Below are positions 1-64,000 of a DNA stretch of 64,000 nucleotides, piece after piece. The notes beneath the pieces are model-generated. The model was not told the origin of the DNA. It saw only the letters and a program-made list of their open reading frames with translations, and ran no database searches. The stretch spans positions 1 through 64,000 of the forward strand of contig JASAND010020403.1 of NCBI GenBank assembly GCA_030248195.1. The letters run 5' to 3'. The position numbers were made by a program, and so were the translations under genes. Origin of the DNA: Trissonchulus latispiculum. Its lineage: Eukaryota > Nematoda > Enoplea > Enoplida > Ironidae. How positions within the stretch are numbered: the first letter of the stretch is position 1; every line of letters begins with the position of its first letter.

Positions 1-2
1 TA

Positions 3-2771
3 CTCTATGATGGACATTATTCCTGGATCAAGGATCTTGATCGCTTACTGAGCGATCAAAGAAATCATGATGGCAAGAAATATTTCTGCCGGCGGTGCCT
101 ACAGCCTTGCTATTCAGCGGAGAAACTGGCTGATCACGTGGTACGATGTCTTGTTAACAAACCAAGCAAGGTGGTAATGCCAGAAGATAACACTTTGCGG
201 TTTAAGAACCATCATCGACGTCTTCGAAGCCCCATAGTTGTGTATGCTGATTTTGAATGTCTAACTGAGAAACTAGATACATGTCGACCGACTCCGTCTA
301 AGTCATCCACAACCGCCTATCAGCGACATACGCCTTGTGGCTATGGTCTGATTTCCATTAAACAGTGCTGTGACGAAGGAACAAGGAGCATTGGTGAATC
401 CTCTGTCTATCGAGGAAAGGATTGTGTGTCCAGATTTCTTGACGAAATTATTGATATTGCAGAAGAGCATAATGGAAACCTCAACAACTGTGCACCTCTT
501 TATCTGACTGACACTGAAGAATCTGGCTTTCAACAAGCCCTCTGCTGTCATCTTTGTGGAAAACAGCTTCTTGTTGACAGAGTGCGAGATCATTGCCATT
601 TGTGTGGTTCCTACAGAGGACCTGCTCATAACAGGTGTAATCAACAACATCGTCTAAACAGAGATATCACTGTTGTTTTCCATAACCTCAGACGATATGA
701 TGCCCATCTTATCATGCAGGAAATCGGTAAGGTCTCAAAAGATAGAAAACTGAAAATGAACGCTGTAGCCAAAGGAATGGAAGACTATCTCAGCTTTTCC
801 TTGAAGAGGACGCCCTCGAAAGAAGGAGATGACAACGATGATGAGTCAGAGGAAGAAAAGTTAATTGGAGGCTATGGTCGGATGTCTGCATCCTGGAAAA
901 TTCGATTCATAGACAGTTGTCAGTTCCTGATGGCCTCCTTAGATACTCTGGTTGCCAATCTCCAGTCCACTCAGTTGCAGATACTTTCTGCAAGCTTCCC
1001 TGATCCTTCCAAAATGTCACTGTTGACTCGGAAGGGTGTCTATCCATATGATTACATGGACTCCTGGAAGCGATTTGATGAAGTTGGCCTTCCACAAAAA
1101 GATGCATTTTACAGTCAGTTGACAGAGCAGGACATTTCTGACAGTGACTACGACCATGCTGTTGCAGTATGGCAACAGTTTAGTTTACAAACTCTTGGCG
1201 CATATCATGACTTGTACTTGTTAACTGATGTTTTGTTACTGGCTGATGTGTTTGAGAACTTTAGAGCTTTTTGTCTTCAGCATTACGGCTTGGATCCTAT
1301 CCATTACATTACCTTACCTAGTTTTGGATGGGATGCTTGTCTTAAGCTAACTGACATTAAGCTGGAACTTCTCAAAGACAACGATCAGTACATGTTTTTC
1401 GAGCAGGGTATTCGTGGAGGTGTTGCGATGATTTCTCATCGTTATGCTAAAGCGAACAACCCCTATCTAGATGTATATGATAATTCATTACCAATTTCGT
1501 ATATAATGTATTTAGATGCAAATAACTTGTATGGGTGGGCCATGAGTCAAAAACAGCCTTGTGCAAACTTTCATTGGCTTTCACAGTCCGAAATTGATAA
1601 AATTGATTGGGAGGGTGTGAATGAGGAGGGAGAGGAGGGCTATGTTTTGGAAGTTGATTTGGGGTATCCTAAAGAACTTCATAACCTGCACAACGGCTAT
1701 CCATTAGCACCTGAAAAACTTTTAATCTCTGATGATATGTTGTCACCATATTGTAAACAGCTTAAAGCAGATCTTAGTGTGGCTGATTCAAAGGTGCACA
1801 AGCTCGTGCCCAATCTTTACAATAAGCAAAAATATATTATTCATTTTCGTAACCTAAAACTTTATTTATCATTGGGCCTGAAATTAGAGCGAGTGCATCG
1901 TGTCCTTGCTTTTCGACAATCTGCTTGGATGCATAAATATATCAGCTTTAACACTGAGATGCGCAAGGCTGCTAAAAATGATTTTGAAAAGAATTTGTTT
2001 AAATTGTTAAATAATTCCGTGTTTGGCAAGACTATGGAAAATGTGCGGCAATATATAAATGTGGAGCTTGTATGCGATCAGACTCGATTCACCAAATTGG
2101 TATCAAATCCTCGTTTTGAGCGGGCTACTGCTTTTAATGAGGACTTGGTAGCAGTCTGTATGGCTCGAGCGACAGTCGAGCTCAACAAACCTATATACGT
2201 TGGGTTTAGTGTACTCGATTTGTCGAAACTGCTCATGTACAATTTCCACTATAATTATATTGTACCGAAATACAAAGATAATTGTAAATTATTGTTTACA
2301 GATACTGATAGTTTATGTTATTTTATTGAATGTAGTGATGTATATAAAGATATGTCAATTGATTCTAATCTGTTTGACTTTAGTGACTACCCTTCCGATC
2401 ATTTTTTGTTTTCCACAACCAATAAAAAGGTAATGGGGAAAATGAAAGATGAGACGAACGGTAGTCCTATTTCTGAGTTTTGTGGGTTGCGGGCTAAAAT
2501 GTACAGTATTTTGTGCGGTGGGGAGGCTAAAAAGAGGGCAAAGGGTGTTAAGAAGTATGTTGTTAAACGTTATCTTAGTCATATTGATTATGTAGAAACT
2601 TTGTTTGATAAATCTCTTCGTCGAAATGTAATGAATATGATCAGAAGCGATAAGCATCAACTATTCACTTTAACTTCAAACAAAATTAGCTTGTCAGCTT
2701 TTGATGATAAGCGTTACATTTTAGATGATGGGATTACTAGTTTATCTTATGGTCATTGTGATATTGTGTAG
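3..2771 (+). CDS. Protein-primed family B DNA polymerase (Maverick/adintovirus type), 5' partial
   Basis: The frame is open from the left edge, so the true start is outside; a GTG at 138 is only an internal codon. The first residues form a Cys/His zinc-finger-like segment (CRRC...H...C). Next come the 3'-5' exonuclease motif YADFECL, an inserted Cys/His cluster (CHLCGK...DHCHLCG), then HNLRRYDAHL and the late exonuclease motif YLLTDVLLLAD. Polymerase motif A is YLDANNLYG, motif B is KLLNNSVFGKTMENVR and motif C is FTDTDS, with its Asp pair present. All catalytic motifs appear intact over more than 920 codons with no internal stop, so the copy is young or still under selection. This enzyme replicates linear genomes from a protein primer. 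An AATAAA follows ten bases after the stop. Cytoplasmic linear plasmid polymerases are the alternative, but the inserted zinc cluster and the neighbouring ORF fit Mavericks better. Confidence 0.92.
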   Translation, partial: LYDGHYSWIKDLDRLLSDQRNHDGKKYFCRRCLQPCYSAEKLADHVVRCLVNKPSKVVMPEDNTLRFKNHHRRLRSPIVVYADFECLTEKLDTCRPTPSKSSTTAYQRHTPCGYGLISIKQCCDEGTRSIGESSVYRGKDCVSRFLDEIIDIAEEHNGNLNNCAPLYLTDTEESGFQQALCCHLCGKQLLVDRVRDHCHLCGSYRGPAHNRCNQQHRLNRDITVVFHNLRRYDAHLIMQEIGKVSKDRKLKMNAVAKGMEDYLSFSLKRTPSKEGDDNDDESEEEKLIGGYGRMSASWKIRFIDSCQFLMASLDTLVANLQSTQLQILSASFPDPSKMSLLTRKGVYPYDYMDSWKRFDEVGLPQKDAFYSQLTEQDISDSDYDHAVAVWQQFSLQTLGAYHDLYLLTDVLLLADVFENFRAFCLQHYGLDPIHYITLPSFGWDACLKLTDIKLELLKDNDQYMFFEQGIRGGVAMISHRYAKANNPYLDVYDNSLPISYIMYLDANNLYGWAMSQKQPCANFHWLSQSEIDKIDWEGVNEEGEEGYVLEVDLGYPKELHNLHNGYPLAPEKLLISDDMLSPYCKQLKADLSVADSKVHKLVPNLYNKQKYIIHFRNLKLYLSLGLKLERVHRVLAFRQSAWMHKYISFNTEMRKAAKNDFEKNLFKLLNNSVFGKTMENVRQYINVELVCDQTRFTKLVSNPRFERATAFNEDLVAVCMARATVELNKPIYVGFSVLDLSKLLMYNFHYNYIVPKYKDNCKLLFTDTDSLCYFIECSDVYKDMSIDSNLFDFSDYPSDHFLFSTTNKKVMGKMKDETNGSPISEFCGLRAKMYSILCGGEAKKRAKGVKKYVVKRYLSHIDYVETLFDKSLRRNVMNMIRSDKHQLFTLTSNKISLSAFDDKRYILDDGITSLSYGHCDIV

Positions 2772-2780
2772 TTTGTTGTC

Positions 2781-2786
2781 AATAAA
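2781..2786 (+). promoter_or_regulatory. Poly(A) signal of the polymerase gene
   Basis: AATAAA starts ten bases after the TAG stop of the polymerase. Confidence 0.6.
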
Positions 2787-2809
2787 GAAACATCAACGAC
2801 TTTGCCTTA

Positions 2810-2815
2810 TTTATT
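2810..2815 (-). promoter_or_regulatory. Poly(A) signal of the minus-strand Maverick ORF
   Basis: TTTATT on the plus strand reads AATAAA on the minus strand, about 50 bases past the stop of the minus-strand ORF. The two convergent transcripts thus end within 30 bases of each other. Confidence 0.5.
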
Positions 2816-2867
2816 GAATAAGTACAACAATCATAGTATATACAATAGCAAGCATAATCAGTAAGTG

Positions 2868-3401
2868 TTATTCACTGTCTTGTTCTTCATTCAGGATTGA
2901 GTGTAGCAGTTGATGAGCTCGGTGAGCTGAGCAGTATTTAGCTCCATCTCTTAGCATGTGGTCCGGACAGCAACCATTGCCTTCGTCATCAGGTATCAAC
3001 ATGTAGCTGGGAACCCCCAAGGTACCAGCCTCAATTACCCTGACCAAGTTTCCCCTTTCCATCAACCCAGATCGAATTAGGTTCCACTGGGAAATACCCT
3101 TGGTTATAACCTTGTCAGCATTAGCTTCCTTCAAGATATTGGAGATGAGGTCCATTGCTTGATCCCAGGTTCGTAGATGAGGACTGCAATCCCAGTCGAA
3201 ACATGATCGCTTTGTGACATATTGGATTGACCCCTGTTGATTTGATGTCAGTTTCTTCAGATCGTAGGGAGCTCGGATAAACAAATGATGTATATCCGGT
3301 TGGTGAGACTTTGGCCGTTGAATCAACACAGTCAACTCTAAAGGGATATCTCCAAGTTTCGGAACACCAATGCAAGCAACAGCAATGAAGGCAGTAGCCA
3401 T
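2868..3401 (-). CDS. Maverick-associated hypothetical protein, 177 aa
   Basis: The ORF is intact and starts with ATG 30-37 bases downstream of a TATA-like box. I do not recognise a named function. The C-terminal half has the pattern VIEAGTLGVPSY...CCPDHMLRDGAKYCSAHRAHQLL: a conserved turn, then CC..H and a closing Cys-His-Leu segment. That order resembles a small protein often seen beside Maverick polymerases in animals, possibly an RNase H-like fold, but this is recalled family resemblance and not a demonstrated match. There is no signal peptide or membrane helix. Convergent placement against the polymerase and a promoter of its own suggest a functional element gene. It could also be an unrelated virus-like ORF. 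Confidence 0.6.
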   Translation of the reverse strand: MATAFIAVACIGVPKLGDIPLELTVLIQRPKSHQPDIHHLFIRAPYDLKKLTSNQQGSIQYVTKRSCFDWDCSPHLRTWDQAMDLISNILKEANADKVITKGISQWNLIRSGLMERGNLVRVIEAGTLGVPSYMLIPDDEGNGCCPDHMLRDGAKYCSAHRAHQLLHSILNEEQDSE

Positions 3402-3430
3402 GACTGAACACTTGCCTATGTTGAGTGTTG

Positions 3431-3438
3431 TATTTATA
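3431..3438 (-). promoter_or_regulatory. TATA-like box for the minus-strand Maverick ORF
   Basis: The minus strand reads CTATAAATAC here, about 30 bases before the ATG, so the leader would be very short. Confidence 0.5.
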
Positions 3439-3654
3439 GGTAGAAAAGTAGGTTAAGATGAGTCATAGAAACCGGTTATAACCAGTTATATTGTGGAAGT
3501 GTGTTGATGTTGGATAGCAATCTAAGGTGCCACAAGTTTTTTAATCAGATCAATTTTGGTGTGATAATGTAGTATATTGTAGTATATTAATGGGTGAGGA
3601 AGAGCCACAAGCTCCACAGGCTCCACTGAGCCAGAACTGTCATTTTTATACTAC
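3439..3654. other. Unassigned spacer
   Basis: Short non-coding stretch between the Maverick ORF and the tandem array. No gene is seen; part of it may be the element's end. Confidence 0.4.
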
Positions 3655-4531
3655 TGTGCTAGATTATATTATGGATATTGTCGCTGTTATTTGGTGCCAT
3701 TTCGAAGATGTGAGTCAATTACTCCAACTTACTGTGGCAGAATCGGCTGAAACTTAGCGCATTACAGGCCAGTGAGTGTACCAACATATGCAGAAAGCTA
3801 GGTCACTAAACCTCGCTCCAGTGTTTAGAAATGCTAGATTGATTTCTCGAAGTATGGATGGCTATCGCTCCAAAAAGCACTAAGACAGTTGTAAGCGCAT
3901 ACTGAACGAAGGAAGCGCCATATTGAAAAACGGATTTCATATTCGGATTCAGCAGGTCAAATAACCCCTGTAACCACCTTTTCGGCGAAATCGGAGACAA
4001 AAAATTTTTTGACCCCATTTTTACTGCGCTTGGATAGCTTTTCAGGCCTAAAACTAAGGGTTATTTCTTGACAAAAAAGTTTGCTAGCACACTAACCAGA
4101 AAGCCAAAGTCCTCGAAACCTACAGCCTAAAATTTGCTAAAAAGCTGGGGTAGGCTAGGGGCTTTCAATTTTATTAGATCGAAAACGGCGCACGATCACA
4201 TTGCAACTTTTCGCCAAATTTCAAATTTTGAGCTGTTATAGCTGAAGAAGGAAGCAACGCTCGAAAGCCGGAATACTTTTAATATTTAGCACTAGTAACA
4301 GATAACATTTATGGCTGAAAGTTTCAGAATTGGTCAAACCGTTAATGCACCAGAGCTGAAAACCCCCTTTTTGAAAAATCCCATTTTTCGCACCAAAATT
4401 TGTACTTTGGCGTCCTGCCAAAAACAGTGTAGGTGAGATATATTATTGCCCACCCTAAACTTTTTTACTTTGATATGTTGGCTAACGTTGGGGGCAAAAG
4501 TAGCTCTCTCCGACGATGTTGTGCCGACCCG

Positions 4532-5141
4532 TTCGTAGCCCCCCCCTTAATCCGCCATTAAAGAGACAGCGATTAAAAATTTTAGTCCGCCAGCTTTTAA
4601 TCCGTTTAATCCGCGTAGCTGCACGGGGATTAAAAACTAGTTGAAAATGCAGGCGGCGGATTAAACGGATTAAAGTTAATCCCTAAAGAAACAGCGATTA
4701 AGGAGGTCGGATTAAAATTAGCTCGTTGACTTTTTAGTCCGATATGTGAATAAAGAAACAGGATTAGATTAAAATTTTAATCCTAGGTGCATTAAAGAAA
4801 CAGGATTAAAATTAATCCGTTTAACTCGTTTAACTCGCTGGATTATACTTTAGTCCGTTTAATCAGAGGTGCTGTTTCTTTACTGCGGATTAATTTTAAT
4901 CTAATCCGTTTAATCTTTAACGAAATAGGGCCTTAGAGATAGCCTTAGGGTCCATTTCTTTAAAGATTAAAATGGTCGGATTAAACGAATTAAAAATCAG
5001 CCGGATCAAAATTTTAATTGCTATTTCTTTAAGGATGGATTAAACGGATTAAACGGATTAAAATTAACTCATTTAATCCGACCGTTTTTAATCCGCGGAT
5101 TAAACGAGTTGATTTTAATCCGTTTAAGGGGGGGCTACGAA
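4532..5141. mobile_element. Inverted-repeat element nested in unit 1
   Basis: The left end reads TTCGTAGCCCCCCCCTTAA and the right end is its near complement (TTAAGGGGGGGGCTACGAA). The interior is an almost pure mosaic of ATTAATCCG/CGGATTAAA words in both orientations, with AAAGAAACAG spacers. The same element is at 6486-7096 in unit 2 and from 8443 in the truncated unit 3. It looks like a MITE whose subterminal motif has expanded through the whole body. Confidence 0.7.
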
Positions 5142-6485
5142 TTTCACTAAAAGTTCGATGTTGGAAAAGCTAGCTAGTCTTTTGCCACATAATAGTATTA
5201 GGTTTAGTGTAAAATAGTTTAAAGTTTGAAAGAATTCCATGCAGCGTAGCGTCCTGTGGAGCCATCTGAAGTTGGTGTTATCGGTCCAAAGCTCGACATG
5301 ACACGTGCACAAACTTCGCCTCGCCCTGATCGCTGTGTGCAAGGTAAGGTACCCAAATTTTCGGGAATTAGTTCTGACATGTAGTGCTTTGATATCATGT
5401 AAAATAATCTCTAGACCATTGCATACTTTTCTATGCGATACGATCAAAGTGCGAAAAATTGGGTGTTTTAGGTCTATACGGGTGGAGCATAACTAACGTC
5501 TAATGAGTTGTGGTTTACCAAATGAAGCCAACTTCGCGCCAATTAATACTCCAAGTATCTGTCTTAACTTCGTAGTAAAAATGACGTGATTTCGTCAATC
5601 CCTGCGTTCGCAGTGCTAGATTATATTATGGATATTGTCGCTGTTATTTGGTGCTATTTCGAAGATGTGAGTCAATTACTCCAACTTACTGTGGCAGAAT
5701 CGGCTGAAACTTAGCGCATTACAGGCTAGTGAGTGTACCAACATATGCAGAAAGCTAGGTCACTAAACCTCGCTCCAGTGTTTAGAAATGCTAGATTGAT
5801 TTCTCGAAGTATGGATGGCTATCGCTCCAAAAAGCACTAAGACAGTTGTAAGCGCATACTGAACGAAGGAAGCGCCATATTGAAAAACGGATTTCATATT
5901 CGGATTCAGCAGGTCAAATAACCCCTGTAACCACCTTTTCGGCGAAATCGGAGACAAAAAATTTTTTGACCCCATTTTTACTGCGCTTGGATAGCTTTTC
6001 AGGCCTAAAACTAAGGGTTATTTCTTGACAAAAAAGTTTGCTAGCACACTAACCAGAAAGCCAAAGTCCTCGAAACCTACAGCCTAAAATTTGCTAAAAA
6101 GCTGGGGTAGGCTAGGGGCTTTCAATTTTATTAGATCGAAAACGGCGCACGATCACATTGCAACTTTTCGCCAAATTTCAAATTTTGAGCTGTTATAGCT
6201 GAAGAAGGAAGCAACGCTCGAAAGCCGGAATACTTTTAATATTTAGCACTAGTAACATAACGTTTATGGTTGAAAGTTTCAGAATTGGTCAAACCGTTAA
6301 TTCACCAGAGCTGAAAATCCCTTTTTGAAAAATCCCATTTTTCGCACCAAAATTTGTACTTTGGCGTCCTGCCAAAAACAGTGTAGGTGAGATATATTAT
6401 TGCCCACCCTAAACTTTTTTACTTTGATATGTTGGCTAACGTTGGGGGCAAAAGTAGCTCTCTCCGACGATGTTGTGCCGACCCG

Positions 6486-7096
6486 TTCGTAGCCCCCCCC
6501 TTAATCCGCCATTAAAGAGACAGCGATTAAAAATTTTAGTCCGCCAGCTTTTAATCCGTTTAATCCGCGTAGCTGCACGGGGATTAAAAACTAGTTGAAA
6601 ATGCAGGCGGCGGATTAAACGGATTAAAGTTAATCCCTAAAGAAACAGCGATTAAGGAGGTCGGATTAAAATTAGCTCGTTGACTTTTTAGTCCGATATG
6701 TGAATAAAGAAACAGGATTAGATTAAAATTTTAATCCTAGGTGCATTAAAGAAACAGGATTAAAATTAATCCGTTTAACTCGTTTAACTCGCTGGATTAT
6801 ACTTTAGTCCGTTTAATCAGAGGTGCTGTTTCTTTACTGCGGATTAATTTTAATCTAATCCGTTTAATCTTTAACGAAATAGGGCCTTAGAGATAGCCTT
6901 AGGGTCCATTTCTTTAAAGATTAAAATGGTCGGATTAAACGAATTAAAAATCAGCCGGATCAAAATTTTAATTGCTATTTCTTTAAGGATGGATTAAACG
7001 GATTAAACGGATTAAAATTAACTCATTTAATCCGACCGTTTTTAATCCGCGGATTAAACGAGTTGATTTTAATCCGTTTAAGGGGGGGGCTACGAA
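6486..7096. mobile_element. Inverted-repeat element nested in unit 2
   Basis: Same element as in unit 1, with the same TTCGTAGCC...GGCTACGAA ends. It was copied along with the surrounding unit. Confidence 0.7.
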
Positions 7097-8442
7097 TTTC
7101 ACTAAAAGTTCGATGTTGGAAAAGCTAGCTAGTCTTTTGCCACATAATAGTATTAGGTTTAGTGTAAAATAGTTTAAAGTTTGAAAGAATTCCATGCAGC
7201 GTAGCGTCCTGTGGAGCCATCTGAAGTTGGTGTTATCGGTCCAAAGCTCGACATGACACGTGCACAAACTTCGCCTCGCCCTGATCGCTGTGTGCAAGGT
7301 AAGGTACCCAAATTTTCGGGAATTAGTTCTGACATGTAGTGCTTTGATATCATGTAAAATAATCTCTAGACCATTGCATACTTTTCTATGCGATACGATC
7401 AAAGTGCGAAAAATTGGGTGTTTTAGGTCTATACGGGTGGAGCATAACTAACGTCTAATGAGTTGTGGTTTACCAAATGAAGCCAACTTCGCGCCAATTA
7501 ATACTCCAAGTATCTGTCTTAACTTCGTAGTAAAAATGACGTGATTTCGTCAATCCCTGCGTTCGCAGTGCTAGATTATATTATGGATATTGTCGCTGTT
7601 ATTTGGTGCTATTTCGAAGATGTGAGTCAATTACTCCAACTTACTGTGGCAGAATCGGCTGAAACTTAGCGCATTACAGGCTAGTGAGTGTACCAACATA
7701 TGCAGAAAGCTAGGTCACTAAACCTCGCTCCAGTGTTTAGAAATGCTAGATTGATTTCTCGAAGTATGGATGGCTATCGCTCCAAAAAGCACTAAGACAG
7801 TTGTAAGCGCATACTGAACGAAGGAAGCGTCATATTGAAAAACGGATTTCATATTCGGATTCAGCAGGTCAAATATCCCCTATGACCACCTTTTCGGCGA
7901 AATCGGAGACAAAAATTTTTTGACCCCATTTTTACTGCGCTTGGATAGCTTTTCAGGCCTAAAACTAAGGGTTATTTCTTGACAAAAAAGTTTGCTAGCA
8001 CACTAACCAGAAAGCCAAAGTCCTCGAAACCTACAGCCTAAAATTTGCTAAAAAGCTGGGGTAGGCTAGGGGCTTTCAATTTTATTAGATCGAAAACGGC
8101 GCACGATCACATTGCAACTTTTCGCCAAATTTCAAATTTTGAGCTGTTATAGCTGAAGAAGGAAGCAACGCTCGAAAGCCGGAATACTTTTAATATTTAG
8201 CACTAGTAACAGATAACATTTATGGCTGAAAGTTTCAGAATTGGTCAAACCGTTAATGCACCAGAGCTGAAAACCCCCTTTTTGAAAAATCCCATTTTTC
8301 GCACCAAAATTTGTACTTTGGCGTCCTGCCAAAAACAGTGTAGGTGAGATATATTATTGCCCACCCTAAACTTTTTTACTTTGATATGTTGGCTAACGTT
8401 GGGGGCAAAAGTAGCTCTCTCCGACGATGTTGTGCCGACCCG

Positions 8443-8850
8443 TTCGTAGCCCCCCCCTTAATCCGCCATTAAAGAGACAGCGATTAAAAATTTTAGTCCG
8501 CCAGCTTTTAATCCGTTTAATCCGCGTAGCTGCACGGGGATTAAAAACTAGTTGAAAATGCAGGCGGCGGATTAAACGGATTAAAGTTAATCCCTAAAGA
8601 AACAGCGATTAAGGAGGTCGGATTAAAATTAGCTCGTTGACTTTTTAGTCCGATATGTGAATAAAGAAACAGGATTAGATTAAAATTTTAATCCTAGGTG
8701 CATTAAAGAAATAGGATTAAATTTAATCCGTTCAACTCGTTTAACTCGCTGGATTAAATTTTAATCCGTTTAATCCGAGGTGCTATTTCTTTAATGCGGA
8801 TTAATTTTAATCTAATCCGTTTAATCTTTAAAGAAATAGGGCCTTAGAGA
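8443..8850. mobile_element. Truncated inverted-repeat element in unit 3
   Basis: Begins with TTCGTAGCC like the other two copies but lacks the right third; sequence changes abruptly to unrelated DNA after CCTTAGAGA. Confidence 0.6.
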
Positions 8851-9190
8851 CCTGTGTGGGTAGATGACTACCGAGGTCAAACTCCGGTTTGGATAAGCCA
8901 AGAGGAGAACAGCAACCAAAATGACTTTCCCTGTTTCCTGTGTTGTGAAAGTTGGTAGTTTGTATTGGAGAAGACGCGTGTATCAAATCTTAGGTAAATG
9001 CAGATCAGTTGATTCTACAGACGTTTCAACCCTTTGGTTCCAATTGCAGCGGAACCGGTTCATGCTGTTCCTGTTTTCTGCTGTGATCAGCCAGTGTTTT
9101 AGGAAATGTTTTATGCCCCCGCTCAAAACGTCCGTTTTTGAAAAATGTCAACTTGTTTTACTCGGGCAATGTACACAGAAATACACAGTA

Positions 9191-9196
9191 TTTATT
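9191..9196 (-). promoter_or_regulatory. Poly(A) signal of the guanylate cyclase gene
   Basis: The minus strand reads AATAAA 17-22 bases after the TAG stop at 9215-9213. Confidence 0.6.
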
Positions 9197-9212
9197 GTAT
9201 AAAAATTTAAGT

Positions 9213-12200
9213 CTATGGGAATGGGATAGCATTTGATAGGCATTCAGCTATCTCCTTCTCAATTTGCTCCAATGCTGAGTTTGCATCAATGGAAATGCCG
9301 GCGTCCCCTGTAGCCTCATTTTGTTTGCCTAATTTGTTGCCATCATCTGCTGAAGATGGCGCACACCTTTTCTCCAACCAAAATGTAGTCATGACACCTT
9401 TACCCTAAAACTAAGAACCAGTGTAAGAAGTTTGGAGCAGACGTTGGCATTTGTAGCTGATTTTAACACATTTTCTTGTGTTAGGTAAATGTAAAATGTT
9501 ACGTAAGATCATGACATTTATCTAATTTATGGTTAAAAGCCATACTTTAGGTTAATCGATTAAATCTTTATAGTGGAAGTTATAAGAAGTTGTAGTGTTT
9601 AAAGCGTGCGAAATTGATTTTTTGGTAAAGTAACGCAAACTGAAAATACTAAAATTCTTTATCTGGCACCACAGACAAAATGATGCAAGATAAACATCAT
9701 CTTTAGATGAGAGCAAATTGGGCAACCAGCTTTGTGCAAAACTTGTAAGAAAGCTGTCAAACCTTGATTTCAGTTAATCCTCTTTCAGTCCAGGAAAATT
9801 CCTCCGAATCTGTCAACATGTTGACGAATGAAGCTGAAGCCTGTATTCTCATAGGTAAGCTTGTTGATTCCATTCTAGATGCCGTATTCACTAAACTTAT
9901 ACATTATATGTGACCAGTGTGGGTAGCTTGTTGCAATGAAATTACTAGCAACTCCTTAGTTCACAGTGAATATACGAAATTGGGCAAACTTAAATACATG
10001 TTTTGTAATAACATAGTTTGGTTTGTTAGTCACTTATCTTCAAACCAAAATGAAAGAGAAAAGAAAGTGTAGTACAGACGGATTGCAACCAGTATACAGT
10101 CGGTTAGTAATGTTGAAACAAATATCCTACTTATTGTTTTAGGGGTTATTATATTTTATCAGCGTTCCACTGTGATTACCTGTGTCCCCAAAAAGGCAAT
10201 AGCGAGGCATTTTCAGGCCAACAACACCAGCCATGCATGGTCCAGAATGTAGGCCAATTCTGACCGTCAACTTCTGATGTAGATGTGTTACATAGAAATT
10301 AGAGACGGCATCAAGAATCGCGAATGACATAGTAGCTAACTCTCGGCCATGATCATTCCCGATGCATAAAGGAACTCCGGCAGATACCATATAAGCATCT
10401 CCTAAAAATGGACTCTTAACCACTAAATAATGCAGCAGGTACGAAACGGATACCTATGTATTGGTTTAGATAGCTTGAGTCATACCTGTGCAGGGTTATC
10501 CATAATCGTTCAAAAATTATCCAGATTATTCCTGGAAGGATATTAGATTGCATATTAACGGATTGTTTGGAACTTTTTGCGAGATTGTGACTGTGAGCTT
10601 TTGAATAGTTAGATGGCTAAATTAAGATTCACACAATGATCACAAGTCTGTTTGTGGGGATTTGGGGGGGATGACCTGGAGCTCAGTCTCAAAGATGTTC
10701 CTCACCAACAAACCGTTTTAGACAGGTTGTTTGAGCAAAATTGCTAACAATTCCTGATGTCTATTACGTATTTCATTGACTGTTCAGTTAATGTGACGTT
10801 CAGTAGGTAATGTTCAGTCATATTCTTAAACAGCCCAATATAGTTGCGTTTGAAAGAAGCTGAAATTTGTAGTGACCTATTCTGCGGTAAATTCATTAAA
10901 CTGTATCCTATACGAACGATGCTGCAATCAAAAATCATTAATATTACCTATTGTTTCCACTTTGTATACACGGAATCCTTCCATAATTTCATCAAATTGT
11001 GTATACAGTTGGTTTAGCATTTCAATAATTTCGAGTGGTGTTGACTTCGAGCATATCTTCGTGAATCCTGAATTTATTATCACAATTTGACAAAGTATAA
11101 TTCAATGTCAACCACTGAATTGTGTTGTGTGTTGCATATGTCAGCTAGCCTCTTAGGCGTGGGCATTTACAGTTGCACCAAGTGCGAACTCTTTTAGAGA
11201 AAAATAGAAAATGAATCTTACGATAATTCCCAATCTATTACTGTTACAATAACCAGTGAAGTGAATATTTTAGCTAGTAAGTTATTCTGTGATTTGCAGA
11301 CAAATATAATAAGAAAAAATATTTTTAACGTTTTGCTGGCTCGAAATTACGGATAGGTAGCATTGAAGGATGTGATAGTCATTGATTACATTATATTAGA
11401 TCTTTTGTCTAAACAGTACCCTATGTGTTTTCAAAACCCAAAGAAATAGCTTGCAATTACTTGTAGAAATACAAATAATTTAGCGGAAATGAAATATTCT
11501 CACCGACAATGTCTGAGAAATAAATTGAGCAGTTCTCATGGAGCTCGGGCTCAACGGATTCGCCTCTGGTCAGCTTTTCAGCTATTTCTTTCGGCAACAT
11601 GTTTTCCAACAATTTTTCCATATTTTCAGTAAGAGCCTTCAGATCTGCCGTTCTTTCTGCAATCTAAAATACTGCTTTTAATGTGTACTCATTAACAGTA
11701 TAAACTACAATACAAACTAATAGCTTCCATAAAATTTTCATGATGAATCTATAGTTACAATGATTACAAAAAATAATTCTAGTTTTACAAATCATTTGCT
11801 GATTTATTTATTGAGCTAATAGTAATATAGTTTGTCAGCTAGTTGGTTAGATTGTTAGTGCCATTTTAAGCTAATTCCTAATAGCGAAAGCGAATTGGAA
11901 ACTCAATAAACTTCAACTAGTTCTGTAACTAAGCCATGGCATTGAACTTCAATCAGTCCAATGTATTAGGTAATTCCGAAAAAATAAACTGATTATTTAT
12001 TGCTATACCTTATCTTCCAAATCACTAGTATAAGTTTCCATTGACTGCACTAAAGTTTCAACAATTGTGACGTTCCTGCCGCTGGAAACTTGTTGCAACA
12101 TCTTTCTCAGTGGTGCTAAGCTTTCCCGCTCTTTTAGATTGCAAGTAGTCGCTTTCTTTATGAAGATTTGTTCCTTTTCAGACAGTATACCAGGTGGTCG

Positions 12201-15128
12201 AATCTCTCTCTCGGATGCCGCTAATTCCCGTATAGCAACGGCTAGCTCGTGGTTGGTTTTTTCCTGAAATATCGTTTGAGATGTGAACACTTCCAGTGCT
12301 AGAATTCCAAGACTATACACGTCATGACAAGGCATGAAGGGTTGGCAAGTGTCATCGGTTAGTAATTTTGGATCAGACCCTTCCAGGAGCAATCGAACAC
12401 ACACAGGGCTGGTCTGGGTTACATCGCAGAATTTTCGATACTTATTCTTGAGGACTTCTGGCCACACCTTTTTCTGCGTATCCTCATATACGGACGCCCT
12501 TTGTACCCAGTCCATGATTTTAACCCGCCAGCTTGTGTCCAGCACGCAACTCATGCTTGTGAGACCGCCGTGGCAAATTCCGTGGTCATGTAGGTAACCC
12601 AATCCCGCGGTAATGTCTCTCAGCAATGCCCATCTCACCGGTTCCGAGACTACCTCTTTATGTTTCCGCAGGGCGTAATATAACGAGCCTTTGCAATTGC
12701 TACCATCGTAGACGAAGAAGATACTGTCGTTGTTAGGTAACAGTCCTATAAAAGATCCGATATTGCAATGCTTAGTGGTACTAACAAAATTCTGAATGCG
12801 TTGTGAAGTTTTCATGCCATTTTCTCTTAGCTTAATGTAAGATGCCGTATGGACATTGTTGAACATTATAACGGGGTCGCCGTTGTAACACTCAATGATT
12901 TGATGGCTAGGAATGTGTTCAAACCCATAGGACCTCGTAATGATTGAAGACATTACTGATTTATGCTCATGCCTTTCTAGTAAATCTCCGAATAAAATCC
13001 AACGCTTGTCTAACAGAAGTCGACGTTTCTTCACAAACCGCACCAGAGGAATTAACGAAAGGAGAAGTATTGTTATGGAAATGATGATTGCAGAAGCAGC
13101 TAGTAGCTGATGCTTCCAGTAGTTTCCTTCCGATTTTTCCTGCTGCTTTTCTTTCGTTACCATGTCGGCCAAAGATTTGCCCTCACAGAAAAATTGTGTC
13201 ACGATTTCGTCAAATACCGCTCTTCCATATGCAAGACCAAACTGCCAAAGCCCTGCCTTGATAGTTTCTTGCTGTGCATGTTTCCCAGTGAACGCCCATT
13301 CAATAAATCTCAAAAACTCCAAATACTGGGAGCAAGTGATTGTAGGAGTTGATGTTTTATTAACTATTAAGGTTTCCACAACAGCCAGGGGATATGTGTG
13401 ACTGGTTTTACACAGGCTTAGTTTCGGCGGTTTGAGGCGCTGGTAGGAAAACATTGTTTCAACCCTTTCGATTAGCGCACACTGAACGTGCTCACCCATA
13501 TTGGAATCGTCAAAAACAAAGCCAGATGGATCACTCAGTTTAGCAATCTGAAGATTGTACCGAACAGCACTGGCGTAGTCAATGAAGCCAAGCGTGTACC
13601 GAATTGACTTTATTATTCCAGCAACTCCAACGGGGCCATCTCCGTAGAATTCGACCACTCCCGGTTCCCAACCCTTGCTCTGATTTGTTAGGGGTACCGA
13701 GTCCATGAACTCTCCATACCGCTGCTTCCATGCGGGTACGGTTTGGCTCAATGCGGCAGTCAGGGCTTGTGTTTGTCCCGTTCTTAGTGCTAAAGTTACT
13801 ACTCTGATCCTTTCGTTGTCTAAGCTTTCGTTGGTAGCTAAGTTCATGCGGCTGTGATTCCAGGTGGTTACATTTCCGCTGAATATTTCAGCAAGTACTG
13901 TCATTGGAATGCTTAATGCCACCCCTGGCAAGTTGTAAACAATCACAGCAGGTCTAAATTGTAAAAGGCAATATAGTATATTCGTATATTTTTAATTAAT
14001 TGCAAAAGGCAATGCAGTATAGCCGTATATTTTTAAACAAGTTGATATGAGATTTCACCTTTAAATGATTGAAATCGCTTGCTGTAAGTGTGCGAATCGT
14101 GTAAGTGCTGTTTATTGAAGGCTTGATGCCATGCAGTGCTACCGGCGGATCTCAAAGCTTTCAGCGTAGCTTAGTTAGCATACTCGAGAACCCGAGGACA
14201 CTTTATGAAACTGGCCCCCGGTCGTGAAGGAAATTTTGACTCTTTGAGGTCCGTGACGGTAGACGTTTCTGCAAGGTCACTTTTATTTATGTAGGTAATA
14301 ACTGAAATTGTCACTTCAGCACCTGAGTCTTCAATAATTTGTGTCTCAGGTGGGATTCAAACCCACGATTGTCGGATTTGCTCGGATGCTCCTCATTTGA
14401 GCTACGAAGGATGCACTCATATCAAGCTAGAATCATCTCCCATCCAAAGTGTTGCGACATAGAATCAATAATGCGTTATGCAACATGAACTAACATATGA
14501 GCAAGGCCGAGGTACACTCTGGTATTCTTAAGCTGGGTCCCGGGTGTGTAAGTTAGACGTAATGTAACACATAAAAATGTCTTTTGGGCACTTGTGTCTT
14601 CAAACATTCGCGCCTCAGTTGATATTTGGATCCACGACTTTGGATTAATGCTCCGACGCCCTGCTAATTGAGCTGTTAGCTTCATTTTTGCTCCATTTGA
14701 GTATGGTTTGAAAACGGGATTGACACATTTATAGACATTTAGACTCTGCTAACCATTAAAATGAGCTCATACCCTGCAACAAATGGCACGAACAGGAAGT
14801 TTGGATCATCGGTTATCAGTTTGCTCAAATTGCGGCTGCCGGAGACCCCGAAAAGATATGGAGCATTCCTATCAAATCTCTCTCCAGTCATAACTTCTTC
14901 GCCAACCACTGTATCTGTGGCGTTGTACGTTATTTCAACGTGCTTGAATGGTTCACGTTCAACCTTGTACATAATGGACCAGGTATTGATGATAGATGCG
15001 GCATGATCCCCACCAAGTCCAGACAAGTGAACGTTGGAATCTACCCTCAAAATCACCACCACCAGCAACAGCACAATAACAGTGAGCATTCTCTGGAATG
15101 TAGTCATGGAAAAGCCACTAAACAACAT
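9213..15128 (-). CDS. Receptor guanylate cyclase with PstS-like ectodomain (7 exons, about 1040 aa)
   Basis: Exons on the minus strand: 15128-14773, 13953-12009, 11663-11504, 11067-10948, 10401-10180, 9890-9763, 9404-9213. All junctions are GT-AG and phases agree throughout. A signal peptide ([18 protein letters not shown]) leads into a type 2 periplasmic-binding fold of the PstS family, about residues 30-390. It shows [16 protein letters not shown] across the first junction, then [18 protein letters not shown] and LGFIDYASA. One membrane helix lies at about 400-424. A kinase-homology domain follows (about 450-725). It is a pseudokinase: HGG replaces HRD and MDW replaces DFG. The class III cyclase domain (about 800-990) has [32 protein letters not shown] and NTASRM; the Glu and Cys select GTP, and metal Asp, Asn and Arg are present. 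Predicted role: extracellular ligand, perhaps phosphate, controls cGMP synthesis. ATG at 15128 or 15107 may be used. Metazoan receptor cyclases normally carry an ANF-receptor ectodomain, so this one is unusual. Confidence 0.93.
14255..14412 (-). repeat. tRNA-derived SINE in cyclase intron 1, copy 1
   Basis: The minus strand has an A-box-like TAGCTCAAATGAGG and a complete T-arm (GTGGG TTTGAAT CCCAC). A tail with GAAGACTCAGGTGCTGAAGT follows and is shared with the next copy. The anticodon arm is not convincing, so this is a SINE head and not a tRNA gene. Confidence 0.6.
14520..14690 (-). repeat. tRNA-derived SINE in cyclase intron 1, copy 2
   Basis: The minus strand has AGCTCAATTAGCAGGGCGTC (A box), a decayed B box and a tail with GAAGACACAAGTGCCCAAAA matching copy 1. 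It is more diverged. Confidence 0.5.
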
Positions 15129-15144
15129 ACAAACCAAAAGCACT

Positions 15145-16980
15145 CCTTATTTAACTAAAGGCTACAATTAAAATAGAATTATTAACTTTTTTAGCAGGAA
15201 TACTTTATGCTAAAAATCAATCATCAGTCGTAAAGCCAGCACCCTAAAAGACAGTACTCCTCATCATGAATGTGGGATAAACCACAAACCACCTAACGTG
15301 AAAATACAAAGCAATATTTAGTTTGTCTGAAAGTGGCTTCAGTCTAATAGTATTAATGGTGCTGTTGTTAATGATCAAGAAAATCCAGCAGTGAGAGTCA
15401 TTTGGTTCAATTATAGTAATCGTCGGGATGCCTGCTGAGAAGGAACGTTGAAAAAGCAAACTAACAGGATCCTCAAAATCATGTTTGCCATAACAAAGAG
15501 CGCGTGTTGCAGTCTCCGGAGTACTAATTAAAGTTCACAGAGATATGCGAACAGCTGCAATAAAACAGGTGGTTCAACTAGACATTAGTCTTCGCAATAC
15601 AGAGTACTTTCACCTCACTTCCATAGTGGAAATGTATTATCTAAAGGATAAATGCACAATCTTTGAGCCTGAGCCTAAATTTGCCCGGCTGGAACAGGCA
15701 CAGAACAAAAACCCCTGTAGAACAAAAAACAAAAAGTGTGGAACTTTTCCAAACGGGAGATAGAGACTACTGTGGATCCTTGTCTTCCTCGTCTTTGCAA
15801 TACGGTATTATTTTTCGCTTCGGTTTCCCTAGATCGTAAAAGTTAAAACTAAGCAGTACATTAGCTCTCTCCTACTTAGAACTAAGGTTAGTGGCTGAAG
15901 GACAGTAGTTTTTGTTATTACATATGATTAATGACGTGGATCCTTCAAGGATCTAACTGCCAGCCCGCGTTTAGTTCAGTTCCTTGTAGTAATTTTTACA
16001 CTAGGAGAGGAAGGAAATGCTTTTGAGCCGGTTATGGACACCTGTTATGCAAGTTAGGTGAACATCAGTCATACTTTGAAAAGTAATCATGCGTGATGAT
16101 AAATCAGTTTCCACAAATATCTAGTTCCGATAGCTCTTGTCCAGTAGCCACGGCCTTTTTCACCAACGGAAAACCTAAATACAGTCAGTATCACCCTGTT
16201 CAAAAATCAAGCTGGTTGCCATTAATGAGATTAATTAGGCCTTTGTCCGTAGTCATCAAAAATAAGCGAAAGAAGAGTGACTTTGATGAATTGCAAAAAC
16301 AAAACTTTTTTCCATGAATAGAAATTCGAGAAAAAATCAGAATTCACACTTAAGGATTTAAAAATTTATCAATGCATATAGATTCAAGAAAAGAAAGACG
16401 AAAAAACGTTTGAGCAAAGTTTTAACATTTGACCAAAATTTTAACTTTCTCTACATTTCTATGGTTTAAGGCAAGGCAGTAGAACCAAATATGCTGCTAA
16501 TTCATTTTCCATTGAATATTCCGAAATTTTCCGTCTATTTGCTCAAAATTACCCCATGTGTAATGCTGCAGTAGTGTTAACGGATAAGGATTTCAGCGCT
16601 GGACACAACTGTTTCGATTGACCGCAAGAACAATCCCATTCCATTAAATTTTAAAACTGCCAATCTAGTGTTTTAAAACTAAAGCTTCGAAATTCATAAT
16701 ACTCTGATAGCGTGAACCAGGCCTAATGGGTTAATGTCTTCTGACTTTTCTCCATTCCTAATAAATATAGGTTATTCTGCGTAGTAACTGTTGTTTGAAG
16801 GGTGACCAGAAGGCTAACATCTGGTCTGACCATGTTTGCAGACTAAACCTAAAAGAGTGGACTCAGTAAAGTCAAGATGTTTATAGTAGGAAGAGCTTCG
16901 TGTGTTTTATAATAAGCCCTTCCTAGTGTTGTAAGCTTGCAAGATGCTCGGTATTAAGGCCGAATCTCGGGGTGCCCAAT
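15145..16980. other. Non-coding region upstream of the cyclase gene
   Basis: Several short ORFs but none with a domain, signal peptide or splice context I could support. The cyclase promoter should lie at its left edge; TTAAATAAGG on the minus strand near 15150 is only a weak TATA candidate. Confidence 0.4.
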
Positions 16981-17146
16981 TACACGTAGAAGTCTGTAAA
17001 AGCGTTAGCTCTACGCTGTTTGACTGATTTTAAACGGCTACGGTAGTTAACAGCACACACATACAACAGGAATATGAAAGCTCGATTTTTCTTGAAATAG
17101 ATGTTTAATACTGAGAGTATGTGAGGAGAGGTCCTTATGGACTTCA

Positions 17147-17345
17147 TTATCGTTCGTAGATATGAATAAAATTCCAAGTAAAAAGAAATTTAACAGTAAG
17201 AAATCCTGGAGAATTGCTTGGTGAACAGCGCCCTCGATGGGCGGGAACGTTCTTGTTTCCCAATTTACATTCTGTTCTTCTCAGATCTTCATAGAGGTCT
17301 TCAGCGTTTGCTCTGATTACGATGATTGCAGCAGCAATCAGAATT
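17147..17345 (-). CDS. Candidate first exon of a small secreted protein
   Basis: The ORF opens with a textbook signal peptide (MRLPCLILIAAAIIVIRANA), then EDLYEDLRRTECKLGNK and a second Cys about 20 residues later. No family is recognised. The 3' end of the exon is uncertain: a GTTAAA after residue 55 could be a donor, otherwise the frame stops at 17147. A diverged copy of the same DNA lies at about 19570-19870, which shows that this segment was duplicated as a unit. A chance hydrophobic ORF remains possible. Confidence 0.35.
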
Positions 17346-17754
17346 AAGCATGGAAGACGCAAGATACAGTGGAAAACGCATTCATGAAGGTTGTCATCTG
17401 TTGCTAACTAACTCAGGGTGGACCGGTCCACATCGGATATTAGCAGGTAGCGAAAGTGGGGTGGGGGTGAACCTGCGGTCGAAGCCCCCTGAAAAACTGA
17501 ATTTCTCTGGTTTGTTGCCAAAGAGCCTGAAAAATCGGATTCTGGAAAAATAGGTTTTCGAAGTAAGTTTACAATAAAACTTTCCTTACCTTTAAAGGGG
17601 ACTAACTCTACAACGATTCAGTGCAAATATGCCAAAAATAGAGGATTTAACCAATTTTCAGCCGTTTGAAAATACCAGGTTAAAATACTATACCACCTTT
17701 AATAGGTAAACAGTGCTTAAGCATGTATCCGTCATGTATGGCTGGATGTCTATA

Positions 17755-19215
17755 TGTAATTTGTCGGTCTTGGAAATTCTGTACCCCTACGTTATACATG
17801 TTATTTTGGCTACCGGATTGCCTTGATATAGGAAAACTAAAGTCTGACCAAAAAATCTTATAACCGAAATGTGAGCGGCTGTCCTGAGTTATAATTTGAA
17901 GGTAGCCTACATAATGTATATATATTTTTAGAATCCTCAGGAACCCGAGATGTCGAAAATCCGGAATTCCGGGTTTCATTCACGGAAAATCTAAAATTTT
18001 TAGTTTTTCGCCCAATCTATATCGCAATCAAAATTTTGTTTTATAATCGAATAGAGCTACTCCCGCTACACATTTTTGCTCGTAGAAGGTTTTCACGAAA
18101 ATGTACCCATTTCCCGGAATTCCGGGTTTTCAAAATTTCCGGATTTTAAAAATTTTCTCCAATACCCACAATATGGGTAGCATTCGAAAGCTTTCATCGG
18201 GCTGAACAACGTTTGTAATAAAATGAACTCTTGAAAATGCACACAACTACCGGAATTTGCGAAAACCGCATTTTCCGGATTTTAAAAATTTTCTCCAATA
18301 CCCCTCAATATTAGTATCATTTGAAAGCTCTTGATGAGGTGAGCAAAGTTTCTAATAGAACCAATGTCCAAAAGTGCACCAAATTCCCGGAATTCACAAT
18401 TTCCGGATTTCACTCTAGCTTGGAAGTTTTTCTTGAATTCCAAAAAGTGGGCTCATTTTTGCGAGTTGGCTCTATTAGAAACTTTGCTCACCTCATCAAG
18501 AGCTTTCGAATGATACCCATATTGAGGGGTATTGGAGAAAATTTTTAAAATCGGGAAAATCCGGTTTTCGTAAATTCCGGTAGTTGAGTGCATTTTCAAG
18601 AGTTCGTTCTACTACAAAAGTTGTTCAGCCCGATGAGAACTTTCGAATGATCCCCTTCTTGTGGGTATTGGAGGAAATTTTAAAATTCGGAAATTTTGAA
18701 ATCCCGGAATTCCGGGAAATGGGTACATTTTCGTGAAAACCTTCTAAGAGCAAAAATGTGTGGCGGAAGCAGCTCTATTCGATTATAAAACAAAATTTTG
18801 GTTGCAATAAAAATGGGGCGAAAAACAAAATTTTCAGATTTTCCGTGAATGAAACCCTGAAATCCGGATTTTTCCGGATTTGCGAAATCCTGGGTTCCTG
18901 AGGATTCTAAAAATATATACTTTATGTAGGCTACCTTCAAATGATAACTCAGGACAGCCGCTCACATTTCGGTTCCAAGATTTTTTGGTCAGACTTTAGT
19001 GAAATGACGGACTGGGAAGGGAAATGAAAGCAATATTTATGTTCAATTGACGGCACAGAACTAATGCATTTGAATTTGCATCGTCCAGCCGGCCACGAGC
19101 CCGACCATCCGGGTTTCCAAGCTAAAAAGTCACAAAAAAGCACTGGTAAGAAGCCAGGTTCCTTAAAATAGGAAGCTTACAAGGTTCCCTTGAAAGACGA
19201 TTAGACGTAAACTGG
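17755..19215. repeat. Direct duplication copy A, interrupted by a foldback element
   Basis: 17755-17835 plus 19001-19215 match the continuous stretch 19229-19575: TTTGTCGGTCTTGGAAAT, CCGGATTGCCTTGATA, GGACTGGGAAGGGAAA and CCGGCCACGAGCCCGACC occur in the same order in both. The interruption is exactly the foldback element at 17836-18999. Confidence 0.75.
17836..18999. mobile_element. Foldback element with TA target site (mariner-like non-autonomous)
   Basis: The ends are AAGTCTGACC and GGTCAGACTT with TA on both outer sides. Left and right arms are long inverted copies (for example the ATTCGATTATAAAACAAAATTTTG segment near 18050 and 18780), and the middle is rich in CGGAATTCCGG words. No transposase is present. 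The uninterrupted copy at about 19312-19325 shows the empty site with a single TA. Confidence 0.75.
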
Positions 19216-19228
19216 ACGATTAGAACAC

Positions 19229-19575
19229 AATTTGTCGGTCTTGGAAATGCTGTACCCCTACGCTATATATACTGCATATACTTGTGGCCACCGGATTGCC
19301 TTGATACCGGAAAACTACTGAAACGGAGGACTGGGAAGGGAAACGAAAGCTATATTTATGCTCCGTTAACGGCAGGCAGAACTTCTATACGATAATACCG
19401 ATCAAAAAATTGTAAAATGCACAGAACTAATGCATTTGAATTTACATCATCCAGCCGGCCACGAGCCCGACCATCCGGGTTTCCAAGCTAAAAAGTCACA
19501 AAACAGCACTGGTAAGCCAGGTTCCTTAAACTAGGAAGTTTACAGGTTCCCTTGAAAGACGATTAGACGTAAACT
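19229..19575. repeat. Direct duplication copy B (empty site of the foldback element)
   Basis: Matches the flanks of the foldback element without it. At the target it reads GAAAACTACTGAAAC, where copy A has GAAAACTA, the element, then TAGTGAAA. Confidence 0.7.
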
Positions 19576-19875
19576 GAGAGTTTGAGAGGAGGGGGTCCTT
19601 ATGGATTTTATTATCGACTCTACAATTGTTTAGACTTCCTGTTCAAAACAACTTAACAGGAAGAATCCTGTAGAGAATAGCTGACGTTAGCAAAAAATCG
19701 TTGACGGACAGGAAGTTTTTCGTTTCTTAATTCACGTGGTGATTCCGATGTCCATAGGCTAAAAGAGCTCAGCGGTTTCTGCTCTGATTACTGTGATTGA
19801 AGAAAACAGAAACACTGAATTAATAGAAAAAGCCTGGAAAAATGAGTAAAGTGGAACCCATGCTCCAAAAGGTAT
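19576..19875 (-). pseudogene. Broken copy of the candidate secreted-protein exon
   Basis: The DNA parallels 16990-17345: GAGGGGGTCCTTATGGATTTTATTATCG and the AACAGGAAGAATCCTG segment appear in the same order. The hydrophobic leader is still recognisable (SSITVIRAETAEL), but a stop follows directly where the other copy continues into EDLRRTEC, and the start Met is not conserved. Confidence 0.4.
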
Positions 19876-20302
19876 GCGTAATTGCCATGTAATTGCTGTC
19901 AGGTTCTTCCTGGCATGTTTTCGACGATTTTCGCGCAATTGGATATTTCTAATTTCTAGCTGTGGCATGTTATTGACGAATTTCGCAAAATTTGCAGATT
20001 TCGCTAAATTGGATATTTTTAATTTTCTTTAAATGGAATTTTTTTAATTTTAATTAAATTAAAAATATTAATATTTAAATTTATAATATATTTGAATCTG
20101 TACTTTTAAAAAATATTAATTAAATTAAAATATAATTTAATTTTAGTTTCGAAGTAGAAATAAAAGTGCACGTAAACATCAGTCTTTTTAATGGAAATGA
20201 ATCTGACACAGAATAATTGCCGTTTCCCAATAAATCGTGGTGTTTGGACAGGGACCTGTGTGTAACAAGTCTACCGTGGCAGCTCATCTAAAGGCTGCCA
20301 GC

Positions 20303-20491
20303 TAGGGTTGTGCCAGGGCTCATCGGGTCGCTCGGGCTCCCAGGGCCGCTCGGGCCGTTCGAGCCGTGAAGCGGGCCTCAGGCTTCGGGCCAGGCTCTGG
20401 CCGGGCCAGCCCGGCCCGAAGCCCTGCCCGAGGAGGTTGGTTGGCCCGAGCCCAAGCAAGGCCCGAGAAATTTCTTAACGGCACAACCCTA
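20303..20491. mobile_element. hAT-like MITE, 189 bp, GC-rich
   Basis: Terminal inverted repeats TAGGGTTGTGCC / GGCACAACCCTA are flanked by an exact 8-bp duplication CTGCCAGC (20295-20302 and 20492-20499). The interior is GC-rich with GGGCTCGGGCC-type words, in sharp contrast to the AT-rich surroundings. Confidence 0.9.
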
Positions 20492-21136
20492 CTGCCAGCT
20501 ATTGGTTTCTCAGTAGATACGTAATACTAACTTAATATTATTTAATATTAATAACTCAGCCCTGCCAAAGACTTCGTTCTACCTTTGACTAAGGATTCCT
20601 GGATCGGTAAGCTTCTAAAAAGGGTTGGCATCTTTTGTACTAAATTTATTTGCTCATTGGTGTTGCAGTTTAATTGAGCAGAAATGTCGCTGTAGTTCTT
20701 GTTTGCAATGTTTGGTGGCTTTTGAAGTGGCTACGACTGATGAAGACTTTACCTAACTAATCTTTTGCAATCAGTTGGATGACAAATTCGAGCGGCGACG
20801 TTGACGTTTAAGTGTATCTTGCTGGCTGAGCTTAAATTCTAAGTGAATCTTAAACTTGTGGTTCAATAGAGCATTCCAAAAGCTACAAACCGGCATAAAG
20901 CTCCTCTCTGGTATTTGTTCTTCTCGAAAGATTTCTACATTTCAGCTTCAGCAGGCGAACCTCGATAATGACTTCTCGTTGGTCACGTTTGGACCACAAA
21001 TGCTTCCAACAGATTCTATAAAACTCCAGTCTGGAACATGGTCCAAATTGGAATCGCATGTGGTGGGTTGCTCTTTCGCAAATGTGGATTCTAATAAAGA
21101 ACTCGCGCAACAACGCATTTAGCTACATACGTTTGC

Positions 21137-21350
21137 AGTGACGGCCGAGTGGTTAATGCGTTCAAATAGAGATCCAACAGTCCGAGGTCCGAATCCCCGC
21201 TGCCACAAGGCTTTCACAAATCCCATTGAGCAAGGGACTAAGCACATATCGGTTCGCCGTGGGCTCCTGCCAACCCAGCTGTCTATCCAAAACGGGTCGG
21301 TAAATTTGTACCACTGTGATGGGAAGGGAACAGAAGTCTGTGTTCTGGCG
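21137..21350 (+). repeat. tRNA-Ser-derived SINE
   Basis: GACGGCCGAGTGGTTAATGCG is a clear D-arm/A-box of tRNA-Ser or tRNA-Leu type, and GGTCCGAATCC a slightly altered B box. The anticodon stem is disrupted and the acceptor stem has mismatches, so it is not a functional tRNA. The 3' body runs to about 21350. Confidence 0.55.
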
Positions 21351-22084
21351 TAAGCTTTATGAAGGGCTAACCCCTCTTTCACGATGTAGTCAATATTAGA
21401 GTTGTTACTCCTGGCTTCAGGCTGAGAATCCGGAGATAAGCACCGGCACCCTATAATCTTCTGCAGGTTGGAGTCCTCTCCAAGGGTCACTTTACCTTTT
21501 ACTTTTGCAGCCACGTTTAGTTTTTACAGCATACATTGTTAAATGGTACAAAGGAGATCTTTATCTCATTTTAAATGATACCTTGTTTTGTTTAAAAGCT
21601 GTTTGACTTTGTTACGTTAAAAGATGTGAGGTGTGAAAATTACAAAACTAAAACAGTTAGCGAATTTTATGCTTTGTGTCAGGGGCTAGCTGATCCCTGC
21701 CCGAGGCTGTGCACGGCAAAGTAATCCCACACAATCCAACGTAGGATGAGTTGTCACTCCCAACGCATCCCATCCCATGGCACCCCCTGGGATCCCATCC
21801 CAGAGCCAACACTGGTGGATCTAGTGAACTGATAATTGATTTTTTAGTAATTGATATGGAATTGATTTTTTGTAATTGGTTTTTGTAATTGGGTAATTGG
21901 TTTTTGTAATTGGTATTTTGACAGATTTTGTTCGTATTCATATTTTTTGGTATTCCGACAGATTTTGCTCGTATTCGTATTTTGTTTTCTTTGATCCGTG
22001 ACTGCCGTCTTCAATATTCGGTCTTTATTTGAAGTTAGTCATTGTTCGCTATTTAAGAGGTTCTGACAAAGAAGTGGGAGAATT

Positions 22085-23030
22085 CTTGCTGTTTCGTGAT
22101 GGACACTTTTATTTGCAAAAAGGTTCCAAAATTGGGTACTTATCTCCCCAGGAAACTAAGTGGGGTTAATGCGTACAAGTTTGGGAATTTGGGGAGCCAA
22201 CTTCAACCCGTGAGCTATGTTCATACGTCACGGATAGGTGACGTATGATGATACACACACGCACAAAACGCACTACATGAAGGGGAGCCGCAAGCCCCGC
22301 CTTACACGTCACGCACACATGATTGACAGGTTTTCCCCAAACCTCAAAATTTTCCCAAAATTTCAAATCAGTCGTGGTTTGGCCGTATTGCGAGCTAGTC
22401 GTGCTTTTGCGTCTTGGACCATTTTACTGCTGTGTTGGAGAGGACCGAGGGCCTTCGGGAGAGATCGGTCAGCATTTTGTGGATTGTATTGGACTGTCTG
22501 GAAGTCCTGGTATTTTGCTCATTTTTACGCCCGCCACGACTCAGTTTTGTATCTCTTGCCAAAGCGTTATTTCACGTTTATTCTATTCTCTGTAATTCAC
22601 CTTTTCCTGCTTTTCCCTTCTCGGGGTGGACCTGTCAGTGGACCTACACAACACGATCCGGATCAACAGTTGAGAGGTAACTCGAGTCTGTAAGTTGGGA
22701 CTGATCAGATGAACTTCTGAATACTTGAGACTTTCAAAAGGGATTATTCAAAACTTAGGTTCCGTATATCGTATTTTGAGTTTGTCATGTTGTGTATTGT
22801 GTTGGGAATTCTTGTGTGTGTATTGTTGTCAGTACCTACGTCCTGTGACTTTGTATTTTAATTGAACATAACTTTAACTATTTTGACTGTTAAATAGCCC
22901 TTGTCATAATAATCATTAAAATAACAATTTAATCGAACTCTCAAGTCGGGCATAAACTACGCCAGAGCGAGTCAACTTAACTTAGTTTAATTGAGTATCA
23001 CATGATTTTATTGACCCCTGAGTATGTAAT
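22085..23030 (+). repeat. Dispersed repeat R (LTR-like) with CRE-type palindrome
   Basis: 22130-22385 matches 45425-45665 in opposite orientation, sharing GGAAACTAAGTGGGGTTAA, TTTGGGAATTTGGGGAGCC and ATGATTGACAGGT. It contains CATACGTCAC-6 bases-GTGACGTATG, a near-perfect palindrome of two TGACGT (CRE-like) sites. The rest to 23030 has no coding evidence. A solo LTR or the 5' part of a retroelement would fit. Confidence 0.5.
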
Positions 23031-23642
23031 TGGGGTCTTGTCTCGATTACCCCCCCCCCCAGTACTCAAAATCTTTAAAACTTGACCAAATGAGCTAAAA
23101 TTTGGTGTGGGTATGTTTTCGACCGCGCTGGTTCAAATATCACAAAAATTTTCGATTTCGCGAAATTCGAAATTTTTCGATTTCTAAGGAGGGACCAAGG
23201 AAAACCGAAAAATTTTTTGTCTTCGATTTTGCTGAAAGGATGTATATAAAGGTTTTCGGGGTAGTAGAACACGAATCTGAAGTCCGTTTTTCGATTCAGC
23301 TTTCCGTTAGCTTAGTATAAGCTAAAGATTTAAGCTTAAGATGTAAGCTTATACTGAGCGAACGAAAAGCTGAATCGAAAAACGGACTTCAGATTCGTGT
23401 TCTACGACCCGGAAAACCCCTACATATATCTTTTCAGCAAAATCGAAGACAAAAAATTTTTCAGTTTCCCTTGGTCCCCCCTTAGAAATCGAAAAATTTC
23501 GAATTTCGCGAAATCAAAAAATTTTGCGATATTTGAACTCAGCGTGGTCGAAAACATACCCACACCAAATTTTAACTAATTTGGTCAAGTTTTAAGGATT
23601 TTTAGTACTGGGGGGGGGGGGGAATCGATACAAGACCCTGTA
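23031..23642. mobile_element. Foldback element with long C/G runs at its ends
   Basis: The ends GGGTCTTGTCTCGATTACCC and GGGGAATCGATACAAGACCC are near complements, followed inward by C11/G12 runs. The arms carry TTTGGTGTGGGTATGTTTTCGACC and its complement. The whole unit can fold into one hairpin. No ORF is supported. Confidence 0.7.
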
Positions 23643-25360
23643 CTTGTGGGATTCTAAGACTGTCAGACCAAAGCCAGTGCCTAAAGCTGATCCGCAGAGA
23701 TCAGTGATTAACCTTGAAAGGAAAGGGAGAATAAAACGACCCACCCATAATAGCCTTTTCTTTACATAAATATGCAAAATCGGTCCATGTCAAGATAAAA
23801 GTAGAACCCCCAATAACCCCTGTCAGAAAAAATTCTCGGTTTCTTTTTCATGCAATTGTATCAACTATGTACGCGGTATGACACGTTAAATTGCTGTCCG
23901 AAAATGCCATCAAATTTTGCTGTCTAATGCCTCCAGTTAATGCATTGTTTGGGGAGGGGGGTACCGGTCCTTTGTTACCTTTTTGCTATTTGATGTATAT
24001 AAAGCGATGCACTTGAATCGGTACTGAAACCCCATATTACTGAAATACCGTAACTTTTGTGCGAATAGCTTTGGCGTCTTTGGTAAAACCGGGTTTCAAG
24101 ACAAAATTGTGCTTGATTTGTTGATTTTTGGAAATTCAGCCTCAATAAAACTTATACCAACCAATCGAACGAAATAAATGTTTGTTGTTTGTGAGTCTGT
24201 ATTTTTTCTAGCATATGGGCTGAAAGCTGTGTACCCTTTTGCAGTTGGATAAACTTTTCAGGTAAAGTTGTTTTGAGACATAGTTTTGGTAGGTCACAGA
24301 TAACCAAGCGGTTCCTAAAGATTACCATGATTAGTTGATTAATTTATTCACACATCAATAATGCTGAAAAGTTTATGCCAAGATAATACAACAAACAATA
24401 ATTTTGCAAAACTAAGAACATGCTAGTTAGATGCAATCCCATTGAACTGTTCATGTCGTCAAGAAATATTCAGCTATTAAGCCTAATATCTGTGCCAACC
24501 CCAGCATAGAAAAATCAAGCTGAAATAAAGGCATCAATCCAAGAAATAGAGAGCAACACCTCAGAACTCCGAAGTCCAGGCATGTGAATTATTTACAGCT
24601 GCCATTTCGGTTAAATTATGAAACACTGAGGGGCTTCCTAGTTCAACTGGTTTTCGACCAGTTCTAAACATTCATTTAAGTTTAAAGTGGAGGTTCCCGA
24701 TTGCAGTGAACTTGCATGATTGGCATGATCTTAGTTCTACATTGAAGTTGAACCTTAATACGTAGTGTTAGCCGGTTGTTCGATTATTCGACAGAACAAA
24801 AAGGTTGAAACTAATTCAGGAAAGTTTCAAGAGATTCTAAAGCGTTCCATCTTGATTCGGAAAGCAGTTTTTCTTGGACATATGTTAGTGTTGATGATTC
24901 TGTGCTTTACAAAAATCCATAAAGAATTCTGGAGTTTTGTTTGAAGATGTCCTAATAATGAATGAGTCAACATACCCAGCCACCAAGTGTTCCACCTATC
25001 TCTGATATGACAGTCATCAAATCTACTTTTTGAACATCGGCAAATATCTCCACTGATAAGGATTCAAGGTGAAGATGAAGGCGAGAAACATGAGCCGAAT
25101 GATTTGGTTTACTTTGACCATGCAACCTATGGCATAGGAAAGCACAATTTATGCAGAAAAATATAAATACAGAAAATGAAATGCAAACAAAACATTATAA
25201 ATCAAGTCATTCAAAGCAATTCAGCGTAGTTGTTGGTGGACATGTATAAGCTCAAACGTAGTCACAGCTTTACTTCAACACTTCCAAAAACTCAACTAAG
25301 TCTTGGCATAAATCACAGATTCCTCAATTTCTTAGTATCTTTGTAATACACCACATGCCC
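23643..25360. other. Non-coding region, nothing recognised
   Basis: AT-rich DNA with no ORF above 60 codons that shows a domain and no clear repeat ends. Confidence 0.4.
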
Positions 25361-26046
25361 CACAGAGTTTATACTTTATTGAGGACCAAAAACGCGTCTT
25401 TGTCCACTCCCGACCGGAATTGATGGGGCTTGTGTCTGTTCCTTCTTGGGTAGCGGGGTTTCGGTGGGTCAGGTTCTCTGTCTTCCGCTGGGTTGGGGTC
25501 AGGTTCTCTGTCTTGAACATCGAAAGCTACGTCGACTCTTTCAGTTTCTCGTAAGTTGTATTCATCGTCATCGTCTCCGCTCTCTACATATTCTTCAGAC
25601 TTGAGCTCTCTTTGTGGGCGAGCATTGGTTGGGCGGAGGTTAGGGGCATACACAACCACAGGGTGAATGTCACTCAGGTGGCGAGGTGTCCCTCCGACCT
25701 CTAACGTTTGATCGGATATAGTATTCGTTACTACTTGGGGGACCCAATGAGTGGTGCAACGGGCCCCTGGAGGGTTGACATAAACCAAATCTCCTGTACT
25801 GAAAGAAAAATTGGTGGGCCTTTTGGCTGCCGTTACGGAATACGGGATCACCGGGTATTCGGCAACGGTATTTGTGATTCTCTTTAGCGGGGATGACACC
25901 ATTACAATTAGGGGTATGGTTGTACCAAAAAACCATTTATGCAGCCATTATCTCGAGGTCGATAAGCCGCTGAGAAGATTTGATTAATACCTGGTTTAGC
26001 ACATAGGGTTCTTACTTGGTGGCTTCGGAACGCTTTGCCATTATCG

Positions 26047-26106
26047 GACATGAGCTCTATAGGAATTCCATGTTCTGACATGAGCTCTATAGGAATTCCA
26101 TGTTCT
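26047..26106. repeat. 30-bp tandem duplication inside the integrase ORF
   Basis: A 30-base unit starting GACATGAGCTCTATAGGAAT is repeated exactly twice, adding ten codons directly before the second catalytic Asp without shifting the frame. Confidence 0.85.
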
Positions 26107-26552
26107 AGCAGCACTTGCTGAAGTTGTTCGGAAATGACGGCTGCTGTTTCTTTGGGTAGCCTCTTCCAGATAGCATATCTGGAATATGTGTCTACGATGG
26201 TCAAGTAAGGATGATTCCCATAATGAGTGATGTCCATGGCCAATCGCTACGACGGTCGGTTTCCGGCCAGATGTCCTTTCTCCCACGTCACAGGTGCTGG
26301 GTCAATTGACTTGCAGATACCACAACTTTTCACTACTTTTTCCACGGCTTCTTTCGTTAAATTAGGACTGATTTGTCTTTTACAGAGGAACCATGTACGA
26401 TCCACGCCAAAGTGATTTCTTTCATGGATTGCTCGAATCCTTGCCCTTTCGTCTGATGCCTGCACGATTCCTGCGGCAATCGCTTCTTTGGGGCCAATCC
26501 AGTGTCGCGGTACTCTGGTTAACACATCGGCCAAGTTTTCCTGTGATGATAC

Positions 26553-27216
26553 CAAGAGTACATAATAAAGAGTATGAAACTCTTACACTAGCATGTACAA
26601 ATCATGCTAGGTATGCTCGGTTCATTAACTCGGGACCCCCCCCGTAACTTCCGGGGAGGGGGCTCCCACTTTGCACTAATTACACGCTTTCATATAAGCG
26701 TGTGTCTGCTCGCTGATTGGCCCACTAGCCTACGGCTTACCGTAGGCAATTTATTAGCTGTTTTAATTAATTAATTATAACTTTAATTAGGTTAATGCAA
26801 TTAAATAACTAATTCGACAACTTTGTAGCATTTTTTCTGCTCTTTCCAATGATATTAAAATTGCTGCACACTACATTCCTGCGAATTTTTGTAGTGTGCA
26901 ACAATTTTTATGTCATTGGAAAGAGCAGAAAAAAATGCTACAAAGTTGTCGAATTAGTTTTTTAATTGCATTAACCTAATTAAAGTTATAATTAATAATT
27001 AATTAAAATGACTAATAAATTACCTACAGTAAGCCGTAGGCTAGTGGGCCAATCAGCGAGCAGACACACGCTTATATGAAAGCGTGTAATTAGTGCAAAG
27101 TGGGACCCCCCCCCCCGGAAGTTACGGGGGGGGTCCCGAGTTAATGAACCGAGCATACCTAGCATGATTTGTACATGCTAGTGTAAGAATTTCATACTCT
27201 TTATTATGTACTCTTG
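26553..27216. mobile_element. Near-perfect palindromic foldback element, 664 bp
   Basis: It begins CAAGAGTACATAATAAAGAG and ends with its complement; the complementarity continues through almost the entire 330-bp arms. It is flanked by a 7-bp duplication ATGATAC (26546-26552 and 27217-27223). C/G runs lie about 85 bp inside each end. It interrupts the pol fragment. Confidence 0.9.
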
Positions 27217-27355
27217 ATGATACTTTACACATGGTCAAATGTATGCCGTATTCTCTCACTAAGTCGCGGATGATATCAAACCGACGCTTTGTGAGCATCT
27301 CACTAATGACGGACGTCTTAAGGTGGTGGCATCCTTTAGTGCAGTGCTTTTGTGG

Positions 27356-28040
27356 TGATTTTTTTGAAACGCTATAACTTTCGCAATTTTGGGAGTTGCA
27401 AAGAGCTTTATACACCGTTTTAAAGCTTATTATCTGTACATTCACATGAGCTTACAGAACTGGCAAAATTGGCAAATAAATAGCAGAATTTTTCTGACAA
27501 GCTGACATCTAACAGGATGAATATAGACCAAAGTTTTTGTACATCGATTTCTCAAAACTGAAGAATCGGCCAAAAGTTCTTTTTGTGCCATGATATGAAG
27601 GACATATGGGCCTTGGGACGTTTTTTTGGATTTGGCTCAGCAGGTCTTAACGGCCGAGAAAATCGGCCAAATGCACAGTAACACGAAATTTCGCAACTTC
27701 GCATTGAGTTTCTTGCTACTCAATATGTTTTAGCCCAAACCAAGAAAAACGTCCATCCGCAGAAGTGCGAATTTCGATTCTGCCGAAAATCTCCGGAATC
27801 CGTCGAGTAGTTTTTGAGAAATCGATGTTCGAAACAAAATAATCGCAGTTTTGCCAAAATGGTTTTCGGCCAAATCTCTAGCTTAGAGCAATAAAGTCCG
27901 GCTAATAGGCATTCATAAAATGTGCATTTGGACGATGTATCGATTGAGTATAACTAAGCCAATTTTGTCCTTAATATGTGGCAGTAATTTTGAAAAAACT
28001 GATTTCCTCGAAAATGGCCATTTTTTGACCCTAAAACAGT
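27356..28040. repeat. Diverged palindromic repeat DNA
   Basis: ACATCGATTTCTCAAAACTG near 27540 and its complement TTTTTGAGAAATCGATGTTC near 27815 suggest another decayed foldback element. No gene is seen. Confidence 0.4.
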
Positions 28041-28240
28041 TTTTTGCTTATACTGACTTAACCACTGGAGATAGCTCAATGGTTAAAGAGCAAAAATGTT
28101 CATTTTCGAGTCCTCTTTCCAGCCATACCAACCAACCCCGTGTCTTGTCTACCTACTGGGAGCTTAAGGCCAAAAACCAAAACTTTCTTATCTTTTGGCC
28201 TAAGAATATGTTCCTAAAATGTTAAAGAGCACGGAAATAG
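28040..28240 (+). repeat. tRNA-like SINE, copy on plus strand
   Basis: GAGATAGCTCAATGGTTAAAG (A box) and TTTTCGAGTCCTCTTTCC (B box) are followed by a body with GGCCAAAAACCAAAACTTTC. The same element occurs in opposite orientation at about 30895-31125. Confidence 0.6.
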
Positions 28241-28855
28241 GTTATTTCGTAAGTTTTAGCCCTTTGCGTAAAGGATTAAAGCCGTAGGAGTCAAAAATAC
28301 CCGAAAGGAAACCAGCACCTTAATGCGATGAGTGTCGTTAAGGACTGAGTTAATCCAGCTTAATACTCAGCTTACTGAGCAATGAAACCGAGAACCGATA
28401 GCCTCTGACTGTTGGGGACAAGCCTCAGGAACTACTTTGCCTAGGAAGTAAAATACAAATCGTAGTGAGAATCAGCGAGTCAAACTACAGTAAGTGTGTC
28501 AAACAATTTTATCACAAATTACAGTCTAGGTGCTAAATGCACCTGAAATCTGAAACGCTGAAACCTTAGAAAAAGTCTGGACTCTTGTAGGGGCCTGTAT
28601 ACAATTCCTGTAGCTGCTAATTCCTGAATAATCATGAGCAAATGAGACTAGTTGAGTATCCCAACGATTAGATTAGGAAATTGAAATTCATATATGCATA
28701 CGGAAAATCAAAAACGGCGTTTCAAACAGACCAGCACTGATTTCACTGTACTTAAATTGGTACACATTTTCTAAAAACGTGAATCCTAGTAAATAATTGC
28801 AAGAAAACCAACATTGAATTAAGTAACAACTGTTATGCAAAGGCACAAAACGACG
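28241..28855. other. Non-coding, nothing recognised
   Basis: No supported ORF. The last exon of the DEG/ENaC gene (second membrane helix) should lie here or further left but was not found. Confidence 0.35.
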
Positions 28856-28862
28856 TTAATAC

Positions 28863-30751
28863 CTGGAAAATGAGATGGTCTTTTTGTAGTCATATTCGGT
28901 GCAGCTGGGAAGGCACCTAGCATGACACCCATGCGAAAGCTTTACACCAGATTCCAGCATTGCAAAGGTTGCAACCGAGCTGCAAATTAGATTTTGCAGA
29001 ATGCTACAATCTGGAAGGCTAGACTTGGTAACGTTCACAGAGGGTGTCGTAAGGCAATCGCTGCATTCCGGACTCATTTCCACAGCCTTCTTGTTTATAT
29101 TATTCGCTATGCATTTGAACATGCACACCTGATAGTTAGTTCCTTCAGACCGGACACAGGGACTGGATTTGGTTCCCAAACGAACTTGCCGAAAATGTTT
29201 CAGAGAAATATCAGCAAACGTGCCTGCAGGGACATGAACCAGCTCTGGTAGTTGAACTCTCACATCGGCAGGATGCAAAAATCCAATAATGCAACCATCA
29301 TTTGAAGGCATAAGAAAGTCAGTCTGATATCCTTCAGGAATTCTGATGTCCATTTTCAATCCTGTAAACAATATCATTCAAGTTAACATGACTCTGTAAG
29401 AGAAGCAGGAAGAAGCAGGAAAGATTGATACGCCTGATATGGGAGTTCAGCTGATGTCCCGTAGTGTAGTGTTTAGCAAAGCGCTACAACTCTACTTTTG
29501 TTCTGTCTGCTTTCAATCAACCTTTCATTCAATTCATTTTCAATGCCCTATGTGGCAATATCGATTATGATTGCCATTCTGCACGATTCTGAGCTACGGG
29601 CTTGTTTCCCATAACGAAAGTCTCAGAGCAAACTGTCTAGAGTTATAGTTACAAAGCGCCAACACAGCGTGAGGAAAGTGTTACTGCGCTACAGCGTTCG
29701 CGAAGTGAGCGAGTTTCTGGGCGTTTAGTATTAACATCCGAGGTCCAGTCCAGACTCAATACATTACTGTCGCAGGTGCGGTCCTAGAGACTTTATGTCA
29801 CAATTGTTGCATTTGAACTTAAAACCAACATCCAATTTACACTACCTTCCACGAGGCCCGTTAAATATTATTATGCAGCATGTTTATACGCACGCAGCGA
29901 AAAATTTTGCAGGCGTCTGGTTACACATATGCGGGCAACATGCTAATAGTGTTTGAGGCCGGCGGAGGTTTCACCGGCCGGCCGCCGGCCGTTGAGCATA
30001 TAGGCCGGCCGGCTACCGGCCTGGAGTGAAGCTATTATGACGGCTAAGACATTGATTTTCGGATTTTATAGTAGAAAAATGGCATAGCATAGCATAGAAA
30101 ATAAGCATAGCTAGATTTGGAGCACATTTTAAGCTTAGTTGCTCTATATTGTAAATTTCTGGTTGCTAATTTGTATTCCACGTATTCTATTTGGACGTTA
30201 GCAAATGCCGTCGGCCGGCGGCCGGCCGCCAGCCGGTTCAGTCCGGCCGGCCTCAAACACTACCTGCTAAATCAGAAAGTATGAAATAATTCTTTAGTCA
30301 GTAAGTTCAGTTAAGGTCAACTACAACACCGTAAAAGTTTAAAGTAGTACCGGCTGCAGGATGAACTGTATTCTGAGTAAATCCGTGTATGGTCAAAGAA
30401 ACTCCATACAGCCCAAAGTTCTTCATGCTTCTATTGCAGCAGGCAGTGGTATCCAAAAGGTTGTTGTAGCCCAACTGGCAAAACACAATCAAGTCTTCAC
30501 AGCGATGAGCTATTTTGTCAAAAAAGCTTAAAGTGGTTTCTGACTTTGCAGCAAGCATCCTGTCTAGTTTCATTGCCTCGTCGACAAGAACGTTCATTTG
30601 AGACGGCACTGTTTGCGACACGTTGAGATAGGTGAAATAGTAGTTGCCAGGAAATATGGCACCCAATAGAATATTTATTGTAGACATTTCGTTTTGGGAA
30701 GCATCTATTCCATTGTTCTTCAAGTAAGTTATCAGTCTAGATCTGTTAAAC
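28863..30751 (-). CDS. DEG/ENaC (ASIC-type) sodium channel, two extracellular exons, partial
   Basis: Two exons on the minus strand, 30751-30351 and 29361-28863, join in phase across a GT-AG intron and form Gly at the junction. Together they cover 300 codons of an extracellular domain. Upstream: C-E-D-L-I-V-F-C-Q then ACCNRSMKNFGLYG, the finger/palm region. Downstream: GYQTDFLMPSNDG, VHVPAGTFADISLKHFRQ, then the cysteine-rich thumb (YQVCMFKCIANN...CSDCL...CHARCLPSCTEYDYKKTISFSR). The CLPSC.EYDY.K..S block is the signature that precedes the second membrane helix. DEG/ENaC proteins are trimeric, amiloride-sensitive cation channels gated by peptides, acid or force. The first and last exons with the membrane helices are not seen. 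The donor after 28863 is CAG/GTATTA, so the gene continues left. Intron 1 holds a SINE and a hAT MITE. Confidence 0.85.
29394..29520 (+). repeat. tRNA-like SINE (S2 family) in the DEG/ENaC intron
   Basis: Shares GAAAGATTGATA..CCTGATATGG.AGTT.AGCTGATG and GTGTAGTG..TTAGCA with the better preserved copy at 50956-51100. The B-box part is decayed. Confidence 0.55.
29947..30262. mobile_element. hAT-like MITE with GGCCGGCC-rich ends, 316 bp
   Basis: The ends TAGTGTTTGAGGCCGGC and GCCGGCCTCAAACACTA are complementary. Flanks CATGCTAA and CCTGCTAA form an 8-bp target duplication with one mismatch. Both subterminal regions are runs of GGCCGGC words while the centre is AT-rich. It sits in the DEG/ENaC intron. 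Confidence 0.85.
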
Positions 30752-30894
30752 CTAAACGAAAACAAGAAAACAAACAAACGAACTATATGTATATTTCGTT
30801 TTCTACTCTTTGGTCAGACTTTAGTGTGTAAACCATTTAAGGTACTGGTATCGCTTTGTGTAAACTTGACCTTACAGGCTCCAATTCATTATGA

Positions 30895-31125
30895 AAATAG
30901 ATGAAACTTTCAAACTATATTATTTTGGTGCTCTTTAGCATATTGGGATCAGTCCCGTATTTTTAGGCCAAAAGCTAAGAAAGTTTTGATTTTTGGCCTT
31001 AGGCTCTCAGTAGGTAGACGAGAGACCGGTTTGGTTGTTATGGTTGGAAAGAGGACACGAAAATGAGCATTTTTGCTTTCACAACATTTGAGCCATCTTC
31101 AGTAGTTAAGTCAGTCTGTGTGTAA
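30895..31125 (-). repeat. tRNA-like SINE, copy on minus strand
   Basis: Complement of the 28040-28240 element: AAAGCTAAGAAAGTTTTGATTTTTGGCC and GGAAAGAGGACACGAAAATG are recognisable. Confidence 0.55.
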
Positions 31126-34100
31126 CAAAAAGGCTAGTTGGGGGGGGGTCGTTTTCTCCCTTTTTAAATAGATTCTCTACCTTGTTTGATCAACAACTGA
31201 CATCAATTTCGCATTCAAGCCTCCTAACTACTTGATCACGATCGCAGGGTTCATAGATTAACAATGCTAAGTTAACTATGCTGAACTATTCTCGCAGGTT
31301 AATTCATAAATCAGAAACTTCAATAAAATACCTATCTAAACTCTAATGCTCGCTCACTTTGACGCAGGTTAAGCCCAAAGAAATCAGATAAATTAGTCGA
31401 TTATTTAATGAGAAGGTAAAATAATTAGCAGCCCATTTAATCATCAATTACACGGAGATGACAAGACAGTCACAATAATAACAAACAAGACAGTGCATTA
31501 AATTTAAGTTGGTCAAGATATGAACTCTGCTTCGAACCTCAAGTTTTAGAAAATGCTCTTTAAAATCTCATCCAATTATACATGTTCAAGCTATCTTGAT
31601 GATCTGGATCTTCGCGTGTTGAATCCGATTGACAGGTTTCCTGGATAATGGCAAGGGAGGGCCACAGAATAGAAAATCAGAAATAGTAACGCAGATCAGA
31701 AAATGCAAAAACAATCGAGTCGTGGCAAGCCCTCACAAACGAAATCAGCACAACCAGGTCAATACAAAGACCGCTGGTGCAAAAGCCAAAGTGACTGAGT
31801 CCTCAAAGAACTGGTTGTCCGCCCATGCCTTGTGTAGCGCCTTGAGCTGGGGAATGAAACCGTTGACTCAAGACCACTATAAGTAGGACTGGGCGCAAGG
31901 ACGCTGATCTGTGACTGCGGGTGGAGATATTTAGTCCAGGCGGCTCTAAATCCACCGACTTGCCTCGCCAAGGGGGAAACAAACAAGTTTTGGGGGACGC
32001 CAACGGGGCGCCAGACAAAATTACGAGAACACACGCAACAAATAAAATTAAGCTCAATTAACAACGAACCACCGGGCTATTCCCAGAGGTCTACCTAGCT
32101 AAATTAAAGAGATCAAATCCTAGTTACCAAAAATTAATAAAAGTTAAATAAACAAGAAAGGACAACTGGGCACTTTAATTTCAAGGAAAAAGGGCAAAGG
32201 TAATACAGAAAAATCCCACCTGGGCGACACAGAGTGGGGACAGAAATAGCGGGCTACCCGGCAAAAATAACAGCAACAATAAATCACAGGATTGGGAGAC
32301 GACAAATAAAAGGGAGGGGAACCAGCAAATAATGGAGTGGGGTGTGAAGTACTATGTGTGTACCTCTATAATAAACTAATGTCGGACTCCAGTAAAGATT
32401 GCAAGTAAGAGTTCAGTGTGTGATGTTAAGTCCTAGCCAAATATGAGAGAAGGAGCGAGAGTGTTATAAATTAGCAGATACAAGTGGAGAGTAATTATCT
32501 ATGGGCCCTAAGCGACCGTCCCTAGATCTAATAGGCTTGAACACCGCTAGACTTTATTACACTAAACATCAAAGCCTTATACTAATTCTTCAACAACTAT
32601 ACGAAGTTACTATAAAACAGTCAGAGAGCACGACAGTAGGATAAACACAGTAGAGGGGAGGACGTTACTCTCTCCCAATATCCTAAACTCAGCCAAAACG
32701 GCTCCAACCCAATAAGTCAACCCCCAATTTATCTGACTCCCCGATGACAACCACGATTGCAACTACGACTGACTGGACCTACACTTTTCTCGTTTATATA
32801 TACTTTGTGCTACTCGTGTAGCTAGCCCAAAAGAAATCACTTTTATCATTCATGAAACAATTATCGAAATAGTTCAAGGTTGTCTGATTCCATCAAATAA
32901 AGTATACTTTACATCGCATGTGTGAAGCTAGCACAACATATAATTTTGAGTGCTGCGCTGCTGCGCAGCTAGCTATCAGTACCCCAATGGGTAATATCCC
33001 ACAGGGGGAAGGAGTAACAATCAATGGAGGGAGGGGGAAGATTAGCGATCAAAGACAGATATATACGGGGAAACGGGGGAGACCCCGCTGATAAGGAAAG
33101 GGAAGGGGAGGGGAGAGTTAGGAGTTAATATAAAGAAAGCGCAAGAGTTGTTAGACTTTAAGTAGGGGGTTAGGAGGGGTAAGTTTCAAAGAAATTTTAA
33201 AATAAGGAATAAACAGAGAAAAGGCTTACCGACGAGAAAAGGCTTTAAAGGGGGACCCCAAAAGTAACCGCCCGTCCGTGACAAGATAAAATTCCCAACT
33301 AACTATTAACAAGTCTGAGTCAGCATCAAAAGAAGATAAACTGGAAAAAACCAGTTTTTGTCAGCGTCTGCTGACACGCATAATCCATCTTTCCAGACGT
33401 GACATATAAATTACAACAATTACATAAGGGGAATTTTTAGAGACTTTTAGGAAATTTTGGGAGAAAAATGGGAAAGGGACGAAACGTAAATATTGGAAAA
33501 GGGGTGATAGCCCAGTCGCTATCACCTACATTACACTTGAACTGATCCTGCCCGAAGAAACTGTAAAGAAGAATAAATATGGTGGAAGATGGAACTTTTT
33601 GTTATGTTTTATAGTTTATTAACAGTTTAGTATATAATGTATTTTTAGTAGTAACTAATTCGAAAAGTTATACCAAAATTTTTGTTTTTCTAATATTTTG
33701 CGCTGTTAACTAAATTTGTTTTTTCCTACATAGCAAATTTATACCTTTTTCCCATTTTTAACATTTTATATAAAGGAAAGCGTCGCCTTTTGAGAGATAC
33801 CTGACAGATTCCCTCCCTCCCAAATCATTATTTGGTTGTATGGGGCGTCCATGTATAATGTCAGTTTTGTTACCTTCCCCGGTGTGAACAAAGTAGGGCC
33901 GCTAGGTTCTTCTTCTCCTGATATGCTGATATGATATGCGCGAAGTAGGTCATTTTGCGCAGAGGGGCAAAGTTGCGTTTCGGACGTAGGGTTATCTTTA
34001 CTTATGATTCCTTTTCCCCATCTCCTATATATACGGTTAAAATATACCGTCGGGTATTGGCTGGGGTGTATTGGTTACTGCATGTGAATGTGTGAGTGAA

Positions 34101-34747
34101 TGGTCCATAGGCCCCAACCGGCGTGATGGCCGTGTGAATATGACCTGGGTTTTTGAAGGCGAAGCCAATTTACCCACCCATTTAGTTCTCTGGGCGAAAC
34201 TTCCCTTTTCCCTCCAATGTTTTAAAAATTACGTCCGGAATAGCTGGGTAGTCAGCCGTACCTCAGTTTTCCTACGAAGCTGGCATGGTATATGGCCAAA
34301 ACTCAGGGTGGGTCAGTGGCTTCCCTTATCCCCTTTCCGCGTTTAATCTCTCAAAAAGCATAATGCTTTAATAAATTCTATATACCCCCCTTTTTTGTTC
34401 ATATCCCTACAGAGCTTAATTTTTTCTATTTATGTTGCTTGTTTTGAATTTTTCTATTTATACTTATCTGACAACTGCGATTTTTACTCTTTCTTAAAAA
34501 ATGTTTTCCTTTTTGCCTTAAAGTTTCCTTGGCACTCGCGGGGGTCGTGCAATAAGCTCTGGGGAGATGTAGTGTAGGTAGTAGCGGCAGCCGCGACTAC
34601 TCCCCCTCCAGTTTTATTTCATCAATTTATTTCGTAATTTTTCCTTAAAACCTTCCAAAATTACCTTTAAACCCTTTAAATCCTGATTCATTTATTTACT
34701 GGAGTGTCTGGTATTTATTGAATATGATGCGAAAAAGTGGATTGTTA
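31126..34747 (-). repeat. Old LTR-type retroelement debris
   Basis: The minus strand reads TGTCACGGACGGGCGG at about 33284, an LTR-like start. About 1.3 kb further at 32000 it has TGGCGCCCCGTTGGCGTCCC, a possible primer-binding site of the TGGCGCC type. The segment 31650-32000 matches 45120-45420 in opposite orientation (GGCGTCCCCCAAAA, GGCGAGGC). No domain-bearing ORF is seen, so only LTR and leader seem to remain. 33300-34740 holds no recognised feature. Confidence 0.4.
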
Positions 34748-34832
34748 GTGTAGCGCTATCTTTACGGTTGAACTTCTGCTGAATTCTGAAAACATTCATT
34801 TTCTCTTAATCACCGTAAAGATAACGCTACAC
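34748..34832. mobile_element. Short hairpin MITE, 85 bp
   Basis: GTGTAGCGCTATCTTTACGG and the complementary CCGTAAAGATAACGCTACAC (one mismatch) enclose about 43 bases. Confidence 0.65.
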
Positions 34833-35092
34833 GTAAGTTATTTTTTTACTGTTGTGTAAAAGACTGAGCACAGGACAGTACTTATATCAATTTCGATTGC
34901 GCAATACTTTTTCCATTTGTAATGATGACTCACCTTTCATTCAGTTGGAAAGTTTCGTTTGTCGGGTGCGGTCGCTTTTATCAAATTGGGCTCCGACTTT
35001 AGTACAGATTTTGGGGTTGCCCCTCTGTCTCTACCTGCCTTAGATTTTCTTTTAACTTGTTTTCTTGACCAATTCTAACTTTCTAATTCAAC

Positions 35093-35848
35093 TGTAACGG
35101 ATCAAGTTTGGACATGGTCAACCTTTACGTTGCTGGTGATGTAGCTAGGCTAGCTACCCGCTTGGCTTAGCATATCATCAAAAAGGGGCTGGGTTTACTT
35201 TGCAAGTCACGTAGCTCCCCCAACGTGTACGTTTGGGATTGGGTGGGTTCCCCCCCTTGCTATACAGGGAGCTACGTGATTGGGGGGGGGCAAATTCTCA
35301 CTAGGGGGCGCTCGTGGGAGGGTTCAACCCAACACTCGCTTCCCCCCATCAGTCTTGTACTTTCTATCATTGTGAACGCTCTTATATTCCTCTACGCTTT
35401 CTCCCCCCATTTACTGTGTATATAATTTGCCCCTTATCACCCTTGGGACCGGTGCTGGTACGTTGGCCTTCTAGGCCCTGTAACTGTAAGTCTATTATAT
35501 TGTGTGATTGTTTGTTTAACTGAGGGCCCGGCCCATAACTGTATTTTATATTATTCTTATATAATATTTGTTGTTCTTCTTTATTAAATTGTTGCTACTA
35601 CTTTTAATTAGGCGTGAGTCTACTGAGCTCCTGCTAGGTAGGTGGTCCTGTTCGAATCCAATATCAGTGAGAGTGAAGAGACATCTTTTCACTTAGGGCA
35701 GGTTTCTACCCGGTTTACATCTGGCGAGGCTGTCCCGACCGTCTCCTGTAGTTGGTTCGTTGTCTATTTGTTTACGGTCTCCGCATCCGTCAGGTTTCGG
35801 GTGTGGTAACAGTGCTCGTACGTAGAATCCGGTACTTGCTCCGCTACA
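35093..35848 (+). repeat. 5' LTR (756 bp)
   Basis: Nearly identical to 44091-44821. It has about 26 extra bases (TTGGGATTGGGTGGGTTCCC region at 35232-35258) missing from the 3' LTR, plus scattered substitutions. No clear primer-binding site follows; the next bases are TTAGGCTGCCAGG. Confidence 0.9.
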
Positions 35849-36463
35849 TTAGGCTGCCAGGAGCTCAGGGATTTTTTCTTGCCTGAACCCCTTCGTGAAA
35901 ATTTTCCAAATTTTTGTCAATTTTTATTTAATTTCGTTGGGTCTCCCTCCGTAGTTCCTCGCATTTGTGCACGAAATTTTTTCCATTTTTTCTTATGTAG
36001 GTAAACCCCTCCTAGGGTCAAAAATCCGAAATTTTTTTCTCTAGGGTGTGAGTGTTTTGTATACGTATATAATTGTGTGCTTGTGTTCCCCCAAATTTAG
36101 GCTCAAAATATAGTATTTATTTTTGGGGTGAGCTAATTTAGGGCTATTTTTTGGGATTTGAGCTAGGAAACTTTTTCCAAAGTTCATACCTATACTACAA
36201 ATAATTTTACTGTGCTAATTTTGTTTGTTCTTGTGATTTTTGCCTAATCGCATTTCTTTTAGGTTAATTTCGGTAATTGTTTCCTTTTCAGGTCTAAAAA
36301 ATAGCAGGCATCTGCTCAATCACCATCAATATATTGTATTTTGTCTAAACTTTTATATACGTATATAGGTGCATTTTTCTGGGGTACCTAGGAAAATTTT
36401 TGAGTCGTATCTAATATTGTTTTTGAAAAAGACCTTTTAGATTTAAGAAGAGAGTTCGACTCT
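35849..36463 (+). other. Leader region of the LTR element
   Basis: AT-rich, no ORF; presumably the 5' untranslated/packaging region. Confidence 0.5.
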
Positions 36464-38935
36464 ATGGATCAAAAGCGCACTAGTCAACGCTTGAAGGAGA
36501 AGGAACTACGTCACCAACCATATAGTGTGACTGGTCACCGTGGAGACTCCCATGTGGACTGTATGGGCTGTCTGCCGTCTACGTCGAGAATGACTGCTGG
36601 GTCGTTCACTGACCGGGACCCGGCGCTAGGGATGCGCCCCCGGTCCAGTTCTGCTTCAATGGCGGAACTTAGAAGAAAGCAGAGTGGCTGGGCATCAGGG
36701 ACTGCTCGGAAAAGCAGTGCCCCTTCTCTGGACCCATCAAATTCCGGTTCTTTGACCACCTTGTCCGAGCCTGAACTGCCGGAAGCAGGTCTGGCATCAG
36801 AACCTGTCTTCTTGACAGCAGCCTCAAGCATGGCATCATTAGCCGACGACCAGCCTGGCGGTTCGACCGCTCAGACTCTGAGGTTTCACGACGAAGCCAT
36901 CAGGACGTTGGACTGAAATGCGGTTGGGTTGGACCAGAGGGACTCTCCTCAGGGTCCTGAGTCGAGTCCCGGGGACCAGACCGTCGTCGGTCTAGGGGAA
37001 CGCATGGACTTGGGTTCAACTCGGGTTCATGAACGGTCTCTGTCGGAATCTGATGATGATCTTTTGGCCCTGGGAACTGCGGCGATGCCTGGATTGCCAC
37101 CTCTGAATGACCTGGTCACGTCAGTGCTTCAGAACCTAGGAATTGATCTGGAGCACGAATTCTCACTTGGAACGGCGGCACTGAACAATTGATCAATGGA
37201 TTCGGGAGTGCAGCATAGGCTGTCTTGGGACCCATCGTATGATGTTGGTTCCCAGGATTTGGCTTCACCGATTCATCAGCCAAGTCCATCAAGGAGCTCC
37301 GCGGGTGGCATCACCCCGGTAGCAACGAACTCTGGAATGGAACAACAAGTTATGGTGCCTCAGTCCTCACAAGGGACTAACAGTGGACAGATGGGTTCGA
37401 CCCAGCGTCCAGAGGGGTCAGTCGTGATCACTGTGAACACGACGGACGTGAATAACCAGCTATTGCGACCGGACCTTTGGTCAACACCATCATATACCTC
37501 ATCACCGGTGACCAGACGGCCAAATATCTTGCGGCCATCGGTTCGTGGTGGACGAACCGGTCATCGAGTTCATGCTGGTGGTCGGACTTTGATGTCATCA
37601 ATTCCGGAAACCAGTCCGGTTGGTCATTCGGGCCAAATGGAACCATCAACCAGTCACCAGCCATCACAAGATCAGGCGGTTCGACCGACTGGTCCCCCAT
37701 CGCGACGGTCATCGTCGGGTGGGTCGGTCAACATGATCAGGATGACACCTCAGCAAGTTCAGATGTTGAATGATTACACCAAGTGGTTCAAGTCCATCTC
37801 CAGGTTCAAGGGCAGAAAAGGAGCCATCAAATTATCAACATGGTTGAAGATGTTTGAGTCAACTTGGGAGGCTAGTGGGGCCGAGCTTGACCTCAAACGA
37901 CCATTGTTGTGGTATCTGCTTGACGAGTCGGTCAAGCAAGACCTGGAGGGTCAGTCCATGGGAACTTATGATGAATTGGTGTCCATTCTTCATCAGCTTA
38001 ATGAGCCAGTCACCAAATCGGCCGATAAATACGCCCGGGAATTCTTCGAAAGGAAGCAACTCGCATCAGAATCGAGCCTGGATTACCTCAATGAACTGGG
38101 GTCCATCGCCTGTAAAGCTTTTCCGACGGCCGCGTTGAAGGAACGGGAGCTGAAGGTGGTGGATCGGGCTTCGCGTGGACTCATGTCGGCTTTGCGAGCA
38201 AAGGTCGCGAGTTTGTTCGCCGATGTTGAGAATTGGGACCATCGTAAGCCCAATGACATCTTCATGCGAGCCGTGCGTATTCTTGAGGCGGTCGAAGAGG
38301 GTGACACCCAGTCGAAACCCATGGAGACCATATGTAGCGTTGGTGATGGTGAGAGGGTTCAACCCGTTGACCAACAGGAATGTCCTGCGTATGTACGAGA
38401 ACTCAAACGGGAACTTCAGGACATCAGGAACTCAATCGTTCAGAACCAGGCGATGACAGCAGGCCATCAAACCTGGGACGATGAAGTGGTCGCAGCCTGT
38501 GAGATATTGGACGATCCGAACATGCAAGACTTGGACCCGGAGGAAGTCTGTTTTCTGGTGGAGCAACAGGCGAACACTGGAAACTCAGGAAAGGCATCTT
38601 CTAGTCAGGATAGGTCCAATCGTTGTACCTACTGCGCGGAACCTGGTCACAGGTGGGCACATTGTCCGATGTATAATAAGAACATCACCTTCTGGGGTGA
38701 CGACCCACTTTGGCTCAGAATGGTCAACAGCAGGTTCTTCGGATGCTTGCTGAAGCAGAAGGACGATGGCACTGGTCAATTCGAAGTGAAACGCCCGTCC
38801 GGCGGTGGTGGTGCAACGCGTGGTTCGGGTCGCGTCCTGGCATCAGGTCGTGGCGGTGGTGGGTTCAAGAGAAGAGGTGGTGGTGGTGGAAACAATGATG
38901 GTCAGCGAGGTGGTGGCAATTCGGGAAACGAATGA
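36464..38935 (+). pseudogene. Gag polyprotein with CCHC zinc knuckle, two in-frame TGA codons
   Basis: One frame runs through 36464-38935 and is broken only by TGA at 36914-36916 and 37190-37192. The N-terminal 240 codons are Ser/Pro-rich without known domain. The part from 37196 (579 codons) contains a capsid-like helical region, about residues 185-380 (YTKWFKSISRFKG...WLKMFESTWEASG...REFFERKQLASESSLDYL), as in retrotransposon Gag. It is followed by one zinc knuckle CTYCAEPGHRWAHCP and a Gly/Arg-rich RNA-binding tail. The TGA at 38933-38935 overlaps ATGATG of the next frame, a gag-pol style overlap. Both internal stops could be CGA-to-TGA decay or readthrough sites. Confidence 0.85.
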
Positions 38936-39430
38936 TGGGGAAGCGGACCCCCGCCAAAAAACCGCAGGCCGGTCATGTTAGCATGATTAGGAGGCCACCC
39001 GACCACAGGGGTCACAATTTCCCGAATTATGGATCTCAGGGATCCCGAGTCGGTCATGGGTGCCGACCAGCAAACCAACCTCGTTATTCAGGCCATGTAA
39101 CCGGACCCCGTGATCTTCCTACGTCGTCATCGACGTCAGCTACTGCCGGAAAAACCGAGAATGCGAACCGGGAAACTCCACCTATTCCGAAATTGAAACT
39201 CCAGAGGTCGGTTGGGAATACCTGGCAAACGCCTCGTAAGGTCGCGAACCAGACCTCCACCAAAGGTCAGGATGATATTCCGACGTTCAATAGGTTTGAT
39301 CCGTTGGATTTGTCCAAAGTGGACGCGGACATGTTGGAAGCATACTGGTCCCGATTGACCAAAGCTCAGGACGCCTGGAGCCAGGAGCCAAGAAGAGGAA
39401 AAGTTGGGGAAAATGGAGGGTGCTGTTCAA
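38932..39430 (+). CDS. Start of the pol-like frame, no domain
   Basis: It begins with ATGATG overlapping the Gag stop by four bases, in the -1 frame. The sequence is rich in Pro, Ser, Arg and Gly, and ends with FDPLDLSKVDADMLEAYWSR, probably a helical segment. At about 39400-39430 coding potential moves to another frame that continues toward the protease. Confidence 0.5.
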
Positions 39431-39830
39431 CGGCAATCCCCCAAAACGAAGGCAGCAGCGAAGACAGTCATTGACAACATGGAGGATTTCGAGGAGGTTC
39501 TGAGTGCCTTCATGAAGAAATTCCGTCAAGATCTGAAGATGACACGGACCGTCCTTCGACTTCGGGGCATCCCGGAGCCGGGATCGACCAGGACGGCTCG
39601 GCCGAAAAGGGCATCGGTGAAGCTGTCCGACAGGTTATGGAGTGCGAAGCGGTCTATTTTGCGAATTCTGTGGCTTCCATTTCATTGCGGCACTCGCCAT
39701 ATGTCACTGCCCTGGGTCTAGTGGACACCGGCGCTTCTGTCTCACTGATCTCACAGGAGTTCTACGAGAGGGTCAAGCATCACGCATTGACGCCCATGAC
39801 AGTGTCAATCGGTGGTCCAGGATCTGGGTT
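39404..39830 (+). pseudogene. Retroviral-type aspartic protease, frameshifted
   Basis: The active-site flap LVDTGASVSLIS (39715-39751) is the hallmark of retropepsins, preceded by VECEAVYFANSVASISLRHS and followed by QEFYERV. The N-terminal linker (about 39404-39640) is in a different frame from the active site, and coding moves again at about 39800-39830. Its role would be Gag processing. The hydrophobic-hydrophobic-Gly motif near the end of the fold is not clear, so activity is uncertain. Confidence 0.75.
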
Positions 39831-40795
39831 CCGATCACCCCATGGGACAGCAACCAGTGGTTCCCAGTTGCGTGTTCGACACTTACGAGGTGTCGGAATC
39901 TTCAGTGGATCCTTTATCGGAACTGTTTGGACAATTGGACCCTAATATTGACACGGATTTGTACAGTGCCGTGGTCGCCTCGGACAGCAATCGGATGGGT
40001 CCTGGACCTTCAAGCGTGGCATTACGTCTGGGAGGCCAACCTGATGCTCCTACCCCATCCCCTCTGGGTTCATCAAATGCCGGCCAGATGGATCCCCAGT
40101 CTTTGCCTGAGGTCCCCGTCGAGCCAGCTCACGAGACCGTCTCTGCTGGTAAGGACGCGGTGGCTGCAGCGCAGGGCTGCCCGGCCCCAACGACTGGCCA
40201 CCGAACATACCATGGACGAAAGGTCCCTAGCCCAACTGGCAAGCCCGAACATCAAAACAATCCTGTCAATCCGTCTAGTCAGGGGACCAAACGCCCAGCA
40301 GTTGCTGCCAGTGGCGATGCCACCGAAGATTCGGACACTCGGAGCTCGGCTCCAAATGGGAAAAAGCAACGAGCAACATCACGAAGGAACAGTCCAACAT
40401 CCACTTGCTCCATAAGTGCGCCTGGAGTAAGTCAAGACACTACCCCAGTGGTTCCTGGGAAGGAAACCACATTGTCACTAAAGGACATCGAGAAGCAGAT
40501 GGCTCTGCTGGAAAGCCAACGCCATGTCGTCCTGCAGAAGATGCACAGTCAGTCTTTAGCATCTTTGGACACTGCTTCGTCAGTTGCTGAGTCATCTCAG
40601 TCAACTTCTACGAAATCGAAGAAACGGAATCGTGGTAATTCCAAGAAGAATCAGCGTGGGACTCAGCAAGCTCAGTCTGCCACTGAAACTGACGACCATC
40701 CCGAAAAGCCATCACGACGAGGAACTCGTTCTGCTGCGAAAAAAGAAGGCGGGGCCGGCATCGGCTACCCCTACTGTGGTGAATCTGGAATCTGA
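39812..40795 (+). CDS. Ser/Pro/Lys-rich linker of the LTR-element polyprotein
   Basis: Low-complexity, probably disordered, with a coiled-coil-like stretch (LKDIEKQMALLESQRHVVLQKM) and basic tracts (KSKKRNRGNSKKN) that could bind nucleic acid or act as nuclear-localisation signals. Its frame gives way to the next at the A6 run at 40739-40744, consistent with a one-base indel or programmed shift. Confidence 0.5.
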   Translation: MVQDLGSDHPMGQQPVVPSCVFDTYEVSESSVDPLSELFGQLDPNIDTDLYSAVVASDSNRMGPGPSSVALRLGGQPDAPTPSPLGSSNAGQMDPQSLPEVPVEPAHETVSAGKDAVAAAQGCPAPTTGHRTYHGRKVPSPTGKPEHQNNPVNPSSQGTKRPAVAASGDATEDSDTRSSAPNGKKQRATSRRNSPTSTCSISAPGVSQDTTPVVPGKETTLSLKDIEKQMALLESQRHVVLQKMHSQSLASLDTASSVAESSQSTSTKSKKRNRGNSKKNQRGTQQAQSATETDDHPEKPSRRGTRSAAKKEGGAGIGYPYCGESGI

Positions 40796-41714
40796 TACGC
40801 CAGCAACAGGCACACCAACCACCCAGCAGAAGGTCCCCATGGGCGAAGTCGCTGATGCTCAGCTGAAAGCTGGCCAGCTCATGGTGGTCGACGAGGTGAA
40901 CGAAGAACGTGAAGTTCTGTCAGCGGACGCAGCGGAATCGCTAGGAGTCCCATCTCGACGGGCAGCAGGAATGGACGACGTGGTACAGAACGTCCCAATG
41001 GTTGCGGACAGCCACGAACATTCCCTGCCCCTCGATCGAAATCCTATTATCATAACTCCCCCGGAGAAGGTCACCGCACACTCCTACAAACTGCCAAACA
41101 AGGAGGACATCGAAGCCATTCCTGGTGACCTACAGGACAAAGCCAAGGAACATCTTTACGGAGTGGCTGCTTACCATGCATATCTGAAGGAGGTCCTCAT
41201 GGGTCGGGAGAAGGACTTCGATATCGCACATCCTGATGCCTGCCTGATTGAAGCCATCAATGACGTCACTACAGTGAAGGAGCCGGAGAAATATCAGCGG
41301 TTCTGTGCGGATCAACTACCTCTGCCAGACCAATTTCAACCCCTGCGGTTGATCAGGACCCTTAAGGGTCTATTTGACGCTATCCCGGATATCCTGGACA
41401 CCTATCAGGCAACGGGCGTCGTTGCGATAGATATCGAAGGCGGAGCTTACACCCAGTTCGCCAACAAAATGGATGCGACTGTCACCATGATCCAAATCGC
41501 TGGTCCAGTTCCAGCAAAACATCCTAAGGTTTTTATGATCATGGTTGGCGAAATTCTAATGTCAGTGTGGGACTACTACCCCGTCCTGTATGCCTTGAAG
41601 ATCATCCTGCACCCGCCTGAGCCGGTTTATATGGTATTTGCTGGTGGGCAGGCTGATTTTCTCCGATTAGCCAAATTCTGTGGCATCACAGGCATGGAGA
41701 CTTATGCAGCCTAA
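40740..41714 (+). CDS. DEDD 3'-5' exonuclease-like segment in the LTR element
   Basis: After about 150 residues of linker there is a helical region (DKAKEHLYGVAAYHAYLKEV). It is followed by VVAIDIEGG (Asp-x-Glu, as in exonuclease motif I), VTMIQIAGP, a beta strand VFMIM, and VYMVFAGGQADFLRLAKFCGI, which resembles motif II with its Asp. The order and spacing fit the EXD1/WRN/RNase D type. The third motif (Tyr or His with the last Asp) is not seen: the frame stops at TAA 41712-41714 and the NADAR domain starts almost at once in another frame. The fold may be truncated or inactive. Function, if any, would be trimming RNA or DNA ends. Confidence 0.5.
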   Translation, partial: KKKAGPASATPTVVNLESDTPATGTPTTQQKVPMGEVADAQLKAGQLMVVDEVNEEREVLSADAAESLGVPSRRAAGMDDVVQNVPMVADSHEHSLPLDRNPIIITPPEKVTAHSYKLPNKEDIEAIPGDLQDKAKEHLYGVAAYHAYLKEVLMGREKDFDIAHPDACLIEAINDVTTVKEPEKYQRFCADQLPLPDQFQPLRLIRTLKGLFDAIPDILDTYQATGVVAIDIEGGAYTQFANKMDATVTMIQIAGPVPAKHPKVFMIMVGEILMSVWDYYPVLYALKIILHPPEPVYMVFAGGQADFLRLAKFCGITGMETYAA

Positions 41715-42607
41715 CTGGGAGCGGTCTTTTGGGGCCGGAATATGCCTTCTCCTTCATGTTCAAACACCAGCCGTTCGTCAACTTGCCGGTGGAACAGTTC
41801 GAAAACAACTATGTTGGAACCAAGGAACACCTCTATCAGGGGCGCAAGGGCTGGTATTGCCAGTCTGATGTCGTCATGGACCTTGTGAGGGATCATCCCG
41901 GTCGCGATGGCTTTGCCATCAAGCATAGCACGGATCAAGCCATCGCCGCTCTGCCCGATTGTCGCCTCCAGCGATGGCAGTCAGGTCCCGATCAGCTCAA
42001 TCAGCGGCTGATCATTTTCCATGTCTTCTACCATTGCCCTGATATGCAGGAGTTCCTGGTCCAGACGACTGGGAGCTATTACTGCAAGGCTTCCACGGAC
42101 CCTTGGTGGGGGATTGGTGTGAAGGTTCCTCGGGGCTTTAAGCCTGATGACCTGCTGTTCGACGGCAAGTACAACTGGCTGTTCAACACCAAGAATTGGT
42201 CAGGCCTCAACATTCAGGGGTCCCTCTATACGGAAGTGGGACTATGGTTCATGCAGGGTGGACCCGACGAGCTGTGGGAGGATCGGTTCGACCGAATTCC
42301 CTTGTCCGGAGCCCGGCTCAACGCCTATCTGGACGTGGTCCGTAAACGCATCGCGGCGGCCGCGGAGCGCTACAAGAAGGGCCTGCCAGCGCCTCCTTTG
42401 TTTCGTACGGAGCCACCATTGGCCTTGATGAACCAGCCCATCGACATGCCGGTCAACCGGGAGGGCATTCACATTGTTGGCTGTGCCCCTCCAGGTGAGG
42501 AGAAAAACATCTTCTACCCCTCAGTGGCCTTGACCCTGTGGAACCCATTGGAACCTCATCCCCAGGACCACCATCGGGCCACAGACATCATCATGATGGA
42601 GTATTGA
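41700..42607 (+). CDS. NADAR (YbiA/DUF1768-like) domain protein in the LTR element
   Basis: The open frame has no ATG at its start (TTG at 41729), so it is probably expressed as the end of a polyprotein by frameshift. The NADAR signature is clear: AFSFMFKHQPF, then KEHLYQGRKGWY with the conserved Glu-His, a helix, RLQRWQSG, FLVQTTGSYYCKASTDPWWG (the Asp-x-x-Trp-Gly motif), and SGLNIQGSLYTEV at the end of the fold. It covers about 180 residues, like stand-alone NADAR proteins, with a 100-residue tail. NADAR proteins act on N-glycosidic bonds and on ADP-ribose, and some remove ADP-ribose from guanine in nucleic acid. In a retroelement this could counter host ADP-ribosylation or repair the element's own nucleic acid; this is inference. 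The key Glu, Trp and Asp are present. Confidence 0.8.
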
Positions 42608-44090
42608 GCGAGTCGGCATCGACCCTCAAGCTTCGGAATCTGGAGTTCTCCATCAATTCTGACTATTTTCCCACGGAAAGATTCCTTTCCTGATATGACT
42701 TTACTTTCTTCTGGCATCTGATTGGGTCTGACTTATGTCGCCCACCACGCTGACGGTTCGGCCGATGTCAGAACTTGGATTTGGAATTCTCCTTTTGATC
42801 ATTATGATCCTGACCGATATATAAGGTCTTTGTTTTATCATTTTTTTCTGACAGTGACACTTCTACTTACATTCCATATATATATATATATAGTATGTTA
42901 TTTTGTATTTTATTTATTATTTATTTTATTGTATTATTGTATTTTATTTTTCTGTGTTGTTTAGTTTAGTTAATACGAACGTGTAATCTCTATATTTTTG
43001 TATTCGTTAGTTTAGTTAGTTTTGTTTGAAAGTATTTACTTACGAGCCTTATCTCTTGTCATGTGCACTGTGTAAATTTAGGTATGTATGTTTTTTCTTT
43101 GTGAATCTGGATATCCCTTTTATATATGTTTGTTGTGAATCTGAAATTTTTCTTGTTTACCTATCTTCGAACCTATAATCTTAATGTATTTTTATGTTAA
43201 CTCATATATATATATGTCGTATATTAACCAAAGTTTTTCTAATAGTATTATACTACGCCAATTTTGTTTGCTCATTTCATGTCCAGTGCTTTATTGTGAG
43301 GATTCGATCCATATGCTATTGATATAACTGCCATATATGCCTTATTATTGTCAAAAAATCCCAGTGATGGCAACATCATATGGAAATACAAAACTTTTAC
43401 CGAGGGAGGGTGGGTTTTTATTCCCTTACCCTTAGGACCTCACCCTAACGGTGTGTCTTTCTATGTTAACTTTATTATTATAATCATTATTATCATAGGC
43501 TGTTTACCTCGTCAAGCGAAGGCCTGATAAACCCTAGCTTGGCATGGTTAAACTTAAATTTATTAATATTTTATCTGAAAGTTCAACTTATTTTCTTGTT
43601 ATCTTAATATAACTAACACACTCGTTTGACTATACATTCCAAAAGAGGGTAACTCCTCTTTCCCATGAGTTGCTTTTGGAAAGTCAGTGTATTTTCATAT
43701 CTAGCTACTTATTTCCAAATATTTTTACGGTTCTACTCATACGTGTATTTTTGCATATGCATAATTTTGGTTCTTTTTGTGCTTTAATTTGTGATTGTTA
43801 CTGGCATAGCTAGTATATGCTTATTCCATTGTCAACATGTCGTATTTAATCACTTGTTTTTTTGTATTTTCTACAATACGTATATACGTAGATTTGCGTA
43901 GTTTTGATTAGTTTATTATGGTTTAGTCTAGCTTTGTGACTTGCAGTTTGACAGATCGTCTGTAGAGTACTAGTATTTGTAGCAGCATTGCTCTGTACTA
44001 TGTGTACTTGATTTGAGAGCTTGGGTCACGTACTAGTTCGCCTTTGAACAGTGATCCTCTCGGGAGTTCGGATGGCGAGCCCTGGGGAGA
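42608..44090 (+). other. 3' untranslated region of the LTR element
   Basis: Very AT-rich, with TATATATATA runs near 42880 and 43205; no ORF with a domain. It ends in GGGGAGA directly before the 3' LTR, a weak polypurine tract. Confidence 0.55.
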
Positions 44091-44821
44091 TGTAACGGAT
44101 CAAGGTTGGACATGGTCAACCTTTCCGTTGCTGGTGATGAAGCTAGGCTAGCTACCAGCTTGGCTTAGCATATCATCCTCAAAAAGGGGCTGGGTTTAGT
44201 TTGGAAGTCACGTAGCTCCCCCAACGTGTACGTTTGCTATACGGGGAGCTACGTGATTGGGGGGCAAATTCTCACCAGGGGGCGCTCGTGGGAGGGTTCA
44301 ACCCAACACTCGCTTCCCCCCATCAGTCTTGTACTTTCTATCATTGTGAACGCTCTTATATTCCTCTACGCTTTCTCCCCCATTTACTGTGTATACAATT
44401 TGCCCCTTATCTCCCTTGGGGCCGGTGCTGGTACGTTGGTCTTCTAGGCCCTGTAACTGTAAGTCTATTATATTGTGTGATTGTTTGTTTAACTGAGGGC
44501 CCGGCCCATAACTGTATTTTATATTATTCTTATATAATATTTGTTGTTCTTCTTTATTAAATTGTTGCTACTACTTTTAATTAGGCGTGAGTCTACTGAG
44601 CTCCTGCTAGGTAGGTGGTCCTGTTCGAATCCAATATCAGTGAGAGTGAAGAGACATCTTTTCACTTAGGGCAGGTTTCTACCCGGTTTACATCTGGCGA
44701 GGCAGTCCCGATCGTCTCCTGTAGTCGGTTCGTTGTCTATTTGTGTACGGTCTCCGCATCCGTCAGGTTTCGGGTGTGGTAACGGTGCTCGTACGTAGAA
44801 TCCGGTACTTGCCCCGCTACA
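44091..44821 (+). repeat. 3' LTR (731 bp)
   Basis: Same TGTAACGG start and CCGCTACA end as the 5' LTR, shorter by one 26-base indel. CAAC follows and matches the CAAC before the 5' LTR. Confidence 0.9.
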
Positions 44822-45720
44822 CAACTCACACCTCCTCCCTCTCCTGTACTCAATTTCCAATTTCCCCTATTTTCCCCTTTTCCCCCATTCTTGCGTTTTG
44901 TCTCCCCTCCCACAAACTTGTACTTATTGGTAGCCAGTAAGTTATAATTTTGTTTATCACCTTTTACTTCTTCGTTTGAATTTTAACCGTATTTTCTAAT
45001 AAATCGCCAGTTGTTAAATCCGTTCGTTTAATTTAAGTAATTTGCGGGTTGACCTACTTATAATTTTTAGGTAAACACCCCGGGGCTAGTCTGGGGTATT
45101 TCACTAGTGTGCTTTTTCGGTCCAATCTCCCACTTTCAATTCAGGCGCCAGACAGTCCGGCGTCCCCCAAAAATTCATATCCCCCAAACCTGGCGAGGCT
45201 CGTCCGGGATCTAAAAGAGAGCAGCTGGACAATATCTCCTTAGCAGTCAGGGCTTGTATTACATTGCGCCAGTCCTTTGTAGTGGTGGTAGCTCCGTGGT
45301 TCAACTCCCGGGCTTCTCCATTACACCGGTATATCCCTCCTCGGGCCCTCGGTCAAAAGTCAAGACAAGGTCTCAACAGCAACAACTAGCAAATCCACAA
45401 CCGTTTCTCCGGGCAGCCAAACCACGACTGACTTGAAATTTCGGAAATGTTTGAGGTTTCGGGGAAGACCTGTCAATCATGTGTGCGTGACGTGCAGAGA
45501 CGGGGCTTGCGGCTCCCTTTCGTGTAATGAGTTTCGTGCATGTATGTATCGTCATACGTCACTTATCTGTGACGTATGAACCCAACTCAAGGGGTGAAGA
45601 AGGCTCCCCAAATTCCCAAACTTGGACGCATTAACCCCACTTAGTTTCCTTGGGAGATAAGTCCCCAAATTTTGATCTTTTTCGTAAACAGAATCATAAA
45701 TTCTCAAAAGCACTTTCTTT
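44822..45720. repeat. Older repeat that hosts the LTR element
   Basis: 45120-45420 matches 31650-32000 inverted, and 45425-45665 matches 22130-22385 inverted, including the TACGTCAC/GTGACGTA palindrome. Pyrimidine-rich DNA at 44830-44910 resembles the complement of 32270-32350. These are parts of an LTR-like element older than the one inserted in it. Confidence 0.5.
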
Positions 45721-45922
45721 TCAATCTTCCCAACACGGACTTCAATTTCAATTAGCATACAGTTCAGCAAACACCTTTAAACATTGGGCCGCAAAAATGA
45801 ATATTACAATTAAATCAGGGAATTCGAAGACTACAGTCAAAACACCTAGCTAACAGAGAAATGAAATTCAAGCATCTGAAATTCAATCATCATTTGATCC
45901 TTTGATCCCAAAAAGAACCTAC

Positions 45923-46717
45923 CAGGGATGGAAACTGGGTCATTATTTCTGACCCATGACCCACTTGACCCATACGCAAGTTTGACCCAGACCCAAGGCG
46001 ACCCATGAAATTTGAAAATTCCGTGACCCAGACCCAAATGACCCAATCGTTTTCGTGACCCAGACCCAGCTGACCCAAGAATTATCGTGACCCAGACCCA
46101 AATGACCCAATAAAATAACTCGACCTTAACTGACTTAACATTATCCTTTTGTGAGTGGTTTTCTTACTTTCTTGACTTTTGAACTTGCGTAAGAGGTATA
46201 CCTATACATATGTACCTATATGTATAGTTTGTAGGATCGAAGCTCCTCAATCTTGGCATTTTCATTCTTTTTTAATAATAGTTATTTTACGTGAAAGATC
46301 TGATTGGTTGATATAGCAAAATATTTAAAATCTTAAAATTATAAAATCTATGGAAGTGTACATGGCTTTTGTTACGTGAACCGGCGAAAACATATATAAT
46401 GACCGGACAAGTCACAGCTAACTCTACCGATTTCCAAGAAGCAATACTAAATTCAATTTAAAATTCGCGCCGAAGGCGCGAAAAATTTTTTTTTACGTAA
46501 TTGGAAAAATGTCAGATCTTCGAATTTGAAATTTGGTAAGACCCTGTGACCCAGACCCAAAATGACCCAACAAAAATTGCTGACCCAGACCCAAAGTGAC
46601 CCACAGGCAGCTTGACCCAGACCCACCCTGACCCAAACGGCTTTCAAAATTGCTGACCCAAGACCCAGTGACCCAAGCAAAAATGGCGACCCAAACGACC
46701 CATGACCCAGTGGTATT
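45923..46717. mobile_element. hAT-like non-autonomous element (TGGGTCA family), copy 1
   Basis: It starts CAGGGATGGAAACTGGGTCA and is full of GACCCAGACCCAA words at both ends. It matches the complete inverted copy at 49432-50265. The right terminal repeat is diverged (CCCAGTGGTATTCCGTG) and no clear 8-bp duplication is found. It abuts the candidate 7TM exon. Confidence 0.75.
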
Positions 46718-46721
46718 CCGT

Positions 46722-46968
46722 GTACCAGAAATATGGCCAGAATGCTGATATCTGAGAAGGCCAAATACCGTAACAGGATTGTAAACAGAGCGTACATATG
46801 GCTGCCGCGTTGCTTAATTGCCGGTACCAGCAGACAGTATGGTACAATTCCGCACAGATTTGTAAGTAGGCTAACTATACCGTAGACGAGACGAAATGAC
46901 TCGCTCACGGCAAAACCGGATATCACAGTCAAGTTACTGCTATTGCCCATATAATTTGGTATCTGAAA
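46722..46968 (-). CDS. Candidate N-terminal exon of a 7TM receptor
   Basis: The minus strand has an acceptor TTTCAG at the right edge, then a frame with MGNSSNLTVISG (two N-glycosylation sites). A first membrane helix follows (LVYGIVSLLTNLCGIVPYCLL), a short basic loop (IKQRGSHMY) and a second helix with FSDISILAIFL, which recalls the Leu-x-x-x-Asp of TM2 in rhodopsin-like receptors. This topology suggests a GPCR. The exon runs directly into the hAT element, so its donor is uncertain (GTACAC near 46727). A chance hydrophobic frame is possible; other exons were not found. Confidence 0.4.
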
Positions 46969-46990
46969 TATGCAAAAGGGTTGTGAAATC

Positions 46991-47097
46991 TAAAGGTTGT
47001 AATCAGGATTGAAAGATGTGAAGAAAAGTGTCCAGGGCGGGGATCGAGCTACTGAGCTTGATGACTTGTGGCCAGAGTAGGCTACCTCTCAGCCATA
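46991..47097 (-). repeat. tRNA-like SINE (S3 family), minus strand
   Basis: The minus strand has TATGGCTGAGAGGTAGCC (A box), AGCTCGATCCCCGCCC (B box) and the tail GGACACTTTTCTTCACATCT, shared with 52676-52775. Confidence 0.6.
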
Positions 47098-48090
47098 CAA
47101 GGGGCTAATTGTTTGAAGACTTGTTCTCCGAAAGTATCTCTCAAAAGTTATAATATCATTATATAGTTATTATATTCATCAACTCAAAAGTTCTCTGTAA
47201 GATGAACTAGGGCACAAAAATCCCACAAATAATCTGTCGAAAGAGTTAGTTACAAAAGAAGCCCAATCTACGCTCTGGCAACTATAAAATTCACAAAAAC
47301 TTTTGCAAGTGAATTTGTACCGTTGACCTTTAGAAAAGCCTATCGGTAAAATAATTAACAAGACAAGTTTCTATTAACTAGCTACCAATTTTAGCAATGT
47401 CAAGAATCAACAATTATATTTTCATATTTTTTCTTTCTTTCATATTTCTGTTATCTTAAAATTGGTATTGCCATTAATTTTAAATATTAAGAAAACGATC
47501 AAAAGTTTGAATTAATTAATTTATTAATCAGTAGCCGGTCAAGTAGTGGTTTAATTGGCTTAATTAAAATGGGTTTTAGTCTTGCTGGTGCAAAAGGATT
47601 AATGACCTGGCACTTTTGTCTCAAATTATCGAACCTGAAAATAAAATCTAGCCAGTTATGATAAACCAATTATCATCCATTTTGCAAATTGACGCAAACC
47701 ATTGGAAAGGACAGCACGAAAATCGAAACTCAAACAATAAGATCGTTTTGATGTCAGTGAGCGAATATGGAAAAAACAAAGTTATTATCCTAAGAGGTTG
47801 TCTCATTACTGAAAAGTTTTGAGTGGGAAAACCTGTCCTAATAAAAGTCTATTTCCAATTCCGCTCTGAAAGAAGCAACAAAGAATAGCTTATTAGGTTG
47901 AGTGTTTCAGTGTCTAATTAGATTTATTTCTTCAAAGAAGCCTGTTTTGCCCAAATTTTACAAATGCGGGTTCTGACCTCCATAATGAGTACCTGACGAA
48001 TTCAAATTGAACTTGGATGGCGCAATGATTTAATCTTATATTATATTCTTTAATTTAGTTAATTACTAGCAAGAGTGCATAATTGCACTA
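47098..48090. other. Non-coding, nothing recognised
   Basis: AT-rich DNA without supported ORFs or repeat ends. Confidence 0.4.
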
Positions 48091-48096
48091 TATATA

Positions 48097-48776
48097 AGAA
48101 GAAGAGTAAGCCACTAGAGGGCTTCTCTTCTTGGCATTGCGTAACGGTGCTCCGACCACAATACGCGAATGTTCCCCCGTTTGGTGGGGGGGGGGGCTAG
48201 CTCTCTTCGACAAAGCATACCCCCCTCCGTTTGGTGGGGGGGGTAGCAGAAAAGAGGTCCCCGTTTGGTGGGGGGGGGGGGGTAGCCAACAGCCAATCAG
48301 ATTGCAGAGACCCCCTCCCCGTTTGGGGGGGGGGGGTAGAGCTGAGGATTACGGTCGTTTTTGTGCTATTCGAAAATGGGTCCCCGTTTGGTGGGGGGGT
48401 AGCAAAGAGAGGTCCCCGTTTGGTGGGGGGGAGGTATGCAAGAGGGGTCCCCGTTTGGTGGGGGGGGTATGCAAAAGGGTCCCCGTTTGGGGGGGGGGGA
48501 CGCCAACAGCCAATCAGATTCAGCCAATTTTAGCCTGACTTGGCGACCCCCCCCAAACGGGGACCTCCTTCTGCCTACCCCCCACCAAACGGGGACCCCT
48601 TTTGCATACCCCCCCCCCACCAAACGGGGACCTGTTTTTGCTACCCCCGCCACCAAACGGGGAGGGGGTATGCTTGTCGACCCCCCCACCAAACGGGGGA
48701 ACATTCGCGTATTGTGGTCGGAGCACCGTTACGCAATGCCAAGAAGAGAAGCCCTCTAGTGGCTTACTCTTCTTCT
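48097..48776. mobile_element. Foldback element with arrayed G-run minisatellite
   Basis: The ends AGAAGAAGAGTAAGCC and GGCTTACTCTTCTTCT are complementary for at least 90 bp inward, including GCATTGCGTAACGGTGCTCC. The left half carries eight or so copies of CCCCGTTTGGTGGGGGG, the right half the complement. Runs of 7-13 G or C are frequent. ORFs crossing it are artefacts of the repeats. Confidence 0.8.
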
Positions 48777-48936
48777 ATAATATAAAGGAATTAATTATGG
48801 ACTCTTGTTACTAGTTAATAATAGTTGAACGTTAACGGCGGAACAAGATATTTAGGTTGTTTCCAAAAATGTTTAAACAGTGCAAGTCCATGCATATGTT
48901 AAAGTACAAAACACGCAGCAAAATATTGCGACTTAC

Positions 48937-50864
48937 CAGAGATGAAACCGAGTCACCGGGTCACCGGGTCACCGGGTCAGGAGCTCTGACCCGGTCTTGA
49001 CCCGGTATTTTTGATTGGAGGAATTTATTTGCTGTTATAGAATATTTTTCAAAGTTTTACCAATTTTTGCCATCTGAAAACTTCAACAATTACTCAAAAA
49101 CAAGCAATAGAAATATTCTTAACTTAATCGTGTAGTTTTTTTTAAATGCTTGTCGCTGTAGTAGTGTCCTCATAATATTTGTAATGTCCTGTCAAGCTGA
49201 GATCTAGGTTTGAAACTACAATGCTTGTTTTGAATCTTAACTAAAAAATGAAAACTGTTACATGGGCCCTGAGAATCTGAAATCTTTATTTTAAATCTAA
49301 AATTCTCCATGCTCCATCTACTGTAAGTGATTTATTGCTTGCTGCTGCTAACTTTTGGTGGGACAGGGTCAGACTGTGGGTTTCAAAATTTCAGTAAGAA
49401 GGAAAATCTCAGCAAAACAAGGTTTACAGGTCAGGGATGGAAACTGGGTCATGGGTCACTGGGTCATGGGTCGTTTGGGTCGCCATTTTTGCTTGGGTCA
49501 CTGGGTCTTGGGTCATCAATTTTGTAAGCCGTTTGGGTCAGGGTGGGTCTGGGTCAAGCTGCCTGTGGGTCACTTTGGGTCTGGGTCAGCAATTTTTATT
49601 GGGTCATTTTGGGTCTGGGTCACAGGGTCCTACCAAATTTCAAATTCGAAGATCTGGCATTGTTCCAATTACGTAAAACTGTCGCTGCTAAAAAATTTTT
49701 CGCGCCTTCGGCGCGAATTTAAAAGTGAACTTAGTATTGCTTCTCGGAAATCAGTAGAGTTAACTGTGACTTGTCCGGCCATTACGTTTTCGCCGGTTCA
49801 CGTAACAAAAGCCATGAACACTTCCATAGATTTTAAAATTTTAAAATTTTAAATATTTTGCTACATCAACCAATCAGATCTTTCACGTAAAATAACTATC
49901 ATTGAAAAAGAAGGAAAATGACAAGATTGAGGAGCTTCGATCCTACAAACTATACATATAGGTGCATATGTATAGGTATACCTCATACTAAAGTTCAAAA
50001 GTCAAGAAAGTTTTACGGCGTTTCAAAACCACTTCACAAAAGGATAATGTTAAGTCAGTTAAGGTCGAGTTATTTTATTGGGTCATTTGGGTCTGGGTCA
50101 CGATAATTCTTGGGTTAGCTGGGTCTGGGTCACGAAAACAATTGGGTCATTTGGGTCTGGGTCACGGAATTTTCAAATTTCATGGGTCGCCTTGGGTCTG
50201 GGTCAAATTTGCGTATGGGTCAAGTGGGTCATGGGTCAGAAATAATGACCCAGTTTCCATCCCTGTTACAGGTTCACTTTGCATTTTTTGCAATTGTTAT
50301 GGCTTACTACGTATCTTCAGGAACCAATTGTGATTGATTTTATTTCATATTCTCTGAATCCCAGCCATACGAAAAAATATTTTCAAAGAATTTCCGCTGA
50401 GTGAAACTTCAATCATACAACTAAATGAAATCTTTTACTAAAATATATAATGATAAAACAGAAAAGTGCTAATTTGAAGCCCTATGGTTAAAATTAGATG
50501 ATGTTATGACTTTGGCAAAGTATTTTGTTCCAATTTGTTTCGTTCAAAAAGCTATGTAGTTTACTTCACATTATTGAGTGCAAAATCGTGCAAACCTTTT
50601 TGATTTTTTCCGGCTTACTTTTCACTTTCCGTATTCACTTTCCAATACTACTACTTTAAGAAAAGCAAAACTTTTGCCCAACTTGATATTTTAGTCGTCA
50701 AAAATGTCCAAAATGGTAAAAAGCACTCACCGCACCCCAATAAAGTATTTTTAATTTTTTGCAAGCTTAAACCTGAATTTTCAAAAATACCGGGTCACCG
50801 GGTCAGGGGTCGACCGGGTCACCGGGTCACCGGGTCAGTAAATAGTGACCCGGTTTCATCTCTG
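48937..50864. mobile_element. hAT-like non-autonomous element (CGGGTCA family), outer
   Basis: It starts CAGAGATGAAACCGAGTCAC and ends GTGACCCGGTTTCATCTCTG, with an exact 8-bp duplication CGACTTAC on both sides (48929-48936 and 50865-50872). Subterminal CCGGGTCA words are repeated at both ends. It contains a second hAT-like element and no transposase. Confidence 0.9.
49432..50265. mobile_element. hAT-like non-autonomous element (TGGGTCA family), nested, copy 2
   Basis: It starts CAGGGATGGAAACTGGGTCA and ends with the complement; the 8-bp duplication TTACAGGT is exact (49424-49431 and 50266-50273). Same family as 45923-46717, in opposite orientation. Subterminal TGGGTC words are tandemly repeated at both ends. 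Confidence 0.92.
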
Positions 50865-50955
50865 CGACTTACAGTATGATAAGCAAGACCAATTTAAAAA
50901 TGAAAACTCTAAAGTGGTTAAAAGGTTATTAAAGATGATCCACTGATACGAAACT

Positions 50956-51110
50956 TGTAAGAGACGCAGGCATAGGAAAGATTGATAAACCTGATATGGA
51001 AGTTAAGCTGATGGCCCTGTGGTGTAGTGGGTTAGCACGTCTGACTTGCAAGCGGAAGGGTCGTGGATCGAACCCTTAACTGTGCCAATTTTTACCTTCA
51101 ATCCTGAATG
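50956..51110 (+). repeat. tRNA-like SINE (S2 family)
   Basis: GAAAGATTGATAAACCTGAT leads into GTGGTGTAGTGGGTTAGCAC (A box), then CTGACTTGCAAGCGGAAGGG and GTGGATCGAACCC (B box). It is the best-kept copy of the family seen at 29394. Confidence 0.65.
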
Positions 51111-52670
51111 AAAACTGAACCTCCCTCTTCCATTATGACATAAGATGGAATTCGACTCCTATACCTACTTCTAAATGCGGAATTTCTGAATTTCTACTGA
51201 CCTCACACTATCCTATAATGGAAATGACAACCAGATAGAAAACTGCACATATGCCTAAAATCATTTAAACTTTTAGAGTAGGCATCTAGTGCCTAATTCG
51301 TGTCCTGTGTTCCAAAAATAGCCATGAAGTGTTAAGCTATTGAAAGAGCTTTTTTGTGCGTTTGAGATTAACTTAGTCGCTTTTCATTCCAAATTCTCTA
51401 AAAAAGCTAAACTGGCAGTGCTTCATCGGCTTCCATATTTGTTTATGCTAGATATCCGGCAGTAGAAAGGCCTTAAGGTAAACAAAGAGACACTCTGTAG
51501 TGGCGGCTAGATTAGCGCACAGTGGAAAAACCCCAATCTTCGCAATCATATGAAAAGCGTCATTCTAACGAGGGCTGCCAAATTCCAGCGTTCAATGCTT
51601 TCCCAGGAAATAAGAAAATTCTGTAAGGAACTTTGTCTCAAACTTTATCCGCTTTATTAGCACTGTTCTATACGAGGAACTACAAGGAGACAACTTTCAA
51701 CCAAATTCAGCCGCAATAACTTGAGAATTTTGTTGACTGAAGTGTCTCCAGGTGTCCCAGTAAATACTTAGGTACTCTAATGATAGCTTACCTGGTTCTT
51801 GGGAGCTAACAATTACTGCAGCCCACCTAACTTCCGCACTACTGTGAAAATAGGTCAAACAGAAAGAGATCGGTAATTACTGATCCAATTTCGGCCTAAT
51901 GAATACCTTTGAAAATAAATTTGATCTTCACCACCTATGATCCGACAGGAGACATTAGCGGAATTAGATTAAGGTTAACATTTTCCTGGTTTCACGGCGA
52001 ACAAATGCTTCTCAAATTCTACATACGTAAATGCTAAATATTGAATGACGCTTGCGTAAACACAAATGAAAAGTGAAAGCAGATTGAACTAGGATAGGCT
52101 GTGATTGAACAAAAATCAGGCTGATTGAAAGGAAATTATAGATCCAGAAATGATGATCAGATCAGACAGACAAGCACAAAATGTGTTTCCGGTTGTATGA
52201 AAAAGCATTCAGTTAAAACTAAAATATGTGATACAAAAGGTAACGTATGGACTAGCGTGTAGACCGCCCTCACACATACAGAGCGACAAAAAGACAAAAA
52301 TGGGTAGATCCTTGTAGCAAGTTTTAGCGATTTTTCAAACACTTTATCGAAAACGCTAAATACTGTTTTTACTAGATTTAATTTACTAGATTAAATATAA
52401 AAAAACTTACATAGTTAGCTATGGGGATAACCCTCTTAAGACTTGGGAACTTTTCATGGATAGTCTCTTCCCCTTGTCAAAGTCGACCCCCCACCCCCAG
52501 ATTTGCAGTTCGCTGTTGAGAATTAATGGTGGTACCTGGAAAACCGTAAATCCTAGACTATGTTGAAACCTAATAGATTAATTTATTGATCTGAATTTCA
52601 AGGTAGTAATCATTTTCTGTTGTTAAAGCTCAGCAAATCACTCAATTCAGTGAAATAACCAATTTACCTT
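51111..52670. other. Non-coding, nothing recognised
   Basis: No ORF with a domain, no clear terminal repeats. Confidence 0.4.
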
Positions 52671-52675
52671 GCCTG

Positions 52676-52775
52676 GAAGGCTGGCCAATTGGTGGCGTAC
52701 TCTGCTTACAATTCGGACAACTCGGGTTCGATCCTCACCCTGGATACTTTTCTTCACATCTTTCAATCTTGGCAA
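52676..52775 (+). repeat. tRNA-like SINE (S3 family), plus strand
   Basis: TGGCGTACTCTGCTTACAAT, CTCGGGTTCGATCCTCACCC (strong B box) and tail GGATACTTTTCTTCACATCT. Confidence 0.6.
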
Positions 52776-53084
52776 CCGCCACGATGTCAGATGAAAACTA
52801 TCCGTTTTTGCAAAAAATTTGCGGAAGGCATAGTTTTAGGGTATTCTAGGCAAACTTTTCTGATTTGACAGGGAAGAAAGCAAGTTTTCAAACTCAATTA
52901 GGGACAAGAAGTAATGGCAAGGTGAAAATAGAACTTTGAAAGGACACAGAGGACTAATGAGAATTTCCCGATAAATACATCCCCAAGAAAATGTTTTCTT
53001 GATTACTGCAAAAAATATAGAAATCTTGCCAAAACCCCACTATTCTAGGTTTTGGGCAAAGACTTGGTATTTGCTTAAGGCCTT

Positions 53085-54045
53085 TTCAGGAAAGAATAGA
53101 GTAGAGTTAAAATAAACTCGATTATTTTGATGAAAGAGTTAAATGAGGGAAGCTCAAGCTTAAGTGAAGTTTTAAGTAGAATGTAGAAAAAGCTTACTCT
53201 TTGTGGAAATTGAACCAGCAAACTTTTGTTTTCTGTGCGAGCGCTTTAGCCACGAAGCCACATGCACGAATGCTCCGACCTTAGTCGGTTATCGCAGGTC
53301 TAGAAAATTAGATACCAAAATGCAATGATCAACGACGTATGTGTTTACACAAAAGCTCCAACTAGCTATTCGAAACGTTTTATTGTTTTATTTTTTATGT
53401 TATTATATAAATGAGCATAAAACAAAAACTTTCCCTGGCTAACAGAACTCTGTCATTCTGTTTACGAGATATATAATCTAAATTTAAATTCAAATCTAAG
53501 CAAAAAGAATTAATTCTTCCTTTTTAGCCATACTGAGTCCAACTTTCAATCCTTCAAGTGTCATGTTATGTGCTGAAATGAAAGTGGAAAACATTTATTT
53601 TCCCATTTTTGAACCCTACATTCATCCCGGGCCTGAGTTAAGTTAAACTGAAATCATTTCCGGTCTTGAGATCTGAAGGAAATGTCAATTAATGACGATT
53701 TGCATTAGCAGATCCGGTTCACTGGGAAAAAGTCAGCCTCGTGAGTTGTCAATTGGGAAGCAAAAATTCTTTTTTAAGTTGGATTTTTCAAATCTAGCCA
53801 GGAACATTGGTCCCAGTGATTACGGATTTTAGGAAGAACCCGTGCAGTCTTAAGGGGAGATTAAAATCAAACAATTCGAGATGAAGTAATAAAAAGAACC
53901 AAGGTATTTTTTCGCGGAAGAGATTTAGAGTTAAATTTAACTCCATCCTTTTCACGAAAGAGTTAAACCAAACAAAGTTAAGCTTGAGTGGAGCGAAACT
54001 AGTTAATCGAGTTAACTTTAACTCAACTCTACTCTTCCGCAAGTT
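53085..54045. repeat. GAGTTAAA-rich inverted repeats and a tRNA-like segment
   Basis: 53090-53180 and 53900-54040 share AGAGTAGAGTT...AACTCGATTA and CAAGCTTAA in opposite orientation. Between them, the minus strand at 53205-53275 reads GTGGCTAAAGCGCTCGCAC and GGTTCAATTTCC, a tRNA-like head. Confidence 0.4.
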
Positions 54046-54147
54046 TCCAAAATGGTTCTCATTTGATAAGCCTAAATTGTAAAAACTAATGTGTATACAG
54101 AGAGCACCAATGATGTAGAAGTTATGCGCTCTTCTCCGTGCTCCGTC

Positions 54148-54232
54148 CTGGCTCCGTGGTGTAGTGGTTGCATGCCTGACTGCAGTCCGGGAGCTCCGTG
54201 CTACGATTCCCCCCGGTACGATTGCGCAGTCA
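54148..54232 (+). repeat. tRNA-like SINE head
   Basis: TCCGTGGTGTAGTGGTTGCA is a clear A-box region; the B box (TACGATTCCCC) is imperfect. Confidence 0.5.
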
Positions 54233-54854
54233 ACTCTTTACGCCTGTTTGACCCGGAATAAAGCTTATTCCAGGACATAAGAAAGTATCCAAAGCTTACA
54301 AATATAAACCATTGCTTAACTTGCTCCTGTATCAAGAGTACATAATAGATAAGAGTGCGACATCCGTCACCACAACATCTCGCCCCGATAATATGAATGA
54401 GAGATTGACAGAAAACGAAAGTTGGAAATACTCTCTCAACGACAGCTGGCCGGAAAATCTCAGCTGGTTCCCAACCAGAAAACATAAGACTTAGCTCAAT
54501 AAGCCGTGCTGAGCCTCATACATAGTAAATGAGCATTTCTTTTCTGGGAACTGATGAGGTTTCTACATTTTCAAAGGTTGGAAAACCTTTAGAATGGTGA
54601 CATAAACGACACATTGCAGTGACGTTGTACAACTAACAAGCTGTGGCTGTTAACGAAGCTAACTTCACAGCATTTTAGGTTAGGTATATATATCGTGCCA
54701 GGGTATCAATTTGCTAAATTCTAAAATGCCAGCTTGCTAAGTACGTTTAAGACAATGGGAGAAAGGAAGAAAATAAATAGGAAAATGAATGAAATAGGAC
54801 CAAAATAAATTTGGCTACGATTAAAACATAATTTGAAAGTAGATAAATGCCAGA

Positions 54855-54930
54855 GGTTAAAAATGTGCCTACTATTCGTTCGTACTAAAGTTCGTAGGTT
54901 CGATTTCCGAATCCCGACCAGCACATTTAT
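54855..54930 (+). repeat. tRNA-like B-box segment
   Basis: TAGGTTCGATTTCCGAATCC resembles a T-arm; no A box is clear. Confidence 0.3.
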
Positions 54931-55124
54931 GTTTAACCTTTACATCACCCCTGATAAAGAGCTGCGCTTCATAAAATCTAAAACATGGTTTCTGAAAGGG
55001 ACTAAGGCTGTGACCGTTTGCTTCTGAGGTTTGAGAGCTTGTCCTGATTTTTTCATGCAACGACCCAGCTCCAATGGCATTTTGGACTCGAGTTTCGTTC
55101 TCAGCTTATTCCACTGAAAACCTG

Positions 55125-55210
55125 TGACCTGTGGCTCAGTTGATTAGATAGAACGCCTGCGCGTTAGGTCTAAAACAGTGGATTCTCGTTCCGCCAGGGG
55201 TCCGATTTTT
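55125..55210 (+). repeat. tRNA-like SINE head
   Basis: GTGGCTCAGTTGATTAGATA and CCTGCGCGTTAGGTC fit a D-arm and anticodon region; the B box is decayed. Confidence 0.45.
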
Positions 55211-55973
55211 TTGCTTCTGGCGATTGGTTGTGTGCAACTTTCCTTTATTCGTTAACTCGTCCTATGGGAATAAACGACAATTTACGTGCGACAACACCCA
55301 ATTTCGATGTAGTTAAAAGAAATCATTGTCTTTTACTGGAATAAGGTATCCCAGTAAATTGTGGTACTTGTTGTTTTGGTGAGCGATTCTAATTTATTCC
55401 CACAATGAAGTTATGATAAATTAATTAATACTAAGGTATAGTGGTTAATTATTAACCCTTACATCAAAACTCTTTGTCCAAAACACCACTCTTAGACGGT
55501 TCCAAGCCCGTGGCTTTCCAGGTTCAAAATAATTTACGGGAAACCTGATATCTATTTCTGAGCCAGAGCTTTGTGGGTGACAATTACACCTTTTTTCTGT
55601 CAACCTTTTTGTTCGGTTGTTAGGTAGGTAACACTAAGCAAAAGGAATCCGGAGAGTTGACGTGGGCCGAGCCGGCTTGCCAAGAAAACTAACACCACAG
55701 AAGATTTCATGTTTGTTCAGCAAATATACAAATAGAAGGTTTTGATCAAATTGGATGTTGCAAGTTCACGGACCTCGTAAACTGGCAACAATTTATTAGG
55801 ATAGAGGTTATCCTAGGTTTGTGTAGGCTAAATTAGGAAAACTATTAATGGCCAAACTTGATGAAGACATTTACAAGAATGGCAAAGCAATGTCTGCAAT
55901 TCCAAAACAGTGCAAACTGTGCTGGTTGTCGCTTGTTCGAAATCTACAATTTTGTTAAGAATTTAATTCACAA
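55211..55973. other. Non-coding, nothing recognised
   Basis: No supported ORF or repeat ends before the microsatellite. Confidence 0.4.
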
Positions 55974-55977
55974 TTTA

Positions 55978-56049
<72 letters not shown>

Positions 56050-56082
56050 TTGATTATTATTATTATTATTATTATTATTATT
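55974..56082. repeat. (ATT)n microsatellite
   Basis: About 35 ATT units with one TTTTGATT interruption, directly before the first hairpin of the mobile-element array. ATT runs recur inside and between elements of that array. Confidence 0.95.
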
Positions 56083-56921
56083 GTGTTGCCCACCTTTCCA
56101 AAGGAAAAAAGGGCAACCATTACTATTGTCTGTTTATTATTCTTATTATTGTGTTGCCCACCTTTCCAAAGGAAAAAAGGGCAACCATTACTATTGTCTG
56201 TTTATTATTCTTATTGTGTTGCCCACTTTTCCAAAGGAAATGGCAACACCTTGTTATTGGTCTGTGCTTATTATTATTATCCGTCTGCCCCCCCCCTAGA
56301 TCTCGAGATTGAGAAGAGGTACAGGGGTGGTTAATACCTTATTTTGAAGCCCTTGACTAGGACATCTCCCGGAAGCAAGATGGTTCCGAAATTCCGGGTT
56401 TTGAAAATTCGGATTTTTTCGGGTGGTAAGGGGGGACCAAGGCGAAATTTCAAAAATCCAAAATTTGGTCAAAAATTTTTTGTGATCGATTTGGCTCAAA
56501 AGTCGGTCATAGGGTAATTCGACCACGCTGATTTCGAAACTTGAATCGAAATTTCCGGAAAATTTACGGATTTCGAGATATTGGACCCGGAAAATTCCGG
56601 ATTTTGAAAAATTTCTCCAAAAGTGGTCGATATGGTACTTAAATGAAAGAGCTCGTCGAGCAGGGCAATTTCTATCATTACAATATTTTCCGGAAATATT
56701 TCCAGCGAAGGTTATGGCCGCAGATTGGAAAATCCGGAATTTCCGGAAAAAACCGGATTTTCAAAAATTCGTTGAAACATGGCCAATATGGTACTTAATT
56801 GAAAGCTCTTTGAGTCCTGGGACAGATTTCCTGAACAGACACACCTTAAAAGGTGTCTAGCAAAATTTATACCCCAAAGGAATTGTGTCGTGGGCAACAC
56901 ATTCTTGCAGTAGCGCTAGTT
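56083..56921 (+). mobile_element. Rolling-circle-like element A1 with three stacked 5' ends
   Basis: 5' hairpin GTGTTGCCCACCTTTCC...GGGCAAC at 56083, again at 56151 and 56216. Then (ATT)n, CCGTCTG, a C run and CTAGATCTCGAGATTG. The 3' end is GTGGGCAACAC followed by ATTCTTGCAGTAGCGCTAGTT. The first two 5' ends are truncated 68-bp pieces. Confidence 0.7.
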
Positions 56922-56925
56922 ATTA

Positions 56926-58160
56926 GGTTCCCGCCCTTTTCCAAAGGGTTTGGAACCCTATGTTCTGGACATGTTTATTTTTCTTATTATTCTTATTCTT
57001 ATTATTGTCCACAATTTCGTGTCCCACCTGTCTATCTCGAGATTGGGTGGGCCGATCGGGCTGAAATCTTCAGTGGAGTTGCGCATGGACCTGAACTGCT
57101 CCCGGAAGCGCGGGGAGCCCCGGGGGAGCAGAGGTGCTCCCGGAGCACCCCCGTGAGTAAAAATGAGTAAAATAAAAAAGTTGTCCAAATGAGCTAATTT
57201 TGGTATCATTCGAAAGCTCTCGTCGAGCCATGAAAACGTTGTAATTGGGTCAAGGCCTGAAAATGTAGCTATTTTGAGTTATGAGGCGAAAAAGGGTCAA
57301 AAATGGCCAAAAACGGCCAAAACGGCCGTTTGAAGGGGTTTTCCGCCTTTATCTCGAGCTAGAGTCAAGTAGTTGGCCTGAAATTTTGCATGTAGGGTGG
57401 CACACGATGCGGGAAGACCCTCCGGGCACCTGGGTACCATAGTGTCACACAATTCGCAATTAATCGATACGGTGATGCTGCAAATGGTCAAAATTGAAAG
57501 TGACGGAAACCCCCCAATATGGGTATCATTCGAAAGCTCTCGTTGCGTAGGTAAAATGTTGTAATAGGGGTAAAGCGCCAAAATGTAGGAAAAATGAGTT
57601 ACGGAGCCTCAAAGGGGTCAAAAATGGCCAAAACCGGTCAAAATGGGTCAAAATTAAAAGTTGTCGGAAACCCCCCAATATGGGTATCATTCGAAAGCTC
57701 TCGTTGCGTGGATAAAAAGTTGTAATAGGGCCAAAGCGCCAAAATGTAGGAAAAATGAGTTACGGAGCCACAAAGGAGTCAAAATGACCAAAACCAGGTC
57801 AAAGTGGGTCAAAAATAAAAGTTGTCGGAAACCCCCCAATATCGGTATCATTCGAAAGCTCTCGTTGCGTAGATAAATAGTTGTAATAGGGCCAACGCAC
57901 AAAAATGGAGGACAAATGAGTTACAGGGCCCCAAAGGGGTTAAAAATAACAAAAACCGGTCAAAATGGGTCAAAATTAAAAATTGTCGGATCCGGTCGGT
58001 ACCGATGTCATTCGAAAGCTCTCGTTGAGTAGAGAAAAAGTTGTAAGAGGACCAAAGCGTGAAAGTGTGAGAAAAAGGAGCTACGAGCCTTCGAATGGAT
58101 AAGCTCTTTGTATAAACGGAAAATGTCGGGCGGGAACCACTTGATGCCTTTTGACTTATT
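56926..58160 (+). mobile_element. Rolling-circle-like element B1
   Basis: Starts GGTTCCCGCCCTTTTCC and ends GGGCGGGAACC then ACTTGATGCCTTTTGACTTATT. The interior has a tandem of about 161-bp units, each with CATTCGAAAGCTCTCGTTG (57526, 57687, 57848, 58009). Confidence 0.75.
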
Positions 58161-59550
58161 GGGTTCCCGCCCTTTTCCAAAGGGTTTGGAACCCTATGTT
58201 CTGGACATGTTTATTATTCTTATTATTCTTATTATTCTTATTATTGTCCACAATTTCGTGTACCCCCTGTCTATCTCGAGATTGGGAAGGGGTAGAGAGG
58301 TGGTTGATACCTCATTTTGAAGGTCTTGACTTGAACTGCTCCCGGAAGCGCCGGGAGCCCCGGGGGAGCAGAGGTGCTCCCGGAGCACCCCCGTGAGTAA
58401 AAATGAGTAAAATAAAAAAGTTGTCCAAATGAGCTAATTTTGGTATCATTCGAAAGCTCTCGGCGAGTAATGAAAAAGTTGTAATAGGGTCAAGGCCTGA
58501 AAATGCACTCATTTTGAGTTATGAGGCCGAAAATGGTTAAAAATGGGCAAAAACGGCCAAAACGGCCGTTTGAAGGGGTTTTCCGCCTTTATCTCGAGCT
58601 AGAGTCAACTAGTTGGCCTGAAATCCTGCATGTAGGGTGGCACCCGATGCGGGAAGACCCTCCGGGCACCTGGGTACCATAGTGTCACACAATTCGCAAT
58701 TACTCGATACGGTGATGCTGCAAATGGTCAAAATTGAAAGTGACGAAAACCCCCCAATATGGATATCATTCGAAAGCTCTCGTTGCGTGGATAAAAAGTT
58801 GTAATAGGGCCAAGGCTTCAAAGTGTAGGAAAAATGAGTTACGGGGCCTCAAAGGGGTCAAAAATGGCCAGAAACAGGTCAAAATGTGTCAAAATTGAAA
58901 ATTGTCGGATTCAATCGATACCGATGTCATTCGAAAGCTCTCGTTGAGTAGATAAAAAGTTGTAATAGGACCGAAGCTCCAAAATGTAGGACAAATGAGT
59001 TACGGGGCCCCAAATGTGTCAAAAATGGTTAAAACCGGTCAAAATGGTTCAAAATTGAAAATTGTCGGATCCGATTAATACTGGTGTCATTCGAAAGCTC
59101 TCGTTGCGTAGATAAAAAGTTGTAATAGGGCCAAAGCAGCAGAATGTCGGAAAAATGAGTTACGGGGCCTCAAAAGGGTCAAAAATGGCCAAAACCGGTC
59201 AAAATGGGTCAAAATTGAAAGTTGTCCAATTGGGTCGATATGGGTATCATTCGAAAGCTCTCGTTGCGTAGATAAAAAGTTGTAATAGGGCCAAAGCTTC
59301 AAAATGTCGGAAAAATGAGTTACAGAGCCATAAATGGGCCAAAAATAGCCAAAATCGGTCAAAATGGGACAAAATAGAAAATTGTCGGATCCGGTCGATA
59401 CCGGTGTCATTCGAAAGGTCTCGCTGAGTAGATAAAAAGTTGTTATAGACGCAAAATGCTCAATCGCAATACTTTTCCTAAAAATGAAACCATTTTGTAT
59501 ATAAACGGAAAAATGTCGGGCGGGAACCACTTGATGCCTTTTGACTTATT
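58161..59550 (+). mobile_element. Rolling-circle-like element B2
   Basis: Begins at the base after B1 with GGGTTCCCGCCC and ends with the same 3' tail. More 161-bp units than B1 (CATTCGAAAG at 58768, 58929, 59091, 59249, 59409). Confidence 0.75.
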
Positions 59551-60779
59551 GGGTTCCCGCCCTTTTCCAAAGGGTTTGGAACCCTATGTTCTGGACATGT
59601 TTATTTTTCTTATTCTTCTTCTTATTATTATTGTTCACATTTTCGTGTCCCCCCTGTCTATCTCGAGATTGGGAAGGGGTAGAGAGGTGGTTGATACCTC
59701 ATTTTGAAGGTCTTGACTTGAACTGCTCCCGGAAGCGCGGGGAGCCCCGGGGGAGCAGAGGTGCTCCCGGAGCACCCCCGTGAGTAAAAATGAGTAAAAT
59801 AAAAAAGTTGTCCAAATGAGCTAATTTTGGTATCGTTCGAAAGCTCTCGTCGAGCCATGAAAAAGTTGTAATTGGGTCAAGGCCTGAAAATGTACCCATT
59901 TTGAGTTATGAGGCGAAAAAGGGTCAAAAATGGCCAAAAACGGCCAAAACGGCCGTTTGAAGGAGTTTTCCGCCTTTATCTCGAGCTAGAGTCAACTAGC
60001 TGGCCTGAAATTTTGCATGCAGGGTGGCACCCGATGCGGGAAGACCCTCCGGGCACCTGGGTTCCATAGTGTCAGGCAATTAGCAATTACTCGATACGAT
60101 GATGCTGCAAATGGTCAAAATTGAAAGTGACGGAAACCCCCCAATATGGGTATCGTTCGAAAGCTCTCGTTGCGTAGGTAAAATGTTGTAATAGGGCTAA
60201 GGCGTCAAAATGTAGGAAAAATGAGTTACGGAGCCTCAAAGGGGTCACAAATGGCCACAACCGGTCAAAATGAGTCAAAATTAAAAGTTGTCGGATCCGG
60301 CTGATACCGGTATCAATCGAAAGCTTTCGCTGCGTAGATAAAAAGTTGTAATAGGGATAAAGCGCTAAAATGTAGGAAAAATGAGTTATGGGGCCCGCAA
60401 ATGTGTCAAAAAATGGTCACTCAAAACCAGTCAAAATGGGTCAAAACTGAAAATTGTCGGATCCGATCGATACTGATGTCATTCGAAAGCTCTCGTTGCG
60501 TAGATAAAAAGTTGTAATAGGCTCATCGTGTCAAAGTGTGAGAAAAGGAGCTACGAGCCTTCGAATAGGGCAAAAATCGCCCAATTGGTCAAATTGGTGA
60601 AAATTGAACTTTGTCCAATCCAGCTTGTAGTGGTATCAATCGAAAGCTCTGGATGAGCTGGGAAACAGTTATAATAGTCTTAAAGATAAGAAACTACATA
60701 CTTCTCCAGAAAATAGATAAGCTCTTTGTATAAACGGAAAAATGTCGGGCGGGAACCACTTGATGCCTTTTGACTTATT
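59551..60779 (+). mobile_element. Rolling-circle-like element B3
   Basis: Begins at the base after B2; same ends; 161-bp units at about 60151, 60311, 60479 and 60633. Followed by ATTATTATT and element A2. Confidence 0.75.
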
Positions 60780-60788
60780 ATTATTATT

Positions 60789-61657
60789 GTGTTGCCACTT
60801 TTCCAAAGGAAATGGCAACACCTTGTTATTGGTCTGTGCTTATTATTATTATTATTATCCGTCTGTCCCCCCCTAGATCTCGAGATTGTGAAGGGGTACA
60901 GGGGTGGTTGATACCTTATTTTGAAGCCCTTGGCTAGGACATCTCCCGGAAGCGAGATGGCTCCGGTACCTTCCGGATTCCGGGAATGGCGAATCCCGGA
61001 ATTTTTCGGTTGGTAAGGGGGGACCAAGGCGAAATTTCAAAATCCAAAATTTGGTCAAAAACTTTTTGTCTCCGATTTCGCTCAAAAGTTGGTCATGGGG
61101 TAACTCGACCTCGCTGATTTCGAAACTACAATCGAAATTTCCGGAAAATTTCCGGATTTCGAGATATTCGACACGGAAAATTCCGGATTTTGAAAAATTT
61201 CTCCAAAAGTGGTCGATATGGTACTCAAATGAAAGATCTCGTCGAGCTGAGCAACTTTCCTTCTTGCGGCATTTTCCAAAAATGCGTCTAGCGAAAGTTA
61301 TAGCCGAAAAACTGAAAATCCGGGAATTCACGAAAATCCGGATTTTGGGTCGAAAAATTTTTTGTCTCCGATTTCTCTCAAAAGTTGGTCATAGGGTAAT
61401 TCGACCACGCTAATTTCGAAACTAAAACCGAAATTTACCGAAAATTTACGGATTTCGAGATATTCGTTCCGGAAAATTCCGGATTTTGAAAAATTTCTCT
61501 GAAAGTGGTCGATATGGTACGCAATTGAAAGAGCTCGTCGAGCTGAACAACTTTCCTTCTTGCGTCATTTTCCGAAAATGCCTCTAGCGATAGTTATGGC
61601 TGAAAAATAAACAGAAAAACCTGTTGTGGGCAACACATTCTTGCAGTAGCGCTAGTT
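60789..61657 (+). mobile_element. Rolling-circle-like element A2
   Basis: Hairpin GTGTTGCCACTTTTCCAAAGGAAATGGCAACAC (one base missing in the stem on both sides), C run and CTAGATCTCGAGATTG, then ends GTGGGCAACAC plus ATTCTTGCAGTAGCGCTAGTT. Confidence 0.72.
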
Positions 61658-63553
61658 GTGTTGCCCACTTTTCCAAAGGAATGGGCAACACTTTGTTATT
61701 GGTCTGTGCTTATTATTATTGGGTTGTCGCATTTTTTTTAAAAAAAGACAACCCTTTGTTATGGGAAAGTTTCTTTATTTATTATATCGGTAAACAATCT
61801 TGTCCCCCCCCTTTTTCTCGAGATTGGCTGGACCGATCGGGCTGAAATTATCAGTACCAGTTGGGGGTGGGGTAAAGTGGTACCGGAAGTGCGGGTAGCC
61901 CGATACCTCCCGGATTCCGGGAATGGCGGCTATCGGAATTTTTAAAAATGGTAAGGGGGGACCAAGGGAAACGAAAAAAATTTTTGTCTCCGATTTCGCT
62001 CAAAAGTTGGTCATAGGGTAATTCGACCATGCTGATTTCGAAACTGAAATCGAAATTTCCGGAAAATTTACGGATTTCGAGATATTCGTTACGGAAAATT
62101 CCGAATTTGGAAAAAATTTTTCAAACGTAGTCGATATGGTACTCAAATGAAAGAGCTCGTCGAGCTGAGCAACTTTCCTTCTTGCGACATTTTCCGGAAA
62201 TGTGTCTAGCGAAAGTTATAGCCGAAAAACTGAAAATCCGGGAATTCACGAAAACCCGGATTTTGGACTAAAAATTTTTTGTCTCCGATTTTGCTTAAAA
62301 GTTGGTCATAGGGTAACTCGACCACGCTGATTTCAAAACTGGAATCTAATTTTCCGGAAAATTTACGGATTTCGAGATATTCGGCCCGGAAAATTCCGGA
62401 TTTTGAAAAATTTCCCCAAAAGTGGTCAATATGGGGCTCAAATGAAAGAGCTCGTCGAGCTGAGCAACTTTGCTTCTTGCGACATTTTTAGAAAATGCGC
62501 TTAGCGAAAGTTAAGTCACGAAAAACCGAAAATCCGGGAATTCCCGGAAAATCGGAATTTTTAAAAATTGTCTCAAAAGTAGTCGATATGGTACTCATTT
62601 GAAAGCCCTCAACGAGTAGGAAGAAGGTTGCAATAGAACCAAGTTCTGAAAATGTACCAAAACTGAGTTTTGGCCCTTTAGATAAGAGGAAAATGGCTGC
62701 GACAACCCGTTGATGCCGGTAGGATTTATTATGATTATTATTATTATTATTATCCGTCTGTCCCCCCCCTAGATCTCGATATTGGGAAGGGGTACAGGGG
62801 TGGTTGATACCTCATTTTGAAGCCCTTAACTAGGACATCTCCGGGAAGCAAGATGGCTCCGATATCTTCCGGATTCCGGGAATGGTGAATCCCGGAATTT
62901 TTCGGTTGGTAAGGGGGGACCAAGGCGAAATTTCAAAATCCAAAATTTGGTCAAAAATTTTTTGTCTCCGATTTCGCTCAAAAGTTGGTCATAGGGTAAC
63001 TCGACCACGCTGATTTCGAAACTGAAATCGAAATTGCCGGAAAATTTACGGATTTCGAGATATTAGACCCGGAAAATTCCGGATTTTGAAAAATTTCTTC
63101 AAAAGTGGTTGGTATGGTACTCAAATGAAAGAGCTCGTCGAGCTGAACAACTTTCCTTCTTGCGACATTTTCCGGAAATGCGTCTAGCGAAAGTTATGGC
63201 CGAAAAACTGAAAATCCGGGAATTCACGGAAACCCGGATTTTGGACCAAAAAATTTTTTGTCTCCGATTTCGCTCAAAAGTTGGTCATAGGGTAACTCGA
63301 CCGCGCTGATTTCGAAACTGAAATCGAAATTTCCGGAAAATTTCCGGATTTCGAGATATTCGATCCGGAAAATTCCGGATTTTGAAAAATTTTTCCGAAA
63401 GTGGTCGATATGGAACTCAAATGAAAGCGCTCGTCGTGCTGAGTAATTTTCATCATTACCGTATTTTCCGGAAATGCTTCTGGTGAAAGTTATGGCAGAA
63501 AAATAAACAGAAAAACCATTTGTGGGCAACACATTCTTGCAGTAGCGCTAGTT
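61658..63553 (+). mobile_element. Rolling-circle-like element A3, interrupted by C
   Basis: Its 5' hairpin begins at the base after A2. The element stops in TTATTATTATT at 61720, resumes with ATT repeats and CCGTCTG at 62731, and has the A-type 3' end at 63553. The missing middle is element C. Confidence 0.7.
61721..62730 (+). mobile_element. Rolling-circle-like element C, nested in A3
   Basis: Starts GGGTTGTCGCATTTTTTTTT with the hairpin closed by GACAACCC. Ends TGCGACAACCC followed by GTTGATGCCGGTAGGATTTATT. Inserted in the ATT run of A3. Confidence 0.72.
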
Positions 63554-64000
63554 ATTATTATTATTATTAGCAGGTTGGTGTCCCCCCCCTAGATCTCGAG
63601 ATTGGGAAGGGGTACAGGGTTGGTTCATACCTCATTTTGAAAAGCGTGAAAAGAAGGTGTGCATGTGTGAATTTCATCGCTCTACCCCCACCCAGTCGAC
63701 CAGGGCAGGGAATTTAATTTTTAAAAATCGTAAGGGGGGACCAAGGCGATTCTCAAAAATGGTCAAAAACTTTTTGTCTCCGATTTGGCTGAAAAGTTGG
63801 TCCTAGGGTAATTCGGGGGCGCAGATTCCAAATCTGCAATCGAAATTTTTCTAGGTTTTGAGAATCTAGAGATATGGCCAATAGTTACACTGTTGGAGAC
63901 CACAAAAGTGAGCAAACAGCTAGAAACACCTAATATCTGTGTTTTTGAACTCGTTAGTCAAGTTTAGCCGGTGGATTTGCTAGAACATGGTTTAGAAGGG
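63554..64000 (+). repeat. Further unit of the same array, open at the right edge
   Basis: ATT repeats, a C run, CTAGATCTCGAGATTGGGAA and TTTTTGTCTCCGATTTGGCT as in the other units; the ends are not visible. Confidence 0.5.

What the first reader, a model, noticed from the sequence alone, without database searches (positions are those of the whole stretch)
35093..44821. LTR retroelement with NADAR and exonuclease-like domains where reverse transcriptase and integrase should be
The LTRs, target duplication, Gag and protease define a retroelement, but the 3' coding half holds a DEDD-exonuclease-like segment and a NADAR domain with its key Glu-His, Asp-x-x-Trp-Gly and Gly-Asn motifs. NADAR proteins are linked to NAD/ADP-ribose chemistry, including removal of ADP-ribose from nucleic-acid bases. 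A Gag-packaged NADAR could protect the element's genome from host ADP-ribosylation. I know of no described element with this layout.
Basis: partly seen in the sequence, partly recalled or inferred. Interest (0 to 1): 0.95.

Follow-up and report, generated by a model that had tools for sequence, protein, structure and literature searches.

The report
Giant retrotransposon with exonuclease-NADAR third gene
The window holds a shrunken, broken copy of a roughly 19-kb retrotransposon whose longer relatives in the same genome carry, besides the usual genes, a huge third gene with an exonuclease-like and an ADP-ribose-pocket-like (NADAR) domain that natural selection has kept.

Summary
The LTRs, 4-bp target duplication, Gag, protease trace, exonuclease-like half-domain and NADAR-like segment are real. 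The layout is not: the window copy is a deletion derivative. Four relatives mapped in the same 734-Mb genome read gag, pol, a separate third ORF of about 2,340-2,360 codons, LTR (about 19 kb in C9782). Both odd segments belong to that ORF3. The window copy lost about 4.6 kb (most of protease, RT, RH, IN, start of ORF3) and about 4.06 kb (centre of ORF3); the second junction is spanned by 1 of 40 scored matches, the window itself. ORF3 lies in the env position behind a splice-acceptor-like site, has no membrane-like segment and is under purifying selection (dN/dS 0.09 exo, 0.14 NADAR, one pair of copies). Its NADAR keeps Glu-x6-Lys and Asp-x-x-Trp but lacks the last-strand catalytic acid in 31 of 31 readable rows, so plain de-ADP-ribosylation is doubtful. 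The genome also holds many canonical NADAR genes, some with an exonuclease-like N-terminus and the same domain order. Precedents in print: NADAR in Pol of Ectocarpus Gypsy elements; DEDDy-exonuclease ORF3s in rotifer LTR elements. My literature searches showed no element with both. New variant of a known kind.

The parts
35089..35092 (.). target-site duplication CAAC, left copy
35093..35848 (+). 5' LTR (TGTAAC...GCTACA)
   Evidence: 97.5% identical to the 3' LTR (direct repeats)
35623..35633 (+). LTR-internal 11-mer complementary to the segment just after the LTR; candidate self-priming start of R
   Evidence: present in 5 of 5 copies compared, 0-1 of 500 shuffles as long
35858..35868 (+). complementary 11-mer in the primer-binding region
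36404..38935 (+). gag region, one frame interrupted by two stop codons (before 36917 and before 37193); zinc knuckle near 38620-38670
   Evidence: compare the open gag frames of L039/L040
38923..38929 (+). GGGAAAC slippery heptamer in gag phase just before the gag stop; candidate -1 frameshift site to pol
   Evidence: 3 of 3 copies looked at
38899..39802 (+). N-terminal part of pol with the DTGAS protease motif; lacks about 508 b at 39100/39102 and about 47 b at 39528/39533 relative to L039, and carries a stop at 39472-39474
39803..39804 (.). deletion junction: about 4.6 kb missing relative to C6921 (most of protease, RT, RNase H, integrase, intergenic acceptor-like site, start of ORF3)
39805..41726 (+). 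ORF3, N-terminal third, in two frames in this copy (39800-40795 and 40560-41714)
   Evidence: 89-91% nt identity to L032/L033
41418..41714 (+). first half of the DEDD-exonuclease-like domain (AIDIEGG motif I, GGQADFLRL motif II); motif III is lost with the deletion
41727..41729 (.). deletion junction: about 4.06 kb (centre of ORF3) missing; spanned by no other scored match
41730..42607 (+). ORF3 C-terminus: NADAR-like domain (Pfam match about 41795-42238) and C-terminal tail
41825..41848 (+). E-H-L-Y-Q-G-R-K, counterpart of the NADAR Glu-x6-Lys active-site pair
   Evidence: residues from PMC11543638 passages
44080..44090 (+). purine-rich segment before the 3' LTR (candidate polypurine tract)
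   Evidence: read by eye
44091..44821 (+). 3' LTR
44822..44825 (.). target-site duplication CAAC, right copy

Best explanation
The window element is a defective, deletion-carrying copy of a roughly 19-kb Ty3/gypsy-type LTR retrotransposon family. Longer members code for Gag, Pol (PR-RT-RH-IN) and a third, env-position protein of about 2,320-2,340 aa counted from its first ATG. That protein has a Ser/Pro-rich N-terminus, a DEDD(y)-exonuclease-like domain with all four acidic positions, an unknown conserved middle, an Arg/Ser-rich stretch and a C-terminal NADAR-like domain. Shown: architecture in the copies mapped, copy number, selection, deletions. Inferred from sequence: Pol is made by -1 frameshifting at GGGAAAC; ORF3 is made from a spliced mRNA, as env genes are; minus-strand DNA may be self-primed by the LTR 11-mer. 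Inferred, function: ORF3 is an intracellular accessory protein that binds and trims nucleic acid of the replication cycle, or host small or defence RNAs. The exonuclease would be the catalytic part; the NADAR domain would be a recognition pocket for NAD/ADP-ribose-type ends or adducts rather than a standard ADP-ribosyl hydrolase. ORF3 probably descends from the exonuclease+NADAR proteins that are multicopy in this genome.
For: Relatives: blast maps of four copies; Pfam PR (E 2e-5, below cut-off), RT (E 1.7e-32, 2.6e-32), RNase H, H2C2, rve in the two pols scanned; ORF3 frames of 2,342 and 2,359 aa. 134 NADAR-segment matches, 28 of the 134 rows in frames of 2,324 aa or more (my count). dN/dS between one copy of each subfamily: exo 0.086, NADAR 0.135, whole ORF3 0.162, pol 0.059. 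NADAR: Pfam E 2e-4, best of 24,736 families; a profile from 5 exonuclease+NADAR proteins scores it above all 1000 shuffles. Exo: D-x-E, D, Y-x3-D identical in the two copies aligned; 8 and 11 of 1000 shuffles score as well, with a second colinear hit on motif III in the copy printed. The same domain pair in the same order occurs in 5 of 5 long NADAR frames that I chose to read, 688-731 aa. Acceptor-like site and CACCATG before ORF3 in the two copies looked at; no membrane-like segment. Slippery site 3 of 3; self-complement 5 of 5.
Against: Function is not shown. NADAR Pfam scores (20-22 bits) lie under the curated cut-off of 35.1, and the local profile matched only its Trp-Gly part. Other libraries gave only non-significant hits: TIGR02464 E 0.11, and phrog_1017, which has no name, E 0.018-0.058. 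The exo domain has no Pfam match and scores only 0.8-2.3 bits, with shuffles up to 7.0. hhalign of ORF3 exo and NADAR against the exonuclease+NADAR proteins: P 0.38 and 0.42 (profiles with almost no diversity). Single-sequence AlphaFold models were useless (pLDDT 42 and 29). PDB sequence searches gave chance hits only, and three protein-collection searches of limited sensitivity gave none. Descent from the exonuclease+NADAR proteins rests on shared pair and order.
Confidence: 0.53

Rival explanations
1. As the first reader proposed for function: the NADAR domain is an active enzyme that strips ADP-ribose from the element's nucleic acid, as a counter-defence against host ADP-ribosylation.
For: Glu-x6-Lys kept in 28 of 30 readable rows and Asp-x-x-Trp in 31 of 31. 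Eukaryotic NADARs remove ADP-ribose from guanine (PMC11543638, passages), and the NADARs tested in PMC11125620 were active on guanosine-ADPr (passages). RNA-virus NADARs were proposed to target host ADP-ribosylation (PMC9503650, passages). Purifying selection.
Against: The last-strand catalytic acid (Glu/Asp/His) is Lys (Met in one row) with Cys or Gly beside it in 31 of 31 readable rows, and no acid stands elsewhere in that stretch. Replacing the equivalent Asp in E. coli C7 NADAR lost efficient activity, though a neighbouring conserved Glu there proved dispensable (PMC11543638). No evidence of packaging with Gag.
Confidence: 0.2
2. ORF3 is an envelope substitute: env position, spliced, used for cell-to-cell or membrane passage.
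For: Position after pol and acceptor-like site. PMC5408684 calls an env-like role of enzymatic ORF3s formally possible, but argues against it for lack of TM domains (passages).
Against: No hydrophobic segment of membrane strength (best 19-residue Kyte-Doolittle mean 1.77, inside the exonuclease-like domain). Very large, with an Arg/Ser-rich stretch. Signal peptide not tested.
Confidence: 0.07
3. A genuine non-autonomous family of Gag-PR-exo-NADAR elements that uses a partner's RT and integrase.
For: The window copy alone looks that way.
Against: The ORF3 junction is spanned by 1 of 40 scored matches (268 candidates), the window itself. The copy has in-frame stops and frame changes. Four relatives mapped carry a pol frame upstream, with RT and integrase in the two scanned.
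Confidence: 0.03
4. Transduced host sequence, neutral passenger.
For: Other NADAR genes abound in the genome.
Against: ORF3 frames of 2,324 aa or more in 28 of 134 rows, dS about 1.1 with dN/dS 0.16.
Confidence: 0.03
5. ORF3 is a real selected third gene, but the exonuclease and/or NADAR resemblance is superficial and its true folds are something else.
For: Weak profile scores, other libraries not significant, no structural confirmation.
Against: NADAR is the only Pfam family matched in that stretch, at E 2e-4; active-site motif register; shuffle tests.
Confidence: 0.14

Closest known systems
Ectocarpus Gypsy lineage with YbiA-family NADAR in Pol (e.g. Gypsy-12_Ec32; PMC12477816, section 5 part 1 of 2 and passages read)
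   Same: Ty3/gypsy LTR element carrying a NADAR-type domain, in several families
   Different: [quoted passage not shown] Here it is the C-terminus of a separate third ORF with an exonuclease-like domain, and very divergent. Sequences were not compared.
Bdelloid rotifer LTR retrotransposons with DEDDy-exonuclease ORF3 (Juno, Vesta; PMC5408684, abstract and passages read)
   Same: DEDDy-type exonuclease-like domain in an ORF3 downstream of pol; modular sharing between elements
   Different: No NADAR in the passages I saw; ORF3 here is about 2,340 aa. No rotifer sequence was fetched or compared.
Tx1 LINEs of Crassostrea gigas with NADAR-like ORF1 (as reported in PMC12477816)
   Same: NADAR in a retroelement accessory position
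   Different: non-LTR element, ORF1
Exonuclease+NADAR proteins of 688-731 aa in the same genome (L045, L046, L048, L049, L050)
   Same: DEDD-like exonuclease then NADAR, same order, multicopy
   Different: canonical NADAR with the catalytic Glu, much shorter, not in the gypsy element
Nematode SNA-3 (PMC9303266, abstract and passages read)
   Same: eukaryotic NADAR domains working in RNA metabolism
   Different: host trans-splicing factor with three NADAR domains; no exonuclease in the passages I saw

Membership tests
Ty3/gypsy LTR retrotransposon | TG...CA LTRs with target-site duplication | tested here: met
   (CAAC, 4 bp)
Ty3/gypsy LTR retrotransposon | pol order PR-RT-RNase H-integrase | tested here: met
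   in the two relatives scanned, L039 and L040; absent from the window copy by deletion
Ty3/gypsy LTR retrotransposon | RT phylogeny within Ty3/gypsy | not tested
   placement rests on domain order and Pfam models
Ty3/gypsy LTR retrotransposon | tRNA-type primer-binding site | tested here: inconclusive
   no TGG start seen by eye; an 11-nt self-complement instead, as recalled for Tf1-type elements; host tRNAs not compared
NADAR superfamily | profile match above the curated cut-off | tested here: not met
   20.1-22.2 bits against 35.1, though E 8e-4 to 2e-4
NADAR superfamily | Glu-x6-Lys active-site pair | tested here: met
   13 of 13; 28 of 30 readable of 32 rows (Gly or Trp for Glu in the other two)
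NADAR superfamily | Asp-x-x-Trp motif | tested here: met
   13 of 13; 31 of 31 readable of 32 rows (the pattern searched for required it)
NADAR superfamily | last-strand catalytic Glu (Asp or His in subfamilies) | tested here: not met
   so 'NADAR-like' only, no claim of enzyme membership
NADAR superfamily | YbiA fold | tested here: inconclusive
   single-sequence model pLDDT 29
DEDDy 3'-5' exonuclease (RNase D/WRN type) | D-x-E, D, Y-x3-D acidic motifs in order | tested here: met
   identical in the two subfamily copies aligned, motifs assigned by eye; the window copy keeps only the first two
DEDDy 3'-5' exonuclease (RNase D/WRN type) | profile match | tested here: inconclusive
   no Pfam match; 8 and 11 of 1000 shuffles as good with a local profile; hhalign P 0.38
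Ectocarpus NADAR Gypsy lineage | NADAR at the N-terminus of Pol | tested here: not met
   no NADAR match in Pol of L039/L040 up to E 1; it ends ORF3
Retroviral/errantiviral envelope | membrane-spanning segment | tested here: not met
   hydropathy scan only

The most novel reading that the evidence does not exclude
A gypsy-type element and several other multicopy loci of one genome share an exonuclease+NADAR module. In the retrotransposon it has grown into a giant spliced third protein whose NADAR lost its catalytic acid, turning an ADP-ribose hydrolase into a sensor or guide that directs the exonuclease to NAD/ADP-ribose-marked or end-modified nucleic acid: a previously undescribed accessory system of retroelements.
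Probability: 0.25. Interest if true: 0.82.

Novelty: new variant of a known kind. Interest (0 to 1): 0.6.

Why it matters
Retroelements occasionally take up enzymes whose use is unknown. Here NADAR-type and exonuclease-type domains appear united in one conserved gene, kept by selection, beside a large genomic pool of canonical NADAR genes, some with the same domain pair. That makes the open question of what NADAR domains do in eukaryotic mobile elements testable with isolated domains, and gives a clean contrast between an intact and an altered active site.

Tried and rejected
Single-sequence AlphaFold of the window's NADAR segment and exonuclease half: confidence too low to use, so no fold search was run. 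Three searches of the large protein collection (at E 1e-3; 62 at E 1), two viral-contig scans and one genome-contig scan: no relatives; these tools find only relatives sharing exact words or peptide patterns. PDB sequence searches with ORF3 parts: chance hits only, best E 0.029 to an ankyrin repeat. hhalign of ORF3 exo and NADAR against a two-sequence exonuclease+NADAR alignment: P 0.38 and 0.42, not significant. PADLOC: no match for the ORF3 NADAR part at E 0.01, matches for two canonical NADARs. Organism identity: not settled; window genes with an ASC channel match and a PBP-like+kinase match suggest an animal, and the one COX1 search did not complete. Sharing of the first deletion junction, and a census of pol copies with ORF3 behind them, could not be run (genome search busy). 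Considered and dropped: Gag-PR-NADAR non-autonomous family; neutral transduction; envelope. On re-checking I lowered the best explanation from 0.55 to 0.53 and raised 'superficial resemblance' from 0.12 to 0.14, because phrog_1017 carries no name and cannot count as agreement on NADAR.
Full report
Observation. The region 35093-44821 is a 9.7-kb LTR element. The LTRs (756 and 731 bp) differ by 18 substitutions in 728 aligned columns, and CAAC flanks both ends. The reading frames are broken: gag by two stop codons, pol by a stop and a frame change, ORF3 by frame changes. Pfam finds an aspartic protease trace (E 0.005) and NADAR (E 8.2e-4, 20.1 bits, cut-off 35.1), but nothing for the exonuclease-like segment.

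Relatives in the same genome. The window lies in a 733.8-Mb assembly, contig C13866. The NADAR segment has 134 matches there (a lower bound; 133 of 1173 candidates scored), in two groups at roughly 86-96% and 71-80% amino-acid identity; by my count of the rows, 28 of 134 lie in open frames of 2,324 aa or more. I mapped four copies (C2990, C6921, C9782, C17626) piece by piece against the window element. All four have gag, a pol frame (cut by the end of the fetched stretch in C2990), a separate ORF of 2,342-2,361 codons and the 3' LTR; the 5' LTR match is partial in all four, by the end of the stretch or by truncation. C9782 is about 19 kb by its coordinates. Pol of the two copies scanned (L039, L040) holds aspartic protease (E 2e-5, below cut-off), RT (E 1.7e-32 and 2.6e-32), RNase H, integrase zinc finger and core.

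What the window copy lost. Relative to C6921 it lacks about 508 b (39100/39102), about 47 b (39528/39533), about 4.6 kb (39802/39805) and about 4.06 kb (41726/41730). The 4.6-kb loss removes most of protease, RT, RNase H, integrase and the start of ORF3; the 4.06-kb loss removes the centre of ORF3. A search with 261 bases across the last junction gave 40 scored matches of 268 candidates; only the window spans it, and the 39 others stop at it from one side or the other. The other large junction could not be searched (tool busy).

ORF3. Between one subfamily A copy (L044) and one subfamily B copy (L043) ORF3 is 74% identical with dN/dS 0.162; by part: exonuclease-like 0.086, NADAR-like 0.135, middle 0.115, Arg/Ser-rich stretch 0.317. 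Pol is 97% identical (dN/dS 0.059, dS 0.28 against 1.11 for ORF3), so ORF3 and pol seem to have different histories, as if modules were exchanged (a single pair, simple counting method). ORF3 starts at a CACCATG behind a pyrimidine-rich TTTCAG acceptor-like site in the two copies looked at. It has no membrane-like segment, and residues 1421-1780 from the ATG are 18-20% Arg and 14-16% Ser.

NADAR-like domain. A copy with an open frame scores E 1.9e-4 (22.2 bits, still under the cut-off). Other libraries gave nothing significant: TIGR02464, a riboflavin-intermediate N-glycosidase model that I recall as YbiA-type, E 0.11; phrog_1017, without a name, E 0.018-0.058. Aligned with canonical NADARs of the same genome, the Glu-x6-Lys pair and Asp-x-x-Trp-Gly are kept. 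The last-strand catalytic Glu is not: 31 of 32 rows could be read there (30 loci, the window among them, plus L043 and L044, which repeat L029 and L008) and none has an acid; one row (L026) was unreadable. For Glu-x6-Lys, 30 of 32 rows could be read: 28 keep it and 2 have Gly or Trp for Glu. PMC11543638 (passages) reports that replacing the equivalent Asp in E. coli C7 NADAR lost efficient guanine de-ADP-ribosylation, while a neighbouring conserved Glu was dispensable there. Simple hydrolysis is therefore doubtful; binding remains possible.

Exonuclease-like domain. D-x-E, D and Y-x3-D are identical in the two aligned copies. A profile of five exonuclease+NADAR proteins from the same genome scores the ORF3 region 2.3 and 0.8 bits; 8 and 11 of 1000 shuffles do as well (best shuffle 7.0), and a second colinear match covers motif III in the copy printed. 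The NADAR part scores 8.3 and 7.8 bits, 0 of 1000 shuffles, through its Trp-Gly part only. Against this, hhalign gave P 0.38 and 0.42, Pfam gave nothing for the exo part, and the structure models failed. I regard NADAR-like as fairly well supported and exonuclease-like as probable.

Replication signals. GGGAAAC precedes the gag stop in gag phase in 3 of 3 copies, a candidate -1 frameshift site; a second heptamer, AAAAAAC, lies behind the stop in 2 of the 3. The 11-mer CTGAGCTCCTG inside the LTR is complementary to CAGGAGCTCAG 8-9 nt behind the LTR in 5 of 5 copies, although the LTRs are only about 75% alike between subfamilies. This resembles the self-priming I recall for Tf1 and is not a tRNA-type site by eye.

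Surroundings in the genome. A NADAR family search scored 150 of 2478 candidates, all over the cut-off (124.6 bits or more) and so all stronger than the ORF3 domain. Five rows that I chose for their long frames are 688-731 aa proteins with an exonuclease-like N-terminus and a NADAR C-terminus; Pfam confirms NADAR in 5 of 5 and the exonuclease (PF01612, E 1.5e-4, just under its cut-off) in 1 of 5. ORF3 may descend from this kind of protein: same pair, same order, a long middle between them.

Known kinds. PMC12477816 (section 5 part 1 and passages) reports a Gypsy lineage in Ectocarpus with NADAR at the N-terminus of Pol and NADAR-like ORF1 in oyster Tx1 LINEs. PMC5408684 (abstract and passages) reports DEDDy-exonuclease ORF3s in rotifer LTR elements and sharing of such ORFs between retroelement types. 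PMC6338049 (part 1 of 4) mentions DnaQ-like exonucleases as accessory domains of LTR elements. PMC9303266 (abstract and passages) shows NADAR domains needed in a nematode trans-splicing protein. My literature searches (listings) showed no element with both domains; they cover only open-licence PMC papers.

Verdict. A real, selected, unusual accessory gene of a large gypsy-type family; the window shows a damaged copy. New variant of a known kind; function inferred only.

Noticed in passing
own genome, (150 scored of 2478 candidates): The genome holds many canonical NADAR genes, in frames of about 140-296 aa and 552-731 aa, all scoring far above the gypsy ORF3 domain.
   Followed up: partly
L045, L046, L048, L049, L050: Proteins of 688-731 aa with a DEDD-like exonuclease N-terminus and a canonical NADAR C-terminus, and a possible degenerate dsRNA-binding-like segment between them (by eye).
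   Followed up: partly
L051:4854-6888 and L046:249-4255 (contig C16016): Same-strand cluster: bZIP-like ORF, kinase-like ORF, exonuclease+NADAR ORF, unknown ORF, kinase-like ORF; looks like a mobile or viral unit.
   Followed up: partly
L047:1447-3058 (contig C11319): A 175-aa NADAR ORF followed by a YqaJ/viral alkaline-exonuclease-like ORF (Pfam E 1.8e-7), suggestive of an integrated DNA virus.
   Followed up: partly
window 35623-35633 and 35858-35868: LTR 11-mer complementary to the primer-binding region, conserved in 5 of 5 copies: possible self-priming.
   Followed up: yes
L043/L044 compared with L039/L040: ORF3 dS about 1.1 between subfamilies while pol dS is 0.28: possible modular exchange between element lineages.
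   Followed up: partly
window 12006-13991 (-): ORF with PBP-like (just under cut-off) and kinase domain matches, perhaps an unusual receptor kinase.
   Followed up: no
window 28859-29377 (-): ASC (DEG/ENaC channel) match, pointing to an animal host.
   Followed up: no
L039:1-1094: The C6921 copy begins with two consecutive partial LTR matches.
   Followed up: no
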